Program-made: the position numbers and the translations under genes
The notes under the pieces: generated by a model
The model's database searches: none
What the model was told of the DNA's origin: nothing
The model's input: only the letters and a program-made list of their open reading frames with translations
Source of the DNA: Alkalihalobacillus sp. CinArs1
GTDB taxonomy: Bacteria > Bacillota > Bacilli > Bacillales > Guptibacillaceae
Direction of reading: 5' to 3'
Assembly: GCF_947387515.1 (NCBI RefSeq)
Contig: NZ_CANDOB010000001.1
Location: forward strand, 992,001-1,056,000
DNA: 64,000 bases
Shown here: piece by piece, positions 1-64,000 of the stretch
Layout: every line of letters starts with the position of its first letter
How positions within the stretch are numbered: position 1 is the first letter of the stretch

Positions 1-919
1 AAAGCTCTAGCCCAGCTAGCTTCAAAGCTTTTGGAATAGCTTCGATTGGACCTACTCCCATAATTTCAGGTGCAACACCCGCTACGGCAAACGAACGAAA
101 CTTCGCCATCGGTTTTAGCCCTTCACTCTCAGCTTTTTCTCTGTCCATCACAAGAACACTGGCTGCACCATCGCTAGTTTGAGAGGAGTTCCCTGCAGTA
201 ACGGAGCCTCTTACGTTAAAGACTGGGCGAAGCTTTGCAAGTGCTTCAAGGGAAGTATCCTCACGAACGCCTTCGTCTTGAGAGAATAAAACCTTATTTT
301 CTTGAAGCTTGTTATTGCCGTCGATCCAGCGTTTCGTTACTTCAACAGGGACGATTTCGTCTCTGAACTTACCTTCCTTAATCGCTTTGGCTGCTCGCTG
401 ATGGCTTCTCAATGCGAACGCATCTTGTTCTTCTCGACTGATTTCGAACCTTCTAGCAACTTCTTCAGCGGTATGTCCCATGCCCATAATGTACTCTGGC
501 TTTTCTTCAACAAGAGAAGGGTTTGGTTTGATCACATGCCCCCCCATCGGGATGAGGCTCATCGATTCAACGCCTCCTGCCAAAATAGATGAAGATTGAC
601 CGAGCATGATACGTTCTGAGGCATATGCAATTGTTTGTAATCCTGAAGAACAATAGCGATTTATCGTAATAGCGGGGACGGTTTCTTTTAGACCCGCTCG
701 AGCACCGATCATACGTGCCACGTTTAATCCTTGTTCAGCTTCTGGTATCGCACATCCGATAATGACATCATCTATATCCCCATCATAATTACCAGCTCGT
801 TTTAAGGTTTCAGCAACTGTTATTGCTCCTAAATCATCTGGACGCATTTCTGCAAGTGTTCCACGATTTGCTTTTCCTACAGGTGTCCTTGCACCAGACA
901 CGATCACTGCTTCTTTCAT
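1..919 (-). CDS. fadA: Acetyl-CoA acyltransferase (3-ketoacyl-CoA thiolase), 3' end outside window
   Basis: Thiolase of fatty-acid beta-oxidation: cleaves 3-ketoacyl-CoA with CoA to acetyl-CoA and a shortened acyl-CoA. The frame read leftwards from the ATG at 917-919 begins MKEAVIVSGARTPVGK, a classic thiolase start. NRYCSSGLQT (about residue 90) holds the nucleophilic cysteine, followed by GGVESMS. The frame is open to base 1, so about 306 residues are seen and the C-terminal part with the GHP and CGGGG motifs is missing. A strong GGAGGAGGG site lies just upstream. It follows fadN by 21 bases on the same strand, so the two form one operon, as in B. subtilis. Confidence 0.95.
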   Translation of the reverse strand, partial: MKEAVIVSGARTPVGKANRGTLAEMRPDDLGAITVAETLKRAGNYDGDIDDVIIGCAIPEAEQGLNVARMIGARAGLKETVPAITINRYCSSGLQTIAYASERIMLGQSSSILAGGVESMSLIPMGGHVIKPNPSLVEEKPEYIMGMGHTAEEVARRFEISREEQDAFALRSHQRAAKAIKEGKFRDEIVPVEVTKRWIDGNNKLQENKVLFSQDEGVREDTSLEALAKLRPVFNVRGSVTAGNSSQTSDGAASVLVMDREKAESEGLKPMAKFRSFAVAGVAPEIMGVGPIEAIPKALKLAGLEL

Positions 920-940
920 TCGTGCTTCCCTCCTCCAAAA

Positions 941-3331
941 CTAGTTACGTAGCGGCTTTCCTTTCATCAACATATGCTGCATTCTAGCTTGCGTTTTCGG
1001 TTCGCCCAATAGGCTTAGGAATGCTTCCCTTTCAATATCGAGAAGATATTGTTCATCGACAAGCGTTCCTTCTTTCACTTTACCGCCTGCGATTACATGT
1101 GCGAGTTTAGAGGCAATCTTTAGGTCGTGTTCAGAAATATAGCCACTCCACTGCATTGTTTTCGCACCCATCAACATTGCAGCATACCCTGCTTCACCTG
1201 ACACTGGTATCTTCTTTGAAACAGGCGGCTGATAGCCTTGTTCAGCTAGAAAGAGAACTTTTTTCTTTGCATCATGGAGAACATGGTCAGCATTTACACT
1301 GATGCCATCCTTATTTCTGATATAACCCAGATCCGTTGCCTCATGAGCTGAAGTTGATACTTTTGCCATCGCAATGGTCTCAAATACATCAGCAGCAACA
1401 TCGATTAAGTTTGGTTTTCCACCAGCCTGCTCAAGTTTTCTGAGATAAAGCTCTTTGTTTCCGCCTCCGCCTGGGATTAATCCAACTCCCACTTCAACTA
1501 AGCCAAGATAAGTCTCAAATGATGCCTGAATCGAAGCAGCAGGCATCACAACCTCTGCACCTCCACCTAATGTCATTTGAAATGGTGCTGCTACAACAGG
1601 TTTCTTGGAATACCGGATTCGACCCATCGATTGTTGGAATTTGCGTGCGATTAATTCAATTTCAAAGAAGTTATCATCCTGCGCTTCCATCAACATCAAC
1701 GCAACATTTGCTCCAACACAGAAGTTCTTGCCCTGGTTTCCAATCACGAGACCTTCAAAGTTCTTCTCGGTCTCATCGATCGCTTCATTGATCATTTGGA
1801 GGATATCCATTCCGATCGCATTGTTTGGAGAATGAAATTCAAGTCCAGCAACACCATCACCAAGATCTAATAAAGTTGCACCAGTGTTTTTCTTAATCAC
1901 ACGGTTTTGTTCTTTTAGTCCCTTGAGGTGGATTACTTTTTCATTTTCATCAACCTTTTTATACTCACCGTTATGATAGAAGAAGGTTTTCCCGCCTTCT
2001 CGCTTATAAAAATTCGTTTTGCCTGAGGAAAGCATCTCTTCAATCCATGATGGGATCTCTTCACCTTGCTCTTTCATTTTTGAAATCGACTTTTCGACAC
2101 CAAGGGCGTCCCACGTTTCAAACGGCCCCATCTCCCAGCCAAATCCCCATTTCATCGCACGATCGATCGCTAGAATATCGTCAGCAATTTCATAGGTTTT
2201 CTCTGCAGAGTAGAGCAGTACCGGCTTTAATATATTCCATACCAATTCACCAGCACGATCCTCGGAATAAGCAACCGTTTTCAATTTTTCTGATTTAGAT
2301 TTTGCTTGTTTACTAGCTTCTACTGAGCCAGTTCTAAGCTTCTTCCTCGGTTCATATTCAAGCGTTTCAGGATTTAATTCTAGAATTTCTCTTCCCTTTT
2401 CGCCTTTTTTCTTTAGGAAAAACCCTTGGCCTGCTTTTGATCCGATCCAACCTTTATGATTCATCTTTTCCATAAAGTCTGGCGTTCTGAACACTTCTTT
2501 CTCTTCACCTGATACTTGATCATACACATTTTTTGCTACATGGATAAACGTGTCTAATCCAACAACATCAAGTGTTCTAAACGTCGCACTTTTTGGACGA
2601 CCGATCAGTGGACCTGTCACTGAATCGACTTCACCGACCGAAAAGCCTCTATTGAGCATTTCACGAACAGTTACTAATAAACCGTAAGTTCCAATGCGGT
2701 TTGCGATAAAGTTTGGTGTGTCTTTCGCTTCTACAACTCCTTTTCCAAGGGTCTCTTCTCCAAATGTCTTCATATAAGACAGAACAGCTGGATCTGTATC
2801 TTTTGTAGGTATCACCTCTAATAACTTCAAATATCTTGGTGGGTTAAAGAAATGAGTTCCAAGGAAATGGCTTCTGAAATCATCTGAGCGACCTTCAGCC
2901 ATAGCTCCTACAGAAATTCCAGAAGTGTTCGAGCTGACGATCGTACCTGGACGTCTATAGTGATCTACTTTTTCATAGACTTTCTTTTTGATATCAAGAT
3001 TTTCAATGACTACTTCTATGATCCAATCGACTTCATTCAATCGCTCCATATCGTCTTCCATATTTCCTGGCTCGATCAATTGAATATTTTCTTTCTTAGA
3101 TAGCGGGGCTGGCTTTTGTTTTTTTAGCTTAGCGATCGCATCAATTGAAAGCCTGTTACGTACCGATCGATCTTCTAACGTGAGCCCTTTAGCTTTTTCT
3201 TTTTCGTTTGGTTCTTTCGGGACTACGTCTAGTAAAATACTTGGGATACCAACATTCGCAAGGTGTGCAGCGATACCTGATCCCATTACTCCTGCTCCTA
3301 ATACGGCAACTTTATGAATGCTGCGTGACAT
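941..3331 (-). CDS. fadN: 3-hydroxyacyl-CoA dehydrogenase / enoyl-CoA hydratase
   Basis: Bifunctional beta-oxidation enzyme of about 796 residues. The N-terminal NAD-binding fold has GAGVMGSG at about residues 12-19. The 3HCDH domain runs to about 400, with NTSGISV and HFFNPPRYLKLLEV motifs. The C-terminal third (about 480-690) is crotonase-like, with GMDIL and LGGGAEVV. Dehydrogenase first and hydratase last is the FadN order, the reverse of E. coli FadB. I chose the ATG at 3329-3331 because GGGAGG lies 7 bases upstream; a start ten codons earlier has no ribosome site. A FadR-type palindrome overlaps the promoter region. Co-transcribed with fadA. Confidence 0.95.
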   Translation of the reverse strand: MSRSIHKVAVLGAGVMGSGIAAHLANVGIPSILLDVVPKEPNEKEKAKGLTLEDRSVRNRLSIDAIAKLKKQKPAPLSKKENIQLIEPGNMEDDMERLNEVDWIIEVVIENLDIKKKVYEKVDHYRRPGTIVSSNTSGISVGAMAEGRSDDFRSHFLGTHFFNPPRYLKLLEVIPTKDTDPAVLSYMKTFGEETLGKGVVEAKDTPNFIANRIGTYGLLVTVREMLNRGFSVGEVDSVTGPLIGRPKSATFRTLDVVGLDTFIHVAKNVYDQVSGEEKEVFRTPDFMEKMNHKGWIGSKAGQGFFLKKKGEKGREILELNPETLEYEPRKKLRTGSVEASKQAKSKSEKLKTVAYSEDRAGELVWNILKPVLLYSAEKTYEIADDILAIDRAMKWGFGWEMGPFETWDALGVEKSISKMKEQGEEIPSWIEEMLSSGKTNFYKREGGKTFFYHNGEYKKVDENEKVIHLKGLKEQNRVIKKNTGATLLDLGDGVAGLEFHSPNNAIGMDILQMINEAIDETEKNFEGLVIGNQGKNFCVGANVALMLMEAQDDNFFEIELIARKFQQSMGRIRYSKKPVVAAPFQMTLGGGAEVVMPAASIQASFETYLGLVEVGVGLIPGGGGNKELYLRKLEQAGGKPNLIDVAADVFETIAMAKVSTSAHEATDLGYIRNKDGISVNADHVLHDAKKKVLFLAEQGYQPPVSKKIPVSGEAGYAAMLMGAKTMQWSGYISEHDLKIASKLAHVIAGGKVKEGTLVDEQYLLDIEREAFLSLLGEPKTQARMQHMLMKGKPLRN

Positions 3332-3346
3332 AATGAACCTCCCTAT

Positions 3347-3364
3347 TGAATGAATGCTCATTCA
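3347..3364 (-). promoter_or_regulatory. FadR-type operator upstream of fadN
   Basis: Perfect inverted repeat TGAATGA-N4-TCATTCA, ending 16 bases upstream of the fadN start. It matches the consensus known for Bacillus FadR (TGAATGAMTANTCATTCA), a TetR-type repressor released by long-chain acyl-CoA. The fadR gene itself is not in the window. Confidence 0.85.
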
Positions 3365-3520
3365 TTTTTGTTTCAAAAAAAGAAGCGAATTCACTTTTCA
3401 ATTCCTCTGTCTTTACTATAAAGTATTTTCTGAAATTTAGCAATATAATGTTTGTTGATTTCTACTCTCTTTTTTATCGAAACATTGTGAAAAAGGAAGG
3501 CAAAAAATTTCGCCTTCCTC

Positions 3521-4435
3521 TTACTTCATCATTCCTTTGAGTACAAACGCTACGTTTGCCGGACGTTCAGCAAGACGTCTCATGAAATAGCCATACCAAT
3601 CTTGTCCATATGGTACATATACACGCATCTTGTAGCCTTCTTTTAATAATTGCTCCTGACGTTCTACACAGATGCCATACAGCATTTGGAATTCAAACTG
3701 GTCACGACTAATATTATGTTCTTCGACTAATTGTTTTGTATACTCGATGATGGCATCGTCATGCGTAGCAACCGCAGTATAATTTCCATTTAACAGGTGC
3801 ATTTTTATGATCTTCTTAAAGTTAATATCAACGTCCCGCTTAGCAGGAAAAGCTACTGTCGGCGCTTCTTTATAGGCACCCTTTACTAATCTAAGGTTTG
3901 GAGATAACTCATTTAATTTCTCGAGGTCATCAGAAACACGATACAAGTAAGCTTGTAAAACCGTCCCGATATTCTCGAATTCTTTCTTTAATTCTGTGAA
4001 AATATTTAACGTTCTTTCACAGCGCTCATAATCTTCCATATCGATCGTTACAAATACATCGTGCTTATCAGCAGCTTTCAGAATCTCACGCATGTTCTTG
4101 AGCGTCATATGGTAATCAATATCAAGCCCCATTGAAGTGAGCTTGAGAGAGAGTTGAGAATCAAGTCCTTCGGCAGCAATACGTTCAATCGCTTCAATAC
4201 AGTGCTTCGTCATCTCGGCTGCTTCAGCTTCAGTATCAACGAATTCTCCAAGATGATCGATCGTTACGGATAAACCCTTCGCATTTAACTGTTTTATTGC
4301 ATTAACAGAGCTATCAAGAGATGCACCAGCTACAAACTTACCTGCGCCAAATCGCATGCCATATTTCTTAGCAACTTTTGTCGCAACTTTATTCTTTCCC
4401 ATGTGTAGAAAGAAATTACGCATTACTTGTTCCAT
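3521..4435 (-). CDS. fadM: Proline dehydrogenase (YusM/FadM type)
   Basis: FAD-dependent proline dehydrogenase, oxidising L-proline to pyrroline-5-carboxylate. About 304 residues form a single (beta/alpha)8 barrel. Motifs seen: SLKLTSMGLD (about 95), LRLVKGAYKE (about 180), ATHDD (about 225), FEFQMLYGI (about 250) and VYVPYG, all characteristic of PRODH. It is the short Bacillus type without a P5C dehydrogenase domain. GGAGGGG lies 5 bases before the ATG at 4433-4435; the adjacent ATG at 4436-4438 is possible. A cre-like element lies just upstream. The gene sits beside fadN, as yusM does in B. subtilis. Confidence 0.93.
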   Translation of the reverse strand: MEQVMRNFFLHMGKNKVATKVAKKYGMRFGAGKFVAGASLDSSVNAIKQLNAKGLSVTIDHLGEFVDTEAEAAEMTKHCIEAIERIAAEGLDSQLSLKLTSMGLDIDYHMTLKNMREILKAADKHDVFVTIDMEDYERCERTLNIFTELKKEFENIGTVLQAYLYRVSDDLEKLNELSPNLRLVKGAYKEAPTVAFPAKRDVDINFKKIIKMHLLNGNYTAVATHDDAIIEYTKQLVEEHNISRDQFEFQMLYGICVERQEQLLKEGYKMRVYVPYGQDWYGYFMRRLAERPANVAFVLKGMMK

Positions 4436-4448
4436 CATAACCCCTCCA

Positions 4449-4462
4449 TGAAAACGCATTCA
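4449..4462 (+). promoter_or_regulatory. cre-like CcpA site upstream of proline dehydrogenase
   Basis: TGAAAACGCATTCA matches the cre consensus TGWAARCGYTWNCW at 13 of 14 positions and reads almost equally well on the other strand. It lies about 14 bases upstream of the start, which fits repression by CcpA. Inferred from sequence only. Confidence 0.55.
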
Positions 4463-4741
4463 TAGCGTGTTAAAAAATATATGTTAGTGAAAATCGGCAA
4501 ATACTCTCAAAAAGCGCCATATTCTCCCTTTACTGTTATTCTACCACGAAATCCTATGAATACGACGTTTTTTGTAAGAAATTCTCTCAAATAATATTTG
4601 TTAATTTTTTCTATTGTTATCCCTGTGTCTTTAACCTTACCCAACATAAAGGGGTCGAAAAACATATTTTACCTATTATATTGCTAGCTCTGTTATTTGG
4701 ATACTCTAACAAGCTATCAATTTTGTAAAAGCACAAAAAAA

Positions 4742-4766
4742 CTAGGGCGAATATGCCCTAGTTATA
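4742..4766 (-). terminator. Terminator hairpin for the operon at 5652-4999
   Basis: CTAGGGC and GCCCTAG form a stem around a 6-base loop. On the minus strand a run of seven T follows. A second fragment, CTAGTTATA, recurs at 4980-4988 beyond the GC-rich repeat. Confidence 0.65.
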
Positions 4767-4979
4767 GACTATCGAGAAACTTGTTCAAGCCTTGTTCAAA
4801 TGATGTTGTGGGATTTCCGCTCCAGGATATTCGCTTTCCGCGGGGCGGGCGGTGTGCCTCCTCGGCGCTCTGGCGCCTGCGGGGTCACACCTGTCCCGCT
4901 CATCCCGCAGGAGTCGAACATCCTTCCGCTCCAATCAACGTTATGGAGAGGTTTTAATTGAAAGCGAGACTAAAGAAAA
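4767..4979. repeat. GC-rich interspersed repeat, copy 1
   Basis: About 213 bases with a strongly GC-rich core (4833-4915) in an AT-rich setting. The core is bounded by GCTTTCCGCGG (4833-4843) and CCGCAGGAGTC (4905-4915) and enclosed by direct repeats of TTCCGCTCCA (4815-4824 and 4924-4933). The whole unit is bracketed by CTAGTTATA (4758-4766 and 4980-4988). The same two core boundary motifs occur inverted in copy 2 at 42722-42974. The short open frames through it have no ribosome site, and base composition argues against coding. It accounts for most of the gene-free stretch 4436-4998. From memory, similar GC-rich blocks occur between genes in many Bacillaceae. Confidence 0.7.
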
Positions 4980-4998
4980 CTAGTTATACCCTAGCTTC

Positions 4999-5262
4999 TC
5001 ATTCATCGTCTTTTTTCTGGGATTTGCGGTTTTCTTCATTTAGCATCTTAATTTCCGCTACGAGTTCTTTCATGGCATCTTTTGCATCTGGATAGGTTTG
5101 GTTCCAATGCTTTGCAAGTGGCGGCATGGTTTTTGAAAGGTGCGTATACATCGCCCAAATTTTCACTTTTTCCTTTAGTTCTGGTGTGCTCTCACCCACT
5201 AATAGCTCTGTATACTTTTCCATTAATCCATCGACTTGTTCTTGCAAGGTTTCTAGACTCAT
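4999..5262 (-). CDS. Small protein, probable DUF2573 (YusU-like)
   Basis: 87 residues, acidic and helical, with ELKEKVKIWAMYTHLSKTMP and a charged Lys/Glu tail. I recall this pattern from the YusU/DUF2573 family of Bacillus, whose function is unknown; the assignment is from memory. No signal peptide or membrane segment, so probably cytoplasmic. GGAG lies 7 bases before the ATG. It lies 57 bases downstream of the gene at 5320-5652 and is probably co-transcribed. The gene is followed by the GC-rich repeat and then a hairpin terminator. Confidence 0.7.
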   Translation of the reverse strand: MSLETLQEQVDGLMEKYTELLVGESTPELKEKVKIWAMYTHLSKTMPPLAKHWNQTYPDAKDAMKELVAEIKMLNEENRKSQKKDDE

Positions 5263-5319
5263 GCTATCACTCCGATCAATGTAATCTTCATCGATTATAG
5301 CATAAAGACCCGTCCATCT

Positions 5320-5652
5320 TTAAGGTGAGACCCGTCCGTTCACCTGTAAGTCCCTTAACCTTGCATAATCTATTCGCTGCTGGTTTTCTCTAATGACTTT
5401 AATTAGTTCATCGATCAGCACTGTTTCATCCGTAATGATAAAGAACCTGCAAGAAATCATTGCAAAATCTCCAAAGAACGCCCGACATCCTTGATATCGT
5501 TTCGCATCGCGAACCGGTTTGTAAGGAAAGATAAAGTTACCATTCTGTTCATAAGCAGGATCGAGAGAATGTTCTTCTATTAATTTGATGAGTTCTCTGA
5601 TCGTGAACTCTCTACCATTCTGATTTTGACCCATTTCTACAATTTCAAGCAA
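5320..5652 (-). CDS. Conserved hypothetical protein, 110 residues
   Basis: Not recognised. It is soluble and mixed alpha/beta, with two cysteines (in GCRAFFG and MISCRFF) in the middle. I chose the TTG at 5650-5652 because a perfect AGGAGG sits 8 bases upstream; an in-frame ATG at codon 7 has no site of its own. No signal sequence or transmembrane helix. It is the first gene of a short minus-strand unit with the DUF2573-like gene. Confidence 0.6.
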   Translation of the reverse strand: MLEIVEMGQNQNGREFTIRELIKLIEEHSLDPAYEQNGNFIFPYKPVRDAKRYQGCRAFFGDFAMISCRFFIITDETVLIDELIKVIRENQQRIDYARLRDLQVNGRVSP

Positions 5653-5988
5653 AGTACATACCTCCTCTTCATACCATTCGAAAGGAGCAAGTATCTTGTT
5701 AGAGGTCCAAAAGACATAAAAGGCATATGTAATAAAAAAAAACCAGAGGCTAGCTCTGGTTCAAATATGGGTCACATAAGAGTGAGTTTTACGAAGGGGG
5801 GGACCACTACTCACTCTCAACATATCTTATGTATGAAATGCAGGAATGGTTGGACAAGTACCACGGTACAAACATGTATTTTTTCTCAATTCAACAAAAT
5901 TGGACATTCCCTCTCTCCTAAAGAGAATAAATTTCAGAGGCAATGGGAGACTGATACTATCATTATTTACCAAAAGGAGAGCGAGCTT
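5653..5988. other. Gene-free stretch with one hairpin
   Basis: About 336 bases between divergent genes. The only structure I see is an imperfect hairpin at 5741-5763 (ACCAGAG / CTCTGGT around GCTAG), possibly a terminator remnant. The open frame reading into 5989 has no ribosome site before the ATG at 5989. A 30-codon frame at 5829-5921 also lacks one. Confidence 0.5.
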
Positions 5989-6168
5989 ATGAATGAAAGA
6001 AAAAAACTGATTACCCATGATAGTGAGAAGTTACTGTCATCCGTCCGAGAGGAGATCGCTGAAGAATTTTTGGTTATGGAGGCGGTTCAAGAAAACGTTC
6101 AAGAAAAAGATTTCTATACCTATCACTTGTTAAAACAGGCAGAAGAAGAAAGAAGTAAAAAGAATTAA
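5989..6168 (+). CDS. Small charged protein, 59 residues, unknown
   Basis: Starts MNERKKLITHDSEK and is rich in Glu and Lys. AAAAGGAGA lies 8 bases before the ATG, which sets the start despite a longer open frame upstream. The segment VREEIAEEF resembles the first helix motif of alpha/beta-type small acid-soluble spore proteins, but the Gly-rich second motif is not evident, so that link is weak. It precedes the hemolysin III gene by about 60 bases on the same strand. Confidence 0.55.
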   Translation: MNERKKLITHDSEKLLSSVREEIAEEFLVMEAVQENVQEKDFYTYHLLKQAEEERSKKN

Positions 6169-6231
6169 CTACAATGACCTATATGATGATGCGTATAAAT
6201 CATGTATACTTCCTATAACTGATAAAAAGGA

Positions 6232-6885
6232 ATGATGGAATTCATGACTACCCATACATTTACAGTAGGTGAAGAACGAGCAAACTATATCACTCATGGT
6301 ATCGGTGTATTGATTAGCCTTGCTGCTCTCGTCATCTTGATTGTATTCGCATCACTTCAGGGAACGGCATGGCACATTGTCAGCTTCACGTTATTTGGAG
6401 CAACGATGTTGCTTCTATACACAGCGTCTACATTGGTTCATAGTTTTCCACCCGGTAAAGCAAAAGATTTCTTCGAGTTTCTAGATCATTCTGCGATTTA
6501 TTTTTTTATCGCAGGAACATATACACCTTTTTTATTCATCGTTATTCAAGGATGGCTCGGTTGGACTTTATTCGGAATAGTTTGGGGCCTTGCTATCGGA
6601 GGAACAGTTTTTAAAGCTTTCTTTGTAAAGAAATTCTTGTTCATCTCTACAATTGTCTATGTCATTATGGGATGGCTGATCGTCTTAGCATGGAACCCTC
6701 TACTTCAAAACCTTCATCCGAACGGAATGACGCTACTGATCATCGGTGGCTTACTCTACACGATCGGTGCTGTCTTTTATGTATGGAGAGCTTTTAAGTA
6801 TCACCATGCAGTTTGGCACATCTTTGTTATAGGAGGAACGGTGGCTCATTTCTTCTGTGTTTTATTTTACGTCCTTCCCCTTTAA
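6232..6885 (+). CDS. Hemolysin III family membrane protein (YplQ-like, PAQR fold)
   Basis: 217 residues with seven predicted membrane segments. Family motifs: NYITHGIGV near the N-terminus, STLVHSF and LDHSAIYFFIAGTYTPF in the middle, and HAVWHIFVIGG near the end. These His and Asp residues correspond to the metal site of the PAQR/hemolysin III superfamily. The family is membrane-bound; its biological role in bacilli is not settled, and haemolysis is doubtful. The start is uncertain: ATGs at 6232, 6235 and 6244 share the frame, and the last gives MTTHTFTV, close to homologues. A hairpin terminator follows. Confidence 0.9.
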   Translation: MMEFMTTHTFTVGEERANYITHGIGVLISLAALVILIVFASLQGTAWHIVSFTLFGATMLLLYTASTLVHSFPPGKAKDFFEFLDHSAIYFFIAGTYTPFLFIVIQGWLGWTLFGIVWGLAIGGTVFKAFFVKKFLFISTIVYVIMGWLIVLAWNPLLQNLHPNGMTLLIIGGLLYTIGAVFYVWRAFKYHHAVWHIFVIGGTVAHFFCVLFYVLPL

Positions 6886-6890
6886 TCAAG

Positions 6891-6927
6891 CACTTCTGTA
6901 CACTAAGAGTACAGGAGTGTTTTTTTA
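6891..6927 (+). terminator. Rho-independent terminator
   Basis: CACTTCTGTAC and GTACAGGAGTG pair around a short loop, followed by seven T. It closes the hemolysin III gene and insulates the ABC/sigma operon. Confidence 0.85.
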
Positions 6928-6935
6928 TTTTTACT

Positions 6936-6962
6936 TGAACAAAAAATAGTAGTATCTCGTTA
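6936..6962 (+). promoter_or_regulatory. Candidate ECF-type promoter of the ABC/sigma operon
   Basis: TGAAC at 6936-6940, 17 bases, then CGTTA at 6958-6962, about 36 bases before the first gene's start. Bacillus ECF promoters generally pair a TGAAC-like -35 with a CGT-type -10. The operon encodes its own ECF sigma factor, so autoregulation is the obvious inference. A sigma-A reading (TTGAAC / TATAAG) would need a 20-base spacer. Confidence 0.5.
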
Positions 6963-6997
6963 TAAGAGTAGAACTACATCATAAAGGGATGGAAGCT

Positions 6998-7861
6998 GTG
7001 ATCGAGATAACAAACCTATCAAAAAAAATTAAAAACAAGTCAATTTTAGATAACTTAACTATCTCAATTGATGGAGGAGTAATTGGACTCATTGGACCAA
7101 ACGGTGCTGGAAAATCTACTTTGTTAAAGATTCTATCTACCGTTACTCGCCCTTCTTCAGGTGAGGTGAAGATTAAAGGATTCTCTGTCAAAAAAGAAAC
7201 CACGAAAGTACGAAAGCAAATTGGGTACTTGCCTCAACATTTTCAACTCTATCCTCAGCTTACTGGGGCATCGTTTCTCGACTATGCAGGAAACCTAAAG
7301 CGCTATACGAACGTCGATCATAATGAAGAAAAAAACAGGCTACTACAAGAGTTGAATTTAACGGACCAAAAAGAATCCAAAGTTAAAACGTATTCGAATG
7401 GAATGAGGCAGCGACTAGGGATTGCACAGGCCATGTATGGAAATCCAAATGTCCTTATTTTTGATGAACCTTCTTCCGGTTTAGATCCTGATGAAAGGTT
7501 AAGGTTCCGACAACTGATTGCAAATTATCCACATCATAAGACGGTTTTGCTTTCCACCCATATTGTCGAGGATATCGAGGCTAGTTGTGATACGTTATTG
7601 GTTCTAAAGAAAGGAAAATTGATCTTTCACGGAACGCCCGAAGAGCTACAACGTAAGGGAGAAGGTTTTGTGTGGGAATTCGAATTGTCGGAAGGAAATT
7701 CAAACATCCTACACGGCCTTCAGATCACATTTACAAAACAAACAAAAAACGGGCATTTATATAGAGCGATCTCTCCAGTCGCACCGATTGAATCTGCAGA
7801 AGCCGTCGATCCTACGTTAGAAGAAGGCTATATGACGATGGTGGAGTGGGATACAAGATGA
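6998..7861 (+). CDS. ABC transporter ATP-binding protein
   Basis: Cytoplasmic ATPase subunit of about 287 residues, probably energising the permease that follows. Walker A is GPNGAGKST (about residue 34), the signature is YSNGMRQRLG, Walker B is VLIFDEPSSGLD, and the switch is STHIVED. The C-terminal 80 residues form an accessory region typical of drug and peptide exporters of the CcmA/YxlF type. I prefer the GTG at 6998 because AAAGGG lies 9 bases upstream; the ATG at 6989 directly abuts that site. It overlaps the permease gene by 4 bases (ATGA), which implies translational coupling. Confidence 0.93.
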   Translation: MIEITNLSKKIKNKSILDNLTISIDGGVIGLIGPNGAGKSTLLKILSTVTRPSSGEVKIKGFSVKKETTKVRKQIGYLPQHFQLYPQLTGASFLDYAGNLKRYTNVDHNEEKNRLLQELNLTDQKESKVKTYSNGMRQRLGIAQAMYGNPNVLIFDEPSSGLDPDERLRFRQLIANYPHHKTVLLSTHIVEDIEASCDTLLVLKKGKLIFHGTPEELQRKGEGFVWEFELSEGNSNILHGLQITFTKQTKNGHLYRAISPVAPIESAEAVDPTLEEGYMTMVEWDTR

Positions 7862-10104
7862 TGAAATGGCTAATTCAATGGAAATTTGAACTTTCGTTTC
7901 TATATAGAAGTTGGTTTTTACTTCCGATGCCTTTTTTATTCCTCATCTGGTTGATTGTGAGCATGACCGTTGAGAATGTTAGTAGTTCAGATAGCCTGTA
8001 CGTTTCTGCTTATCGAACGACACATTCTACGATCTTTATTCTCGTTATCGGCCTCAGTATTTTAATCGGTGTCTACTTGATGCGTCGTGATATTGGGAAT
8101 GAATCCTTCGAATGGCACCGAGCATTACCTGTTTCCAACTTTGTCTTTCTATCTGCAAAATTTATTGCAGGTATCACTTACATGTCCTTTTTCACTTTTT
8201 TAATGGCTCTTACTTTTAGCGCTATATCAATAAGACAACAGCTTCCATTTGCTGAAACGATAGAAGTCTTACGATTTTTTATCATTCAATATGAAGTTTC
8301 GTTAATCATTAGCTTAGCTCTAGGTATGATACTATCCGTCATCATTCAAAATCGTTTCGTCTACTTGATCGCATTTTGCGCGTGGATTTTCGGTACTCTT
8401 TTCATGGAGGTTTACATTCTTAACGGAATTGGAAACTTTAACGATACTGGAAATTTCTACTTAAAGCCTTTCCATTTATCTTATCTATTCTTGGATTCTA
8501 TTTTGGTAAATGGCGTGTGGGGAATTGAACTCATGAAGGAAGAAATAAAGTTACAAAGGCTCTTTGTCCTTTCATTCTCTCTCATGCTACTGATGGGAAC
8601 ACTATTCTTCCTAAATCGTAAGCGGCCAAATGAACACGATAAACTTTGGAGTATTGTCTGCTCGTTTAGTTTACTTGGCGCAATCCTTGCATATATCCCA
8701 TATAATCAATTTTGGGATGTACGAATATCTGCTTTTAATAACGTGGCAAAAGGTTCACCCACTTTCTCACAAACGAGTGATAATAGTTCGATCTATATGT
8801 GGGATCCGAATCTAAAGCAAGATACCGCTACTCAAGAAAGTAGCATATACAAGCGAGAGCTTTTTGAAATCCTATCCTATCGAATTGATATCGATCAAAC
8901 ACCAAACTCTACCCTTGATCTAAAAGCAGCTGTGTCTCTTCAACATGACCAGTTTGATAACGATGAAATAAAATTTACGCTGAACCGCGTGTTCTCCTTA
9001 AATGATGTGAAGGTTGATCAAGAATCCATTGCATTTGAACAAGATGGTGATTTTGTTACGATTACACTTCCAAACGAGGTGAATAACCCAACGATTCATT
9101 TCAACTACGGAGGGGTTTATGAATTATGGACGCATCGAGGCAGTCAAGAGTATTACCCCGGTTTTGCCATGGACAACCAGATCGTTATGCCATCACACAC
9201 GGCCTGGTACCCTTTACCAGCACATCAATATTTGGTTGATTCAGATGGTGAATCTCGCACTGACGTTGGTTTACTTCAACCTACTGATTTCCACGTGAAT
9301 GTGACCGGGGTCGATAACACCGTCTATGGCTCTATTAAACATGTAGAGTCTTCCGGTGAAACGCACACCCTCTCTGGTAAAACTGCTCGACTCGATCTCT
9401 TCAGTGGCTTTTTAACAAAGATTGAAGCAGATCATTACCACACTAGCTTAGTAACTGCGCCTTATCGTAAGGATGCTTCTAAGGAGTTTATGAAAGAGGT
9501 AGACACTCGTCTCACCTACTTTGACGAATTTTTAGATGATGAGATCGATCCTGTACACCACTTCTTCTTTTTGCCGTTGGATCAATTAAGGTGGAGCGGT
9601 TACTTTCGTCAGGATGGTTTTATCGATCAAAACTACATCATGAATGACTACAACAGCTTAAATCATCATGCAACGATCAATGATTTTGTTATCGTCAACT
9701 TATTTCATGAAGATAACTTTGTTTCTGGAAACTATAGACCTGAAGATGCTTTACTAACGAGTACGATTAAAGCTGCTTTCAATTATGTGTATGAACTTGA
9801 ACACGGAAAAGAGGAAGAGGCTTTTGAAACAAGATCTGCTTTCGCCAATATTACAGATGAACAGGATGAGCGCAATTACAGCAAAGAAATCATTCAAACA
9901 GACAAATTGTTAGATATGATTGAAACTGCAATGCATGAAGGAAAAGAGGAAGAAGTAAAAGAGGTGCTCAATCGAATTTACCATGCCAACTGGAGTGGAA
10001 ATGGCTATCCAACCGGCTATGATCTGTATATTGAGCCAGCATCGACCATCAGCTTTGAAGAATGGATGGAAGTTTGGAACGATGTGATGAACACTAAACG
10101 ATGA
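7858..10104 (+). CDS. ABC permease fused to a degenerate M1-peptidase-like domain
   Basis: About 748 residues. Residues 1-285 carry about seven membrane segments of an ABC-2 type permease. The rest is a large soluble domain, probably extracytoplasmic. Its beta-rich first half (about 330-520) holds EYYPGF and HTAWYPLPA, recalling the N-terminal beta domain of M1 aminopeptidases, as in known ABC-permease/M1 fusions. The later part should hold the catalytic HEXXH, but I find none; FVIVNLFHEDNF is the nearest. It is therefore probably a non-catalytic binding or sensing domain. Start at 7858 with a 4-base overlap to the ATPase gene. The following sigma gene starts 13 bases after its stop. Confidence 0.85.
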   Translation: MMKWLIQWKFELSFLYRSWFLLPMPFLFLIWLIVSMTVENVSSSDSLYVSAYRTTHSTIFILVIGLSILIGVYLMRRDIGNESFEWHRALPVSNFVFLSAKFIAGITYMSFFTFLMALTFSAISIRQQLPFAETIEVLRFFIIQYEVSLIISLALGMILSVIIQNRFVYLIAFCAWIFGTLFMEVYILNGIGNFNDTGNFYLKPFHLSYLFLDSILVNGVWGIELMKEEIKLQRLFVLSFSLMLLMGTLFFLNRKRPNEHDKLWSIVCSFSLLGAILAYIPYNQFWDVRISAFNNVAKGSPTFSQTSDNSSIYMWDPNLKQDTATQESSIYKRELFEILSYRIDIDQTPNSTLDLKAAVSLQHDQFDNDEIKFTLNRVFSLNDVKVDQESIAFEQDGDFVTITLPNEVNNPTIHFNYGGVYELWTHRGSQEYYPGFAMDNQIVMPSHTAWYPLPAHQYLVDSDGESRTDVGLLQPTDFHVNVTGVDNTVYGSIKHVESSGETHTLSGKTARLDLFSGFLTKIEADHYHTSLVTAPYRKDASKEFMKEVDTRLTYFDEFLDDEIDPVHHFFFLPLDQLRWSGYFRQDGFIDQNYIMNDYNSLNHHATINDFVIVNLFHEDNFVSGNYRPEDALLTSTIKAAFNYVYELEHGKEEEAFETRSAFANITDEQDERNYSKEIIQTDKLLDMIETAMHEGKEEEVKEVLNRIYHANWSGNGYPTGYDLYIEPASTISFEEWMEVWNDVMNTKR

Positions 10105-10117
10105 AAGGAGAAAGGGC

Positions 10118-10684
10118 ATGACTGATGAAGAATTAGTTATTGGAATGTCCAAAGGAAATCAAGCTGCTTTTGAAGCATTGATCCACAGGTATCATGCCCC
10201 TTTGCTAGGCTATTTAGAGCGAATGCTTCGGGACCGTAAAAAAGCAGAAGATGTTGTACAAGAAACGTTCCTGAAGTTACTAACCCAATTAAAAACAAAA
10301 AAAATACCAGAAAAGATTAAACCGTGGCTTTATCAAGTTGCTACGAATCAATGTCGAGACTACTGGAAAAGTTCTAGTTTCAAATCTGAAAAACAGGTGA
10401 TCGATAAACTCCCTGATCAAGAAAGCGGAGATCCTTCAGTAGTAGAGTTATTCGAACGACAAGAATCGAGAAAAGAATTTCTCGAAAAGCTTGATGAACT
10501 GTCAAACACTCAAAGAGAAATCGTGTACTTAAGATTTTATCAAGATTTAAAATACCAGGAAATTGCAGAGACACTCGAACTACCTTTAGGAACGGTTAAA
10601 TCAAACCTTTATCATGCATTAAAAAAATTAAAGGCATCCATTATGCGAAAGGAGGAAATTAGCCATGCGCGATCTCGATCATGA
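10118..10684 (+). CDS. ECF-type RNA polymerase sigma factor
   Basis: 188 residues with sigma region 2 (about 10-75: YHAPLLGYLERMLRDRKKAEDVVQ, containing the DVVQETF core-binding motif) and region 4 (about 120-175: REIVYLRFYQDLKYQEIA, then LPLGTVKSNLYHALKKLK), and no region 1 or 3. AAAGGAG lies 7 bases upstream. It is unusual in sitting inside an ABC operon; B. subtilis sigY-yxlCDEFG is a comparable pairing of sigma factor and ABC genes. The next gene, encoding a membrane protein, starts 20 bases before its stop and may act as its anti-sigma factor. Confidence 0.92.
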   Translation: MTDEELVIGMSKGNQAAFEALIHRYHAPLLGYLERMLRDRKKAEDVVQETFLKLLTQLKTKKIPEKIKPWLYQVATNQCRDYWKSSSFKSEKQVIDKLPDQESGDPSVVELFERQESRKEFLEKLDELSNTQREIVYLRFYQDLKYQEIAETLELPLGTVKSNLYHALKKLKASIMRKEEISHARSRS

Positions 10685-11453
10685 ACTAGAAGAACTTGAA
10701 CAAGAAATGAAGCAGCCGCTTCAAACGTATATGGCAACATCACCACGTTCAGAAGATACGCAAAAGCTGATTCTTTCCCTTCAGGATTCTTTCGATGAAC
10801 TAAAGCAACATGACATGGAATTTGACTTTGATACAGAGCCTGAAAAACCGTCGCTCTTCAAACAATGCTTAAATCAATTTCGCTCATACCACTGGCTTTA
10901 TTGGATGATCAGCCTCGGTATCTTTGCAATGTTAACATTGATAACAGCGGGAAGCGGTGACCCAGACGGTTTCTTTCCACTGCTTGTTCCTATTTACTTA
11001 TTGTTTGGGATACTTTATAGCTACAAGTCTTGGAACAAGGAAATGAGAATGATTGAATCCGTCACTCCATTCCCACCTGCACTATTACTACTCAGTAAAT
11101 TACTCGTTGTTCTGTGTGTGAACTTCAGCTTTGCCTTTGTCTCGACCGTAGTGATTATATCTGAGAATATTTACGTTGAACCAAGAATGTTCTTACTTCA
11201 ATGGGTCGCACCTTTGTTCTTTTTGACTGGCTTACTAGCCTATATTATGTTTCATAAAGGTGTTATAGCTGGTTTTGTCTCTGCACTTGCAGGATGGGTG
11301 TTTACATTCATTGCCTTGCCCTATTCGATTTATCAAATAAATGATGGATTTTCTAATTTCCTACTAGGAGTTGCCTACCTTGCCCTCTTTGTAATAGGAG
11401 GACTCTTACTATTTTTATCGTATCGCAAAAGCTTACACCTTCAATACATGTGA
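10665..11453 (+). CDS. Six-helix membrane protein, candidate anti-sigma or permease subunit
   Basis: 262 residues. The first 90 are soluble and very acidic (LDHELEELEQEMKQ), then about six membrane helices to the end. Not assigned to a family with certainty. It overlaps the sigma gene by 20 bases and precedes an ATPase gene by 9, so it could be (a) the membrane partner of the second ATPase, or (b) an anti-sigma factor whose N-terminal cytoplasmic part holds the sigma factor; both may apply. No zinc-binding HxxxCxxC anti-sigma motif is present. GGAGG sits 8 bases before the ATG. Confidence 0.75.
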   Translation: MRDLDHELEELEQEMKQPLQTYMATSPRSEDTQKLILSLQDSFDELKQHDMEFDFDTEPEKPSLFKQCLNQFRSYHWLYWMISLGIFAMLTLITAGSGDPDGFFPLLVPIYLLFGILYSYKSWNKEMRMIESVTPFPPALLLLSKLLVVLCVNFSFAFVSTVVIISENIYVEPRMFLLQWVAPLFFLTGLLAYIMFHKGVIAGFVSALAGWVFTFIALPYSIYQINDGFSNFLLGVAYLALFVIGGLLLFLSYRKSLHLQYM

Positions 11454-11462
11454 GGTCATTCG

Positions 11463-12326
11463 ATGATATTAATTGATCAACTAACATACGCTAGGAAAAG
11501 TTTCACTTTAAACGTTCACCATTTACAACTTAATTCTGGTATCACCATCTTAGTAGGAAAGAACGGAGCTGGAAAATCTACTTTCCTTCAACTCCTCGCC
11601 ACAGCTCTAAAGCCACATCGTGGCACCATTTCGTATGGAAGAAAAACGGTAAGTGAAGCATTACCTTATATTCGTAAACAAATCGGCTTTCTTCCAACAG
11701 GTGTAGAATTGTATGAAGAAATGAAGACGAAGCAGTTCTTGAATTACATGAGCGAATTAAAAGGGATATCAAATACGAAAGCAGTAGAAGCATCGATTCA
11801 AGCTATGAACCTTGCGGATGTAAAAAAGAACAAGATAAAATCTCTTTCTCAAGGCATGAAGCAACGAGTAGGGATCGCACAAGCACTTCTAGATTCGCCT
11901 TCCTTTCTACTACTCGATGAACCTTTAAATTACTTGGACAGTCAAGAAAGGAAGAACGTAGTCTCTCTCTTGTCACGGTATGGAACAAATAAGATCGTTC
12001 TCGTCGCAACGCATGATCTAAATGAATGGGAAGAAATTGCTGATAACATTATTTGGCTTAGTGAAGGACAGGTTCTTTTCGATGGTACAGTGAATTGTTG
12101 GAAGAGCAATGCGATTCGAGTTTGGCAAGGTAAAGTGAAGCACACCGAAGTCCATGGCCTGGATACGAATCGAATCACGTATATGAAGCGAGTTGAAGAT
12201 GGTATCATCGTAAAGTATCTATCAGAATCAAAGCCATTCAAATCCTTCACGTTGGTTTCAACCAGCATTGAAGATGCGTATTTTATTCGAAAATATAATG
12301 CGTTACTTGAACATAACCAGTTCTAA
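11463..12326 (+). CDS. ABC transporter ATP-binding protein (second in operon)
   Basis: 287 residues. Walker A GKNGAGKST (about 34), signature LSQGMKQRVG, Walker B FLLLDEPLNYLD, and a switch ATHD. The C-terminal part is divergent. GAGGT lies 7 bases upstream. Gene order implies it serves the six-helix protein before it, the 748-residue permease, or both. The two ATPases are distinct paralogues, not a recent duplication. A bidirectional terminator closes the operon. Confidence 0.92.
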   Translation: MILIDQLTYARKSFTLNVHHLQLNSGITILVGKNGAGKSTFLQLLATALKPHRGTISYGRKTVSEALPYIRKQIGFLPTGVELYEEMKTKQFLNYMSELKGISNTKAVEASIQAMNLADVKKNKIKSLSQGMKQRVGIAQALLDSPSFLLLDEPLNYLDSQERKNVVSLLSRYGTNKIVLVATHDLNEWEEIADNIIWLSEGQVLFDGTVNCWKSNAIRVWQGKVKHTEVHGLDTNRITYMKRVEDGIIVKYLSESKPFKSFTLVSTSIEDAYFIRKYNALLEHNQF

Positions 12327-12343
12327 CGAATACATTCATCATT

Positions 12344-12374
12344 AAAAAACCTCCTAACAATTAGGAGGTTTTTT
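12344..12374. terminator. Bidirectional terminator
   Basis: AAAAAACCTCCTAA and TTAGGAGGTTTTTT pair around CAA. It serves both the ABC/sigma operon and the convergent protease gene. Confidence 0.9.
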
Positions 12375-12378
12375 ACAT

Positions 12379-13362
12379 TTATCTTTTTGAATTCCAAGCA
12401 GTTGTGTAAATGTTAAACAGCTCTTCAAGCTGTTTAACAAGGTTTAGCGCAAGAAGACCATTTCCTTCTGCACTATTCCGATATCCGATCGGAACAGTCC
12501 GCTTGATGAGCTGGGCATAGATTTCAGGTTCCGTTAGCGTTCTGTTAAATTCTTTCTCAGATAAATTCATTAACAGTGCTAACGCTCCAGATACATGCGG
12601 TGCTGACATTGAGGTACCAGACAACACTGCGTATTTGCTTTCAGGGAAAGTAGAGAGAATATCGACACCAGGTGCAATAAGGTCGATCTCATCGTTCGTA
12701 TTTGAAAATGGTGCTAGCGTACGACTAAAAGATGAAGCACCTACCTCGATCACTTCGTTATAAGCTCCAGGATAAGCATATTCTGGTGTGTCAGCTCTTG
12801 CATCTCCTTCATTCCCTGCCGCACATACAACCGATATGTTTTGATCGATCGCGTCTTTTATCGCTTCATGAAGCTCTGGTAAGTCAGATGGGCCACCTAA
12901 CGACATCGAAATAACATTCACCTTTTCACCGTTAGGGCCCTCCCAATCGATCGCATAACGAATTCCGCTTATGATGGATTCGTACGTGCCACTTCCCTCA
13001 CCATTCAATACCTTCACGATTAGAAGCTTTGCTTCTGGAGCAACCCCTACGATTCCGTCCGCACCCTTCTCAGCGGCGATCGTTCCAGCCACATGAGTGC
13101 CATGCCCATTGTTATCATCATAGTTATCCGGGTCCGCATTATAATCTTTCGTAAAGTTCTTTCCACCAATAATTCTAGACTTGAGGTTAGGATGATCAAC
13201 TTGGCATCCCGTGTCGACTACAGCCACTATTCTGTTTCTTCCACGATCAGATTCCTCCCAAATTTCAGGAGCCTGAATCATCTCTACACCGTCTGGATAA
13301 GCCTCATCAGCTTTACTGACTACTTCATTTACTTCAAATGGTATTAGTTTTACCTCGTTCAT
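12379..13362 (-). CDS. isp: Intracellular subtilisin-like serine protease
   Basis: S8 family protease of about 327 residues. The catalytic triad is visible: Asp in VVDTGCQVDHP (about 50), His in NNGHGTHVAGT (about 87), Ser in SGTSMSAPHVSG (about 248); the oxyanion Asn is in CAAGNEGD. There is no signal peptide. The short N-terminal extension has LIPFEV, matching the inhibitory LIPY/F propeptide of intracellular serine proteases, which marks ISP rather than secreted subtilisin. The start is the ATG at 13360-13362, preceded by a GGGGG site; a GTG five codons earlier has none. It probably degrades cytoplasmic proteins in stationary phase. Confidence 0.93.
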   Translation of the reverse strand: MNEVKLIPFEVNEVVSKADEAYPDGVEMIQAPEIWEESDRGRNRIVAVVDTGCQVDHPNLKSRIIGGKNFTKDYNADPDNYDDNNGHGTHVAGTIAAEKGADGIVGVAPEAKLLIVKVLNGEGSGTYESIISGIRYAIDWEGPNGEKVNVISMSLGGPSDLPELHEAIKDAIDQNISVVCAAGNEGDARADTPEYAYPGAYNEVIEVGASSFSRTLAPFSNTNDEIDLIAPGVDILSTFPESKYAVLSGTSMSAPHVSGALALLMNLSEKEFNRTLTEPEIYAQLIKRTVPIGYRNSAEGNGLLALNLVKQLEELFNIYTTAWNSKR

Positions 13363-13475
13363 AAGTACCCCCTTCACGAGACGTTAACAGAATTATCTGA
13401 TAAAAAGGGCGTTTTTGTCCAGTCCTATATGTGCTAATTCTTTCCTTTTTTCGAGATGCGACTGATTCCTTAGAC

Positions 13476-14828
13476 CTATAAGAGGCGGGCTGTTTTCTCA
13501 GCAAGGCTGCTGCGCTCTGTATTTGAAAGCTGTGCGATGCCTACTTCGTCTTCTTGTTTCAACCGTTCTACAGCGTACGTCAGTCCATTGTTAACTGAGT
13601 CAAGGTAAGGATGATCGATTTGATCCGGATCACCGATCAACACGATTTTTGTCCCTTCGCCGACCCTGGTCAAGATCGTTTTCACTTCATGAGGAGATAA
13701 ATTCTGTGCTTCATCTATAATGATGAATTGATTTGGAATGCTTCTGCCTCGAATGTATGTTAACCCTTCTATTTTCAGTGTATGAAGACCTGATAAAATA
13801 TTCTCTAGTTCAGCTTCCGTTCGTGTATCAAAAAGAAATTCTAGATTATCGAAGATCGGCTGCATCCACGGTCGCAATTTATCTTCCTTTTCACCAGGAA
13901 GGAAGCCAATATCGTTTCCAACGGGTACGACCGGCTTCGAGATTAAGATCTTCTGATAAAATTGCTCATCCTCTGTTTGACTGAGACCTGCAGCGAGTGC
14001 AAGGAGCGTTTTTCCTGTTCCTGCCCTTCCAGTGACACAGACCAATGATACAGTCTTATCAAATAACAAATTCATCAACATGCGCTGTTGCACATTCTTC
14101 GGCGAAATTCCCCAGGCATTATAAGAATCCTTTTGGATTCCTTTCACAACCAAGCCATGATCTCCCATAACGACTTTTCCAATTCCTGAATGCTTGCTAC
14201 CGAACAGATCCTTCATGATGATAAAGTCTTGAGGATAGACCTCGCCCTCTACGTAATCACGTAAACTTTCAAGAAGTAGCTCTTCTTCATAAAGTGCATT
14301 GATGAGATCTGGTGGAACGCTTATTTCTACATATCCTTTATGTAATCGATCGATGTCTTGAATTAAACGGTCACTTTCATATAGTTCCGGGAAGAACGTA
14401 GAAAGATCAAGCGATTTCTTTAGCGCATCAGCTTTCGCAATCATAAGCATGTCGTTTGAAACTAACGTAACTTCTCTAGATGCTTCGTAGCTTAAGTTAA
14501 TCGCAACTGCAATGATTCGGTTATCATTGGAATCCTCTCTGAACTCACTTTGAAGCTTTTCAAAAGAACGATGGTTAAGCTCTATTCTAAATGATCCTCC
14601 TGAATCAAGAGCGATCGGCTGATCTAGTCTACCTTTATTTTCATTTCGAAGTTCTTTGTATATTCTTCCAAATTCACGTGCGTTTCTGCCCACTTCATTC
14701 ATAAGTCGCTTCTTGGAATCGATTTCCTCGAGAACGATCGCAGGAATAACCACTTCATTCTCTCCAAATTGAAAGATGGAATGAGCATCGTGCAAAAGAA
14801 TATTGGTGTCTAGAACAAAGGTTTTCAA
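13476..14828 (-). CDS. PIN domain / PhoH-like ATPase (YlaK type)
   Basis: About 450 residues. N-terminal PIN nuclease domain (KTFVLDTNILLHD with its acidic residues, and VTLVSNDMLMIAKA near 140), followed by a PhoH helicase-like ATPase with Walker A GRAGTGKT (about 265) and Walker B FIIIDEAQNL. PhoH2-type proteins of this architecture are reported to be RNA-unwinding RNases. The first recognisable residues (KTFVLDTN) favour the TTG at 14826-14828, after AAAGGAGC; a tandem TTG precedes it. Open frame continues upstream without a ribosome site. Probably monocistronic. Confidence 0.9.
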   Translation of the reverse strand: MKTFVLDTNILLHDAHSIFQFGENEVVIPAIVLEEIDSKKRLMNEVGRNAREFGRIYKELRNENKGRLDQPIALDSGGSFRIELNHRSFEKLQSEFREDSNDNRIIAVAINLSYEASREVTLVSNDMLMIAKADALKKSLDLSTFFPELYESDRLIQDIDRLHKGYVEISVPPDLINALYEEELLLESLRDYVEGEVYPQDFIIMKDLFGSKHSGIGKVVMGDHGLVVKGIQKDSYNAWGISPKNVQQRMLMNLLFDKTVSLVCVTGRAGTGKTLLALAAGLSQTEDEQFYQKILISKPVVPVGNDIGFLPGEKEDKLRPWMQPIFDNLEFLFDTRTEAELENILSGLHTLKIEGLTYIRGRSIPNQFIIIDEAQNLSPHEVKTILTRVGEGTKIVLIGDPDQIDHPYLDSVNNGLTYAVERLKQEDEVGIAQLSNTERSSLAEKTARLL

Positions 14829-14981
14829 CAACAGAACAGCTCCTTTTTCAAGTGAAATAGAAAGACTGAAAAGATACGTTATCCTCTCAAGTTCATTATT
14901 CCAGATAAGAGGGAGCACAACCTAGCACCTTTACATAACTCAAATGAAGTTTACTATATTTTCACATTAGAAAACTTCACA

Positions 14982-15010
14982 TTGCGCATTCATAGAAAGG
15001 ATTGTATAAT
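14982..15010 (+). promoter_or_regulatory. Sigma-A promoter of the Mn riboswitch/TerC gene
   Basis: TTGCGC at 14982-14987, a 17-base spacer, then a perfect TATAAT at 15005-15010. Transcription would start near 15017, just ahead of the riboswitch aptamer. Confidence 0.75.
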
Positions 15011-15036
15011 GAAACGGTGCTAAACATTATATCGTT

Positions 15037-15200
15037 CAAAGGGGAGTAGCTAGCTACAGTATGGTCGTCATGACGAGAAACGATGTTTCTCCGGCCACAC
15101 TGGCAGTCTATCAGACTGTTAGCGAGACCTTTGCCCGCATGCCGGACAAAGGACCCTTCTTTATCATCCTGTCCGTCGTCATGGCAGGATTTTTTTATTT
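15037..15200 (+). ncRNA. yybP-ykoY (Mn2+-sensing) riboswitch
   Basis: The 5' element AAAGGGGAGTAGC (15038-15050) and 3' element GCGAGACCTTTGCC (15122-15135) are the conserved strands of the yybP-ykoY aptamer, with variable stem-loops between. An expression-platform hairpin (ATCCTG / CAGGAT with seven T, 15166-15197) follows and ends about 30 bases before a TerC gene, the family's usual partner. By analogy Mn2+ binding prevents termination and turns on the exporter. Confidence 0.9.
15166..15197 (+). terminator. Riboswitch expression-platform terminator
   Basis: ATCCTGTCC pairs with GGCAGGAT and is followed by seven T. Confidence 0.75.
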
Positions 15201-15229
15201 GCTATCATTTTTATGAGGAAGGTGTATTC

Positions 15230-15916
15230 ATGGATTTATTTTCAGCAGAATTTTTTATGGCGTTGCTGAGCATCATTATGATCGATATCGTACTTGCTGG
15301 TGACAACGCCGTTCTTATCGGTATGGCTGCTCGTAACTTACCAGAGCAACAGCAAAAGAAAGTCATTTGGTTAGGCGCACTTGGTGCAATTGTTATTCGT
15401 TCAGTTGCAACACTCCTAGTCGTTTGGTTGCTAAAAATACCTGGTCTCCTTCTTATCGGAGGAGTCGTATTACTCTGGATTGCATATAAACTATTGAATG
15501 AGGAAGAGGAAGATGAAGAAGTAAAATCAGCAAGTAACTTGTGGGCGGCTGTCCGTACGATCATCATTGCTGATGCTGCTATGGGCCTTGATAATGTGAT
15601 CGCAGTTGCAGGTGCGGCAAACGGAGATTTCCTACTTGTTGTCATCGGATTGATCATAAGTATTCCAATCGTCGTTTGGGGAAGCACACTTATTCTTAAG
15701 CTCATGGAGAAATATCCAGTTATCATCTTCATCGGAGCGGGAGTTCTTGCATGGACAGCTTCTAAGATGATTCTACACGAGCCTTTTATCGGTGACTTTA
15801 TCAATCACAATGCGTTCATCGAGTGGACCTTTATGATACTAGTAACAGCTTTAGTGCTTCTTGCAGGCAAACTGAAGTCAACTTCGTCAAACCACGAGAT
15901 TGCTCGTGAACATTAA
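15230..15916 (+). CDS. TerC family integral membrane protein (YjbE-like), probable Mn2+ exporter
   Basis: 228 residues with about seven membrane segments. Two related acidic motifs, IDIVLAGDNAVLIG (about 19) and AAMGLDNVIAVAG (about 118), form the conserved TerC metal site. An acidic loop (EEEEDEEVK) separates the halves. In B. subtilis, TerC relatives export Mn2+ or metallate secreted enzymes, and several lie under the same riboswitch. The start at 15230 follows GAGGAAGG; the open frame extends upstream through the riboswitch, where it is not coding. A terminator follows. Confidence 0.93.
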   Translation: MDLFSAEFFMALLSIIMIDIVLAGDNAVLIGMAARNLPEQQQKKVIWLGALGAIVIRSVATLLVVWLLKIPGLLLIGGVVLLWIAYKLLNEEEEDEEVKSASNLWAAVRTIIIADAAMGLDNVIAVAGAANGDFLLVVIGLIISIPIVVWGSTLILKLMEKYPVIIFIGAGVLAWTASKMILHEPFIGDFINHNAFIEWTFMILVTALVLLAGKLKSTSSNHEIAREH

Positions 15917-15918
15917 TG

Positions 15919-15946
15919 AAGAGCTCTGGGCGGACCAGAGCTCTTT
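15919..15946. terminator. Bidirectional terminator
   Basis: AAGAGCTCTGG and CCAGAGCTCTT pair around GCGGA. It lies between the convergent terC-type and GNAT genes. Confidence 0.85.
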
Positions 15947-15948
15947 TC

Positions 15949-16704
15949 TTATGTTTTCTCTTCACTAATATACTGCTTAAATATGCCATGTTCTTGAAAC
16001 CCTAGCTTTCTCAAAACAGGTTCTGAGGTTCCAAGTCTCGCTTGCGTAACGGCAAAACGGCTCCCTTTCTCTCTAGCTTCCACTAGTCGATCTTCCACCA
16101 TCTTTCGGTAAATCCCTCTTCCTCTGTATGACGGCAACACACCAGCACCAGTCATATAAAGAGTAAGACCGTCATGACTATAGCGATAGCTTGAGTAGCC
16201 TACCGGCTTCTCATCATCGAATGCTACTATAAATCCTCCTCGACGATCAGGAAGGTTTAAGTAGCTCACTCTCTCTTTATACGCTGCTTCTAAACTATTT
16301 TGGTCATAACCCCATACTTCACTGCTTAGTTTAGCGTGTAAGAACACATCTTCTTTTGTTTCTACATTTTTAATAAGAAAATGTGACGGTCTTTCTACAA
16401 CATCTTCTATTGGCTTTGCTAAACCAACATATGTATCATAGTGGCTCATTCCAAGCTCTTTCAGCTTCGTTTCAAGGTCTGGATTATCTATGACCCACCA
16501 AGAAAAGGGCCGTCCCTCAAAATACTGAAATACAGAGGCAACATCATCAACAGATTGCTTGTACCTAACCACTCTGTTCGCATGAAGACTCGTAGAATTC
16601 AAGTTTTTTATCATAATTAGGTCTTCTTTTAAAACAAAGCGAATACATTCAGGTACAAACGATGGTTCATAGTCCCATTGAAGCGCTTCGATCTTTTCTA
16701 ACAT
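15949..16704 (-). CDS. GNAT family N-acetyltransferase
   Basis: 251 residues; the C-terminal half is a GNAT domain with the acetyl-CoA loop VLPSYRGRGIYRKMV (about 195-210) and a final LRKLGFQEHG. The N-terminal half looks like a second, degenerate GNAT lobe. Substrate unknown. The ATG at 16702-16704 follows AGGTG and lies 9 bases after the stop of the upstream DUF2197 gene, so the two are probably co-transcribed. Confidence 0.85.
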   Translation of the reverse strand: MLEKIEALQWDYEPSFVPECIRFVLKEDLIMIKNLNSTSLHANRVVRYKQSVDDVASVFQYFEGRPFSWWVIDNPDLETKLKELGMSHYDTYVGLAKPIEDVVERPSHFLIKNVETKEDVFLHAKLSSEVWGYDQNSLEAAYKERVSYLNLPDRRGGFIVAFDDEKPVGYSSYRYSHDGLTLYMTGAGVLPSYRGRGIYRKMVEDRLVEAREKGSRFAVTQARLGTSEPVLRKLGFQEHGIFKQYISEEKT

Positions 16705-16713
16705 TTCGTACAC

Positions 16714-16914
16714 CTACTTTTTTAACAGTCGATCATGATCTGTTTCAATGTCTTCTGGTTTGAGCCCGGTGGTTGCTGAGGCTTCCATCTGAAGGTTTCG
16801 GTTGCAGTTTTCGCATGTGAATGAAGACGACTTATTTCTTAGCAGTTTACGGTATTGGGGATGGCCAGGTTTAATTTCATATTCTTTTTTACAGAATAAA
16901 CACGTCTTTATCAT
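16714..16914 (-). CDS. Small zinc-ribbon-like protein (YlaI-like, DUF2197)
   Basis: 66 residues with two CxxC pairs, CLFCKKEYEI near the start and TCENCNRN about 27 residues later. They are spaced like a zinc ribbon, and KLLRNKSSSFTC resembles B. subtilis YlaI. Function unknown; nucleic-acid or protein binding is a guess. GGGGGAG lies 6 bases before the ATG at 16912-16914, so the longer open frame is not used. Confidence 0.75.
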   Translation of the reverse strand: MIKTCLFCKKEYEIKPGHPQYRKLLRNKSSSFTCENCNRNLQMEASATTGLKPEDIETDHDRLLKK

Positions 16915-17058
16915 TAGATCTCCCCCTTTACTTATGTATTCTTCATGCCACCCATAATAAACCTGTAAAATGTCCAAATTGTCACATTCAGTTTTTGATT
17001 AGAATACATTATTCAAGGACATACTGGGAATAAAAGAACCATTAAGGGAGGTGTACTC

Positions 17059-17214
17059 TTGGAAGCGAATCAGCTAAGAAAAGCCATTGAACAACGGAAA
17101 CACTTTTACATTTCAAAGCTGGTTGAAGCAGGTGCATACTCCACTTCTGATCAACACCTTTACCAGTGCACTTTGACAGACCTTGAGAAAGAGTACAAAC
17201 AGCTAAATTACTAA
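17059..17214 (+). CDS. Fur-regulated basic protein A-like small protein (FbpA family)
   Basis: 51 residues from a TTG start preceded by GGGAGGTG. The pattern of a charged N-terminus, KLVEAGAY, DQHLYQCTLTDLEKEYK matches the FbpA family of B. subtilis, small proteins made under iron limitation and thought to help the RNA FsrA. I see no convincing Fur box directly upstream, so iron control of this copy is unproven. An intrinsic terminator follows at 17220-17247. Confidence 0.7.
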   Translation: MEANQLRKAIEQRKHFYISKLVEAGAYSTSDQHLYQCTLTDLEKEYKQLNY

Positions 17215-17219
17215 TTCGA

Positions 17220-17247
17220 AGAGATTCTAACTGAATCTCTTTTTTTA
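17220..17247 (+). terminator. Terminator after the FbpA-like gene
   Basis: AGAGATTC and GAATCTCT pair, followed by seven T. Confidence 0.85.
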
Positions 17248-17353
17248 TGTTAATCACGAAATAAATTAAAAATATATGTATAGAATAAACGTGATATGTC
17301 CAAGCTTAAGACATAGATAGATAAACTAGTAATGTTAGAAAGGATGATTTACT

Positions 17354-17626
17354 ATGAATAAAGCAGAACTACTACACACCGTTGCTGAGAGAGCTGAGAT
17401 GTCAAAGAAGGATACTGCAAGAGTGATAGACACATTGATGGATACGATTGCTGAGGCACTCGCAAAAGGTGAAAAAGTTCAACTCGTTGGCTTTGGTAAC
17501 TTCGAAGTAAGAGAACGTTCCGCTCGTAAAGGGCGTAACCCGCAAACTGGAGAAGAAATCTTCATCCAAGCTTCAAAAACACCTGCTTTCAAACCAGGTA
17601 AAGCACTAAAAGAAAAAGTAGTCTAA
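17354..17626 (+). CDS. hup: DNA-binding protein HU
   Basis: 90 residues, the usual HU length. It has the family signature [18 protein letters not shown] (about 46-63) with the DNA-clasping proline arm, and [11 protein letters not shown] at the end. HU is a nucleoid architectural dimer. AAAGGATG lies upstream of the ATG. It is monocistronic, with a strong terminator. It is probably a second HU copy, since bacilli usually carry the essential hbs near other genes; that cannot be judged here. Confidence 0.95.
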
Positions 17627-17631
17627 ACCTA

Positions 17632-17662
17632 AAAAGCTGGAATCATTTGATTCCAGCCTTTT
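17632..17662 (+). terminator. Terminator after hup
   Basis: AAAGCTGGAATCA and TGATTCCAGCCTTTT form a long stem ending in a T run. Confidence 0.88.
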
Positions 17663-17678
17663 CTATTAAGGAGTCCAT

Positions 17679-17759
17679 ATGGATATCGTAAAATATGTAG
17701 TAACTGCGGCAACAATCGTGATGCTATGTTATTTTTATTATCGGATGGCAAAAAAATAA
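17679..17759 (+). CDS. Predicted 26-residue membrane miniprotein
   Basis: MDIVKYVVTAATIVMLCYFY, then YRMAKK: one transmembrane helix with a positive C-terminal tail. AAGGAG lies 6 bases before the ATG, and a GC-rich hairpin (17762-17783) follows the stop directly. No family recognised. The short length makes coding uncertain, but the ribosome site, hydrophobic profile and terminator agree. Confidence 0.55.
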   Translation: MDIVKYVVTAATIVMLCYFYYRMAKK

Positions 17760-17761
17760 CG

Positions 17762-17783
17762 AGCGCGCCCTAGAGCGCGCTTA
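17762..17783. terminator. GC-rich hairpin between convergent genes
   Basis: AGCGCGC and GCGCGCT pair around a short loop. The T run is poor, so termination strength is uncertain. Confidence 0.55.
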
Positions 17784-18411
17784 ACTGTTTATTAAGCTTG
17801 TTATACCAATCCTCTGAAAGCTCTTTCGCTAGCATCGCCTGCTCAAGACCCTTCCGATCTTTTCTGTCATGGTATGTTAGACGATTTACCATCGCAACAC
17901 TCACATCATGATCTGGCCTTTTGTGAATGCTTACCTTTTCACCAGCAGATACATAACCTTCCTGAAGAACTCTTAGATAATATCCGCTAAATCCATTGTC
18001 AGTTACTTGTTTTACCATGTCGTCAACACGGAACTTACTTGCGAGTTTATAACACGGTTTCCTTGGTAAGCTTACTTGTACTAAGATTTCTCCTATACAG
18101 TAGATATCACCAATTCTCGCCTCATTTTCATCTAAACCGGAGATGGTAAAATTCTCGCCAAATGCTCCAGGAGATAGTTTACGACTCAACTTCTCTTCCC
18201 AGTAAGGATAATGCTCATAAGGGTATACACAGATCGCTTTCTCAGGTCCACCATGATGAACACGATCAGCCTGTCCATCCCCTTCTACCTGCACTGTAGA
18301 TACATAAACCGGCTCATGAGTAGATGTTTTTATAATACCTGATTCCATCACATTTCCTTTGTAACTGATTTCAACAGGCTTCCCAACATTTACGCTGATT
18401 AGATTTTTCAT
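17770..18411 (-). CDS. MOSC domain protein (YiiM/YflK-like)
   Basis: 213 residues. The MOSC beta-barrel domain covers about 35-165, with GDGQADRVHHGGPEKAICVY, FGENFTI and the sulfur-carrying cysteine candidate in LPRKPCYKLA. A C-terminal 3-alpha segment follows, as in E. coli YiiM, which acts in molybdenum-dependent reduction of N-hydroxylated compounds. The ATG at 18409-18411 follows GAGGGAGG. Monocistronic. Confidence 0.88.
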   Translation of the reverse strand: MKNLISVNVGKPVEISYKGNVMESGIIKTSTHEPVYVSTVQVEGDGQADRVHHGGPEKAICVYPYEHYPYWEEKLSRKLSPGAFGENFTISGLDENEARIGDIYCIGEILVQVSLPRKPCYKLASKFRVDDMVKQVTDNGFSGYYLRVLQEGYVSAGEKVSIHKRPDHDVSVAMVNRLTYHDRKDRKGLEQAMLAKELSEDWYNKLNKQLSAL

Positions 18412-18475
18412 AGTCTTACCTCCCTCCTCTCTAATCGTAGCATAAATTTCCATTTCTAGAATGTTTGAAAATGAA

Positions 18476-18503
18476 AAAGCAGTCCCGAAAAAGGACTGCT
18501 TTT
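18476..18503. terminator. Terminator after the FbpB-like gene
   Basis: AAAAGCAGTCC and GGACTGCTTTT pair around CGAAAAA; T runs are present on both strands. Confidence 0.85.
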
Positions 18504-18505
18504 CA

Positions 18506-18625
18506 TTATGAATGCTTATCATCTAGACGCTTTTCTATTTCTGCTAACTCCTTCTCATTTTTAAGAAGCTCTGCTTTATTTTGCTCGACAAGCTGTTTAA
18601 ACGTTAATTTCTTGTGCTTTTTCAC
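18506..18625 (-). CDS. fbpB: FbpB family small basic protein
   Basis: 39 residues from a GTG at 18623-18625 with GGTGGG 6 bases upstream. The sequence, KKHKKLTFKQLVEQNKAELL followed by KNEKELAEIEKRLDDKH, fits the FbpB family, whose B. subtilis member is Fur-controlled and assists the iron-sparing RNA FsrA in repressing iron-rich enzymes. A good Fur box lies 27 bases upstream. Confidence 0.8.
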   Translation of the reverse strand: MKKHKKLTFKQLVEQNKAELLKNEKELAEIEKRLDDKHS

Positions 18626-18651
18626 AATAACCCACCAACTTTCTGTCTGTA

Positions 18652-18666
18652 TGCTAATGATTATAC
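18652..18666 (-). promoter_or_regulatory. Fur box upstream of fbpB
   Basis: TGCTAATGATTATAC matches the 7-1-7 Bacillus Fur box TGATAAT-N-ATTATCA at 12 of 14 defined positions. On the minus strand it contains TATAAT, so Fur would cover the -10 element. Confidence 0.7.
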
Positions 18667-18814
18667 ATCAGCAATACATAAGATAAGTTTACTAATTGTT
18701 AAAATTTTATGAAAATTAACACATAATTTAGTTTATTCATCTTTTTTTCTAATATAACCTTGTTCTTTTAAGGTTCTTTTTTTCATTTATAATGATGAGA
18801 GAAAGGGGTTTTTT

Positions 18815-19276
18815 ATGATGGGATACGTTGAGGAATTACGAAGCCTCGTAGGTAAACGCCCTCTTATCCTAGTGGGGTCAGTCGTGATCATTCGTAATAA
18901 AGAAGGGGCTATTCTATTGCAACAAAGGAATGAAAAGAAAAAACGCTGGGGGTTACCTGGTGGGTTGATGGAGCCTGGAGAATCTACAGAAGAAACCGCT
19001 ATTCGTGAAGCGAAGGAGGAAACAGGATTACGAATACGTTCACTCACTCTTTTTCAAATGTACTCTGGTTCAGAGTTTTTTACTGTAGCTGATAATGGAG
19101 ATGAGTTTTACTCTGTCACAGCTGCCTATCATACGGATCATTACACTGGTCAATTGACTTCAAAACAAGAAGAAAGCTTGTCCTATGCGTTTTTTGACCC
19201 AACCTCTCTACCTGATAATATGGTCGGTAGTCATCGAAGAATGATTTCTGATTACGTAACCATCTCTACAAAATAA
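18815..19276 (+). CDS. Nudix hydrolase
   Basis: 153 residues. The Nudix box (G-x5-E-x7-REAKEETG-L) is complete at about residues 50-72, with Mg2+ ligands in REAKEE. The fold cleaves nucleoside diphosphates linked to another group; the substrate cannot be told from sequence. AAAGGGG lies 6 bases before the ATG. Shares a terminator with the convergent YebC-type gene. Confidence 0.92.
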   Translation: MMGYVEELRSLVGKRPLILVGSVVIIRNKEGAILLQQRNEKKKRWGLPGGLMEPGESTEETAIREAKEETGLRIRSLTLFQMYSGSEFFTVADNGDEFYSVTAAYHTDHYTGQLTSKQEESLSYAFFDPTSLPDNMVGSHRRMISDYVTISTK

Positions 19277-19277
19277 A

Positions 19278-19309
19278 CAAACAGCCTGGCAATTCGCCAG
19301 GCTGTTTGT
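19278..19309. terminator. Bidirectional terminator
   Basis: AAACAGCCTGGC and GCCAGGCTGTTT pair around AATTC. Confidence 0.9.
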
Positions 19310-19315
19310 CTACAG

Positions 19316-20035
19316 TTACTCTCCTAAATTAACGTTGTGGTATACCTGCTGTACATCTTCAAGATCTTCGAGCACGTCTACTAGTTTTTCAAATTGTTCC
19401 TGTGACTCTGCTGGAAGGTCGACCTCATTTTGAGGGAGCATTGTTAATTCCGCAACAGTAAATTCAGTGATTCCTTCGTTTTTCAGCGCTTCCTGAACTG
19501 CATGAAACTGATCAGGTTCAGCATAGATGATCACAGCATCCTCTTCTTCTAGTAAATCTCTAACGTCGATGTCTGCTTCCATCAATAGCTCAAGCAGTTC
19601 GTCAGCCGTTTTTCCTTCGATACCAAATACAGCTGTCGGATCAAACATATAAGCTACAGAACCATTCACACCCATGTTTCCACCGTTTTTTCCAAAAGCC
19701 GCTCTCACATCTGAAGCAGTACGGTTCACGTTGTTTGTTAGTGTCTCTACGATCAACATCGAACCGTCTGGGCCAAATCCTTCATAACGAAGGTTGTCAT
19801 AGTTTTCTTCAGATCCGCCTTTTGCTTTCTCAATCGCACGATCGATGATTGCTTTTGGAACATTGTATGTTTTCGCACGTTCTAGTACTAGTCGTAGTGC
19901 CTGGTTTGCTACTGGGTCTGGCTCTCCCTGCTTAGCTGCTACATATATTTCACGACCGAACTTGGCATAAATTCTACTCGTATTTGCATCTTTTGAAGCT
20001 TTTTTTTCTTTAATGTTATTCCATTTTCGTCCCAT
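19316..20035 (-). CDS. YebC/PmpR family DNA-binding regulatory protein (YeeN-like)
   Basis: 239 residues, the usual length. It begins [20 protein letters not shown], typical of the YeeN subgroup, and contains [19 protein letters not shown] and [12 protein letters not shown]. Members were described as transcription regulators; recent work links the family to translation of proline stretches, so its role is unsettled. The ribosome site is weak. Confidence 0.92.
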
Positions 20036-20237
20036 TACGTTCCACTCTCTTTCGACTTAATCTTACCCACTATTTCATGGTTATGAACACTTTCATGAAA
20101 ATACACTAACACTTCTCTATTAATTATAGCACATCGTAGTGACCGCTTATTGAGATTCACCTTTAGAAATGGCAGCAGGATAACCGTTTCCTTTTTGTAC
20201 AAGAAGAGTATGATGGTAATTAGAAAGGTGGGGTAAA

Positions 20238-21308
20238 ATGCAGAATCAAAGAGTAAGAGATTATGGTATTTCTATAGGAGAATTAAAAACGGGACCGCTA
20301 AATTCTATAACCGACGTGACAGGGGTTACAGTTGGACATGCTACGTTAAGTAACGGTGAGATGCAAACTGGCGTAACAGCTATCCTTCCCCATCAAGGGA
20401 ATACATTTAGAGAAAAATGCATGGCTTCTACTCATGTGATCAATGGTTTTGGAAAAACCATGGGTACGATTCAAATGACCGAACTTGGAACATTGGAAAC
20501 GCCAATTCTGTTAACAAACACACTTAGCATTGGAACAGCATCAGATGCACTCATCGAATACATGCTCGATCGATGCCCTGAAATCGGTCATTCAACAGGA
20601 ACGGTCAATCCTGTCATTGGAGAATGCAATGACATGTTTCTTAACAATATCCGAGCAAAATACGTGAAGAAAGAACATGTTTTTGAAGCAATTTCTAACG
20701 CTTCTACACATGTAGAAGAAGGCGCAGTTGGAGCAGGTACTGGTATGCTTTGTTACTCGTTAAAAGGTGGGGTTGGAACTTCATCTAGAATGATGGAAAT
20801 GGCGCATGGCACCTATACACTAGGTGTTCTTGTCGTAACCAATTTCGGTATATTACGAGACCTGCGTATCGATGGAAAAGCAATCGGTGAAGAGCTCAAA
20901 GCAAATCTATTACATAAATGGGAAGAAAAAGACAAGGGTTCAATTATGGTGATCGTTGCCACAGACCTTCCTGTTTCGGAGCGACAGCTAAATCGGATCA
21001 TCAAACGATCCGTAACGGGCTTATCGAGGACAGGTTCCATCATTACTACTGGAAGCGGCGAAATCATCATTGGATTTTCTACAGCAAACAAGATTCCACA
21101 CGAGAGATCTTCAGAACCGTTACAACTTCAAACGATCCACGAAGAAGACATCGACCTAGCATTCCGAGCGGTAGGTGAAGCTACTGAAGAAGCGGTGCTA
21201 AATTCACTAACACAGGCAACACATGTTGTAGGTAGAGACGGAAACGAGCGACCAGCATTAAAGGATTTGTTAGAGGAGTTTGATATCCGAATGAATTATT
21301 CTAGATAA
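20238..21308 (+). CDS. P1 family peptidase (DmpA/BapA-like)
   Basis: 356 residues. N-terminal-nucleophile aminopeptidase family with D-amino and beta-aminopeptidase activities in characterised members. Matches: ITDVTGVTVGHATL, GTVNPVIGECND, and the autoprocessing region KGSIMVIVATDLP (about 233), where the chain is expected to be cut before the Ser, making the new N-terminal nucleophile. No signal peptide. GGTGGGG lies upstream. Monocistronic with a terminator. Confidence 0.92.
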   Translation: MQNQRVRDYGISIGELKTGPLNSITDVTGVTVGHATLSNGEMQTGVTAILPHQGNTFREKCMASTHVINGFGKTMGTIQMTELGTLETPILLTNTLSIGTASDALIEYMLDRCPEIGHSTGTVNPVIGECNDMFLNNIRAKYVKKEHVFEAISNASTHVEEGAVGAGTGMLCYSLKGGVGTSSRMMEMAHGTYTLGVLVVTNFGILRDLRIDGKAIGEELKANLLHKWEEKDKGSIMVIVATDLPVSERQLNRIIKRSVTGLSRTGSIITTGSGEIIIGFSTANKIPHERSSEPLQLQTIHEEDIDLAFRAVGEATEEAVLNSLTQATHVVGRDGNERPALKDLLEEFDIRMNYSR

Positions 21309-21317
21309 AATACACGC

Positions 21318-21351
21318 AAAAAAACCATTGGAATCTATCAATGGTTTTTTT
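21318..21351 (+). terminator. Terminator after the P1 peptidase gene
   Basis: AAAAACCATTG and CAATGGTTTTT pair and are followed by T residues. It also faces the end of the convergent TRAP operon. Confidence 0.85.
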
Positions 21352-21369
21352 GATTTTTGTTGTTTAGTT

Positions 21370-22650
21370 TTAAAGCCCCAGCCAATTTGGAATGAGCAAT
21401 ACTGCCCCCTCCCAATATGTAATGACAAACAAGATAAGTATTCCCATAATTAAGAAAGGCATTGTGGATTTCACAAGCTTTTCGAAGCGTACTTCTGCAA
21501 TCGAAGATACAATAAATAACCCTGTACCAACTGGTGGTGTCAATAATCCAATCGTCAAATTAATACAAATGATTACCCCAAAATGAATAGGGTCTATTTC
21601 AAAAGCTGTGAGCAGCGGCATAAATACTGGCACAAGAATAATTAAAGCAGCGATGCCATCAAGTACAGCTCCTAGTAACAACAATAGTATATTTACAAGG
21701 AATAAAAATACAAAAGGATTATCAGACAAAGTTGTCATAGCGGATACAATAGCTTGTGGAATTTGTTCAAAGGCTATCATCCATCCAAATATGTTAGCCA
21801 TCGCAATTAGAAATGTAACTGTGGCAGTAGCTATAACCGTATTGATTAATATACCTGGGATTTTATTGAAAGTTAGTTCTCTATAGAGTAGAGCTCCTAC
21901 CAAGTATGCAACCACTGAGGCTATTGCAGCAGATTCAGTTGCAGTAAAAGCGCCACTTAAAATACCTGCAATAATAATAAATGGTACAAGAAGCGCCGGG
22001 AGTACATTCAACGTACTTTTGAATATTTCTCTCCCAGTGGCTTTTGTGGTTTTTTTAAAGTTGTATTTATAGCCAATGAACGCAATAAGAGAAATAAAAC
22101 CTATCCCATATAAAATCCCAGGGATTATACCTGCCATAAATAGTCCACCGATTGAAGTACCCGACAGAGTACCATATATTATAAAAATCATGCTCGGTGG
22201 TATGATTGGCGCAACAATAGATGAAGCAAGTGTAAGTGCTGATGAAAACTCTTTGTTATACCCTTCCTTTTCCATCTCTGGAACCATCACTTTACTCATC
22301 ATGGCCGCTTGAGCATTGGCTGATCCAAGGATTGATGCTAAGAACATGTTCGCAACTACTGTTACATAAGCAAGGCCTCCTCTAACATGTCCAAATAGAA
22401 CTCTTGCAAATGTGACGAGCCTCTTTGTAATCCCTCCACCATTCATCAATTCTCCAGCAAGCATGAATAGCGGGATAGCCAATAATCCAAAATTATCAAG
22501 TCCCGAATATAAGCGCATAGGTGTTGACTCGAGCAACGTGGTATTCCCCACGAGAAAGAAATAAAGAATTGTTGTAATACCAAGAACCAGTGAAATAGGA
22601 ATGGCCATAAAAAGCAACACAAAAAATAGAATAACAATTAGTATTGTCAT
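21370..22650 (-). CDS. dctM: TRAP transporter large permease (DctM)
   Basis: 426 residues, about 12-13 membrane segments, with family motifs LAIPLFMLAGELMN, IIPPSMIFIIYG and PVGTGLFI. It is the Na+-coupled channel subunit of a tripartite ATP-independent periplasmic transporter. Its start overlaps the DctQ stop by 4 bases (ATGA). It is the last gene of the aromatic catabolic island, which suggests uptake of an aromatic carboxylate or a pathway intermediate; the substrate is not proven. Confidence 0.93.
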   Translation of the reverse strand: MTILIVILFFVLLFMAIPISLVLGITTILYFFLVGNTTLLESTPMRLYSGLDNFGLLAIPLFMLAGELMNGGGITKRLVTFARVLFGHVRGGLAYVTVVANMFLASILGSANAQAAMMSKVMVPEMEKEGYNKEFSSALTLASSIVAPIIPPSMIFIIYGTLSGTSIGGLFMAGIIPGILYGIGFISLIAFIGYKYNFKKTTKATGREIFKSTLNVLPALLVPFIIIAGILSGAFTATESAAIASVVAYLVGALLYRELTFNKIPGILINTVIATATVTFLIAMANIFGWMIAFEQIPQAIVSAMTTLSDNPFVFLFLVNILLLLLGAVLDGIAALIILVPVFMPLLTAFEIDPIHFGVIICINLTIGLLTPPVGTGLFIVSSIAEVRFEKLVKSTMPFLIMGILILFVITYWEGAVLLIPNWLGL

Positions 22651-23126
22651 AGTTCACCTTTCTTTCTCACGATGTCCATTAAATTTGAGAGTAGATGAAT
22701 TGCTGAAAAGGTTAATCCGAGTGGAACGGCTAAATAGGGAATCCACATTGGCAACAACATAGCTGTGGATTTTTGAAATGCTACACTCGGCGAAGTAATC
22801 CACTTAAAGCTATAAATAATCAGTAAAATGAGAAAAAGGAGCATAATTATATGCCCTGAAATTAATAATATTTTTTTAATCTTTTTTGGAGCATAATCTA
22901 AAACGATTGTAACTGCAGCTTGAGATTTATATTTAAGTCCCAAGCTGCCACCTATAAAACTTATCCAAATAAGAAGAAAAACAGAAACTTCTCCCGCCCA
23001 CGACAATGGTGCATTCAGTACATATCTAAAAGCTACAGCGAGAGTAACGACGATTGCCATAGAAAACATCAGGATAACCGAAAGATTTTTTTCTATTCTA
23101 GATATACCATGGCTTATCAGTTTCAT
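22647..23126 (-). CDS. dctQ: TRAP transporter small permease (DctQ)
   Basis: 159 residues with four membrane helices. SWAGEVSVFLLIWISFIGGSL is a DctQ hallmark (Trp and Glu at the end of helix 2). It pairs with DctM. Downstream of dctP by 21 bases. Confidence 0.9.
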   Translation of the reverse strand: MKLISHGISRIEKNLSVILMFSMAIVVTLAVAFRYVLNAPLSWAGEVSVFLLIWISFIGGSLGLKYKSQAAVTIVLDYAPKKIKKILLISGHIIMLLFLILLIIYSFKWITSPSVAFQKSTAMLLPMWIPYLAVPLGLTFSAIHLLSNLMDIVRKKGEL

Positions 23127-23147
23127 TTTAGTGACCCCCTGTTATAA

Positions 23148-24173
23148 CTAGTTGCGGAACGTATCAATGAATTCTTGAATCAATGGATTTGTTGGTCCAT
23201 ACTTCTCATCAAACATCTTCTTCTGCTCTTCAAACACTGAGGAGTCTAGTTCGTAGATATTCATCCCATTATCCTTAAGTTGCTGTTTAAACTCTTCCTC
23301 TTGTCCTGCTCTTGTCACAGCAGCGTACTCAGCGGCTGCTGCAATAGATTCCTTGATAATTTGCTGGTCTTCTTCGGACATTCCTTCAAAAGTAGATTTA
23401 TTCACCATTGCGACAGACGGCCAGACCATATGATTTGTAACAGCACCATGTTTAACAACTTCATAGTACTTATTTGTAATAGCTGCGTCTAAATCCATAT
23501 CCATCCCATCGATAACCCCAGTTTGCACAGCTGAGTATACTTCCGGCAATGGAAGGCCTTCAGTTGAAGCTCCTGTAGCCTTATAAAAATCTTGCATTGG
23601 AGGACTTGGCGTAACCCGAAGTTTTAAACCATCCATATCCGCTGTTGTTTTAACTTCTTTATCCTTAAATAACATTACACGTTGACCCGCAAAGAGATAA
23701 TCTAATCCTACTAATCCTTGCTGATCCAGCGTCCCTAATATTTTTTTTGCAATTTCTGAGTCTCTTTCTGCATTAGCTTCGTTTAGATCTTCAAATGCGT
23801 ATGGAGTAAACCAAGCTGCAAACGCCGGTTCACGTGAACTCATATAAGCTGCTGTAATAAAGCCAAAATCGACAGACCCTGCTGCTATTTGCTCGACCAT
23901 GTCTGCTTCACTTCCAAGCTGACTTGAAGGATAGATTTCCATCTTCATTCTTCCGTCTGAACGTGTTTCGAGTTCTTCTTTAAATTTTTCTGCCGCTTTA
24001 TGCCACATATGCGTAGGCGGAGTAATATGCGCTAGCTTGAAGTTATACGTTTTGCCAGCTCCATCTCCTGAAGTAGCAGTACCAACCGACTCAGAATCAT
24101 TACACCCTGTAAGTGAGAAAATCATAAGTGAAATTGACAAAAGGAATACACTCCATTTTTTTATCTTCTTCAT
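23148..24173 (-). CDS. dctP: TRAP transporter solute-binding lipoprotein (DctP)
   Basis: About 341 residues. Lipoprotein signal with lipobox LTGC at about 23-26, so it is anchored outside the membrane as usual in Gram-positive TRAP systems. The DctP fold shows GSEADMVEQIAAGSVDFGFI, LKLRVTPSPPMQDFYKATGA (the conserved Arg in LRV that binds the substrate carboxylate) and LPLPEVYSAVQTGVIDGMD. The carboxylate-binding Arg fits an organic-acid substrate. Start at 24173 after GGGGGA. A cre-like box lies between it and the upstream FAD synthetase gene. Confidence 0.93.
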   Translation of the reverse strand: MKKIKKWSVFLLSISLMIFSLTGCNDSESVGTATSGDGAGKTYNFKLAHITPPTHMWHKAAEKFKEELETRSDGRMKMEIYPSSQLGSEADMVEQIAAGSVDFGFITAAYMSSREPAFAAWFTPYAFEDLNEANAERDSEIAKKILGTLDQQGLVGLDYLFAGQRVMLFKDKEVKTTADMDGLKLRVTPSPPMQDFYKATGASTEGLPLPEVYSAVQTGVIDGMDMDLDAAITNKYYEVVKHGAVTNHMVWPSVAMVNKSTFEGMSEEDQQIIKESIAAAAEYAAVTRAGQEEEFKQQLKDNGMNIYELDSSVFEEQKKMFDEKYGPTNPLIQEFIDTFRN

Positions 24174-24209
24174 CTCATTTCCCCCAAATAGTTTAATAGG
24201 TTCATTAAT

Positions 24210-24223
24210 ATAAAGCGCTTTCA
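24210..24223 (-). promoter_or_regulatory. cre-like CcpA site before dctP
   Basis: Minus strand TGAAAGCGCTTTAT matches TGWAARCGYTWNCW at 13 of 14 positions. It lies between the FAD synthetase and TRAP genes, in position to block either read-through or a local promoter. Confidence 0.6.
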
Positions 24224-24237
24224 CTTTTTTCAATGGA

Positions 24238-24813
24238 TTAAGCAGTACTGGTGTTGCTTACTAACTGTTTTCGACTGCGATTTGAATAAGACCAACCTAA
24301 TAGAGTTAAAGCTTCTTGGACTTTCCCTTGAGATAGATGGTTTCGAATCCTAGTTGAAGAAATAACATCACCATTTGAACAGCGGACGGTATTAGTAGGT
24401 TCGACTTTAAAGTGCCTGGCTAAGAGATTTAAATCTCCAGCTCGTTTTTTTCCAAAGCGGAAGTCCCTTCCCACATGAATTTCTAGAGGATTGTACTCTC
24501 CCAATTCTTCAATAAAGCTTTCTGAAGTTCTGTTGATATAAAATTCATCAAATTTTGCTACCACAACATGGTCGACCCTGAGCGCTTCAAAACGAGCTAA
24601 CTTCTCTTCTACTGTCGTCAACATTTGAGCTTTTTGAAAAAAACAGCGAGGGGGAGGATCAAAGGTATATACAAGGCTCGGTACTCCTAATCCCTTTGCT
24701 CTACTCACTGCATGAGATATAACTTTTTGATGTCCTTTGTGAACGCCATCAAAAGCTCCTATAGAAACTACGGATCCTAAAAACAGTGGTCCTCGTTCAA
24801 GATGCACTTCCAC
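24238..24813 (-). CDS. Stand-alone FAD synthetase (FMN adenylyltransferase)
   Basis: 191 residues corresponding only to the N-terminal nucleotidyltransferase half of RibF. Motifs: GAFDGVHKGHQKVI (HxGH-type), EIHVGRDFRFGKKRAGD and VISSTRIRNHLSQGKVQEA (the ISSTRIR motif). The riboflavin kinase half is missing. A housekeeping ribF is expected elsewhere, so this is probably a pathway-dedicated enzyme that makes FAD for the flavin monooxygenase; a comparable FAD synthetase was described in the Geobacillus anthranilate pathway (from memory). GTG start after AAGGGGG. Confidence 0.85.
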   Translation of the reverse strand: MEVHLERGPLFLGSVVSIGAFDGVHKGHQKVISHAVSRAKGLGVPSLVYTFDPPPRCFFQKAQMLTTVEEKLARFEALRVDHVVVAKFDEFYINRTSESFIEELGEYNPLEIHVGRDFRFGKKRAGDLNLLARHFKVEPTNTVRCSNGDVISSTRIRNHLSQGKVQEALTLLGWSYSNRSRKQLVSNTSTA

Positions 24814-24873
24814 CGTTCCACCCCCTTTTATGAACTAAATGACTAAACAATATTCCCTAACCTTTTTGTGCAT

Positions 24874-25074
24874 TTATTCATTACTTTTTCTTTCTTCAGC
24901 TTTACTTAATCCTCCCACGCTCCAATTTTCTTCAGGGATTTCTTGTAATATCACGCGTACTTTATTTATATCAATATCAAGATTTTTACTGATCGCCTGG
25001 CTAACCTCTCTTACCAACTTCCTTTTCACTTCAATACTCCTACCTTGTAGTATGTGAATATGAGTAATGGGCAT
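24874..25074 (-). CDS. 4-oxalocrotonate tautomerase family protein
   Basis: 66 residues. Pro follows the initiator Met (MPITHIHILQGRS); in this family Pro-1 is the catalytic base. Later LQEIPEENWSVGG is typical of 4-OT. It interconverts 2-hydroxymuconate and 2-oxo-3-hexenedioate. Five bases downstream of the decarboxylase gene, hence one operon. AAAGGA lies upstream of the ATG. Confidence 0.9.
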   Translation of the reverse strand: MPITHIHILQGRSIEVKRKLVREVSQAISKNLDIDINKVRVILQEIPEENWSVGGLSKAEERKSNE

Positions 25075-25079
25075 ATGTT

Positions 25080-25868
25080 TTATCCTTTTACTTCAAAACT
25101 CAATTTACCAAGTGGGCCAAAGTCAACAGTAATATCGTCACCGTCGAATACTTTAACAGCTTCTGTTATGCCACCCGTTAGAATAACCATCCCTGGCTTG
25201 ATAGAAAGACCTTCTTTATTGATCATTCTGGTAAGTTCGACAATAGACTTTATGGGATGTCCAAGAACAGCTGCCCCACTTCCTTTTTGAACTTCCTCAC
25301 CATTCTGCTTCATCGTTACATTCACATCGCTTAACGAGGTATGGAATGGTGAATAAGCTTGGTTACCCAAAATAAATTTAGAAGATGATGCATTATCGGC
25401 TACTACGTCAACTAATGTAAATGAAAAGTTTCGATATCGACTATCAATAATTTCAACTGCAGGCAAGATAAACTCTGTTGCACTCCAAATATCTTTTGGA
25501 GTTAAATGATCTCCTTTAAGTTCTTTCTTCATGACGAAGGCGATTTCAGGTTCTACTCTAGGGTGGATTAATCCATTAAGTTTTAAAACGGACTCTGTTA
25601 CTTCCATCTTTTTAGTTAAACGTCCATAAATCGGTTCCTTAACCCCTACGGATTCTTGCTTAGCTTTACTGGTTAGTCCCATTTTCCAACCAACCATGGT
25701 TTCTCCTCTTAATTCAGCTTGGTCTATACATAGTTTTTGAATTTCATAGGCATCTTCCACTGTAAGAGAAGGGTGATCAATCGTAATTTTATCCATTTCA
25801 GTACCTTTTACTTGATGTGTATCAATATGTTCTGCAATCTGATTTAAAGTCAGTGTCTTAGTTTCCAC
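25080..25868 (-). CDS. nbaG: 4-oxalocrotonate (2-oxo-3-hexenedioate) decarboxylase
   Basis: 262 residues of the hydratase/decarboxylase family. GWKMGLTSKAKQESVGV, HPRVEPEIAFVM (metal-ligand Glu residues) and AVEIIDSRYRNF are family motifs. The terminal LTGGITEAVKVFDGDDITVDF is typical of decarboxylases rather than hydratases. Decarboxylates 2-oxo-3-hexenedioate to 2-oxopent-4-enoate using Mg2+ or Mn2+. GTG start with GGAGG 8 bases upstream. Confidence 0.9.
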   Translation of the reverse strand: METKTLTLNQIAEHIDTHQVKGTEMDKITIDHPSLTVEDAYEIQKLCIDQAELRGETMVGWKMGLTSKAKQESVGVKEPIYGRLTKKMEVTESVLKLNGLIHPRVEPEIAFVMKKELKGDHLTPKDIWSATEFILPAVEIIDSRYRNFSFTLVDVVADNASSSKFILGNQAYSPFHTSLSDVNVTMKQNGEEVQKGSGAAVLGHPIKSIVELTRMINKEGLSIKPGMVILTGGITEAVKVFDGDDITVDFGPLGKLSFEVKG

Positions 25869-25886
25869 TATCTAACCTCCTACAAC

Positions 25887-26891
25887 TTACTTTTTTGCCA
25901 GCTCTCTAGCAACATCTACAATCATATCTTCTTGACCGCCAACGACCTTTCTCTTTCCAAGCTCCACCAAAATATTTCTAGAATCCACATTGAATTTTTT
26001 GGCTGCTCTGTTAGCATGAAGCAGAAAGCTTGAGTAAACACCGGCATAACCAAGCACCAGACTTCCTTTTGAAATCTCTTGAGGCTTGTCTAATAGTGGT
26101 GCAACAACGTCTTCGGCCAGATCCATCATTTTATATAGATCAATACCGGTCTTAATCTTCATTCGCTCTAAGACTGCGATAAGTACTTCCGTCTGAGTAT
26201 TTCCTGCCCCAGCTCCAAGACAACGAACGCTACCATCGATCATCGTAGCACCTTCTTCTATAGCTGCAAGTGTATTTGCCATTGCAAGAGAAAGATTATT
26301 ATGACCGTGAAAACCAATCTTTATTGTAAGGTGTTCTCTTAGAGCGCGAATACGTTCTTTTACTTGATGAGGCAGCAATGCTCCTGCAGAATCTACTACG
26401 TAAACAGTATCCGCTCCATAGTTCTCCATTAATTTTGCCTGTTCCACCAGTTTTTCAGTAGAAACCATATGGGCCATCATTAAAAACCCTACTGTTTCCA
26501 TTCCAAGCTTTTTTGCAACTTCTATATGTTGTTTTGACACATCAGCTTCTGTTACATGGGTTGCGACTCTTGCCATTCTCGCCCCCAAATTCTCTGCTTC
26601 TCTTAAGTGTTCAACTGTGCCAATACCTGGCAATAGCAAAACACCTACTTTTGAATTCTTGCAGACAGATACTGCTGCTGAAATAAGCTCCATCTCATCT
26701 GTCATCGAGAGGCCATATTGAAGCGAAGAGCCTCCCAGACCGTCTCCATGTGAAACTTCTATATAAGGCACATTCGCCTCATCCAGTGCTTGTGCTACTG
26801 ACTTAACCTGTTCAATCGAGTAGCTATGACCAACTGCGTGACTTCCATCCCGGAGAGCTACTTCTGTAATGAATACTTCACGTTGGTTCAA
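25887..26891 (-). CDS. nbaI: 4-hydroxy-2-oxovalerate aldolase (DmpG type)
   Basis: 334 residues, HMG-like TIM barrel plus C-terminal communication domain. Visible: EVALRDGSHAVGHSYS (catalytic Arg-Asp and metal site), VVDSAGALLP, GFHGHNNLSLAMANTLAAI (metal His-x-His) and GAGAGNTQTEVLI. Cleaves 4-hydroxy-2-oxovalerate to pyruvate and acetaldehyde; the latter is channelled to the partner dehydrogenase. TTG start after AAAGGAG. Eighteen bases separate it from the dehydrogenase gene. Confidence 0.95.
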   Translation of the reverse strand: MNQREVFITEVALRDGSHAVGHSYSIEQVKSVAQALDEANVPYIEVSHGDGLGGSSLQYGLSMTDEMELISAAVSVCKNSKVGVLLLPGIGTVEHLREAENLGARMARVATHVTEADVSKQHIEVAKKLGMETVGFLMMAHMVSTEKLVEQAKLMENYGADTVYVVDSAGALLPHQVKERIRALREHLTIKIGFHGHNNLSLAMANTLAAIEEGATMIDGSVRCLGAGAGNTQTEVLIAVLERMKIKTGIDLYKMMDLAEDVVAPLLDKPQEISKGSLVLGYAGVYSSFLLHANRAAKKFNVDSRNILVELGKRKVVGGQEDMIVDVARELAKK

Positions 26892-26909
26892 TTGGATTCT
26901 CCTTTTTGT

Positions 26910-27788
26910 TCAAACTTTATTAGAGAGTTGTACTTTAGCAAGTTCTTCTGCAACTTTTACTGCAGAAGATGTCATGATATCTAAGTTTCCTGAGTAGTTT
27001 GGGAGATAATCACCAGCTCCTTCAACCTCGAGAAATACCGTAACTTTGTTACCATCAATGATAGGTTCTGATCTTAATCGGTAACCAGGCACGTAATCCT
27101 GTACTTTACTGACCATATCGTAGATGGATTGTGAAACTCTTGCTTCATCCATGTCTCCATCTACAAGACAGTAAACCGTATCTCTCATAATGATTGGAGG
27201 ATCAGCTGGATTCAGAATAATAATTGCTTTTCCCTTCTTGGCCCCGCCAATTTGTTCTATTCCTTTAGAGGTTGTTACTGTAAATTCATCAATATTAGCC
27301 CGAGTACCTGGACCTGCACTTCTACTTGCAATAGTGGCAACAATTTCTGCATATTCTACTTCGCAAATTTGATTTACAGCATGTACGATAGGGATTGTAG
27401 CCTGTCCTCCACATGTGATCATATTTACGTTTTTAACATCCACGTGCTCCCTCAGATTAACAGTAGGAACAACAAATGGACCTAATGCAGCTGGAGTAAG
27501 GTCGATCACCTTTTTCCCAATTTTATTCAGAAGATCAGCATGATGGATATGGGCTTTCGCTGAAGTAGCATCAAAGAGAATCTCTGCTAAATCAGGATTT
27601 TTTAAGAACCCTTCAATTCCATTCTCAATCACATGTATTCCAAGTTTTTTTGCTCGATTTAGTCCCTCTGACTTCGGATCAATTCCTATCATCGTTGTCA
27701 ATTCGAGCGTAGTAGATCTACATAATTTCAACATCAAATCAGATCCAATGTTTCCTGAACCTATAATACCGACTTTAAGCTTAGGCAA
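26910..27788 (-). CDS. nbaJ: Acetaldehyde dehydrogenase, acylating (DmpF type)
   Basis: 292 residues. Rossmann motif [12 protein letters not shown] at about 8-19. [15 protein letters not shown] holds the catalytic Cys (about 130). [22 protein letters not shown] is characteristic. Converts acetaldehyde, NAD+ and CoA to acetyl-CoA; it works as a complex with the aldolase. TTG start after GGAGG. Confidence 0.95.
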
Positions 27789-27826
27789 TGAACTTCCTCC
27801 CCCTGTTGTATTCTGTATGTAACGAG

Positions 27827-28621
27827 TTAAGGAGTGAACCGAACAGAGACTTTCCCTAGTTGCTCCATTTTCACTAAAAATTCATCTCCAGGCTCTCCGT
27901 TGATAGCTGCTGAAAGCGCTCCTGAGAGTATAACCTCCCCTGGCTTTAATGATTGATTATACATTGCCATCTTATTTGCAAGCCAGGCTACGCAATTAGC
28001 AGGATGCCCCAATGCAGCTGAGCCTTTGCCAGTATTCATCAGCTCACCGTTTTTATAGAGTTCCATATTAATTTCCTGAAGATCAACCTCATTTATAGAA
28101 ACTTTTTTTTCTCCAAGGACGTATAGACCTGAGGAAGCATTATCTGCGATCGTATCCTGTAATTTTATTTTCCAATCCGCAATGCGACTATCAACGATTT
28201 CAATAGCCGACACGACATAATCAGTGGCTTTAATAACATCTTCTATAGTTATATCAGGGCCCTGTAGCTCATCTTTTAGTATGAATGCAATTTCTCCTTC
28301 GACCTTTGGTTGAAGGACACGTTGTTGATCAATACTTCCCCCGTTATCGACAACCATCGTATTCAATAAGTGGCCATAATCTGGTTCATCTACTCCAAGT
28401 AATTCTTGCATTGCGATGGAAGTTAAGCCAATCTTCTTCCCAACGATGCTGGCACCTGACTCCAATTTATTTTGGATCGTAGCCATTTGAATTTGATAAG
28501 CTTCATCTATGTTTAAATCCTCCTTGAGCTCAGTCAATGCTCTAACACCAACAAGTTTCTTTTCAGCTTCTTGTAGATGTAGTGAAAGCTGATTCACTTC
28601 ATCTAAACTAACCTTCTTCAT
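27827..28621 (-). CDS. nbaH: 2-oxopent-4-enoate (2-hydroxypenta-2,4-dienoate) hydratase
   Basis: 264 residues, paralogue of the decarboxylase at 25080-25868. Motifs: [31 protein letters not shown] and [20 protein letters not shown], with the final [17 protein letters not shown] typical of the hydratase branch. Adds water to give 4-hydroxy-2-oxovalerate. Start at 28621 after AAGGAGG. It follows the dehydrogenase gene by 13 bases. Confidence 0.9.
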
Positions 28622-28634
28622 ACTAAGAGCCTCC

Positions 28635-30110
28635 TTAAAGCTTGATCGTGACATTGGACAACTCACTGTAAAATTCGAAACTGTGCATTCCACCTTCACG
28701 ACCAATACCACTTTGTTTTAAACCTCCAAAAGGTGTGCGTAGATCTCTTAGGTACCATGTGTTCACCCAGATAATACCTGCTTCTATTTGATAAGCGACT
28801 CTGTGAGCTCGTCTTAAATCGTTCGTCCAAATCGTGGCACCTAAGCCATAATGAGTGTCATTAGCCTGTTCGATTACATCTTCTTCTGTATCAAAAGGCA
28901 GGACTGTTACAACTGGACCAAAGATCTCTTCACGAACACAGCGGGAACTTCGATCAAGATTTGTAACAATTGTTGGTTCTATAAAAAATCCTTTTTCTTT
29001 GTGCTCAGGTCTACCCCCGCCTGCTACAATCGTGCCTCCTTCTTCCTTGGCAATCTCGATATAGCTCATTACGCGGTCATAGTGTTCTTTTGAGATAACT
29101 GCACCTACATTCGTTCCCTTTTTAAAAGGGTCACCTACTTCTAACTCTTTTGTCCGACTCACAAATTTATCGAGGAATGCCTCATATACAGGTCGTTCTA
29201 CGTATATCCTTGACCCACAAAGACAAACTTCCCCTTGATTCATAAAACTGGATTTAAGCGTAGTGTCGATTACTTCATCCAAGTCTGAATCGGCAAATAT
29301 AATATTGGGGTTTTTTCCACCAAGTTCATAAGAAAGCTTCTTAAGCGTTGGCGCAGCTGCTTCCATAATTGCAGTACCCGTCTTGGTTTCGCCTGTAAAA
29401 GTTACTGCATCAACCTGAGGATGCTTCGTGATAGCTGCTCCTGCAGAGTCCGGTCCAAACCCATGTACGATATTGACAACACCATCCGGTACCCCCGCTT
29501 CTTTGCAGATTTCCGCCAGTACGGTGGCTGTCATCGGTGTCCACTCAGCTGGTTTAATAACTGCAGTGTTGCCTGCAGCTAGACAAGGAGCCATCTTCCA
29601 GGTCAACAAAAGCATCGGTAGATTCCACGGGTTAATCATTCCCACTACACCAACAGGGCGGCGAATTGAATAATGAATCGCCTTATCATCTTGCTGATAA
29701 GATTCAGTCCCTAATGATGTTAAGTAGTCGGCAAAGAAATGGAAGTTGTACGCAGCTCTAGTTATATCGACTTCTAACGCCATTTCATATGGTTTTCCGG
29801 TATCCAACGATTCAAGTGCAGCTAACTCTTCTTTACGTTCTAATATTAGGTCACCAATTTTGCGTAAGATTGATGAACGCTCTTTAGAAGGTAAGCTCTT
29901 CCATGGCCCTTTCAATGCTTTTCTAGCCGCTTTAACTGCGAGATCGACCTCTTTTTCTCCTCCCTCGGCTACCTTACCTATCACCAATTCTGTTGCAGGA
30001 TTAATATTCTCAAAGGTCTTCTGGTTAGTAGACTCAACGAATTCTCCATTTATAAAATGACGACAATCGATCGGTTGTACCTTACTCGCCTGCTTTTCCT
30101 TTATGTACAC
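28635..30110 (-). CDS. nbaE: 2-aminomuconate (or 2-hydroxymuconate) semialdehyde dehydrogenase
   Basis: 491 residues, aldehyde dehydrogenase family 8-like. Motifs: NPWNLPMLLLTWKMAPCLAA (about 157-176), the Glu motif YELGGKNPN (about 259), and the Cys motif NQGEVCLCGSR (about 290). The end is FGGLKQSGIGREGGMHSFEFY. Oxidises 2-aminomuconate 6-semialdehyde to 2-aminomuconate with NAD+; sequence alone does not separate this from the hydroxymuconate enzyme, but the neighbouring ACMSD and RidA genes do. GTG start behind AAGGGGG. Confidence 0.9.
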   Translation of the reverse strand: MYIKEKQASKVQPIDCRHFINGEFVESTNQKTFENINPATELVIGKVAEGGEKEVDLAVKAARKALKGPWKSLPSKERSSILRKIGDLILERKEELAALESLDTGKPYEMALEVDITRAAYNFHFFADYLTSLGTESYQQDDKAIHYSIRRPVGVVGMINPWNLPMLLLTWKMAPCLAAGNTAVIKPAEWTPMTATVLAEICKEAGVPDGVVNIVHGFGPDSAGAAITKHPQVDAVTFTGETKTGTAIMEAAAPTLKKLSYELGGKNPNIIFADSDLDEVIDTTLKSSFMNQGEVCLCGSRIYVERPVYEAFLDKFVSRTKELEVGDPFKKGTNVGAVISKEHYDRVMSYIEIAKEEGGTIVAGGGRPEHKEKGFFIEPTIVTNLDRSSRCVREEIFGPVVTVLPFDTEEDVIEQANDTHYGLGATIWTNDLRRAHRVAYQIEAGIIWVNTWYLRDLRTPFGGLKQSGIGREGGMHSFEFYSELSNVTIKL

Positions 30111-30174
30111 ATCATCTTCCCCCTTACAAGGTGCGGTATATTTTAAGAATAAGTGGTGACACAGGGGTCACCAC

Positions 30175-30636
30175 TTATTCTTCTACTTCAACTACCATTT
30201 CGATCTCAATAGCTGTGCCTCCAGGAAGCTGAGTCATACCAACAGCAGATCGTGCATGTTTGCCCCTCTCCCCGAAAACTTGGTTCAGTAAATCAGAAGC
30301 ACCATCAATCACTTTTGGTTGCTCAATAAAATCATCTGTACAATTCACCATTCCAAGTAACTTTACAACTCGTTTCACCTTACTCAATTCGCCGAGTTCA
30401 TATTTTAAAACGTTTAAAAGGTTCAACATGGATTGTCTAGCTGCTTGATACCCCTCATCAACAGTAAGATCTCGCCCTAGCTTTCCATGGTACTGGTCTA
30501 CTCCTTGTCCTGCTGTGAAGATAAGATTACCCACCTTCACATGACTGACGTAATTTCCAACTGCAGGCCGAATCGGGGAAAAACTAAACCCCAGATCTTG
30601 CAGTTTCTCCTCTGGAGTCAAAACTCTCTGTTTCAT
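30175..30636 (-). CDS. nbaF: RidA-family 2-aminomuconate deaminase
   Basis: 153 residues, somewhat longer than typical RidA. PVGN-type region AVGNYVSHVKVGNLIFTAGQ, and near the end ARSAVGMTQLPGGTAIEIEM with the conserved Arg. In this context it would be the 2-aminomuconate deaminase giving 4-oxalocrotonate and ammonia, as NbaF/AmnD do. Its start lies 53 bases inside the ACMSD gene, so the ribosome site (AAAGGAG, rather far at about 13 bases) is inside that gene's coding region. Confidence 0.85.
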   Translation of the reverse strand: MKQRVLTPEEKLQDLGFSFSPIRPAVGNYVSHVKVGNLIFTAGQGVDQYHGKLGRDLTVDEGYQAARQSMLNLLNVLKYELGELSKVKRVVKLLGMVNCTDDFIEQPKVIDGASDLLNQVFGERGKHARSAVGMTQLPGGTAIEIEMVVEVEE

Positions 30637-31636
30637 GGTTTAGTCTTTTCTCCTTTACATTTAAGAATCGCAGTGCATTTTCTCCTAAAATCTTTTCACT
30701 TTGTTCTTTTGATAAATCATCCATCTCATCGATTACTTTTCCTGGTGGAATTTCTCTTAATAAAAACGGATAATCCGAGCCCATCATGACGCGTTCATGT
30801 CCAAAGCGATCGATTAGATATTTTATATTAAGAGAGTCATAGCTTAGTGAATCAAAATAAAAGTTTTGCACATAGTGACTTGGAGGGTGCGTTGTTAAAC
30901 GTAAGTGAGGCCAAACCTTCCACCCTTGGTCAAGCCTAGGAAGAATGTAAGGAAATGATCCTCCTCCGTGAGCAAAGCAAATTTTCAAATTCGGAAACTT
31001 TTCAATAACTCCACTCCAGATTAGGCTAGCAGCGGCCAGGGCTGTTTCACTGGGCATACCTACTGTGTACATGAAGTTATGACGAGGTGTACGATCTTTT
31101 GCCATAGTTTCCCAAGGGTGAATGAAAAGTGGAACATTCCATTCCTCTGCTTTTTCAAAAAAATCAAGGAATTGCGGAGCATCAAGGTTTTCTCCATTTA
31201 CGTTCGTTCCAATTTCAATACCGTTTAAATTTAGTTCATGCATGCAACGATCCATTTCCTGAATAGCTGATTTTGCATTTTGCATAGGTACTGTTCCCAA
31301 CCCCACAAAACGGGCAGGGTTGTCTGTAACTGTTTTGGCAATAAAATCATTTTGAATTTTAGACATTTCTACCGCTGCTTTTGTATCTGCCCAATAAGAG
31401 AATGTAACTGGAACTGGTGAAAGCACCTGAATGTCTACACCTTCACGATCCATATCCTGAATTCGCTTATCAGGATCCCAGACTTGATCGGTGACCTCCC
31501 TAAAGAGATTTCCTTCGACCATGATGTTAGCTCCACACGCACAGGTTTGCTCTAATGTTGGCCATTTACCACCATACTTTTCTGCAAAATCAGGAAGGTT
31601 CTTTGGAATAACATGAGTGTGAAAATCTACTCTCAT
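30584..31636 (-). CDS. nbaD: 2-amino-3-carboxymuconate-6-semialdehyde decarboxylase (ACMSD)
   Basis: 350 residues, amidohydrolase superfamily. Zn ligands: DFHTHVIP (residues 3-10), His in ICFAHGGGSFPYILPRLDQ (about 222) and Asp in MMGSDYPF (about 290). It decarboxylates ACMS, diverting it from spontaneous quinolinate formation. The ATG at 31634-31636 overlaps the stop of the dioxygenase gene (ATGA), so translation is coupled. The C-terminus runs about 20 residues past the usual family end, into the deaminase gene. Confidence 0.92.
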   Translation of the reverse strand: MRVDFHTHVIPKNLPDFAEKYGGKWPTLEQTCACGANIMVEGNLFREVTDQVWDPDKRIQDMDREGVDIQVLSPVPVTFSYWADTKAAVEMSKIQNDFIAKTVTDNPARFVGLGTVPMQNAKSAIQEMDRCMHELNLNGIEIGTNVNGENLDAPQFLDFFEKAEEWNVPLFIHPWETMAKDRTPRHNFMYTVGMPSETALAAASLIWSGVIEKFPNLKICFAHGGGSFPYILPRLDQGWKVWPHLRLTTHPPSHYVQNFYFDSLSYDSLNIKYLIDRFGHERVMMGSDYPFLLREIPPGKVIDEMDDLSKEQSEKILGENALRFLNVKEKRLNHETESFDSRGETARSGV

Positions 31637-32187
31637 GCCTTCCATTCCTTCGCTTCAGGAGGCATTTTGTAACCGCAATTATTACACGTTCTTAATTCTT
31701 CACTGCTGTTAAAGTGTTCGATCGCTTCTTTAACCTGTGTAGCGATATCAGTTAACTGCACAGTTGCACGGTGCATTTCATTGTTACAGTTATCACAGAA
31801 CCACAAGAAGCTTTCAAGTTCCCCTTTACCTCGTTTGCGCTCAAGTACGAGGCCGTAAGAATCAGCTACGCGGTGTGGAGAGTGAGGAACATTTGCTGGT
31901 AGCATGAACATTTCGCCTTCTTTTACTTCTACAACTTCACGTTCACCTTTTTCATTGATACATTCAACATAAGCACTGCCCTTAATTTGATAGAAAAACT
32001 CATCGGAAGGATCTACATGAAAATCCCGTCGCTTATTTGGACCTCCAAGGAGCATTGCGATGAATTCTGAGTCTTCCCACAGAACTTTATTATTAACTGG
32101 TGGTTTTAACTGATCTTTGTTTTCTTCAACTGTTTTCATCATGTCCATAACTCTTGATTTAAGGTAAGGTTTAGCTTGAGTTGCCAT
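31633..32187 (-). CDS. nbaC: 3-hydroxyanthranilate 3,4-dioxygenase
   Basis: 184 residues. Cupin fold with the Fe(II) site: His in KRRDFHVDPSDEFFYQIKG, its Glu, and His in PHSPHRVADSYG. GLVLERKR is a family hallmark. The C-terminal domain has two CxxC pairs, CDNCNNE (about 129) and CNNCGYK (about 167), the rubredoxin-like second iron site of bacterial enzymes. Opens 3-hydroxyanthranilate with O2 to ACMS. A perfect cre box lies about 20 bases upstream, overlapping the end of the IclR gene. Confidence 0.95.
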   Translation of the reverse strand: MATQAKPYLKSRVMDMMKTVEENKDQLKPPVNNKVLWEDSEFIAMLLGGPNKRRDFHVDPSDEFFYQIKGSAYVECINEKGEREVVEVKEGEMFMLPANVPHSPHRVADSYGLVLERKRGKGELESFLWFCDNCNNEMHRATVQLTDIATQVKEAIEHFNSSEELRTCNNCGYKMPPEAKEWKA

Positions 32188-32207
32188 TTGTCATCCTCCT
32201 CAATTTT

Positions 32208-32221
32208 TGTAAGCGTTATCA
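32208..32221 (+). promoter_or_regulatory. cre site (CcpA) before 3-hydroxyanthranilate dioxygenase
   Basis: TGTAAGCGTTATCA matches the cre consensus TGWAARCGYTWNCW at all 14 positions. It overlaps the IclR stop codon and lies just ahead of nbaC, so CcpA could act as a roadblock on the downstream pathway genes when preferred sugars are present. Confidence 0.75.
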
Positions 32222-32968
32222 TGAAAGGCTAATATAACCCAGGTCTTTTGAAATCTTCTCAGCAGTGCTTACTACGCTTTTTATCATTTCTTCACGATTA
32301 CTACCATTCATATAAGAAACAGGTCCAACCATATTGAGAGCTGCGATCGTTTGTCCGGTGTATGAATAAATAGGAGCTGCAATTCCATACAATCCTAGTT
32401 CATTTTCATTGTTACTGATCGCATAGCCCTGCTTTTTTATTTTAGAAAGCTCTTTCTTTAAATTATCTACGTCTGTAATTGTATTTGGAGCTATCTTAAG
32501 TAGTCCCTTTGCAATAGTTGGTTTGATTAGAGATGGATTGAATGCAAGTAGTACCTTCCCAGTGCTTGTACAATAAGCAGGCTTTGTTGCTCCAACATAG
32601 GTAGGCACCGGAAGAGATTCTTTTGATTGCACTTTAAGAACAAATCGGACTTCTCCAGAATCGAACATACCGATATGAACGGTACTATTAAACTTCCGAA
32701 TCAAAGAGTCACAAAATGGTGTCGCTTCATTATAAATGTCCTGTTGGTACATTACGTGGTTGCTCCACTCTAATAACTTCCAACCCAACCGATATTTTTT
32801 GCGGCTGTCTTGAATGAGGATTCCTTCTTGGCAAAGTGTGCGGACAAGATGATGAATTGTACTGGCATTCATACAAAGCTTTTCTGCTATCTCCAAGTTG
32901 CCGAGTGCAGGTTCATCATTCGTAAAGCAATTTAGTATCTTTGATATCTTTTGCACTGATGCAATCAT
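32219..32968 (-). CDS. IclR family transcriptional regulator
   Basis: 249 residues from the ATG at 32966-32968 after AGGGGG. N-terminal winged helix (SVQKISKILNCFTNDEPALG, then IAEKLCMNASTIHHLVRTL), and a C-terminal effector domain with AYCTSTGKVLLAF and the YAISNNENELGLYGIAAPI signature. IclR proteins of aromatic pathways respond to the substrate or an intermediate. It is encoded between the monooxygenase and dioxygenase genes on the same strand, so it likely governs this operon, perhaps at the palindrome at 35163-35187. Confidence 0.93.
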   Translation of the reverse strand: MIASVQKISKILNCFTNDEPALGNLEIAEKLCMNASTIHHLVRTLCQEGILIQDSRKKYRLGWKLLEWSNHVMYQQDIYNEATPFCDSLIRKFNSTVHIGMFDSGEVRFVLKVQSKESLPVPTYVGATKPAYCTSTGKVLLAFNPSLIKPTIAKGLLKIAPNTITDVDNLKKELSKIKKQGYAISNNENELGLYGIAAPIYSYTGQTIAALNMVGPVSYMNGSNREEMIKSVVSTAEKISKDLGYISLS

Positions 32969-33106
32969 GCTTATCCCCCTAAAAACGATTGATTTCTCAA
33001 GAATACTTTTAATACCCAACGTATTCCAGTTACTAAATACAACAACCGCCGCCAAGATCCTGCAATCTTCACATTGACAACCGACAATTTATGACATATA
33101 TACCAG

Positions 33107-34582
33107 TTATGTTAACTGCCCTTCTAAGTCTTTAGCACCTCTCAATGCTTCATCTACCATCGGGAATGTATTCTGACGTTTGTAGCTACTATAGAAGCGA
33201 CCCAGTCTACGAAGAGGATCCCCTGAATAGTAACGCTCATATTGTAATAGTCTCTGCCCAAATGCCTCTCCAGAAAGATCCCACGCTAACTTAAATAATT
33301 GAACACGGTCTTCCGATGTAATGCCTTCTCGTCCCACGTAATATTTCTCTGTATCAGACCGAAGTTCTGGATTTAGGAAATCCGCCCCAGTCGGTGACAT
33401 TAATAGTCCACCAGCACCGATTGTTTGGATAACCTCGATCGCTCTTGGATAAAGCTTGGGTAACATACCTCTAATTGTTTCTAATGCAGTAGCTGCTGGA
33501 CGAACTTCACCAGACTCGGTTGTTTCATATTCATATTCAGATACACGTAATAGCGCCCTGATCGCCTCAACAGCTTGCATAAGTTCTCCAAGCTGTGTTT
33601 GAACATTTAAATAACCATCGACCCCTATGGAATCTGCAACTCTAGCAGCAACTTCAGAAGCAAATTGAAGTTTGATCAACCCTCTTACACCCGATTGATG
33701 AGCTGGTTGTTGTCCTATCCCTGTCTTTGGATATAATAGATTCGCCGCTTCAACATTCTGATTTATAAAGATGCGTTCTTTTGGTACAAATACATCGTTA
33801 AACACGAGTAAAGCATCCATTTCTTCAAATCGTGAAGCGAGTGGATGATCGAACGTAGAGCGTTTCCCATCTTGCATAGGTTCACGACAGATAATCCTTA
33901 GGCCTGGCGTATCAATTGGAAGCGCGAATGCAATCGCATGCTTTTCATCACCAGGTTTAAATCCAGGGAATGAATAAATAATGACTTCGTCTGTAATTGG
34001 AGCGAGTGTCGCTAACATTTTAGCGCCTCTAACAACAAAACCATCAGGGCGTTCCTCAACGACACCTAGATGAGTAAATTCATCACTTTGCTCGTGTGAA
34101 GCCTTACTTCGGTCATTTTGTGGATTAATGATGGCATGTGTTAGAAATAAATCATTGTTACGGATATGTTTGTAGTAGTTAATCATGTTCGTTGACCACT
34201 CAGTATCGTATTGATCAAGAAACCATGTATTACTTGCCATAGCTGTGATTGTGACATTTAAAAAATCTGGTGTTCTTCCCATAGAACCAAATGTAGCTCT
34301 GGCCCATAACTCAAATAATGTTGAACGCGCTTTCAAATCTTCATATGTTTTCGGAACCTTGAAAGCATGTGAAGTTCGCTCACCTGTATCCTCACATATG
34401 TACGTAATAAGTTCTTTGTATTTTGGATCATGTTGCATATCATATAATCTTGCTATCTCATGAATTGGTTGACGGAATACATCTTCATTGTACACATCGA
34501 CAATTCGCTTACCCCCAAGCCATACTTCTGGTTGACGGGATTTCACTCCTTCTATATACTGTGCACCAGTACGTATACCCAT
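33107..34582 (-). CDS. FADH2-dependent monooxygenase, HpaB family; probable anthranilate 3-monooxygenase
   Basis: 491 residues, full length for the 4-hydroxyphenylacetate 3-monooxygenase oxygenase family. Acyl-CoA-dehydrogenase-like fold: [46 protein letters not shown], and a C-terminal [20 protein letters not shown]. It hydroxylates an aromatic ring ortho to an existing group using reduced flavin. Homogentisate or homoprotocatechuate genes are absent, while a full 3-hydroxyanthranilate pathway follows, so anthranilate is the likely substrate, as reported for a Geobacillus three-component system. The reductase gene is 29 bases upstream. Confidence 0.88.
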
Positions 34583-34611
34583 AAAAGCTTCCCCCTTTAT
34601 TTTTAATTACA

Positions 34612-35094
34612 TTATTCTGTAACGTAATTCGCTACAGCTTCAGTCTGCCTGAATTTCCCTTGAAAAAATACGAGTCCATCGCCATCTTCATAAGAATAGT
34701 TCTTCACTTCTCCTATGAATAAAACATGGTCACCACCGTCATATTCGGTCCATGGCTCACACTCAATGGAAGCCAGTGAACCCTTGATTTTAGGACCTAT
34801 GTCAGTCTCTTCCCAATCGATTGAAAGACCCACTTGATCACGACCTGCAAATTGCCATGCCACAGCTTCTTGACCAGCTGAAAGGATATTCACAACAAAG
34901 TTTTTGTTTTTTAATGCTTCAAACGATTTAGCTTTCTTATCGATAGAAACAAGAATGAGCGCTGGGTCAAGAGATACTGAAGTAAATGAATTTACGGTAA
35001 TTCCTCGTTTTTCTCCATCATCACCAGTCCAGGTTACTACTGTCACCCCTGTGGCAAATCTTCCGAAACAATTTCTTAATTCTCGTACATCCAT
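34612..35094 (-). CDS. Flavin reductase component (HpaC/ActVB-like)
   Basis: 160 residues with a split-barrel fold. FGRFATGVTVVTWTGDDG, GITVNSFTSVSLDPALILVS and NFVVNILSAGQE are standard motifs of NAD(P)H:flavin oxidoreductases that supply free reduced flavin to HpaB-type partners. It is the first gene of the catabolic operon. GGAGGTGG lies 10 bases before the ATG. The palindrome at 35163-35187 is 68 bases further upstream. Confidence 0.92.
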   Translation of the reverse strand: MDVRELRNCFGRFATGVTVVTWTGDDGEKRGITVNSFTSVSLDPALILVSIDKKAKSFEALKNKNFVVNILSAGQEAVAWQFAGRDQVGLSIDWEETDIGPKIKGSLASIECEPWTEYDGGDHVLFIGEVKNYSYEDGDGLVFFQGKFRQTEAVANYVTE

Positions 35095-35162
35095 ATCTTT
35101 TCGCCACCTCCATTTGCTAAATTCTGATTAAAGTATATAAGGAACGACAAACTCTAACAGAC

Positions 35163-35187
35163 TATAATTTCATATTATGAAATTATA
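35163..35187. promoter_or_regulatory. Perfect 25-bp palindrome, candidate IclR operator
   Basis: Two 12-base arms, TATAATTTCATA and TATGAAATTATA, around a single T. It is the only strong dyad between the catabolic operon and the end of nrdB and lies 69-93 bases before the first gene. No T run follows, so it is not a terminator. The link to the IclR protein is inference. Confidence 0.65.
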
Positions 35188-35260
35188 GGTAAATTTTTTA
35201 GAAAAATCTGAATGAACAGAAAACAAACCAGGCTGTAAAAGTTTTTTTATAGACAAAAAT

Positions 35261-35288
35261 GAGTACCTACTATGTAAAGTAGGTACTC
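35261..35288 (-). terminator. Terminator of the nrdA-nrdB operon
   Basis: GAGTACCTACT and AGTAGGTACTC pair around ATGTAA, with a T run on the minus strand. Confidence 0.88.
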
Positions 35289-35295
35289 CTCTCTT

Positions 35296-36333
35296 CTACA
35301 ACTCATCAAAGCCATTATTATCCGATACCTTTGTATACTGCCTGGATTTCTGTTCGAAGAAATCGCTCTTTCCAGAATTAACATCTGCATACGCCTTAAT
35401 CCAACGCATCGGATTTTCTCGATAGCCTTCAAATGGCCGGTCGATTCCAAGTTGGTTGACACGTTTATTCGTCATAAACTTAATGTAATCATTAAGCTCA
35501 TTTTGTGATATCCCAATAAATTTATTTCCTATGATCGCTTCCCCCCACTTCATCTCTAACTCCGCCGCTTTCTTAAATGTGTCCTTAATGAATCGATGGT
35601 TTTCCTCCGTGTTCAGTTGAGGTTGCTCATTGAACAGTTCTTTTACAATGTTCGCAAATAATGTGACATGTAGTTGCTCATCACGATTAATATAATTGAT
35701 CATAGTCGAGGTCGATACCATCTTTTGATTGCGGGCAAGGTTATAGAAGAACGCGAATCCCGCATAGAAAAACAAGCCTTCTAAAATAACGTCATATACG
35801 ATCGACTCAAAAAACGTTTGAGGCGTCGGGTCTTCTACAAACCTCTCGTAACCAGAAGCAATGAACTCATTTCTCTCAAGTAAAATCTCGTCATGCTTCC
35901 AATATTCAAAGATTCGATCCTGCTCCTGTTTTGAAACTAGTGATGAAAGCACATAGCTGTAAGATTGATTATGGATAACTTCTTGGAAAGAAAGAACCTG
36001 CATTAAGGCAGATAAACTAGAATCAGTTAAATAATCAGCTACTTTACTCGAATAATCGGTTTGAATGGAATCAAGAAACGCTAGTAGACCAATAATTTTC
36101 TTGAACGTATCCTGTTCATCGTTGGATAAGGAGTCCCACTGTTTAACGTCTGAAGACATGTTGATTTCAAACGGCGTCCAAAAATTACCCAACATGTTTT
36201 TATACATTGGATACGTCCAATTGAATCTTGTATCGTCCCAGTTTAAAACGTTCGAACTTTTGCCATTAATAATCCCACTCGCGCGATTGGGAGCTGAAAT
36301 ATCATAGATCTTTCTTTTTTGAATTGTATTCAT
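35296..36333 (-). CDS. nrdB: Ribonucleotide-diphosphate reductase beta subunit
   Basis: 345 residues. Diiron/dimanganese ligands: Asp in LLAFLDSIQ (about 88), Glu and His in QEVIHNQSYSYV, Glu in LLERNEFI, Glu in DVILEGLFF, and Glu and His in RDEQLHV. The radical Tyr is in NQSYSYV. Provides the tyrosyl radical to the alpha subunit. Start at 36333 after AGGAGG; 11 bases follow the nrdA stop. Whether it is a class Ia or Ib enzyme is not settled here; no nrdI or nrdH is adjacent, which leans towards Ia-type. Confidence 0.93.
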   Translation of the reverse strand: MNTIQKRKIYDISAPNRASGIINGKSSNVLNWDDTRFNWTYPMYKNMLGNFWTPFEINMSSDVKQWDSLSNDEQDTFKKIIGLLAFLDSIQTDYSSKVADYLTDSSLSALMQVLSFQEVIHNQSYSYVLSSLVSKQEQDRIFEYWKHDEILLERNEFIASGYERFVEDPTPQTFFESIVYDVILEGLFFYAGFAFFYNLARNQKMVSTSTMINYINRDEQLHVTLFANIVKELFNEQPQLNTEENHRFIKDTFKKAAELEMKWGEAIIGNKFIGISQNELNDYIKFMTNKRVNQLGIDRPFEGYRENPMRWIKAYADVNSGKSDFFEQKSRQYTKVSDNNGFDEL

Positions 36334-36344
36334 ACTTCTTCCTC

Positions 36345-38576
36345 CTAACTTGAGCAGCTTTCGCAATCTTCGATATCTACTGATGTACTTCTCACGTAAT
36401 ACGTGGTTTTTAGTCCTTTTTTCCATGCTGTCATGTGTATGTTCAACAGCTCTTTGGCTTTAATCGTGTTTTGAACATAGATGTTAAACGAAATAGACTG
36501 ATCGACATGGCGTTGACGCGCAGCATTTTGTTCAATGCTCCATAATTGATCGATATAATAAGCCGACTTATAATACCAGGTCGTTTCAGGTGATAAATCA
36601 GGTGCTGTAACAGGAATCTTGTAATCTTTCTTTTCCTCTGAATACTCTTTACGAAAAATTGGATCGATCGATGCTGTGGAACCTGCTATTAAACTTGTGG
36701 AGCTATTCGGTGCAACAGCTAGTAGATTAGCATTGCGTAGACCTTGCTTCTTCACTTTTTCTCTCAGTGTTTTCCACTTTTCATCGTGATAGTTTCTACG
36801 ATCAAAATAAGCTCCAGTATGCCAATCCGATTTCACGAACATCGAGTAACTACCTTTTTCACGAGCTAATTCCGAACTCGCTTCAATCGCTAAATAATTG
36901 ATCGTTTCATAAAGATGATCCGCAAACTCAACAGCTTCATCCGACTCCCAAACGAGCTTCTTCTTCGCTAAGAGGTGGTGCCAACCGAAAGTCCCAAGTC
37001 CGATCCCTCTATATTTTTCATTTGTAAGTTGAGCCTGTGGGACTTCAATCGTGTTGCAATCGATCACATTATCAAGCATTCGAACTTGAATTGGGATTAG
37101 CCTTTCAAGAACACCTGCTGGAACTGCTCGACCTAAATTAATACTCGATAGGTTACATACCACATAATCGCCAGGATTTTTGGTGATTACGATTTTTCCG
37201 TCTTTTGTTATTTCTTCTTCCACAGTCGTCGCACTCATGTTCTGCATAATTTCAGTACATAAGTTCGAGCTGTAGATCATACCTGCATGCTTATTCGGAT
37301 TCGCTCGATTCACAGCATCTCGATAGAACATAAATGGCGTACCTGTTTCTAACTGCGATTTCATAACGCGTTTCATAATATCGATGGCTGGTATAGTTTT
37401 ACGAGATAATGTATCACTGTTTACACACTGCGCGTATTTTCTCCTAAAATCTCCATCGCCTTCACGTTCATCGTACGCATCTTCAAGTGAAAAGCCCATC
37501 ACTTTCCGAACTTCATGAGGATCAAACAAATGCCATTCACCACGTTCTTCAACGGTTTCCATAAATACATCCGGTATACACACCCCCGTAAAAAGGTCAT
37601 GTGTTCTCATCCTCTCATCACCGTTGTTCAGCTTTGCATCAAGAAATTCAATGATGTCTCGATGCCAAACATCGAGATAAACGGCGACGGCACCTTGTCG
37701 CTGTCCTAGCTGATCCACACTTACTGCAGTGTTATTCAGTTGCTTCATCCATGGAAGTACACCAGAAGAGTTACCTTTGTATCCTTTTATGTCACTGCCT
37801 CTAGCTCGAATCTTCCCTAGGTATGCACCGATTCCACCTCCGTTTTTTGACACTGTCGCAATGTCAGTGTTGCTGTCATAGATGCCTCGCAAGCTATCAT
37901 CTACCGTATCGATAAAACATGAACTAAGTTGACCATATGTTTTCCCTGCATTCGCGAGAGTAGGTGTAGCAACTGTCATATACAGATTTGAAATGGCCCA
38001 GTAGGCTTCCTTCACTCGTTCCAAACGTTTATCTTCCGACTCCTTCATCATCAGCATCATCGCGATAATGAGAAAGCGCTCCTGAGGAAGTTCCAGAGTG
38101 TTTTTTTCATAATCTTTTGTGAGATATCGATCTGCAAGCGTTCTTAAGCCGATATAGGTAAAAAGATGATCACGATCTGGAGCTATGTTTGCTGCAAGGT
38201 GTTCAATTTCTTGTTCGCTATAGTTTTTAAGGAGATCCGCGTTGTAGATTCCTTGGCCCGTAAGTCGTTTCAATAGGCGATGAAATGTCCCTTTACCATA
38301 CACCTGTTCTTCTCCACGAATTTCCAAAGCTCTGTCATAAAGTGACTGAAGATGAAAAGATGCTGCTACATATGTCCAATCTGGTTCTTCGGCTGAAATG
38401 CGCTCGAGCGCATTTAAAATCAACATGTGTTCAACATCGCCGTCCGACACTTCTCCAGATATACCGCTTCCTAATTTGTTAAAAAACCCTTCACTATCAA
38501 GATTTGAAAAACGCTTAAGAATGTTTTTGGCTTCTATTATGATCTCATGTTCCTCTAGAGCAATCGTTAAACTCAT
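36345..38576 (-). CDS. nrdA: Ribonucleotide-diphosphate reductase alpha subunit
   Basis: 743 residues. Active-site residues visible: Cys in YGQLSSCFIDTV (about 220), Asn-x-Cys-x-Glu in SSNLCTEIM (about 432), Cys in VVCNLSSINLG, the Tyr-Tyr relay KTTYYVRS, and a C-terminal Cys pair CESC. The N-terminus starts close to the catalytic domain, so the ATP-cone activity site seems absent. Reduces NDPs to dNDPs. AAAGGAGAGGG precedes the ATG. The gene is controlled by a cobalamin riboswitch, so B12 should repress it. Confidence 0.95.
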   Translation of the reverse strand: MSLTIALEEHEIIIEAKNILKRFSNLDSEGFFNKLGSGISGEVSDGDVEHMLILNALERISAEEPDWTYVAASFHLQSLYDRALEIRGEEQVYGKGTFHRLLKRLTGQGIYNADLLKNYSEQEIEHLAANIAPDRDHLFTYIGLRTLADRYLTKDYEKNTLELPQERFLIIAMMLMMKESEDKRLERVKEAYWAISNLYMTVATPTLANAGKTYGQLSSCFIDTVDDSLRGIYDSNTDIATVSKNGGGIGAYLGKIRARGSDIKGYKGNSSGVLPWMKQLNNTAVSVDQLGQRQGAVAVYLDVWHRDIIEFLDAKLNNGDERMRTHDLFTGVCIPDVFMETVEERGEWHLFDPHEVRKVMGFSLEDAYDEREGDGDFRRKYAQCVNSDTLSRKTIPAIDIMKRVMKSQLETGTPFMFYRDAVNRANPNKHAGMIYSSNLCTEIMQNMSATTVEEEITKDGKIVITKNPGDYVVCNLSSINLGRAVPAGVLERLIPIQVRMLDNVIDCNTIEVPQAQLTNEKYRGIGLGTFGWHHLLAKKKLVWESDEAVEFADHLYETINYLAIEASSELAREKGSYSMFVKSDWHTGAYFDRRNYHDEKWKTLREKVKKQGLRNANLLAVAPNSSTSLIAGSTASIDPIFRKEYSEEKKDYKIPVTAPDLSPETTWYYKSAYYIDQLWSIEQNAARQRHVDQSISFNIYVQNTIKAKELLNIHMTAWKKGLKTTYYVRSTSVDIEDCESCSS

Positions 38577-38605
38577 CTAACCCTCTCCTTTTTTTAGCAA
38601 AATAA

Positions 38606-38635
38606 AAAAGCTCACTCTTCTATGAGTGAGCTTTT
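38606..38635 (-). terminator. Expression-platform terminator of the cobalamin riboswitch
   Basis: AAAAGCTCACTC and GAGTGAGCTTTT pair around a 6-base loop, with T residues following on the minus strand. It lies between the aptamer and nrdA. Confidence 0.85.
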
Positions 38636-38654
38636 GAGAATACGACAAGGGTAG

Positions 38655-38880
38655 AATCCAGGGATAACCCTGCATCCTTTCTGCCACTTCTCATCCTCAA
38701 TCCCCGAAGAATAGAAACGTTTCTGAGCATCGGCAGGTCTACTGGCTACGTGCTTCTTCCTCAGCAAGCCTTCCCGGATCATCATCCAGTGGCATTTGCT
38801 TCGTCCACACGACAGTTGCGGGGACAGCTCCGGATTAAAACCGGATTCCCTATTAAGTCGTTTCACGACACCGCATACTC
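38655..38880 (-). ncRNA. Cobalamin (AdoCbl) riboswitch controlling nrdAB
   Basis: On the minus strand in order: GGGAATCCGG, GAGCTGTCCCCGCAACTGT, GCCACTGG, GGGAAGGC, and the B12 box AGCCAGTAGACCTGCC (complement of 38732-38747), all in the consensus order of the class. A terminator and nrdA follow. The open frame across it (38612-38866) is not a gene. Ends are approximate. Binding of B12 should favour termination and shut off this B12-independent reductase. Confidence 0.93.
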
Positions 38881-39113
38881 AATCACTATTTAATTAACTA
38901 CCATAAAATCAATATATAGTATCTAAACTAAAAACAAAACACTAAATATCGATGTATTTATCTTACCGCACATTCTGTAATCTAACAAGAAGAAAAAATC
39001 AATCAATGTGTGATTAGGTATAAAGTCTTTCTACAGCCTAACACTATCTTTCATTTTCAGCATATATTGTTTATACCTAAAAATGTTTCCTTAAGGAAAA
39101 AGGAGATAAGCTT
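38881..39113. other. Gene-free stretch
   Basis: AT-rich spacer between divergently transcribed units. It must hold the promoter of the riboswitch/nrd transcript and that of the small gene at 39114, but I cannot pick either with confidence. Confidence 0.5.
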
Positions 39114-39239
39114 ATGAGTAAAAAGCAGCACACATGCTTAAAGAAACTAGCCGGATATACACAGTTGTGTTATAAAATGGGATTGCTCAGTGAAGAAGAA
39201 AGTAAGGAGATCATGAATCACTTATCACAAAAATCATGA
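39114..39239 (+). CDS. Predicted 41-residue protein, unknown
   Basis: MSKKQHTCLKKLAGYTQLCY, continuing KMGLLSEEESKEIMNHLSQ: basic N-terminus, two Cys (residues 8 and 19), helical C-terminus. A strong AAAAAGGAGA lies 7 bases upstream and an intrinsic terminator follows, so it is probably a real monocistronic gene. Family not recognised. Confidence 0.6.
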   Translation: MSKKQHTCLKKLAGYTQLCYKMGLLSEEESKEIMNHLSQKS

Positions 39240-39244
39240 GAATA

Positions 39245-39272
39245 AAAAAAGAGATAGGAAACCCTATCTCTT
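39245..39272. terminator. Terminator
   Basis: AAAGAGATAGG and CCTATCTCTTT pair around AAA. It serves the 41-residue gene and probably the convergent gene at 39277. Confidence 0.85.
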
Positions 39273-39276
39273 TACG

Positions 39277-39810
39277 TTAGCTTACCTTTTCAATTAATGC
39301 AGTAAGTAATTCATCTTTCTTTTTCGCTAATGCCATTGCTTCTTCACGTTTCTCTTTCATTTCACTGAACTTTGCTTTCATTTCTTCTTTCTCTTCATCT
39401 GTAAGCTCAGGTCTTTCGCCACTATCTTTCCATTCTTGTTTTTGTGCTTTCAATTTCTCATGAGCAGCCTTTGCTTCTTCATGAAGTGCATTTAACTGCT
39501 CATTTACGTCGGCTAACTCAGTTTGTAATTCTTCAACGCCATCAATTGCTGAGGCATTTTTATCGAGCAATAAATCGATTAGCTTTTCTTGTTTCTCAAA
39601 AATCGATCCCATTAATTCATGATTTTCATTTCCTTTTCCTTCTTTATGAAAACCTCGCTTATGGTGATGCCCTTTCACCTGTCCTTGTTCCTGAACTACC
39701 TCAGTACCGTCTACTTGTGCACCCTCTTCAGATGCCGCGTTTGCACTCACACCAGCTATTCCACCTGCAAGTACAACTGAACCTGCAATACCTAGTAACC
39801 ACTTTTTCAT
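39277..39810 (-). CDS. Secreted coiled-coil protein, unknown
   Basis: About 177 residues. Signal peptide of about 27 residues (MKKWLLGIAGSVVLAGGIAG) ending ANA-A. A His-rich patch GHHHKRGFHKEG follows (about 48-59), then a long Glu/Lys/Ala-rich coiled coil. Start at 39810 is chosen for the signal peptide; GGGAG lies upstream. No family recognised; the His patch could bind metal, a guess. Probably exported to the cell surface or medium. Confidence 0.7.
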   Translation of the reverse strand: MKKWLLGIAGSVVLAGGIAGVSANAASEEGAQVDGTEVVQEQGQVKGHHHKRGFHKEGKGNENHELMGSIFEKQEKLIDLLLDKNASAIDGVEELQTELADVNEQLNALHEEAKAAHEKLKAQKQEWKDSGERPELTDEEKEEMKAKFSEMKEKREEAMALAKKKDELLTALIEKVS

Positions 39811-39909
39811 TTTCTTTTGATCTCCCTTCAAATTATTATCCTTACACACTTAATTATGGACAATAATTGTGGAAGAAATTGCGAAAAAAGTGTGTGAAAT
39901 TGTGTGATT

Positions 39910-41010
39910 TTATTTCCTTAGCTTTTCAATGACGGTGTCATCCATACTCCTCACGTGCAAATCACGTTGAGGAAAGGGAATTTCAACATGATGATCTGCA
40001 AGCACCTTATTTATTCTGAAATTAAGATTACTCTTTGTCACGACCGCCGCTTTTGGAGAAGAAATCCAAATGAACAACTGAAAGTCCAAGGATGAGTCAC
40101 CGAACCCGATGAAATTTACAAAGGGTTCTGGTTTTTCAAGTACATACATTGAATCGTCTTTCTCATCTTTTGCAACTTGATGGAGCAGTTCTCTTACAAG
40201 TTCAACATCTGAACCGTAAGCAACGCCGATCGGTACGACGAGACGCAATCGATTATCTCCGTAGGAGTGGTTAACGACCTGTTCTTCTATAAAGTAAGAG
40301 TTAGGCATGATGATTCGTTCATTATCAAGCGTCCGTATAATTGTTGCTCGCATTTTAATTTGCTCAACATCTCCGATAATGTCATTAATTATCACGCGAT
40401 CACCTACTTTGATGGGACGCTCGAATAATATAATAAGACCTGAAATGAAATTGTTAGCAATGTTTTGCATACCAAAGCCGATTCCTACACCTAATACACC
40501 TGCGAAGATGGTCAATGCGCTTAAATCGATTCCAACAGTAGTCAAACTAATAATCACTGCTATTACCATCAAGGTATAATGGAACACTCGATTAAATGTA
40601 AATTGCAACCCCGTATCTAATCGATAGTGGTCATACAAAGGGGGCATCAGTAGTGAGGTGAATATCTTTGACAGCCTGTTCGCAAGCGTAATGATAAACA
40701 ATGCGATGAGAAGAAGAAGCAATGATATTTCTACATCGCCAATCGTGAACAGTTCACGGCTCATCCAAGCATACTCAGAAAAGTAGAGAAGCAAGAAAAC
40801 GATGATGGCATATAGCGTTAGCCAGTTTAGAAATGATAGGACTGCATGTTTACTCTCCTTTTTTTCTAAACCTTTTCTTTTAAAGAACAACGCTTTAACG
40901 ATGAACCTAAACAAAAGGATGCCTATAATAACGGTAATTGTAATGAACGTGTCTTTAGCAATTGAACTTTCAAAGAATGGAGATAAAAAAGTAAAAACCT
41001 CCTTTAGCAA
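39910..41010 (-). CDS. MscS family mechanosensitive ion channel
   Basis: 366 residues with four to five N-terminal helices, then the pore helix GVGIGFGMQNIANNFISGLI (about 175-195) and the beta domain FERPIKVGDRVIINDIIGDVEQI, both standard for MscS. Releases solutes on hypo-osmotic shock. Monocistronic, facing the divergent lipoprotein gene. Confidence 0.93.
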   Translation of the reverse strand: MLKEVFTFLSPFFESSIAKDTFITITVIIGILLFRFIVKALFFKRKGLEKKESKHAVLSFLNWLTLYAIIVFLLLYFSEYAWMSRELFTIGDVEISLLLLLIALFIITLANRLSKIFTSLLMPPLYDHYRLDTGLQFTFNRVFHYTLMVIAVIISLTTVGIDLSALTIFAGVLGVGIGFGMQNIANNFISGLIILFERPIKVGDRVIINDIIGDVEQIKMRATIIRTLDNERIIMPNSYFIEEQVVNHSYGDNRLRLVVPIGVAYGSDVELVRELLHQVAKDEKDDSMYVLEKPEPFVNFIGFGDSSLDFQLFIWISSPKAAVVTKSNLNFRINKVLADHHVEIPFPQRDLHVRSMDDTVIEKLRK

Positions 41011-41087
41011 GAATTGTGAATGGTCACATGTAACCTAATCCGTTATCAACACGTTATGTTGTATATAGTGATCTAGGGGGTTAAGGA

Positions 41088-41978
41088 ATGAAAAAGTACT
41101 TACTATTTAGCTTTGTTATAGCAATCCTTATACTTACTGCCTGCAGCTCTAATCAACAGTCAGAAAGTGGTGACAGTGGAGAGCCACTCTCAGAAGAGAT
41201 GGATAGAAGTGCAGGCGAAACAAAAGAAAGCGCTTCTGATTCCAGCTCTTCGAACGAAACGATGAAGATGCCAGAACTTCAAACAGATCGAAAAGTTATC
41301 TTTAACGCTAATTTATCTTTAACTGTAGAGGATCTTTCTGATGCCACAGGCCGATTGAAAGAGCTTCTCGAAGCAAACGGTGGGTATATTGTAGAATCGA
41401 GAACGTTCTCTGAAGAAGAGACCAATTACGGTTCGATGACAGTCAGGGTCCCTCAAGATAACTTTTACCCTTTTCTTGATGAAGCTGAAACAATTGGTAA
41501 AGGTACACCAGAAAAATCGGTTACTGGAACTGATGTTACAGAAGAGTTTGTAGACTTAGAAGCAAGGCTGAAAGCAAAAGAAGATGTGAGAGATAGGCTC
41601 CAATCATTTTTAGAAAAAGCTGAAAAAACGGAGGATCTGTTGGCTATATCAAACGATTTGTCTCGAGTTCAAGAAGAAATCGAGCAGTTAAAAGGGCGTA
41701 TGAACTATTTAAACAATCAAAGTGACTATTCGACCGTGACTGTTTCATTAGAAGAAAAGAAAATTAAAGTCCCTACTTTTGGAGAAGGTGATAAGAGTAC
41801 GATCGCCGAAGCAAAACAGTTGTTTATGAAAACAGCAAATGGAATTCTATCCTTCTTCTCTAAGACAGTTGTTGTGCTCATTGGATTATCTCCTGTGCTC
41901 GTGCCACTTGCAGCTTTAACCCTATTTTTCTTCATACGCAATCGTAGAAGAAAAAAAAGTGATCCAAATATCCATTGA
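41088..41978 (+). CDS. DUF4349 lipoprotein
   Basis: 296 residues. Lipobox LTAC at about 16-19, a low-complexity Ser/Glu linker, then the DUF4349 core: RKVIFNANLSLTVEDLSDA, GYIVESRTFSEEE and VTEEFVDLEARLKAKE. A coiled coil follows (about 160-210), and one C-terminal membrane helix (about 260-285) with a basic tail. So it is anchored at both ends. Function unknown. The sortase gene overlaps its context directly downstream (start about 47 bases after its stop). Confidence 0.88.
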   Translation: MKKYLLFSFVIAILILTACSSNQQSESGDSGEPLSEEMDRSAGETKESASDSSSSNETMKMPELQTDRKVIFNANLSLTVEDLSDATGRLKELLEANGGYIVESRTFSEEETNYGSMTVRVPQDNFYPFLDEAETIGKGTPEKSVTGTDVTEEFVDLEARLKAKEDVRDRLQSFLEKAEKTEDLLAISNDLSRVQEEIEQLKGRMNYLNNQSDYSTVTVSLEEKKIKVPTFGEGDKSTIAEAKQLFMKTANGILSFFSKTVVVLIGLSPVLVPLAALTLFFFIRNRRRKKSDPNIH

Positions 41979-42024
41979 TATCGTTAGCTTATTAAATCTA
42001 CAAATGAGCAAACGAGGTGATACG

Positions 42025-42672
42025 ATGAAAATAGTCATGTCTCTAGTTACTGCAGCCATCATCTTTCTTCTGATTGCTGGATATACCAATAACTATTCAT
42101 CAACAGCTGAAACAGGTTCAGAACGGGTTAAGAAAGTAGAGATTGAAAATGGTGACGTAGCGTATGACAACGTAAAACAATCGATCGATGAAAATGCAAA
42201 TAGAATTCCAGAGTCGAGTGAAGAAGGTATAATCCCTGTATCTGTCGAGATCCCTTCTATTGAAGTTAAATCAAAAGTTGAGAATGTAGGTATCTTGAAA
42301 AACGGACAGATGGGTGTTCCATCCAACCACGTAAATGTCGGATGGTTTGAACCTGGCTTCAAGCCTGGCACGACCGGAAATTCCGTCATAGCAGGACATG
42401 TAGATAGCAAATCCGGGCCATCTGTTTTCTATCATCTTGAAGATCTATCAGAAGGTGATGAAGTATACGTTACCGATAAGGATGGAGAAACACTTACGTT
42501 CGTTGTAACAGGGAAAGAAAGGTACCCATTTCAGAATGCACCTATCGAAAAAATCTTTGGACCAAGTAATGATGCAAATCTGAACCTCATCACGTGCACT
42601 GGTAACTTCAGTCAGTCTCATGGAACACACGAAGAACGCCTCGTCGTGTTCACTGAGCTCAAAGCAGAATAG
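42025..42672 (+). CDS. Class F-like sortase
   Basis: 215 residues: N-terminal membrane anchor, then a sortase barrel. Catalytic residues: His in VIAGHVDSK (about 123), Cys in LITCTG (about 193), and Arg in EERLVVF (about 208). Short sortases of this type (class F or D-like) cut LPxTG-like signals; no such substrate is evident in the window. GAGGTG lies 5 bases before the ATG at 42025; an ATG at 42004 is possible. Directly downstream of the DUF4349 lipoprotein gene, which may be functionally linked. Confidence 0.85.
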   Translation: MKIVMSLVTAAIIFLLIAGYTNNYSSTAETGSERVKKVEIENGDVAYDNVKQSIDENANRIPESSEEGIIPVSVEIPSIEVKSKVENVGILKNGQMGVPSNHVNVGWFEPGFKPGTTGNSVIAGHVDSKSGPSVFYHLEDLSEGDEVYVTDKDGETLTFVVTGKERYPFQNAPIEKIFGPSNDANLNLITCTGNFSQSHGTHEERLVVFTELKAE

Positions 42673-42687
42673 TAGTAACATAAAAAA

Positions 42688-42721
42688 GACGCTTCTCCTA
42701 TTCTATAGGACGAAGCGTCTT
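42688..42721. terminator. Hairpin, first copy of a 34-base duplicated terminator
   Basis: GACGCTTCTCCTAT and ATAGGACGAAGCGTC form the stem. It differs from the copy at 42975-43008 by one base. Confidence 0.8.
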
Positions 42722-42974
42722 CAGAGTGTAGAGAAAGTCTCGAAAGTAGCCGATCATTTCCATTCTAATTAATGTTGATGGATAGTGAACTATCTGCCTG
42801 TTAAACCATTGGACGGAAAGGTCGTTTTGGATAAATTCTCATCAAGTAGGAGAGACAATCGCGGACTCCTGCGGTCGTACGGGCTTGGACGTTCGTCCGC
42901 GGAAAGCATGCGATTGTCATCGACTACGGCATCGGGAGCACCGAATAATGAAATAGGTTGCTCGACAAATTGAA
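42722..42974. repeat. GC-rich interspersed repeat, copy 2 (inverted)
   Basis: 253 bases between the two copies of the terminator hairpin. It contains GACTCCTGCGG (42864-42874) and CCGCGGAAAGC (42897-42907), which are the reverse complements of the core boundaries in copy 1 (4833-4915). The centre is shorter and diverged. No gene with a ribosome site. Accounts for the gene-free stretch 42673-43019. Confidence 0.65.
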
Positions 42975-43008
42975 GACGCTTCTCCTATTCTATAGGTCGA
43001 AGCGTCTT
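42975..43008 (-). terminator. Hairpin, second copy; terminator of the symporter gene
   Basis: Same 34 bases as 42688-42721 with a single difference. It lies 12 bases after the stop of the minus-strand symporter gene at 43020. Confidence 0.75.
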
Positions 43009-43019
43009 TCATTATGCAA

Positions 43020-44429
43020 TCAACTAGCTTTCTTGATTTCTATCTCATTTAAATACCGATTGAAATAGTCATCTGTTTCAGATTTAATCACTTTAAACAA
43101 TAGTAGTAAGGCGATTAAGTTTGGAATCATCATAAGTGCATTCGCCATATCAGCAAATGCCCAAACAGTAGTCAGATTAGCCACTGTTCCTATAAAACAT
43201 GCGGAGATATAGACAAATCCATAGTACGTAGTAAATTTTGTACCTGCAAGGTATTCGAAACATTTATATCCATACACATACCAACCAATAATCGTTGAGA
43301 ACCCGAAAAAGATGACTGAGAAGGTTACAATGTACTCTCCTATAATACCTAGACTCGATCCGAAGGCAGCTGTAGTCAATGCACCTGCTTCTAGATCCGC
43401 ATTATGGACGACACCTGAGAGTTCTCCACCTGTTGGATCCCAAAATCCAGTAATGAGTAATACTAACGCCGTCATCGTACAAACGATGATCGTTACGATA
43501 AAAGTACCTGTCATAGCCACAAGCGCCTGTCGCACGGGGTGCTCAGCCTTTGCATTACCAGCGATAAGAGCCGCTGTACCTAAACCAGCCTCATTTGAGA
43601 AAATTCCTTTTGAAACTCCGGATTTAACAGCTTCCATTACGATTACGCCTGAAAAACCTCCCACTGCTGAAATTGGGGAGAATGCGTAGGTGAAGATTAA
43701 CTTCATCGCAGGTAGGATAGCTTCAACATTCAGAACGATAATGATTAATGCTCCAACTATGTAGAGAACAGCCATTATCGGAACAAAGAATCCTGCTACG
43801 GAGCTGATACGTTTTACACCTCCGAAAATAATCAGAGAGGTAAGTCCTGCAACGATTACTCCAGTTACCCATCCATCGATATTAAAGCTTTCATCAACTA
43901 CACTCGCAATCGTATTCGATTGAACACTGTTTCCAATTCCTAAAGAAGCGATCGCACCGAATAATGCAAATGATATCGCAAGCCACTTCCATTTTGCTCC
44001 AAGACCTTGTTCAACATAGTACATCGGTCCACCGGCATACTCACCTTTATCATTTTTCACACGATATTTCATCGCAAGAAGGGCTTCACCGTATTTGGTC
44101 GCCATGCCAACCAGTCCTACAACCCACATCCAAAAAACAGCACCTGGACCTCCGATTGTAATCGCAGTAGCTACACCGGCTATATTTCCGTTACCGATGG
44201 TAGCAGCCAAAGATGTCATAAGTGCTTTGTAGTTACTAACATCTCCCTCAGCAGAGCTGTCTTCCGATTTTTCTTTCGTGAAAGCAAGCTTAAATGCATA
44301 ACCTAGCTTTCTAAACTGAAGTCCTCTAAGGATAAGTGTCAGGAAAACACCAGTTCCGAACAATAAGATTAAGCTTGGTGCTCCCCATAAAAATCCATTT
44401 ACTATTTTAAGCAGTTCTAAGATGTCCAT
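43020..44429 (-). CDS. Alanine/glycine:cation symporter, AgcS family (copy 1)
   Basis: 469 residues, about 11 helices. Motifs: LAATIGNGNIAGVATAITIGGPGAVFWMW, the family signature, and GIFSNEAGLGTAALIAGNAKAEHPVRQALVAM. Na+- or H+-coupled uptake of alanine or glycine. GGAGGAG lies upstream of the ATG. A perfect cre box 20 bases before the start suggests strong CcpA repression. A homologue lies 1 kb away on the opposite strand. Confidence 0.93.
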   Translation of the reverse strand: MDILELLKIVNGFLWGAPSLILLFGTGVFLTLILRGLQFRKLGYAFKLAFTKEKSEDSSAEGDVSNYKALMTSLAATIGNGNIAGVATAITIGGPGAVFWMWVVGLVGMATKYGEALLAMKYRVKNDKGEYAGGPMYYVEQGLGAKWKWLAISFALFGAIASLGIGNSVQSNTIASVVDESFNIDGWVTGVIVAGLTSLIIFGGVKRISSVAGFFVPIMAVLYIVGALIIIVLNVEAILPAMKLIFTYAFSPISAVGGFSGVIVMEAVKSGVSKGIFSNEAGLGTAALIAGNAKAEHPVRQALVAMTGTFIVTIIVCTMTALVLLITGFWDPTGGELSGVVHNADLEAGALTTAAFGSSLGIIGEYIVTFSVIFFGFSTIIGWYVYGYKCFEYLAGTKFTTYYGFVYISACFIGTVANLTTVWAFADMANALMMIPNLIALLLLFKVIKSETDDYFNRYLNEIEIKKAS

Positions 44430-44448
44430 TTCCTCTACTCCTCCAACG

Positions 44449-44462
44449 TGTTAACGCTTTCA
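44449..44462 (-). promoter_or_regulatory. cre site upstream of symporter copy 1
   Basis: Minus strand TGAAAGCGTTAACA matches TGWAARCGYTWNCW at all 14 positions, 20 bases before the start codon. Confidence 0.75.
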
Positions 44463-44549
44463 ACTGACGACCTTTATACATTACCATCAGAATTTATTTT
44501 TCGTCAATTATTAAAACAAACTAGTCCGATTAAATCATTCGTTTATCCC

Positions 44550-44581
44550 ATAAAAAAAGAGACCCTCAACAGGTCTCTCAC
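44550..44581 (-). terminator. Terminator of the NAD(P)-binding protein gene
   Basis: AGAGACC and GGTCTCT pair around CTCAACA, with a T run on the minus strand. Confidence 0.8.
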
Positions 44582-44593
44582 TAGAAATTCCTC

Positions 44594-45232
44594 TTACAAT
44601 TGTCCTAGAGCGTCGCTTATCGTAAGATCACCATCTAAGATTTCAAACGTTCTATTAAATGTATTTTCATTCTCTACGATTTCAGCTAATACGGAAGCCA
44701 CATCTTCTCGTGGAATCTGTCCTGATTTATCTTCGAGCGTTTTTGCTGCGCGAATTTGCCCAGTAGCAGGATCATTCGAAAGTCTTCCTGGTCGAAGGAT
44801 CGTGTAGGTTAAGTTTGTAGCTTTTAAATACTCATCTGCACGCTTTTTTGCATACAAGTAAGGCTTCATATTATCTGGCCCTTGCTCTGGATAATCAGCA
44901 CCTACTGAGCTTAAGAGCACGAAGCGTTTTATCCCTTGACGACTTGCTTCATCGATCGATTTGATCGCCCCTTCTTGATCGATAAGAATCGTTTTATCTG
45001 CGCCAGTGTGTGGACCTGAACCAGCTGCAAAGATGACTGCTTCACATCCGTACATCGCATGGGAAAAATCTTTTTCTAGATCACCTAGTACAGTTTTTCC
45101 ACCCGCATCTTCAATGGCTTTCACTTGGTCAGTATCTCGAACCATCCCTACTGGATCGTATCCTTTTTCTGCAAGGCTTTTTATTACATGTGTGCCTACC
45201 TGTCCGTTTGCACCGATTACGAGTACTTTCAC
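44594..45232 (-). CDS. NAD(P)-binding SDR-like protein (YhfK type)
   Basis: 212 residues. Rossmann motif VIGANGQVGTHV (about 4-15), a conserved AAGSGPHTG, then LLSSVGAD and PYLYAKKRADEYLKAT with the YxxxK-like region, and TILRPGRL. Atypical/extended SDR of the NAD(P)H-binding family; substrate unknown. Probably monocistronic. Confidence 0.88.
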   Translation of the reverse strand: MKVLVIGANGQVGTHVIKSLAEKGYDPVGMVRDTDQVKAIEDAGGKTVLGDLEKDFSHAMYGCEAVIFAAGSGPHTGADKTILIDQEGAIKSIDEASRQGIKRFVLLSSVGADYPEQGPDNMKPYLYAKKRADEYLKATNLTYTILRPGRLSNDPATGQIRAAKTLEDKSGQIPREDVASVLAEIVENENTFNRTFEILDGDLTISDALGQL

Positions 45233-45299
45233 AACTATCTTCCTCCTTTATATCCATTCACCTCTGTTATTTTCCTCATAAGTAATACAAATAAACACA

Positions 45300-45313
45300 T
45301 GAAAGCGCTACAA
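45300..45313 (+). promoter_or_regulatory. cre-like site upstream of symporter copy 2
   Basis: TGAAAGCGCTACAA matches the cre consensus at 13 of 14 positions, about 117 bases before the symporter start. It could act on either divergent promoter. Confidence 0.55.
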
Positions 45314-45429
45314 CTAATTGTGAATGTTTTTTTTGAACTAAAATGAGTCGATTTATGTAATTAAAAAGGTTTTTATGGTAAATTGTTAGAATATTTAGTA
45401 TTGAACTACATATGAAAGGGGATATTATT

Positions 45430-46776
45430 TTGGAAGCAGTATTAAATAACATTAGCGGATTCGTGTGGGGATGGCCTCTCTTGATCCTCTTAGTAGGAAC
45501 AGGAATATATCTCACCATTCGTCTAGGATTCTTGCAGTTTACGATGCTACCTTATGCATTGAAGCAAGCCTTTACTAAGAAACAAGATAAATCCTCTGAA
45601 GGGGACATCTCTCACTTTCAGGCCCTGATGACAGCACTTGCTGCTACGATCGGTACGGGAAATATCGCTGGGGTAGCAACAGCGGTTTTCGTAGGGGGAC
45701 CAGGAGCTGTTCTTTGGATGTGGATCAGTGCTTTATTCGGAATGGCTACGAAATATGCTGAGGCTATTCTGGCAGTAAAGTACCGATCGGTAGATTCGAA
45801 CGGAGAGATGTCAGGGGGTCCGATGTACTATTTAGATAAAGGACTCAACATGAGATGGCTTGGAATGATCTTTGCATTTTTCGGAGCATTTGCAGCGTTC
45901 GGAATAGGAAACATGGTTCAATCGAACTCTGTTGCTGACGCCGTAGCAACGTTTGGAATCGCTCCATGGATTACAGGTCTTATTTTAATGGTTCTAACTG
46001 GTCTCGTTATTCTTGGTGGGATTAAGAGCATTGGACGGGTTACAGCGTTTTTCGTTCCGGTTATGGCACTTTTCTATGTGATCGGCGGCTTAATCGTTCT
46101 CCTTATGAACATCGATCTCATTCCAGCTGCCGTATCGTTAATTTTCTCTGACGCTTTCACTGGTGAAGCTGTAGCAGGGGGAGCTATTGGTGCTGTAATC
46201 CGTTATGGTGTAGCTCGTGGAGTCTTCTCGAATGAAGCTGGTCTAGGCTCCGCTCCAATCGCTGCAGCTGCTGCTAAAACGGACTACCCTGGTCGCCAGG
46301 CACTCGTATCCATGACCCAAGTATTCATCGATACGATCGTTGTTTGTTCCATTACAGGGATCGCTCTCGTAATGGGTGACCTCTATATGGGCGATCTTAA
46401 CGGTGCTGCACTTACAACGGCTACTTTTGAGAAGTTCCTAGGAGTACCTGGTGCGTTGATCGTAACGGTCGGTTTGATTCTTTTTGCATACTCAACAGTA
46501 TTGGGATGGTCTTATTACGGAGAAAAATGTTTCTCTTATCTGTTTGGGGAACGGTCGATCAAGTACTACCGCTTCGTTTTTGTTCTAGCTGTATTTGTTG
46601 GAACAACACTTAAGCTTAATGTCGTATGGCTGCTCGCTGATATCTTTAACGGCTTGATGGCTTTACCAAACTTGATCGGACTATTAGGTCTTTCTGGAGT
46701 CGTCGTTGCCGAAACGAAACGTTTCCTTGAAAAAGTAAAAGAAGAAAAACGAGAAGCTCAATCTCAAAGCACGTGA
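45430..46776 (+). CDS. Alanine/glycine:cation symporter, AgcS family (copy 2)
   Basis: 448 residues from a TTG at 45430 with AAAGGGG 8 bases upstream; an ATG at 45412 lacks a site. LAATIGTGNIAGVATAVFVGGPGAVLWMW and GVFSNEAGLGSAPIAAAAAKTDYPGRQALVSM place it in the same family as the gene at 43020-44429, but it is clearly diverged, so the pair is an old duplication or separate acquisition. It probably transports a different small amino acid. Confidence 0.92.
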   Translation: MEAVLNNISGFVWGWPLLILLVGTGIYLTIRLGFLQFTMLPYALKQAFTKKQDKSSEGDISHFQALMTALAATIGTGNIAGVATAVFVGGPGAVLWMWISALFGMATKYAEAILAVKYRSVDSNGEMSGGPMYYLDKGLNMRWLGMIFAFFGAFAAFGIGNMVQSNSVADAVATFGIAPWITGLILMVLTGLVILGGIKSIGRVTAFFVPVMALFYVIGGLIVLLMNIDLIPAAVSLIFSDAFTGEAVAGGAIGAVIRYGVARGVFSNEAGLGSAPIAAAAAKTDYPGRQALVSMTQVFIDTIVVCSITGIALVMGDLYMGDLNGAALTTATFEKFLGVPGALIVTVGLILFAYSTVLGWSYYGEKCFSYLFGERSIKYYRFVFVLAVFVGTTLKLNVVWLLADIFNGLMALPNLIGLLGLSGVVVAETKRFLEKVKEEKREAQSQST

Positions 46777-46784
46777 TCATTCAC

Positions 46785-46817
46785 AAAAAAGCGACACCCA
46801 GTTGGGTGCCGCTTTTT
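46785..46817. terminator. Bidirectional terminator
   Basis: AAAAAGCGACACCC and GGGTGCCGCTTTTT pair imperfectly around AGTT. It lies between convergent symporter and nitroreductase genes. Confidence 0.82.
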
Positions 46818-46829
46818 TAATCGGTTCTA

Positions 46830-47465
46830 TTAGAAGCTATCTTTAATCACTACGCGCTCTACTGGGAAACGAGCAGATGCATGTGCTTCAGCCGCTGCTT
46901 TGCCAATTGAGATCAGCATAACAGGAACATATCTGGATGGGATATTGAATTCGTCGATAAGAGCTTGTGGATTAAAGCCGCCCATCGGAATCGTATCGTA
47001 TCCCTTTGCTTTCGCTGCAAGCATAAGCTGCATAGCAGCTAGGGAACTATTTTTTACTGCCTCACTGTATGCGAAGCCTTCTCTTTCATATGCTCCATTA
47101 ATTTGAGAAACCAGTGTTTCCTTGACTGCATTATCCATAAAACCATTCTCTACAGCTTGACCGTAGATTTCTTCTGCATGAAGATTTGCTTCTGTATCTC
47201 CAAGAATTACGATGGTTGCAGAGCTATCTACAACTTGTTGCTGATTAAAAGCGATCGGAAGAAGTTTTTCTTTTTTCTCATTATCTTCAATCACGAGAAA
47301 CTTCCAGTGTTGAAGGTTCCAAGATGATGGCGCTTCAATCGTCGCATTTAGAATTTCATTCATATCTTCATCAGGGATCTTAACCCCTTTTTCATACTTT
47401 CTTACGGAATGACGCTCTTTCATTACTTCAAGAGCATCTAGCTTTTGTTCAACTTGTGTTGTCAT
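46830..47465 (-). CDS. Nitroreductase family protein (YdgI-like)
   Basis: 211 residues. FMN-dependent nitroreductase fold: RHSVRKYEKGVKIP (about 20), APSSWNLQHWKFLV (about 45), GYDTIPMGGFNP and YVPVMLISIGKAA near the end. Reduces nitro groups, quinones or similar with NAD(P)H. Start at 47465 after GGGAGA. A palindrome TGTAACA-N5-TATTACA lies 53 bases upstream, shared with neighbouring genes. Confidence 0.9.
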   Translation of the reverse strand: MTTQVEQKLDALEVMKERHSVRKYEKGVKIPDEDMNEILNATIEAPSSWNLQHWKFLVIEDNEKKEKLLPIAFNQQQVVDSSATIVILGDTEANLHAEEIYGQAVENGFMDNAVKETLVSQINGAYEREGFAYSEAVKNSSLAAMQLMLAAKAKGYDTIPMGGFNPQALIDEFNIPSRYVPVMLISIGKAAAEAHASARFPVERVVIKDSF

Positions 47466-47517
47466 CTGTTCTCTCCCTTTCCTATCCATTTATCTCTAAC
47501 TTTCTTATCTATTATAA

Positions 47518-47536
47518 TGTAACATATTTTATTACA
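47518..47536. promoter_or_regulatory. Palindrome site 1 (nitroreductase promoter)
   Basis: TGTAACA-TATTT-TATTACA, then GTTA. First nucleotide is 53 bases upstream of the start codon. Member of a shared set with 48071-48089, 49004-49022 and 50053-50071. Confidence 0.7.
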
Positions 47537-47554
47537 GTTATAAAACATCATTGT

Positions 47555-48049
47555 TTAGCAGTTGTGGCAGTATCTACCTTTCTTAGTCGGAGCTTTGTTC
47601 AGCAAGGATTTTGTATTCTTTTTCAACACTGCAAAAATCGACTTTGGTAGTTGATCTGGAAAATCAAGCTTTAACTTTAATTTTGAAAGCTCTGTCGTAA
47701 GCTTAATTGCAAGCTCTGGATATGCTAGGTACAAAGAGCGATAAGATGCTTGATCGAGTTGAATGAGCTCAACATCAGTTATAGCTTTGGCATAAAGGTT
47801 TTGATGCACAAAAATCGATCTGTTCCCAAGTACATCATTCGGTCCAAGAACTGCAAGTGGCGTTTTTTCGTCTTGCTGATAAATCGCTACGTTTCCTTGG
47901 CGAATGATATAGACATCACGATTCGTATGTTTAGGTCGAATTAAGAACCTTCCTTCATTCCGCTTCAACTTTCTCCCGGATCGCTCTAACTTATTCCAAT
48001 CCTTTGTTTCAAACTTCGTTTCACTTTTGTTCAATGCCAAACTTACCAT
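47555..48049 (-). CDS. Cyclic-nucleotide-binding-domain protein without HTH, Cys-rich tail
   Basis: 164 residues. The cNMP/CRP-type jelly roll covers about 15-120, with VYIIRQGNVAIYQQDEK, GPNDVLGNRSIF and AYPELAIKLTTELSKLK (the start of the dimerisation helix). The usual C-terminal winged helix is missing; instead a basic 40-residue tail ends in CHNC at the very C-terminus. So it cannot bind DNA in the CRP way. The CxxC could bind a metal or be redox-active; an Fe-S or heme link is a guess. Follows GGGGGTGAG. Part of the cluster with shared palindromes. Confidence 0.8.
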   Translation of the reverse strand: MVSLALNKSETKFETKDWNKLERSGRKLKRNEGRFLIRPKHTNRDVYIIRQGNVAIYQQDEKTPLAVLGPNDVLGNRSIFVHQNLYAKAITDVELIQLDQASYRSLYLAYPELAIKLTTELSKLKLKLDFPDQLPKSIFAVLKKNTKSLLNKAPTKKGRYCHNC

Positions 48050-48070
48050 GTTCGCTCACCCCCGAATAAT

Positions 48071-48089
48071 TAGAATTTATTTTGTTACA
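48071..48089. promoter_or_regulatory. Palindrome site 2 (degenerate, cNMP-domain gene)
   Basis: Right arm TGTTACA plus GTTA is conserved, the left arm (TAGAATT) is poor. It lies 22 bases before the start, like site 4 (21 bases). Confidence 0.4.
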
Positions 48090-48114
48090 GTTATCCCAAA
48101 AACAAAAACAATCA

Positions 48115-48531
48115 TTATAATTGTTTTTGCTTCAGGCTTTGTATAATATCACGAATGGTGTATTTCTTCAAAAATGATGTTAAGTGGTCCTCAGCATCGG
48201 TGAAGATGTCACCAAGGACTTCTGATAAATTCGCTCCCACAAGACAATACTGATTTGCGTCGGTACACTTAGGTTTCAATGAACCAATCGACGTTAACGC
48301 GTAGATCTTATCAAGCGTAACATCTTCGACTTTGCATGCTAATGTAAAGCCGCCACCAGCACCTTCTTTAGAGACGATGTATCCGTTTTTCTTTAATAAA
48401 CTAAGAATTTTTCTCATACGTACGGGATGGACGGATGCACTGCCAGCAAGGTAGTCACTTGTTGACATTTGTCCAGGCTTAATCGCTAATAAAGCCAGAC
48501 TATGCACTGCAAGAGTAAAATCACTATTCAA
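48115..48531 (-). CDS. Rrf2 family transcriptional regulator (YwnA-like)
   Basis: 138 residues, TTG start with GGGGG 8 bases upstream. Winged helix (DFTLAVHSLALLAIKPGQ, STSDYLAGSASVHPVRMRKI) and the wing GYIVSKEGAGGGFTLA. Cys in LKPKCTDANQYCLVGANL (about 93 and 100) is a usual place for redox or Fe-S sensing in the family. It is the only DNA-binding protein of the cluster at 46830-50032 and so the best candidate to read the shared palindrome. No copy of the palindrome precedes its own gene. Confidence 0.88.
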   Translation of the reverse strand: MNSDFTLAVHSLALLAIKPGQMSTSDYLAGSASVHPVRMRKILSLLKKNGYIVSKEGAGGGFTLACKVEDVTLDKIYALTSIGSLKPKCTDANQYCLVGANLSEVLGDIFTDAEDHLTSFLKKYTIRDIIQSLKQKQL

Positions 48532-48600
48532 TTTTAGCGCCCCCTAACACTTTCTTCAATTCCATCCTATCGTACTCCTTTTGTACCTTGCAAGAAAATT

Positions 48601-48951
48601 TTAACAGGCAACCGCTTCTTTTGACTTATTTCGTACAGCGTTGAGCTGGGCCGAAAGTTCTAAAAACCATTTCTTATCTTTTGTAATAAGAGCTAGATCG
48701 ATAAGGTTTAAAAGATACGTTTCGTCATGCTCAAAATCCTGCTTTTCCAACAATGAAACCCTATTTTGAAATGTCTCGATAACCTTTCCTACTGTCTCTG
48801 GGTTATCACATTCATGCACATATATTTTGATCGTTCCTAGATAATCATTTACTGAATCTACAAATCCTTTCACTAACTCATCATGAACTGATTTGCCTTT
48901 CACCCATTCACCTTTAGTAAATTGAGATTGTTGATGAAGTTGGTTCATCAT
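48601..48951 (-). CDS. IDEAL domain protein
   Basis: 116 residues. The C-terminal segment YLLNLIDLALITKDKKWFLEL matches the short IDEAL motif, found in several Bacillus proteins of unknown or regulatory role. The N-terminal 80 residues are helical and not recognised. The chain ends in VAC, with a C-terminal cysteine. Start after AAGGAGGGAG. A perfect palindrome (site 3) sits 53 bases upstream. Confidence 0.75.
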   Translation of the reverse strand: MMNQLHQQSQFTKGEWVKGKSVHDELVKGFVDSVNDYLGTIKIYVHECDNPETVGKVIETFQNRVSLLEKQDFEHDETYLLNLIDLALITKDKKWFLELSAQLNAVRNKSKEAVAC

Positions 48952-49003
48952 TATTCTCCCTCCTTATGGAAGATTATCGTGTTCCAACTGCGTCATCGCA
49001 TAA

Positions 49004-49022
49004 TGTAATAATAAATATTACA
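49004..49022. promoter_or_regulatory. Palindrome site 3 (IDEAL gene promoter), perfect dyad
   Basis: TGTAATA-ATAAA-TATTACA, then GTTA: the best copy of the set. First nucleotide is 53 bases before the start codon, the same distance as in site 1. Confidence 0.75.
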
Positions 49023-49045
49023 GTTAGATTTGTCAAGAGCTTCGA

Positions 49046-50032
49046 TCAAAGACCGAACTCTTCTGCAAGTAAACGATACGATTTCAGTCTCGCGTTAAAA
49101 TCATACGTTATCGTATTTACGATGACCTCATTGGTTTGATACATGTTACCTAACTCTTCGATTTGCTGTCTTACTTGCTTAGGGTCGCCAACGATTATAC
49201 GATTTCTGTTTTCCCTGATTCTTGCTTTATCAAACACAGAGTATGGATATTGCAGCGCTTCGTCCGGTGATGGGAAGCCAGTACCTGATTTTCCTTGTTC
49301 GATTAATAATATAGCAAGATCAAGACTAGAAGCTAAATACTCTGCTTCTTCCTCTGTTTCGCCGCATACAACAAAAACGGCTACGTTTGTCTTTGGTGTG
49401 TCGTTATACTCTGATGGTGAAAAACGCTCCATGTATTTATCGACTACGCTGCTTCCACCATTCCCGTTAATAAAATGAGCAAACGAAAATGCTAATCCTT
49501 TATTCGCAGCGATTCTTGCGCTACCACCGCTTGATCCTAGTAACCAAATATCAGGTTTCGTATCTCCTAGTGGTGTCGCATGAACATGATAAGAAGAAGC
49601 ACGCCCATTTAAGTAATTCGTAAGCTCATCGATTTGTTCAGGATACCGGTCGATATCTCTACGGTTGCCGTCTGCTAATGCTCTTGTAACGTTCGGCATA
49701 CCGCCTGGTGCACGACCTAAACCTAGGTCGATACGACCGGGGTTTAAAGATTCAAGCATCCTAAAATTCTCCGCCACTTTATACGAACTATAATGGGGCA
49801 ACAACACCCCTCCAGATCCAATCTTCATATGACTCGTGTTCGCTGCGAGGTGAGCGATCAACACTTCGGGACTAGAGCCCGCAAGACTTTTTGTACTATG
49901 GTGCTCAGATACCCAAAATCGATGGTAACCAAGCTTCTCAGTTTCTTTCGCAAGTTCCGTAGTTTCTTTTAAAGCTTCGACCGCTGTTTTATTTTTTGAG
50001 ACTGGGGATTGATCCAAAACGCTTAATTTCAT
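49046..50032 (-). CDS. Luciferase-like (LLM class) flavin-dependent oxidoreductase
   Basis: 328 residues, TIM-barrel LLM family of the MsnO8 type: LGYHRFWVSEHHSTKSLAGS (about 36-55), IGSGGVLLPHYSSYKVAE, and GRIDLGLGRAPGG. Uses reduced flavin and O2; substrate unknown. GAGGAG lies upstream of the ATG. Site 4 of the shared palindrome is 21 bases before its start. Confidence 0.92.
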   Translation of the reverse strand: MKLSVLDQSPVSKNKTAVEALKETTELAKETEKLGYHRFWVSEHHSTKSLAGSSPEVLIAHLAANTSHMKIGSGGVLLPHYSSYKVAENFRMLESLNPGRIDLGLGRAPGGMPNVTRALADGNRRDIDRYPEQIDELTNYLNGRASSYHVHATPLGDTKPDIWLLGSSGGSARIAANKGLAFSFAHFINGNGGSSVVDKYMERFSPSEYNDTPKTNVAVFVVCGETEEEAEYLASSLDLAILLIEQGKSGTGFPSPDEALQYPYSVFDKARIRENRNRIIVGDPKQVRQQIEELGNMYQTNEVIVNTITYDFNARLKSYRLLAEEFGL

Positions 50033-50052
50033 ATATAACGATCTCCTCGATT

Positions 50053-50071
50053 TGTAAAATGAATTATTACA
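50053..50071. promoter_or_regulatory. Palindrome site 4 (LLM oxidoreductase promoter)
   Basis: TGTAAAA-TGAAT-TATTACA, then GTTA. One mismatch in the left arm. Confidence 0.65.
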
Positions 50072-50179
50072 GTTAAATCATAACAGGTGTTTGTATTCTC
50101 TCCAATAAATCTGCTTAAAAAACAAACGGACCGTCACGCCCGTTAGGTTACGCCGGTCCAGTTTATTTATAGAGCCTAG

Positions 50180-50947
50180 CTAGGATGTGCTTTCAGCAAT
50201 TACTATTTCAACACCATGATTCTCGAGCATTTGCTGATACATACGTTCTGGCATCTTATCAGTAACGATCACATCGATATCTTCAAGCTTCGCAAATGTA
50301 AAAAACTCTGATTGTCCAAACTTCGTCGAATCAGCAAGAACGACGACATGTTTCGCTTGATCAATCATCTTCCGCTTCACCATGCCATCCTCTTCATGAG
50401 CAATGGTCAGGCCTTGCTCTGTGATCCCAACCACACCTATAAATGCTACATCTGCATTATATGACGCTAGCTTTTCAACAACACTCGATCCATAAAGAAA
50501 GAAGTGCTCCTTTTCAAGCTTCCCACCTAGAAGGTGAATGTCGAGGTTTTCTCCTCTAGAGAGGATGTCAGCTTGATGAATCGAATTTGTAAGGATAACA
50601 GCACGCTTTTCAATCAAGTATTCAGCACAAGCTTGTACAGTAGTTGAAGCATCTAGAATAACGATATCACCAGGTTTTATGGTTTCTGCTGCCTTTTTCC
50701 CTATAAGGTGTTTTTCATTGGTCACTAGAGAAAGTCGATCTTGATAGGATTTAATTTCGTGACGTAATTGCGGCAATACTGCTCCACCCCTCGTACGCGT
50801 TACGGCACCCTCTTCTTCCAATCGAACAAGATCTCTCCTTGCAGTATCTCTAGAAATTTGAAATAGCTCACAGATCTGTTCGACTGAAATCCTTTCGTTC
50901 TTCTTAAGATATTCAAGAATCGATAGCATGCGCTCTTCTTGAAACAT
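50180..50947 (-). CDS. DeoR family transcriptional regulator
   Basis: 255 residues. N-terminal DeoR winged helix (RMLSILEYLKKNERISVEQI, ISRDTARRDLVRLEEEGAVTRTRGGAVLP) and a C-terminal sugar-phosphate sensor domain with VILDASTTV, ILTNSIHQA, LLGGKLEKE and VVLADSTKFG. The family usually represses sugar-phosphate genes, but none is adjacent, so the target is unknown. ATG at 50945-50947 follows GGGGG. Confidence 0.92.
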   Translation of the reverse strand: MFQEERMLSILEYLKKNERISVEQICELFQISRDTARRDLVRLEEEGAVTRTRGGAVLPQLRHEIKSYQDRLSLVTNEKHLIGKKAAETIKPGDIVILDASTTVQACAEYLIEKRAVILTNSIHQADILSRGENLDIHLLGGKLEKEHFFLYGSSVVEKLASYNADVAFIGVVGITEQGLTIAHEEDGMVKRKMIDQAKHVVVLADSTKFGQSEFFTFAKLEDIDVIVTDKMPERMYQQMLENHGVEIVIAESTS

Positions 50948-51064
50948 CGGCAACCCCCACTTCCATTCACTACCATTATAAGTCTATGTAATGATTAAAT
51001 CAATACTTTTAAGTAATACAGGAAAATCATTAAGTAATTATAAGTAAATACAACAGTAGAAAAA

Positions 51065-51083
51065 GCACCCCTTTATAGGGTGC
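51065..51083 (-). terminator. Terminator after the first YjcZ gene
   Basis: GCACCC and GGGTGC stem; T run on the minus strand. Confidence 0.75.
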
Positions 51084-51093
51084 CTTCATTATA

Positions 51094-51180
51094 TTAGTAA
51101 GCCCAAACTGCTCCTACGATAATCAATAGAATGAACAAAACAACGATTAGCGCGAAACCTTGACCACATCCATAGCTCAT
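51094..51180 (-). CDS. YjcZ family sporulation protein, 28 residues
   Basis: [20 protein letters not shown], then IVGAVWAY. The motif [18 protein letters not shown] is the YjcZ family core. One membrane helix. GGGAGG precedes the ATG. Family members are made in spore-forming bacilli and function is unknown. Confidence 0.85.
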   Translation of the reverse strand: MSYGCGQGFALIVVLFILLIIVGAVWAY

Positions 51181-51217
51181 AAAAAAACCTCCCTTCTAAT
51201 CGAGATATAAGAAAGGT

Positions 51218-51394
51218 TTAGTAGCCGTAACCGCCGTAACCGCCATAACCACCTTTTCCATAGCAGCATGGTCCTGTATTAGCTCCTCCTACTGCCGCTG
51301 CACCAACAATAATTAGAAGGATAAACAATACTACGATCAATGCGAACCCTTTACCGTATCCAGCAGGGCGCACGTTTTCTTTTCCACCGCTCAT
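51218..51394 (-). CDS. YjcZ family sporulation protein with Gly/Tyr tail, 58 residues
   Basis: Hydrophilic N-terminus ([14 protein letters not shown]), the same [17 protein letters not shown] core as the gene at 51094, then [20 protein letters not shown]. The Gly-Tyr repeats and Cys pair resemble spore-coat-type sequences. GGGGG lies upstream of the ATG. Tandem arrangement suggests duplication. Confidence 0.82.
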
Positions 51395-51499
51395 TTGAAA
51401 ACCCCCTTTCCTCGAAGGTTACTAATACTATATGTGCAAATTGAATGTAAGGGATGGGCATCTAACCATATTTAGCAAGATTTATATACCTTCACGTGC

Positions 51500-51577
51500 T
51501 CAGAACACATCCGCTACAAAAAGCAAAATGATAACTAGGAGAATAAATAGGATTAGAAAGATAATCAGTTCATCCAT
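51500..51577 (-). CDS. Hydrophobic miniprotein, 25 residues
   Basis: MDELIIFLILFILLVIILLF, then VADVF: almost entirely a membrane helix. GGGGGGAA lies 7 bases before the ATG. It lies next to the YjcZ pair and probably belongs to the same class of sporulation miniproteins, though it lacks the GFALI core. Confidence 0.6.
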   Translation of the reverse strand: MDELIIFLILFILLVIILLFVADVF

Positions 51578-51654
51578 AAAAGTTCCCCCCATACATTTTG
51601 TATAAATAGAATATGAAGATTTGAATTGAAGAGTGAGACCTTTCTTTCACCATG

Positions 51655-51686
51655 AAAAAAAGCCCTCAGCGTATGAGGACTTTTTA
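51655..51686. terminator. Terminator of the flavodoxin-like gene
   Basis: AGCCCTCA and TGAGGACT stem around GCGTA, A run left and T run right. Confidence 0.75.
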
Positions 51687-51690
51687 ATAC

Positions 51691-52308
51691 TTATTCCATT
51701 GTGTTTCCTTCGGCAGGAATTGCATGTTTTTGAAACATGTTTGCAAAGTGAATGAGGTTATGAGCCATCGTTTTGGCATGACCGACAGAGAAATCGTTCT
51801 TATGCCCATTCGCTTCAATATATGAAGCTCCTGGTCCTGCTTCACCGACCCAGTACGTATCAACATTAGGAGGAACGGTAAATCCTATATGTGAAAATGC
51901 ATATAAGATGGATCTTGCCGCGTTTTTTGCCCCATCTTCATTACCAGTGATGACGACACCCCCAACTTTGTTGTAATAGACCGATTGCCCCTTCTCATTC
52001 GTTATTCCACTTCCGCCATACAAACGTTCGATAACAAGAGTAGCTACACTGCTTTTCTCACCTAGCCAGAGTGGCGTTCCGATTATTACGATGTCTGCAG
52101 CTTTCACTTTTTCAAAAATGATGGGCCACTCGTCGCCTTCTCCTTCATCTTCTGAAATTCCGTACGAAATGTTATAATCAGCAGCCCTTATTGTCTCTGA
52201 CTCCACCCCTTCTTCATGAAAGATCGACTCTGCTTCTTTATAGAGCGCATCCGTGTTTGAAGGTTCATTACTATTCTTTAGTGAGCAATTAAGAAAAAGT
52301 GCCTTCAA
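51691..52308 (-). CDS. Flavodoxin-fold NAD(P)H-dependent oxidoreductase
   Basis: 205 residues. FMN-binding fold: LFLNCSLKNSNEPSNT (phosphate loop, about 4-19), DIVIIGTPLWLGEKSS (about 73), and GGVVITGNEDGAKN (about 118). It is longer than flavodoxin and typical of NADPH-dependent FMN reductases of the NmrA/YwqN sort. Physiological partner unknown. Monocistronic with a terminator. Confidence 0.88.
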   Translation of the reverse strand: MKALFLNCSLKNSNEPSNTDALYKEAESIFHEEGVESETIRAADYNISYGISEDEGEGDEWPIIFEKVKAADIVIIGTPLWLGEKSSVATLVIERLYGGSGITNEKGQSVYYNKVGGVVITGNEDGAKNAARSILYAFSHIGFTVPPNVDTYWVGEAGPGASYIEANGHKNDFSVGHAKTMAHNLIHFANMFQKHAIPAEGNTME

Positions 52309-52380
52309 TTCGATAACTCCTCTCTTAAATCAATTGAATTTTATAGTCCACCATTCCCTTCTAATAAGAGAACATAAACA

Positions 52381-52411
52381 AAAAACACACCCTGTGGAAA
52401 CCAGGATGTGC
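52381..52411 (-). terminator. Terminator of the EthD gene
   Basis: CACACCCTG and CAGGATGTG stem; T run on the minus strand. Confidence 0.75.
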
Positions 52412-52421
52412 CTTTAGGCTC

Positions 52422-52724
52422 TTATTCTGTGATGAGCACTAATGGTGGCTCAGACAAAAACTCCATCATATTTTCAGCGTCTTCCGTAACTTTTGCCCAT
52501 TCAGGAGATTGCAACGCTTCACTTATTCGTTGCTTCGATTCAAACTCAATCGTAGCAGCAAGGTAATAAGACTCTTCTGTATTCAATGCTGCCGTCACAT
52601 AATTTAAATCGGCCTTCTGGATGTAAGGAACTTGCTGAACAAGCTTAATATGCTCTTGTTCATAGTATTGTCTGAATTTCGCTTCATCAGTAGGTTTCTT
52701 ATAGATCACGATTACTTTAGCCAT
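52422..52724 (-). CDS. EthD family ferredoxin-like protein
   Basis: 100 residues, dimeric alpha/beta barrel fold. KVIVIYKKPTDEAKFRQYYE with the conserved His in QEHIKLVQQVPYI, then YYLAATIEFESK. The family includes proteins needed for ether degradation, but in bacilli role is unknown. Confidence 0.85.
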   Translation of the reverse strand: MAKVIVIYKKPTDEAKFRQYYEQEHIKLVQQVPYIQKADLNYVTAALNTEESYYLAATIEFESKQRISEALQSPEWAKVTEDAENMMEFLSEPPLVLITE

Positions 52725-52934
52725 TTCGCTTTCTCTCCTTTACTTTGGTTATGCTTCATCATACATCACTATGAAGAATGAAGACTAACAAAAGCCATCA
52801 CTGATAAATAACATATTTCTGAAGAAACTATAGAGTAACTTGGTGTTTAAACATCACATTAATAAGGAAAATTATAATAAATGATGTAACCCATTGTATA
52901 GGAGGTGAACCCTTACACGTTAGTAAGGGCTCTA

Positions 52935-54224
52935 TTGGAAATCATAAAAATTATTGTCGTTATTATTTTGATCTTGTTGACAGCTTTCTTTGTTGCATCT
53001 GAGTTCGCTATTGTAAAAGTACGCAAAACCAAAATCGACTCTTTAGCACTAGAAGGAAATAAAAAAGCGAAATCCGTTCAAAAAGTATTAGGAAATCTTG
53101 ATGGTTACCTTTCTGCATGTCAGCTAGGAATCACGATTACAGCCCTTGCATTAGGTTGGCTAGGGGAATCAACTGTTGAGCATCTCCTGCACCCTGTTTT
53201 TGAACTGATCGAACTTCCTCCAGCAATGGTTGGTACCATTTCGGTCGTGATCGCATTCATTATAATCACATTCCTCCACGTCGTCCTTGGAGAATTAGCA
53301 CCAAAAACGTTCGCCATTCAAAAAGCTGAGAAGGTTAGTTTACTAACGGCTAGACCTCTCATTTGGTTTTACTGGATCATGTATCCATTCATCTGGACAT
53401 TGAACGGATCTGCTCGATGGATCGTTCGAGCTCTTGGGTTACCCCCTGCCAATGAACATGAACAAGCCCATTCGGAAGAAGAACTTCGCATCATCTTGTC
53501 AGAGAGCTACAAGAGTGGCGAAATTAATCAATCAGAGATGGAGTTTGTCAATAACATCTTTGAATTTGATGAACGATTAGCAAAAGAAATCATGATACCG
53601 AGAACCGAAATGACTTGCTTATTCCTTGATAACACAACAGAAGAGAACCTCTCGATCATGAAAAGTGGAAAGTATACCCGCTACCCTATTGCGGATGGCG
53701 ATAAAGATAAGATTGTAGGGGTCGTCAATATAAAAGAAGTACTTACTCAATACAAGTGGGGAGAGGACCTTTCATTAGAAGATTACATTCATCCGATTCA
53801 TCATGTGATCGAGTCAACTCCTATTAAAAAGCTACTTGCAAAGATGCAAAAAACACATAGTCACATCGCGATTGTGGTGGATGAGTACGGAGGTACAGCT
53901 GGTCTCGTTACAGTAGAAGATATCCTTGAAGAAATCGTTGGGGAAATCCAAGATGAATTTGATTCTGATGAAAAACCACCGATTCGTAAAGAAGAAAACG
54001 GTCGTATTATCGTTGATGGTAAAGCCCTTATCAGTGATATAAATGAGTATCTCGGCTTAACGATTGAAGATGACGAAGTGGACACGATCGGAGGATGGGT
54101 GCTTACACATGACATGGAACCCGTTCAAGGAACAACGTTAACCTTCGAGGATTATGAGTTTAAAGTATTGGAAATCGATGGCCATCAAGTAAAAGAAGTT
54201 GAGATTAGAGCAAAACAATCCTAG
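52935..54224 (+). CDS. CNNM/CorC-type membrane protein (MpfA/YhdP-like), probable Mg2+ exporter
   Basis: 429 residues. Four membrane helices of the DUF21/CNNM domain (ALTAFFVASEFAIVKVR-like start, LGWLGESTVEHLL, LGELAPKTFAIQKAE). A CBS pair follows (about 215-330: MIPRTEMTCLFLD, VDEYGGTAGLVTVEDILEEIVGEI), then a C-terminal CorC_HlyC domain. B. subtilis MpfA of this family exports Mg2+. I chose the TTG at 52935 after AAGGG; a GTG at 52905 lies inside AGGAGGTG and cannot be initiated from it. Terminator follows. Confidence 0.85.
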   Translation: MEIIKIIVVIILILLTAFFVASEFAIVKVRKTKIDSLALEGNKKAKSVQKVLGNLDGYLSACQLGITITALALGWLGESTVEHLLHPVFELIELPPAMVGTISVVIAFIIITFLHVVLGELAPKTFAIQKAEKVSLLTARPLIWFYWIMYPFIWTLNGSARWIVRALGLPPANEHEQAHSEEELRIILSESYKSGEINQSEMEFVNNIFEFDERLAKEIMIPRTEMTCLFLDNTTEENLSIMKSGKYTRYPIADGDKDKIVGVVNIKEVLTQYKWGEDLSLEDYIHPIHHVIESTPIKKLLAKMQKTHSHIAIVVDEYGGTAGLVTVEDILEEIVGEIQDEFDSDEKPPIRKEENGRIIVDGKALISDINEYLGLTIEDDEVDTIGGWVLTHDMEPVQGTTLTFEDYEFKVLEIDGHQVKEVEIRAKQS

Positions 54225-54225
54225 A

Positions 54226-54255
54226 AAAAACAGCTGACACGCGTCAGCTGTTTTT
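54226..54255. terminator. Bidirectional terminator
   Basis: AAAAACAGCTGAC and GTCAGCTGTTTTT pair around ACGC. Confidence 0.9.
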
Positions 54256-55033
54256 ACATTAGAAGATCCACCCATATTTTGATCGACGTTCCGAGAATTA
54301 GAGCTGCAAGCAGCCATTGAAGGATCTTTGTGTTCACTTTTTTTCCAGCGTTTGCACCAAGAGGCGCTGCGATTAGACTAGCGATGATCATGATCGCCGC
54401 TGGCAACAACAGAACCTGTCCTGTCGCTAGCTTTCCTACAGTTGATCCGATTGAAGAAATAAACGTGATTGCAAGTGAAGATGCAATCGTCATCCTTGTT
54501 GGGATTTTAAGAACAACAAGCATGATCGGAACTAATAGAAATGCACCGGCTGCTCCTACGATACCTGCACCGATCCCAACGATAAACGCCAGGCTAGCAG
54601 ATAACCATCTGTTAAACTTCACTTGATCTAGAGGAATATCATCGATGCCTTTTTTAGGAATAAACATCATAACAGCTGCAATCGCTGCTAATAAGCCATA
54701 GACAACGTTGATGCCTTGTTCTGACATTAAGTTAGATCCATAACCACCGATAAAGCTTCCGATCAGTATACTTACTCCCATATATAGAATGAGCTGTTTA
54801 TTGAGGTATCCACCTTTACGGTATGCAAACACACCTCCGATGGTAGCGAAGAACACCTGAACAGCACTGATTCCTGAAACTTCATGAGCACTAAATGCTG
54901 TAAAACCGAGAAGTGCTGGAATGTACAGGAGCATCGGATATTTGATGATCGATCCACCGATCCCAACCATACCTGATATATATGAGCCTACAAATCCAAT
55001 TAAAAATATTGTAATAATAAAACCAAAATCCAT
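54254..55033 (-). CDS. TauE/SafE family sulfite exporter-like membrane protein
   Basis: 259 residues, about eight helices. [15 protein letters not shown] (about 20-35) and [22 protein letters not shown] repeat the family core. Members export sulfite or other organosulfur anions. It lies just downstream of the persulfide-detoxification operon, so it probably removes the sulfite or thiosulfate it produces. The ATG at 55031-55033 follows GAGGTGA; a hairpin lies between it and the upstream TusA gene, which may lower read-through. Confidence 0.88.
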
Positions 55034-55056
55034 ATGCACTCACCTCACAATAAAGA

Positions 55057-55077
55057 AGGGGCACTGAACAGTACCCC
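55057..55077 (-). terminator. Hairpin between tusA-like and tauE-like genes
   Basis: GGGGTACTGTTCAGTGCCCC on the minus strand, with a T run. Probably a partial terminator. Confidence 0.7.
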
Positions 55078-55087
55078 ATATCTTAAC

Positions 55088-55315
55088 TTACGCCTTTTTA
55101 ATCCAGAAAGAGAATACGCCGTCTTCTTCTTCTGACTTAAGAAGTTCATGTCCTCCAGATTTCGCCCATGCAGTCAAGTCACTTTTTGCACCTTTATCTG
55201 TTGCTTGAATCTCAAGAATCTCTCCTGATTCGATTTCCTTCATTGCTTTCTTTGTTTTAACGATTGGCATTGGACAAGCTAGTCCTTTTGCGTCTAATGT
55301 TTTTTGTGCATTCAT
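55088..55315 (-). CDS. TusA-like sulfurtransferase
   Basis: 75 residues. LDAKGLACPMPIVKTKKAM holds the persulfide-carrying Cys (about 14) in the CPxP motif. Very close to the N-terminal domain of the fusion protein at 56493-57056, so the two are paralogues in one operon. Probably shuttles sulfane sulfur between rhodanese and the dioxygenase. AGGAGG precedes the start. Confidence 0.92.
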   Translation of the reverse strand: MNAQKTLDAKGLACPMPIVKTKKAMKEIESGEILEIQATDKGAKSDLTAWAKSGGHELLKSEEEDGVFSFWIKKA

Positions 55316-55331
55316 GTTAATAACCTCCTAA

Positions 55332-56453
55332 TTATTTTACCGCACAGCGGTTTGGTCCAATTTCCATTTCTCTTTGCGCTTCTTCATCAGGGCTGATTAT
55401 ACCCATATTTGTTTCGCGAATTTCTTGATAAGCATTTGGCTGAGGAGGAAGGTTTTCAGTTACCATCGTGCGGAAATCTTCCTCTTTTTCTACGTTTAAC
55501 CCATCATTCACACGATAAAGTTCATCGAGTTGCGCTGACACTTCACCATTTTCACCAAGTTCTTCAATCTTTGAAAAGTGTGCTGGCAACACTGTTAATT
55601 CGCCTGCCATGTCTTTATATCGGTTATACAGCGTCTCTCTTAAATCGCCAACCCAATCCTCTGCTTTACCAGCAAGGTCAGGACGTCCGATCGAATGAAC
55701 AAACAAGATATCTCCTGTTAGTAGAAACTGATCTTGAACGATGAAGGACGTGCTTCCAATCGTATGACCTGGCGAATAGAGTGGCTCGAGCGTTACTTCT
55801 CCAATTGTAAATACATCTCCCTCTTTTAGAGGCGTGTATTCAAACGTGACTTCTCCTGCATCTTCTTCAGGAAGATAGTAGGACGCGTTCATCTGATCAG
55901 CTAATTCTCTACCTCCAGAAATATGATCCGCGTGAAGATGAGTATCAAACGTAGCTTTAATCTTCAGGCCTTGCTTTTCTGCAAAAGATGTGTAGTTCTC
56001 GATCATACGGTTCGCATCAACCACTGCAGCTTCCCCATTTGATTCGATCATATAAGAAAGGCAACCTTTACCGAGTCTCACAAATTGATAGAGTGCTCCT
56101 CCTGGAAGATCCCCTACTTTTACAGGTTCAAGGTATTCACTCCAAGCCTTCATTCCACCAGGTAGGTAAGAAACGTTTTGAACACCTGCTTCTACTAATT
56201 CTTCTCCTACAAAGATAGAAGACCCCTCTTTTGCACAAACAACCAAGATGTCTTTATCTTTAGGAAGATCTTCAAGAATCTCCTCTACTCCATCGATCAA
56301 GTCAAAGTAAGGGACGTTCATACTTTTTACAGACTCACCTTCAATTTTCCAGTCTGCGTATGCATCCTCATTTCGTACATCAAGAATAAAGAGATCGTTT
56401 TTATTAATAATTCTAGATGCTACTTCACTTGCATGCATCTTTTTCAAACTCAT
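55332..56453 (-). CDS. Rhodanese / persulfide dioxygenase fusion (CstB-like)
   Basis: 373 residues. The first 115 form a rhodanese domain ([19 protein letters not shown], with the catalytic loop [11 protein letters not shown] at about 72). Then comes an ETHE1-type metallo-beta-lactamase domain with THLHADH (about 171-177), PGHTIGS and [16 protein letters not shown]. Oxidises persulfide with O2 to sulfite, which the rhodanese part may convert onward to thiosulfate. Domain order differs from S. aureus CstB, where the dioxygenase comes first. Upstream ATACCCCC-type half-site near 56458. Confidence 0.9.
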
Positions 56454-56492
56454 CTTTTATACCCCCAACCGTATTTTTGTTAGTAAAAAAAA

Positions 56493-57056
56493 TTATACTT
56501 TTGACGTTGTTTCGCCAGTCCAACCTGACATACCAGGCATCACATTAATCGCCTCAAAACCACTGTTAGCTAGTTTTTGAGCAGCTAGATCGCTTCTTGA
56601 CCCGGTACGGCAGATAACGAGTACTTTCTTATCACGATTAAGTTCATTCATCTTATCTTCGATTTCTCCAAGTGGCATAGAAATCGCATTAGGAATATGA
56701 CTAAACGCATATTCAGCTGGTTCACGAACATCTAAGAGGGTGTAACCATCCTCAGAAAGTAATCCAGTTAACTCCTCATTTGAGATAAGGTGAGGATGCT
56801 TTTGTTCTGGAACCGTTTCATGATCAGAAGCTTTGCGTAAATAGTGGATCAACACATCATCTTCTTCTACAGTTCCCAGATAATGATGCCCTACTTTCTC
56901 AGCCCATGCTTTGATATCAGCTTTTGAGCCTTTGTCTGTTGCCTGAATTTCGAGAACAACTCCAGGGTCTAGATCTTTCATCATTTTTTTCGTTTTGACA
57001 ATCGGCATAGGACAAGCAAGCCCTTTAGCATCTAATACGTGATCTGTTTGAATCAT
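56493..57056 (-). CDS. TusA-rhodanese fusion sulfurtransferase (CstA-like)
   Basis: 187 residues. TusA domain (LDAKGLACPMPIVKTKK, Cys about 14) then a rhodanese domain (LLDVREPAEYAFSHIP, loop VICRTGSRS with Cys). This is the architecture of CstA, a persulfide-reactive multidomain sulfurtransferase, although S. aureus CstA also has a DsrE domain; here that role is a separate gene. Start at 57056 after AGGAGGT. Confidence 0.9.
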   Translation of the reverse strand: MIQTDHVLDAKGLACPMPIVKTKKMMKDLDPGVVLEIQATDKGSKADIKAWAEKVGHHYLGTVEEDDVLIHYLRKASDHETVPEQKHPHLISNEELTGLLSEDGYTLLDVREPAEYAFSHIPNAISMPLGEIEDKMNELNRDKKVLVICRTGSRSDLAAQKLANSGFEAINVMPGMSGWTGETTSKV

Positions 57057-57079
57057 AACGATACCTCCTGAATGTTTGG

Positions 57080-57388
57080 TTATTCTGTTGCACCGGTCCA
57101 CTCCGACATTCCGCCTGTCATGTTCAAGACGTTATAGCCGTTAGACTTTAATACCATCGATGCCATACTACTTCTTCCACCAGATTGACAAACGATGATA
57201 TGCTCTGTTTCTTTGTCGAGTTCGCTCATTCTAGACTGAATGTCATTCACAGGAATGTTGTAAGCCCCAGGAATTTTACCTGTTGCAACCTCTCCCGGAC
57301 CACGAACATCAACGATGCTCAACTTTTTGTCTTTCGCTAACATCTCGTTCAATTCGTCTGGCGTAATATCTTTCACATATCCTGACAT
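57080..57388 (-). CDS. Rhodanese domain sulfurtransferase
   Basis: 102 residues. SIVDVRGPGEVATGKIPGA and the active loop VCQSGGRSSM with Cys (about 66). ATG at 57386-57388 has AAGGAGG upstream; an earlier GTG does not. Part of the persulfide operon. Confidence 0.92.
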   Translation of the reverse strand: MSGYVKDITPDELNEMLAKDKKLSIVDVRGPGEVATGKIPGAYNIPVNDIQSRMSELDKETEHIIVCQSGGRSSMASMVLKSNGYNVLNMTGGMSEWTGATE

Positions 57389-57402
57389 ATGACCTTCCTC
57401 CT

Positions 57403-57756
57403 TTATCTCCACGCGTTTAACCCACCGCGAACATTATAAAGATCGGTAAACCCTTGCTTCTTTAACACCTTACATGCACGGGCACTTCTCATTCCACTCT
57501 GACAAAGCACGACAGTTTCCTTCTTTGGATCAAGCTCTTTGCCTCGCTTACTAAGCTGATCGAGCGGCATATTCTTAAATTCCTTCACTTTGTTGCCTTT
57601 GTATTCCATCGGCGTTCTTACATCGATGAACTGTACATCACGATTTCCAAACTTCGATTTTGCTTGTTCGGAACTAATGGTATGAACGCCTTTTCCACTT
57701 CTTTTCAAAAGGATTGAACCTATTAACACAATCGCTATAACAATTAGGAATTCCAT
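57403..57756 (-). CDS. Membrane-anchored rhodanese
   Basis: 117 residues. An N-terminal membrane helix (FLIVIAIVLIGSILL), then a rhodanese domain (QFIDVRTPMEYKGNKV, loop VLCQSGMRSARA with Cys about 85, NVRGGLNAW). Its anchor suggests that it takes sulfur from substrates at the membrane. Operon spacing 13-14 bases. Confidence 0.92.
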   Translation of the reverse strand: MEFLIVIAIVLIGSILLKRSGKGVHTISSEQAKSKFGNRDVQFIDVRTPMEYKGNKVKEFKNMPLDQLSKRGKELDPKKETVVLCQSGMRSARACKVLKKQGFTDLYNVRGGLNAWR

Positions 57757-57769
57757 CTTACCCCTCCAA

Positions 57770-58249
57770 TTAAATAAACAGGTTTACGTTACCGTCTTCT
57801 GCATCACCAAGGTAAGCTGCTACGCCAGCATACTCGATCTCATCTAAGAGCTCTTCTTTTTGTAGACCAAGTAGATCCATCGTCATCGTACAAGCAACAA
57901 GCTCAACGTCTTGTTCTTGAGCCATCTCAATCAATTGTGGCAATTCCATCGCATTGTGCTTCTTGATTACATTCTTAATCATCTTCTGCCCCATACCTGC
58001 GTAATTCATCTTTGAAATACCCATCTTATCTGCACCACGAGGCATCATTTTACCGAACATTTTTTCAAGAAAACCTTTATCCGTTTTAACATGCTCATCT
58101 TTTCGAAGGGCATTCAGACCCCAGAACGTATGGAAGATCGTTACTTTATGATCATAAGCAGCTGCACCATTTGCAATGATATAAGCTGCCATCGCTTTAT
58201 CGTAATCACCACTAAAAAGGACAATGTTTGTTGATTTTGTTTCACTCAT
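57770..58249 (-). CDS. DsrE/DsrF/DrsH-like protein
   Basis: 159 residues. DsrE fold: NIVLFSGDYDKAMAAYIIANGAA (about 9-31) and a conserved Cys in VELVACTMTMDLLG (about 118). Peroxiredoxin-like/sulfur-carrier family found with TusA and rhodaneses. First gene of the persulfide-handling operon after cstR; an ATACC-type palindrome lies 17 bases upstream. Confidence 0.92.
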   Translation of the reverse strand: MSETKSTNIVLFSGDYDKAMAAYIIANGAAAYDHKVTIFHTFWGLNALRKDEHVKTDKGFLEKMFGKMMPRGADKMGISKMNYAGMGQKMIKNVIKKHNAMELPQLIEMAQEQDVELVACTMTMDLLGLQKEELLDEIEYAGVAAYLGDAEDGNVNLFI

Positions 58250-58265
58250 CTTTATTTCCTCCTCT

Positions 58266-58281
58266 ATACCAATAGGGGTAT
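58266..58281. promoter_or_regulatory. CstR-type operator 1 (dsrE-like gene)
   Basis: ATACCAATAGGGGTAT, an inverted repeat, 17 bases before the dsrE-like start. Same core as the two sites upstream of the regulator gene. Confidence 0.75.
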
Positions 58282-58299
58282 ATTTGTTTTTAAAATTTT

Positions 58300-58560
58300 T
58301 TATCTACTTTTAACTAACAGTTGAACTGCTTCTTTCACTGTATCTTCTGTTGAATTTCCTTGTTCAAGCTGCTCTAGAAGGCACTGCTCTAAGTTCGATC
58401 CAACGATGAGACCTATGGAACGATCGATTCCTGACCTCGTTGCAGAAAGTTGTGTAACAATCTCTTCACAGCTCTTTCCCTCTTCCATCATTCGAACGAC
58501 GCCTCTTAACTGGCCTTCAACTCGTTTGATTCGGTTGATCACTTTTTTATCGTAATTCAC
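58300..58560 (-). CDS. cstR: CsoR-family persulfide-sensing repressor (CstR-like)
   Basis: 86 residues, all-helical CsoR fold (RIKRVEGQLRGVVRMMEEGK, then CEEIVTQLSA). Two cysteines, at about 31 and 60, remain, while the His of the Cu(I) site is replaced (SNLEQC), so copper binding is unlikely and CstR-type persulfide sensing is expected. Two operators upstream allow autoregulation. Confidence 0.9.
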   Translation of the reverse strand: MNYDKKVINRIKRVEGQLRGVVRMMEEGKSCEEIVTQLSATRSGIDRSIGLIVGSNLEQCLLEQLEQGNSTEDTVKEAVQLLVKSR

Positions 58561-58579
58561 TTGCTCACCTCCACATTAT

Positions 58580-58595
58580 ATACCCTTAGGGGTAT
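58580..58595. promoter_or_regulatory. CstR-type operator 2
   Basis: ATACCCTTAGGGGTAT, inverted repeat, 20 bases before the cstR start. Confidence 0.8.
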
Positions 58596-58645
58596 TTATG
58601 CAACCAAAAAAATTTATATCAATAAGTGCGATGTTTCAATAATAA

Positions 58646-58661
58646 ATACCTATAGGGGTAT
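58646..58661. promoter_or_regulatory. CstR-type operator 3
   Basis: ATACCTATAGGGGTAT, inverted repeat, 66 bases before operator 2, so a looped or dual-site arrangement is possible. Confidence 0.75.
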
Positions 58662-58704
58662 TATAACGTACTGAATTTAAATGTCAATAGGCTATGATCT
58701 ATAG

Positions 58705-59073
58705 CTACGACAACCAGTTTATTTGAATAACAAAATATACGATAATAAGCGCGATAATCATCAGTACGATAACGATCAAAAAGAGTACGATCCATGTTGA
58801 AGAAGGAACCTCAAAGCTCATAATCTTCTTTCGCGTTCTAAAAAACTGTACTGCCCCGCCCGCCATGGTTAATAACCCAAACAGCAATGAGGTGAAACTG
58901 ATGAATACAATAATTTTGTCATCCGCACGCTCACCTACAGATCTTGTAAAGTGAAGGCTCGCTGCTAGAAAGCCGATTCCTATGATCGCAATCGACGTTC
59001 TGATCCAAGCCAAAAACGTACGTTCATTCGCAAGCAGCTGCTGAACTCTACCATCTGCTTTTTTCTCTCCCAA
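58705..59073 (-). CDS. DUF202 (YidH-type) membrane protein
   Basis: 122 residues, three membrane helices, LLANERTFLAWIRTSIAIIG (about 14-33) being the DUF202 signature. Function unknown. I prefer the TTG at 59071-59073, 8 bases after GGAGG; a GTG three codons earlier abuts it. It lies upstream of cstR but with operators and spacing between, so it is likely separate. Confidence 0.8.
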   Translation of the reverse strand: MGEKKADGRVQQLLANERTFLAWIRTSIAIIGIGFLAASLHFTRSVGERADDKIIVFISFTSLLFGLLTMAGGAVQFFRTRKKIMSFEVPSSTWIVLFLIVIVLMIIALIIVYFVIQINWLS

Positions 59074-59177
59074 TCGTCTCACCCTCCTACCCTTCGATCT
59101 TATACCCCCGCCCGTAAAATTTCAAGAGGGTATTGCCTCAACCTACAGTTTACACAAGGTAATCAATAAATATAAAA

Positions 59178-59200
59178 AAGGCAGCATCACATGCTACCTT
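59178..59200 (-). terminator. Terminator of the msrAB gene
   Basis: AAGGTAGCATG and ATGCTGCCTT on the minus strand, followed by a T run. Confidence 0.78.
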
Positions 59201-59204
59201 CGCT

Positions 59205-60311
59205 TTATTGAAAAAGAGTTAAGAATTCCCCGTAGCCTTTCTCTTTCAATTCTTCTTTAGGTATAAAATCGAGCGCTGCAGAGTTCATACAATACCTTAA
59301 ACCAGTTGGCTCTGGACCGTCTTCAAAAACATGACCTAAATGTGAGTCGGCGTTCTTACTCCTAATTTCTGTTCGGACCATAAAGAGGCTTTTATCTTCT
59401 TTTTCTACAATATTTTCTTCAACTAGTGGTTTAGTAAAACTAGGCCACCCCGTTCCTGACTTATACTTGTCAGTAGAACTGAACAATGGCTCTCCAGACA
59501 CAATATCCACATAAATACCTTCTTCTGTATTATCCCAGTATTCATTATCAAAAGCTTTCTCAGTACCATCCTCTTGAGTCACTTCATATTGAAGTGGTGT
59601 AAGCATTTCCTTCAATTCTTCATCCGTATAAGAAACACCTTGATTTGGCTGCTCTATTTCTCGATCTATCCCCCAGGCTTCATCCAAAAACTGATCGCGC
59701 CCGGAATTCTTCCTATATATATTGTATCGAAACTCATTTTCTTTGTAGTAGTCTTGATGGTATTTCTCAGCTACATAAAAGGTAGGAGCTTCCTTTACAA
59801 AGGTTACGATCGGTTCATCAAATCGGCCAGAATTTGCAATCTCTTCTTTGGACTTCTCCGCTAATTCTCGCTGTTGTTCATTATGATAAAAAATACCTGA
59901 TACATACTGATCTCCTCGGTCTACAAATTGACCTCCTTCATCAGTTGGATCAATTTGTCGCCAGAAAACATCTAATAACGTTTCATATGATACGATATCA
60001 GGATTATAATGCACCTGAACGGCTTCAACATGACTTGTGTTTCCTGAAGAAACATCTTCGTATGATGGGTTCTTTGTATCGCCCCCAATATAACCTGATA
60101 TCGCTTCATCAACACCATCCAGCTTTTCAAAAGGTGGTTCCATACACCAGAAGCATCCTCCAGCAAAGGTCGCTACTTCTAAGTTTTCATCTACAGCTTT
60201 AACGGGCTCACTTCCATAAGACCGATTGAATAAAACATCATACAGTTTTGGGCCTGCAAATATCAGAACGGTTAACAAACCAAGCAACACGATGATTTTA
60301 GATTTCTTCAT
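59205..60311 (-). CDS. msrAB: Membrane-anchored peptide methionine sulfoxide reductase MsrA/MsrB fusion
   Basis: 368 residues. N-terminal membrane helix ([15 protein letters not shown]). MsrA domain with GCFWC (about 52-56). MsrB domain with SGTGWPSF and the catalytic Cys in [11 protein letters not shown] (about 340). The MsrB part lacks the zinc CxxC pairs of some members. Reduces both epimers of methionine sulfoxide in proteins outside the membrane. Start after GGGAGG. Confidence 0.93.
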
Positions 60312-60412
60312 TCACAGTTCCTCCCTCTGCTAAGGTCCAACAGCTCTCCACTTATTATAAGTGTAACTCATCTTAGTTAGAAAAGAGAGATTTTTTGCTT
60401 TGAACATTAAAG

Positions 60413-60437
60413 AAGGAACGCCTTTATAGCGTTCCTA
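60413..60437 (-). terminator. Terminator of the acyltransferase gene
   Basis: AGGAACGC and GCGTTCCT stem around CTTTATA. Confidence 0.7.
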
Positions 60438-61412
60438 TCGTTTACTAAAGTTCAATTTTTCAGGGGATGGCAGCCAACGATCAAAGGCAAGAAGCTTTGA
60501 GAAGAATGGGAGACTTAGTATCATCGCGATGGTAAGTGTAAAGATTGCGATGAATGGAATACCCCATAAGGTAGAGATAACCTCTGCAGACTGCTGCTCA
60601 AGAAACCATTTTATGATGAATCCGTGGAAAAGATAAATCGCAAATGTTCGTGATCCTATCGGTGTGATGACGATTGGCGTCTTTGGAATGATGGAGAAGA
60701 ACATAAACATCACGAATGCCGTTCCTACGTAATACCCTAAACGCACAAGCAGCCCTAAGTTCGATTCATAGACATATGTTCCATATAAGAGGTCTGTTAA
60801 TCCTTCAATTCTATAAAGATAGAAAAGGAGAAACAATCCACCAAGGACTACAGGAGCTATCCACTTCATATACGGTAAACGGATCGGCTTTTCACTCCGC
60901 CCCATGACGACACCTAAAACAAAAAATGGCAAGAAGACAAACAGACGATCTAGAGAAAGAAACCTTTCTATATCGAAATAACCGACGATAAGTCCTGCAG
61001 TAATACTAAAAGTAAGCAATAAGCTTGTTTTGCTTTTTAAAATAATAGGTGCAAGAAGTTTGTACGCTGCAATACATAACAAGAACCACATCGCCCACCT
61101 CGGAGTAAGAAACTCAATCTGGAAAGGCTTCTCATAAAGATTCGTGTAATAAATTGCATAGACGACTTGAAACAAAATATATGGGAGAAGAAAGGTAGTG
61201 AAGATCTTCCAATAATATTTTGTTCCAGATGCTTTTCGTGTAAAGTAACCAGTTAAAAAGATAAAGGCTGGCATATGGAAAATAAAGATAACGTGGTAAA
61301 AACTATATAGTAATCGCGAGTCAGCGATAAATGGTGTGACCAAATGGCCTCCCACAACTAGTAATATCAAAATTGCTTTGCTGTTATCAAAATATGCAAT
61401 ACGCTGTGACAC
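60435..61412 (-). CDS. Acyltransferase 3 family membrane protein
   Basis: 325 residues, about ten helices. AYFDNSKAILILLVVGGHLVTPF with the catalytic-type His, FIFHMPAFIFLTGYFTRK, and HGFIIKWFL near the end: the standard pattern of membrane acyltransferases that O-acylate cell-wall or surface glycans. Target unknown. GTG start with GAGGAGGG 9 bases upstream. Confidence 0.9.
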   Translation of the reverse strand: MSQRIAYFDNSKAILILLVVGGHLVTPFIADSRLLYSFYHVIFIFHMPAFIFLTGYFTRKASGTKYYWKIFTTFLLPYILFQVVYAIYYTNLYEKPFQIEFLTPRWAMWFLLCIAAYKLLAPIILKSKTSLLLTFSITAGLIVGYFDIERFLSLDRLFVFLPFFVLGVVMGRSEKPIRLPYMKWIAPVVLGGLFLLFYLYRIEGLTDLLYGTYVYESNLGLLVRLGYYVGTAFVMFMFFSIIPKTPIVITPIGSRTFAIYLFHGFIIKWFLEQQSAEVISTLWGIPFIAIFTLTIAMILSLPFFSKLLAFDRWLPSPEKLNFSKR

Positions 61413-61767
61413 GATTGATGACCCTCCTCAGACGATAAAAACGATGTTGTATTAGTAAATTCCAATAATGTTCACCATCATAATACCCGTTTCTCGTTCA
61501 TTTTTACCCCATTTCACTATTAGTTATTCGAATTGTAATATTCGTATTTTAGCGGTCATTTTTGAAAAGGATTTGTTTACATATTCAGGGAGGTTTAGAA
61601 GGTGTCTAAGGTCCCGTTTTCCCCATATTTCGGGCGCATCTGAGCGCTTCTGCAGTTCTATAGTTATAACTATTTTATTTTTTCTGAATAATCTATTGTA
61701 TTTTGTCAATTTGATAAGTACAATGAGTGTTATATTTTCAAACATGCAAGAAGAGGAGGCGAGTAAC
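61413..61767. other. Gene-free stretch holding the cstA promoter
   Basis: 355 bases between divergent genes. Besides the promoter at 61696-61724 I see no strong hairpin, riboswitch or ribosome site. Open frames here extend the CstA frame without a start signal. Confidence 0.6.
61696..61724 (+). promoter_or_regulatory. Sigma-A promoter candidate of cstA
   Basis: TTGTAT, a 17-base spacer, TACAAT. Start of transcription would be near 61731, 37 bases before the ATG. Confidence 0.6.
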
Positions 61768-63213
61768 ATGATCACTTTTGTCGGTGCAGTTGCATTATTG
61801 GTTCTTGGTTATATTGTTTATTCTAAGGTGGTTGAGCGAATTTTCGGCATTGATGATCATCGCGAAACTCCTGCTTATACACAGAAAGATGGCATGGACT
61901 ATATGCCGATGAGTTGGTGGAAAGGTAGTTTGATCCAACTATTGAACATAGCTGGTCTTGGTCCTATTTTTGGAGCGGTGCTCGGAGCACTTTATGGTCC
62001 AGTTGCTTTCATTTGGATTGTAATCGGCTGTATCTTTGCTGGAGCTGTTCATGATTATTTTTCTGGGATGATGTCACTAAGACACAATGGAGAGCAATAC
62101 CCTTCTTTAGTAGGAAGGTATTTAGGAAGAGGCGCACAAGGCGCGATCAACATCATTTCGATCGTTCTTATGGTGTTAGTAGCTGCTGCATTTACAGCTG
62201 GTCCCGCTCAGTTGATGGCACAGGTTACACCGTTAAGCTTTTTAGCCAGTCTTCTGATCATCTTTGCATATTTTGTTATTGCTGCAGTACTTCCAGTAAA
62301 CAAAATCATTGGAAAGATCTATCCAATCTTTGGTGTTATTTTAATCGTAATGGCTGTCTCGATCGGAATCGGACTGTTTTTCATGGATCATGCCGTTCCA
62401 AATTTAACACTATCGAATTTACACCCTGATAATTTACCATTATGGCCACTTCTTATGATCACTGTATCCTGCGGAGCAATTTCAGGATTTCATTCTACGC
62501 AAAGTCCGATCATCGCGAGGACAATGAAAAAAGAAAGTGAAGGAAGAAAAGTATTTTACGGAGCTATGATCGCAGAAGGTATCATCGCATTGATTTGGGC
62601 TGCTGCCGGGATGACTTTCTTTGGCGGCACTGGTGGCTTACAAGAAACACTTGCTGCAGGAGGTCCATCAGGAGTCGTAAACGAAATCAGCTCTTCTCTT
62701 CTAGGAACGGTTGGGGGCATCTTGGCCATCCTTGGAGTCATCGTACTACCGATTACTACTGGTGATACGTCACTACGTTCCTCTAGAATGATGCTTGCAG
62801 ATCTTTTTACGAAGAAGGAGAACAAAGGTAAACCTTCTGGAAGTGCAAAAACGCTATTGCTCACAGGTATCGTTGCGTTGCCTACCTTCATGCTTACGCA
62901 AATGGACTACACGTTTTTATGGAGGTACGTTGGATTTACAAACCAGCTTGTTGCGACAGTGATGCTTTGGGCTGGTGCCATGTATCTCGTTAAAAACAAG
63001 AAGTTCCATTGGATCTGTAGTCTACCTGCACTCTTCATGACGATGACGGTTGCGACGTATTTATTCTTAGCCCCAGAAGGATTTGAGCTTCCTTACACTG
63101 TTTCTATGATTCTTGGTGGGGTCATCACCTTGATCGTCGGACTATGGTTCGGATATCAAGTCTGGAAAGAGCGTAAAAAGCCAAACTTCAGTGTTGAACA
63201 AGTCGCATCATAA
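61768..63213 (+). CDS. cstA: Carbon starvation protein CstA family transporter
   Basis: 481 residues, about 14 helices. KDGMDYMPMSWWKGSLIQLL, then IAGLGPIFGAVLGALYGPVA, and HDYFSGMMSLRHNGEQYPSL are hallmark motifs. Members are pyruvate or peptide transporters induced under carbon limitation. It is the shorter type without the extra C-terminal region of E. coli CstA. Start at 61768 after AGAGGAGG. Strong terminator follows. Confidence 0.93.
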   Translation: MITFVGAVALLVLGYIVYSKVVERIFGIDDHRETPAYTQKDGMDYMPMSWWKGSLIQLLNIAGLGPIFGAVLGALYGPVAFIWIVIGCIFAGAVHDYFSGMMSLRHNGEQYPSLVGRYLGRGAQGAINIISIVLMVLVAAAFTAGPAQLMAQVTPLSFLASLLIIFAYFVIAAVLPVNKIIGKIYPIFGVILIVMAVSIGIGLFFMDHAVPNLTLSNLHPDNLPLWPLLMITVSCGAISGFHSTQSPIIARTMKKESEGRKVFYGAMIAEGIIALIWAAAGMTFFGGTGGLQETLAAGGPSGVVNEISSSLLGTVGGILAILGVIVLPITTGDTSLRSSRMMLADLFTKKENKGKPSGSAKTLLLTGIVALPTFMLTQMDYTFLWRYVGFTNQLVATVMLWAGAMYLVKNKKFHWICSLPALFMTMTVATYLFLAPEGFELPYTVSMILGGVITLIVGLWFGYQVWKERKKPNFSVEQVAS

Positions 63214-63216
63214 CAT

Positions 63217-63258
63217 AAAAAAGCTGCTCCCCTTTCTAATGAAGGGAAGCAGCTTTTT
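63217..63258. terminator. Bidirectional terminator
   Basis: AAAAGCTGCT and AGCAGCTTTT form a stem with an inner CCCCTTTC / GAAGGG pairing. It lies between the convergent cstA and atoE genes. Confidence 0.85.
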
Positions 63259-63261
63259 GTT

Positions 63262-64000
63262 TTATAAGAATACAAGTCCAGCTGAAATCACTACGCCACT
63301 TACAACTAAGACGATGACACAAAAGCCCATGATGTCTTTTGCTTTTAAACCAGCGATTGCAAGTGCTGGTAGCGCCCAGAAAGGTTGGATAAGGTTTGTC
63401 CAGGCATCTCCCCAAGCGACAGCCATGGCTGCCTTTGGAATAGAGACACCAAGCTCTTTCGCTGCATCTAGTACGATCGGTGCCTGCACTGCCCATTGCC
63501 CTCCACCAGAGGGAACGAAAAAGTTTACAATTCCTGCACTTAGAAATGTAAAGAAAGGGAACGTCCACTCATTCGATATGGAAACAAACCCTTGCGACAT
63601 TTGAGCAGCTAGGCCAGAAGCTACCATCATTCCCATGATCCCCGCATAAAAAGGGAACTGAATGATGATGCCACTTGCGCCTTTAACGGCATCTGTAACT
63701 GCTTCTAGAAAACGCTTAGGAGTGCCGTGGAATAAGATTCCTAAAAAAAGAAATCCAAAGTTTACAATGTTTAAATTAAGCTGGAAACCGTTTGTTATAA
63801 AATAATAGAAGAGATAAGATAATCCGACTAACCCCATGATCATAGATAGTACTTTACTGTTCTCGATACGGTCCGCTGGAGTTAGCTCTCCTTCTGCCGT
63901 AGCAGCTTGTAGATCCTCTGTCTCAAGTAAGGAACGATCAACGAATACACGCTCTTCTTCTCTAGGTGACATGAAATAATTAATAACCGGAAGACAAAGA
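63262..64000 (-). CDS. atoE: Short-chain fatty acid transporter (AtoE family), 5' end outside window
   Basis: At least 246 C-terminal residues. Motifs: VNFGFLFLGILFHGTPKRFLEAV, FPFYAGIMGMM, FFVPSGGGQWAVQAPI and AWGDAWTNLIQPFWALP, typical of AtoE/YocR short-chain fatty acid permeases. The reading frame stays open upstream of the ATG at 63972 (LCLPVINYF precedes it), so the gene extends beyond base 64000 and its N-terminal half is missing. Confidence 0.92.
   Translation of the reverse strand, partial: LCLPVINYFMSPREEERVFVDRSLLETEDLQAATAEGELTPADRIENSKVLSMIMGLVGLSYLFYYFITNGFQLNLNIVNFGFLFLGILFHGTPKRFLEAVTDAVKGASGIIIQFPFYAGIMGMMVASGLAAQMSQGFVSISNEWTFPFFTFLSAGIVNFFVPSGGGQWAVQAPIVLDAAKELGVSIPKAAMAVAWGDAWTNLIQPFWALPALAIAGLKAKDIMGFCVIVLVVSGVVISAGLVFL

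Follow-up and report, generated by a model that had tools for sequence, protein, structure and literature searches.

A palindrome shared by redox-type genes of Alkalihalobacillus is a probable operator of a SaiR-like Rrf2 repressor

SaiR of Bacillus anthracis, a regulator of the Rrf2 family, is said to control spxA2, in work attributed to Nakano and dated 2014. For two other Rrf2 repressors, HypR of Staphylococcus aureus and SifR of Streptococcus pneumoniae, PMC9218516 gives TGTAA-N9-TTACA as the operator core and sets the SaiR operator beside it. The SifR targets named there are catE, ywnB, yhdA and fre, with reductases among them; SifR and YwnA of B. subtilis are described as having a single conserved cysteine, in an HxxPNPxC motif, and in SifR the reactive cysteine is found at the helix alpha5 N-cap. 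HypR has two widely separated cysteines, Cys33 and Cys99, and its target is the disulfide reductase MerA.

We analysed a 64,000-nucleotide stretch of the genome of Alkalihalobacillus sp. CinArs1 (the window) that carries an Rrf2 gene within a cluster of redox-type genes (Table 1). An earlier note made from the letters of this DNA had proposed a local mini-regulon with a common palindrome, and had pointed to the Rrf2 protein as the probable regulator. By computation we located the sites, determined their conservation and their association with the Rrf2 gene, and assigned the genes to families, and the results support both proposals: the palindromes are very probably operators of the cluster's own SaiR-like Rrf2 protein, acting as a thiol-based repressor that responds to redox or electrophile stress. 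The earlier note had known no regulator with this motif, which did not hold, as the core is that of HypR and SifR (PMC9218516).

Table 1. Features of the cluster, with positions counted from the first letter of the window.
Feature	Position	Strand	Remarks
Nitroreductase-family protein	46830..47464	-	PF00881
Operator 4 (nitroreductase), putative	47518..47536	-	Exact TGTAA-N9-TTACA
164-aa cNMP-binding domain protein	47555..48049	-	PF00027; ends in CHNC
Operator 3 (cNMP), putative	48071..48089	-	Degenerate: TGTAA-N9-TTCTA
Terminator-like 15-bp A+T-rich hairpin and T run, end of Rrf2 gene	48100..48132	-	-12 kcal/mol, z -5.47
SaiR-like Rrf2 repressor (predicted)	48115..48531	-	TTG start; C89-X6-C96; PF02082
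116-aa protein, predicted small beta-barrel and C-terminal IDEAL domain	48601..48951	-	PF08858
Operator 2 (IDEAL), putative	49004..49022	-	Exact TGTAA-N9-TTACA
Promoter-like TTGACA-17-TATTAT of IDEAL–rrf2 unit	49008..49036	-	11/12 matches
LLM-class flavin oxidoreductase, MsnO8 family (TIGR03558)	49046..50032	-	NCBIfam 400.9 bits, cut-off 166.95
Operator 1 (LLM), putative	50053..50071	-	Exact TGTAA-N9-TTACA; AAC arm at 50072-50074

As had been proposed, a shared palindrome precedes the nitroreductase, IDEAL and LLM genes, with the core exact at all three; the longer pattern given earlier (TGTAAYA-N5-TRTTACA) fits the nitroreductase and IDEAL sites, whereas the LLM site fits the core but departs from the full pattern by one mismatch. 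What had been called a half-site before the cNMP gene is indeed a site, but it is a full-length 19-mer whose right arm is degenerate. Operators 1 and 2 are exact in all nine loci of the genus, operator 3 has one or two mismatches in all nine, and operator 4 is exact in four, has one mismatch in another four and is lost in one; outside the genus, four of five cNMP-bearing loci have an exact cNMP operator. The gap from site to start codon is 53 bases for the nitroreductase gene, 52 for IDEAL, 20 for LLM and 21 for cNMP, so that the two distance classes noticed earlier were right to within one base; gaps in related loci vary widely, and we rejected these classes as a general rule or code. (The listed nitroreductase ORF opens at 47489, and the start used here, at 47464, fits an upstream purine-rich stretch and the starts of relatives.)

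That A+T-rich spacers merely happen to hold such palindromes, or hold them as promoter elements, is a reading to which we give almost no credence, but it finds some support in the window and the genome. With two mismatches allowed, the window held four matches against 1.11 expected, a weak excess that 5 of 100 shuffles reached, and the bare core TGTAA-N9-TTACA occurs at 16 exact places genome-wide (80 for all spacings from N5 to N15 combined): three in the cluster, five in intergenic DNA elsewhere and the rest in ORFs, seven of them long and one short and doubtful. The earlier note had said that finding the motif at many unrelated places would count against the regulon; this is the case for the bare core, with 13 of 16 places elsewhere, but not for the extended form AACTGTAA-N9-TTACA, which has exactly three exact matches in the 4.03 Mb assembly, all in the cluster. 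The sole intergenic exact core elsewhere that fits TGTAAY-N7-RTTACA, as judged by eye, lies upstream of a VOC-type gene beside an HxlR-type gene (G000 C2:586141; gene names also judged by eye). Among the 13 genus genomes with this gene (of 14), the site was exact in one, had one mismatch in one and was absent from 11, and because it is not conserved we dropped the VOC-type gene as a further member of the regulon.

The chance reading is contradicted by a spacing control, which favours N9. Among the best 80 of 125 homologous Rrf2 loci we counted 245 copies of the N9 form, no more than 11 at each alternative spacing in the range 3 to 16 and one of a mirror motif with N9; only 2 of the 245 lay inside ORFs of clusters of five or more, every one of the 80 loci had at least one exact TGTAA-N9-TTACA nearby, and the sites are conserved across genera. 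The palindrome is a genuine feature well beyond what chance would give, and its outer extension, which the earlier note had included, is genuine too, the consensus over the 245 sites being AAcTGTAA-N9-TTACAgT. Within the same best 80 of 125 loci, a site was present at most 200 bases upstream of the Spx gene in 56 of 63 cases, of IDEAL in 71 of 74, of Rrf2 in 46 of 80 and of LLM in 8 of 11; an exact site preceded the nitroreductase gene in 3 of 10 and the cNMP gene in 0 of 9, most of these misses being sites with one or two mismatches in the genus. These locus counts are not independent because the loci are related: one pair among the 80 is identical, and 8 of 40 wider loci and 8 of 14 loci in an earlier genus set duplicate DNA already represented among them. 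No exact site was found in 9 of the 40 wider loci (24 top matches, L149–L172, and 16 picked at ~36–46% identity, L173–L188), nor in 5 of 23 further loci, which were the new top matches of a search where 66 of 398 genomes matched. In favour of a tie between site and Rrf2 gene, all 29 Spx/ArsC-family loci from 10 genomes, taken with 1.5 kb per side and none adjoining an Rrf2 or IDEAL match, lacked a site.

Membership of the regulator in the Rrf2 family is clear from its match to PF02082 (86.7 bits, cut-off 30), and its predicted winged-helix fold matches Rrf2 structures. The NCBIfam model of the Rrf2 superfamily scored 60 bits, below its cut-off of 73.3, and the best NCBIfam match was to HypR (NF041852), a likeness that stops at 62.6 bits against a cut-off of 180. 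The alignment shows C89 and C96 without exception in its 50 sequences, and C-X6-C is present in 79 of 79 cluster proteins, a difference from the spacing as stated for SaiR, C-X7-C. The genome has three Rrf2 matches, one nearest NsrR (below cut-off), one CymR and the protein of the cluster.

The earlier note had remarked that the Rrf2 gene alone lacks a site. None indeed stands directly before it in the nine genus loci, where the best candidates have three to four mismatches, but the gene is probably controlled through the IDEAL operator. It shares a strand with the IDEAL gene and follows it after a gap of 69 bases, which folds no better than shuffles; because of this short same-strand gap and the lack of a fold above shuffles, the IDEAL operator most likely serves both genes, the Rrf2 gene probably being the second of an apparent operon. 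The terminator-like hairpin listed in Table 1 was not flagged by a terminator scan that requires three G-C pairs.

Some regulators recognise TGT..ACA palindromes, and the cluster itself encodes a cNMP-domain protein, both of which would suit ownership of the sites by a regulator of the GlnR/TnrA or Fnr/CRP type, or by the cNMP protein, with the Rrf2 gene as a mere target. TnrA sites have N7 spacing, however, which is the wrong spacing, and GlnR/TnrA was rejected on that ground. The Pfam search of the cNMP protein found no HTH or other DNA-binding family, and its one weak NCBIfam match, to CRP, is confined to the nucleotide-binding part. All 80 of 80 loci have sites with the Rrf2 gene, although a cNMP relative is present in only 9 of them (best 80 of 125), and the N9 spacing is both specific and equal to that of the published Rrf2 operator (PMC9218516). 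We therefore consider a foreign owner of the sites very improbable.

A SifR/YwnA-like quinone sensor, with the same operator logic and another chemistry, is a less remote alternative to a SaiR-like protein, if still an unlikely one. Its operator core is identical (PMC9218516), and the motif was present in all four YwnA-like Rrf2 loci that we chose by hand (L189–L192), so the motif alone cannot name the regulator. The nitroreductase and LLM targets would suit detoxification of quinones or nitroaromatics, and in the model of the window protein C96 lies directly before helix 97–121, much as the reactive cysteine of SifR caps its helix. Against this reading, the clade of the window protein has two invariant cysteines and no HxxPNPxC motif, unlike the single-cysteine arrangement published for SifR and YwnA, and the presence of spx beside the gene in 63 of 80 relatives (best 80 of 125) points to SaiR.

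It is because spx adjoins the Rrf2 gene in those 63 loci, 56 of them with a site, that we call the window protein SaiR-like; together with the relatives' synteny, the label draws on the operator, compared with that of SaiR in PMC9218516, and on the pair of connector cysteines, and it should be taken as a prediction. Here the window differs from SaiR itself: no spx match was found in its locus, nor in eight loci of its genus (of the best 80 of 125). An exact site was absent from the 1.5 kb around each of the four ArsC/Spx-family genes of the genome, the degenerate sites before two of them having at best two (L107) and three (L108) mismatches, and we rejected the idea that this genome has Spx among the targets. 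A search for the SaiR sequence type found no C-X7-C protein beside spx among loci from order and class searches, most of which span ~1.5–2.8 kb per side. In a midpoint-rooted tree of 127 distinct rows and 141 columns, with 40 of 124 inner branches open and long-branch warnings, a split with support of 100/98 separated 29 rows (26 C-X7-C, 3 other) from 98 (95 C-X6-C, 3 other), and all 67 Spx neighbours were nested within a 74-row group (95/95).

The regulator's most constant partner is the IDEAL gene, present in 74 of 80 loci and preceded by a site in 71 (best 80 of 125). For the structure model of its product (pLDDT 86.5), Foldseek placed KapB of Bacillus cereus (1y71) first, in a full-length match with an E value of 1.2e-3; the likeness is limited, with a TM score of only 0.42–0.45 and an rmsd of about 14, and the protein has neither a sequence match to KapB nor the KapB Pfam match. 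A literature search at the level of listings found no paper that links such a protein to an Rrf2 regulator. Upstream of the gene, operator 2 spans the spacer and -10 of the promoter-like element, whose TTGACA is kept in all nine genus loci; promoter-like matches across the region numbered 8 against 8.0 in shuffles and are thus not in excess.

On binding, repression, promoters, operon structure, effector and enzyme substrates we infer a scheme from the sequence. A reduced Rrf2 dimer would bind AACTGTAA-N9-TTACAGT and block RNA polymerase, lying across the -35/-10 spacer and -10 at the IDEAL promoter, and at the LLM gene immediately after a promoter-like -10, where it would cover the probable start of transcription. 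By analogy with what is published on HypR and SifR, the repressor may be released when C89, C96 or both become oxidised or alkylated, which would turn on the LLM flavin oxidoreductase, the nitroreductase, the CxxC-tailed cNMP protein (all nine genus homologues end in CHNC) and the IDEAL–rrf2 unit; control of this unit by its own repressor would amount to negative autoregulation.

More tentatively, and with rather less than even confidence, we suggest that the ancestral switch consisted of an Rrf2 repressor and an IDEAL small-barrel protein, a pair that the C-X6-C and the C-X7-C clades alike have retained across Bacilli, and that Spx joined in a single derived clade. In the lineage of the window the repressor would directly drive flavin detoxification enzymes and a redox-tailed cNMP protein, and the IDEAL protein would be a redox-induced effector or adaptor, the main product of a SaiR-type response.

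The type of switch is already known, while the apparent set of genes controlled here and the IDEAL companion look new. For four genes so far annotated only by domain, the analysis offers a likely regulator, operator and class of signal, and within the response it picks out the IDEAL-domain protein as the member most consistently present. One redox switch has seemingly been re-used, standing beside the global regulator spx in most close relatives and having its sites directly on the enzymes here.

Five consecutive minus-strand genes encode an LLM oxidoreductase, an IDEAL protein, an Rrf2 regulator, a cNMP-domain protein and a nitroreductase. The LLM, IDEAL and nitroreductase genes are each preceded by an exact 19-mer of the form TGTAA-N9-TTACA, and the cNMP gene by a version whose right arm is degenerate, with gaps from site to start codon of 20 (LLM), 52 (IDEAL), 53 (nitroreductase) and 21 bases (cNMP).

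Genes of the cluster and promoter-like matches, in window coordinates
Feature	Position	Strand	Remark
LLM oxidoreductase	50032-49046	minus	
IDEAL protein	48951-48601	minus	
Rrf2 regulator	48531-48115	minus	
cNMP-domain protein	48049-47555	minus	
Nitroreductase	likely 47464-46830	minus	
TTGACA-17-TATTAT	49036-49008		best promoter-like match of the region; IDEAL operator spans spacer and -10
Promoter-like match before LLM	ends 50077		weaker (9/12); ends right before AAC arm

The earlier note had assigned this palindrome to no known regulator, which was wrong, because the same core is published for two Rrf2-family proteins: according to PMC9218516, HypR binds the core TGTAA-x9-TTACA, the SifR operator was found as TGTAA-N9-TTACA, and figure 4, by its legend, compares the operators of HypR and SaiR.

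Within the window alone, the test of the motif against chance was weak. Genome-wide, the extended form AACTGTAA-N9-TTACA had three exact matches, all within the cluster, and with at most one mismatch it had 14 matches versus 6 for a mirror control; the bare core occurred exactly at 16 places, versus 80 for the eleven spacings N5–N15 pooled. The decisive test was comparison across Rrf2 loci, for which we used the best 80 of 125 loci retrieved as relatives of the Rrf2 protein, without use of the motif; one pair among these 80 is identical. All 80 of these best loci contained at least one exact core copy, and their 813,679 bases held 245 copies with the N9 spacing, versus at most 11 for each other spacing from 3 to 16 and one for the mirror motif with N9. 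Two of the 245 copies lay well inside ORFs of clusters with at least five members. The copies comprised 136 distinct 19-mers, related yet varied, with the consensus AAcTGTAA-N9-TTACAgT. The shared palindrome of the earlier note is confirmed, and its GTTA extension corresponds to the outer arm of this consensus. Another exact core match, at window 31668-31686, falls within an ORF that by eye resembles 3-hydroxyanthranilate dioxygenase and is probably due to chance.

The window's own genome had three Rrf2 matches: CymR (above the cut-off), a gene whose best match was NsrR (below it) and the cluster gene. No exact site lay within 1.5 kb of its CymR or NsrR-like genes, nor of seven weaker Rrf2 matches in genomes of the genus. 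Counting against exclusiveness, all four hand-picked YwnA-like Rrf2 loci of other genomes had sites, which a common operator of SifR/YwnA proteins would predict; the three matches of the own genome included no YwnA-like protein.

The Rrf2 gene was present in 14 of 14 genus genomes searched, and nine genus loci (the window and L027–L034) contained all five cluster genes and no spx. In all nine, the LLM and IDEAL sites were exact and the cNMP site had one or two mismatches, while the nitroreductase site was exact in four, carried one mismatch in four and was lost in L032, in which the cNMP–nitroreductase spacer is missing, operator included (5960-6001), so that nitroreductase expression may rely on the promoter of the cNMP gene. 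Outside the genus, cNMP relatives were distant (24–30% identity), and four of five had an exact site (L149, L150, L151 and L169), with two mismatches in the best site of L057. The cNMP-domain protein, whose domain is regulator-like but lacks an HTH, ends in CHNC (window 47555-47575) in 9/9 genus loci; this may be a metal or thiol tail. Elsewhere, at window 51100-51400, the minus strand encodes a pair of short glycine-rich hydrophobic peptides, which we take to resemble YjcZ-type sporulation proteins.

We counted neighbors by tblastn in the best 80 of 125 loci, with starts extrapolated and exact sites scored up to 200 bases upstream. Spx was present in 63 loci (56 with a site), IDEAL in 74 (71), Rrf2 in 80 (46), LLM in 11 (8), nitroreductase in 10 (3) and cNMP in 9 (0). 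One representative Spx neighbor (L079) passed the NCBIfam Spx models, and no site was found in 29 Spx/ArsC-family loci (ten genomes, some overlapping) lacking an Rrf2 or IDEAL match alongside. Among 40 wider loci, 8 of which are identical in DNA to members of the 80, sites preceded Spx in 14/14, IDEAL in 18/31, cNMP in 4/4, nitroreductase in 3/4, Rrf2 in 19/40 and LLM in 0/1, this one locus being cut by the locus end; at least one site was present in 31/40 wider and 18/23 further loci. Three further core copies in Fictibacillus (L093 and L095, 4200-4600), located between a DJ-1/PfpI-type gene (L093) and the Rrf2 gene, suggest another target set, and thioredoxin-type genes recognized by eye near operators (L035:6216-6530, L076:789-1118 and L175:1863-2177) may be another recurring target. 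In the own genome, a TGTAA-N6-TTACA palindrome (C2:115881-115896) lies ~70 bases before one of the genome's two Spx-like genes.

The earlier observation that the Rrf2 gene lacks a site holds in that none directly precedes it in 9/9 genus loci, but the IDEAL operator most likely covers both genes. The Rrf2 start lies 69 bases after the IDEAL stop codon, the intervening DNA shows no more folding than its shuffles (z −0.73), and at the end of the Rrf2 gene there is a hairpin of 15 bp with a T run (z −5.47). Judged from sequence, the two genes are most likely one transcript, in which case the IDEAL operator would provide autoregulation. The TTGACA element is kept in 9/9 genus loci, and because the LLM promoter-like match ends at the AAC arm, the operator there would cover the transcription start; since promoter-like matches overall were not above shuffles, we infer these placements. 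A dimer bound at the putative IDEAL and LLM promoters would block RNA polymerase, and, by analogy with HypR and SifR, oxidation or alkylation of C89/C96 would release it. This cysteine pair is invariant in 50/50 aligned proteins.

The predicted structure of the IDEAL protein (pLDDT 86.5, pTM 0.57) is a barrel of five strands with two helices after it. Its best Foldseek match, KapB of B. cereus (E 1.2e-3, TM 0.42–0.45), had no sequence support, and no match had E under 0.001, so the predicted likeness is a lead only. In an Rrf2 tree (127 distinct rows, 141 columns, midpoint root, many forks open, many loci covering just 1.5 kb on either side), the main split separated C-X7-C (26/29 rows) from C-X6-C (95/98). 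IDEAL lay within 2.5 kb in 107/127 rows, on both sides of the split, and 67/67 Spx neighbors fell within a single group of 74 rows nested in the C-X6-C side; the IDEAL–Rrf2 pairing may therefore predate the Spx–Rrf2 pairing.

Because the window regulator has neither spx linkage nor the C-X7-C spacing, we regard it as SaiR-like, not SaiR itself. The observation is confirmed, the operator and regulator are of a known kind, and the target set in the window's lineage looks new.
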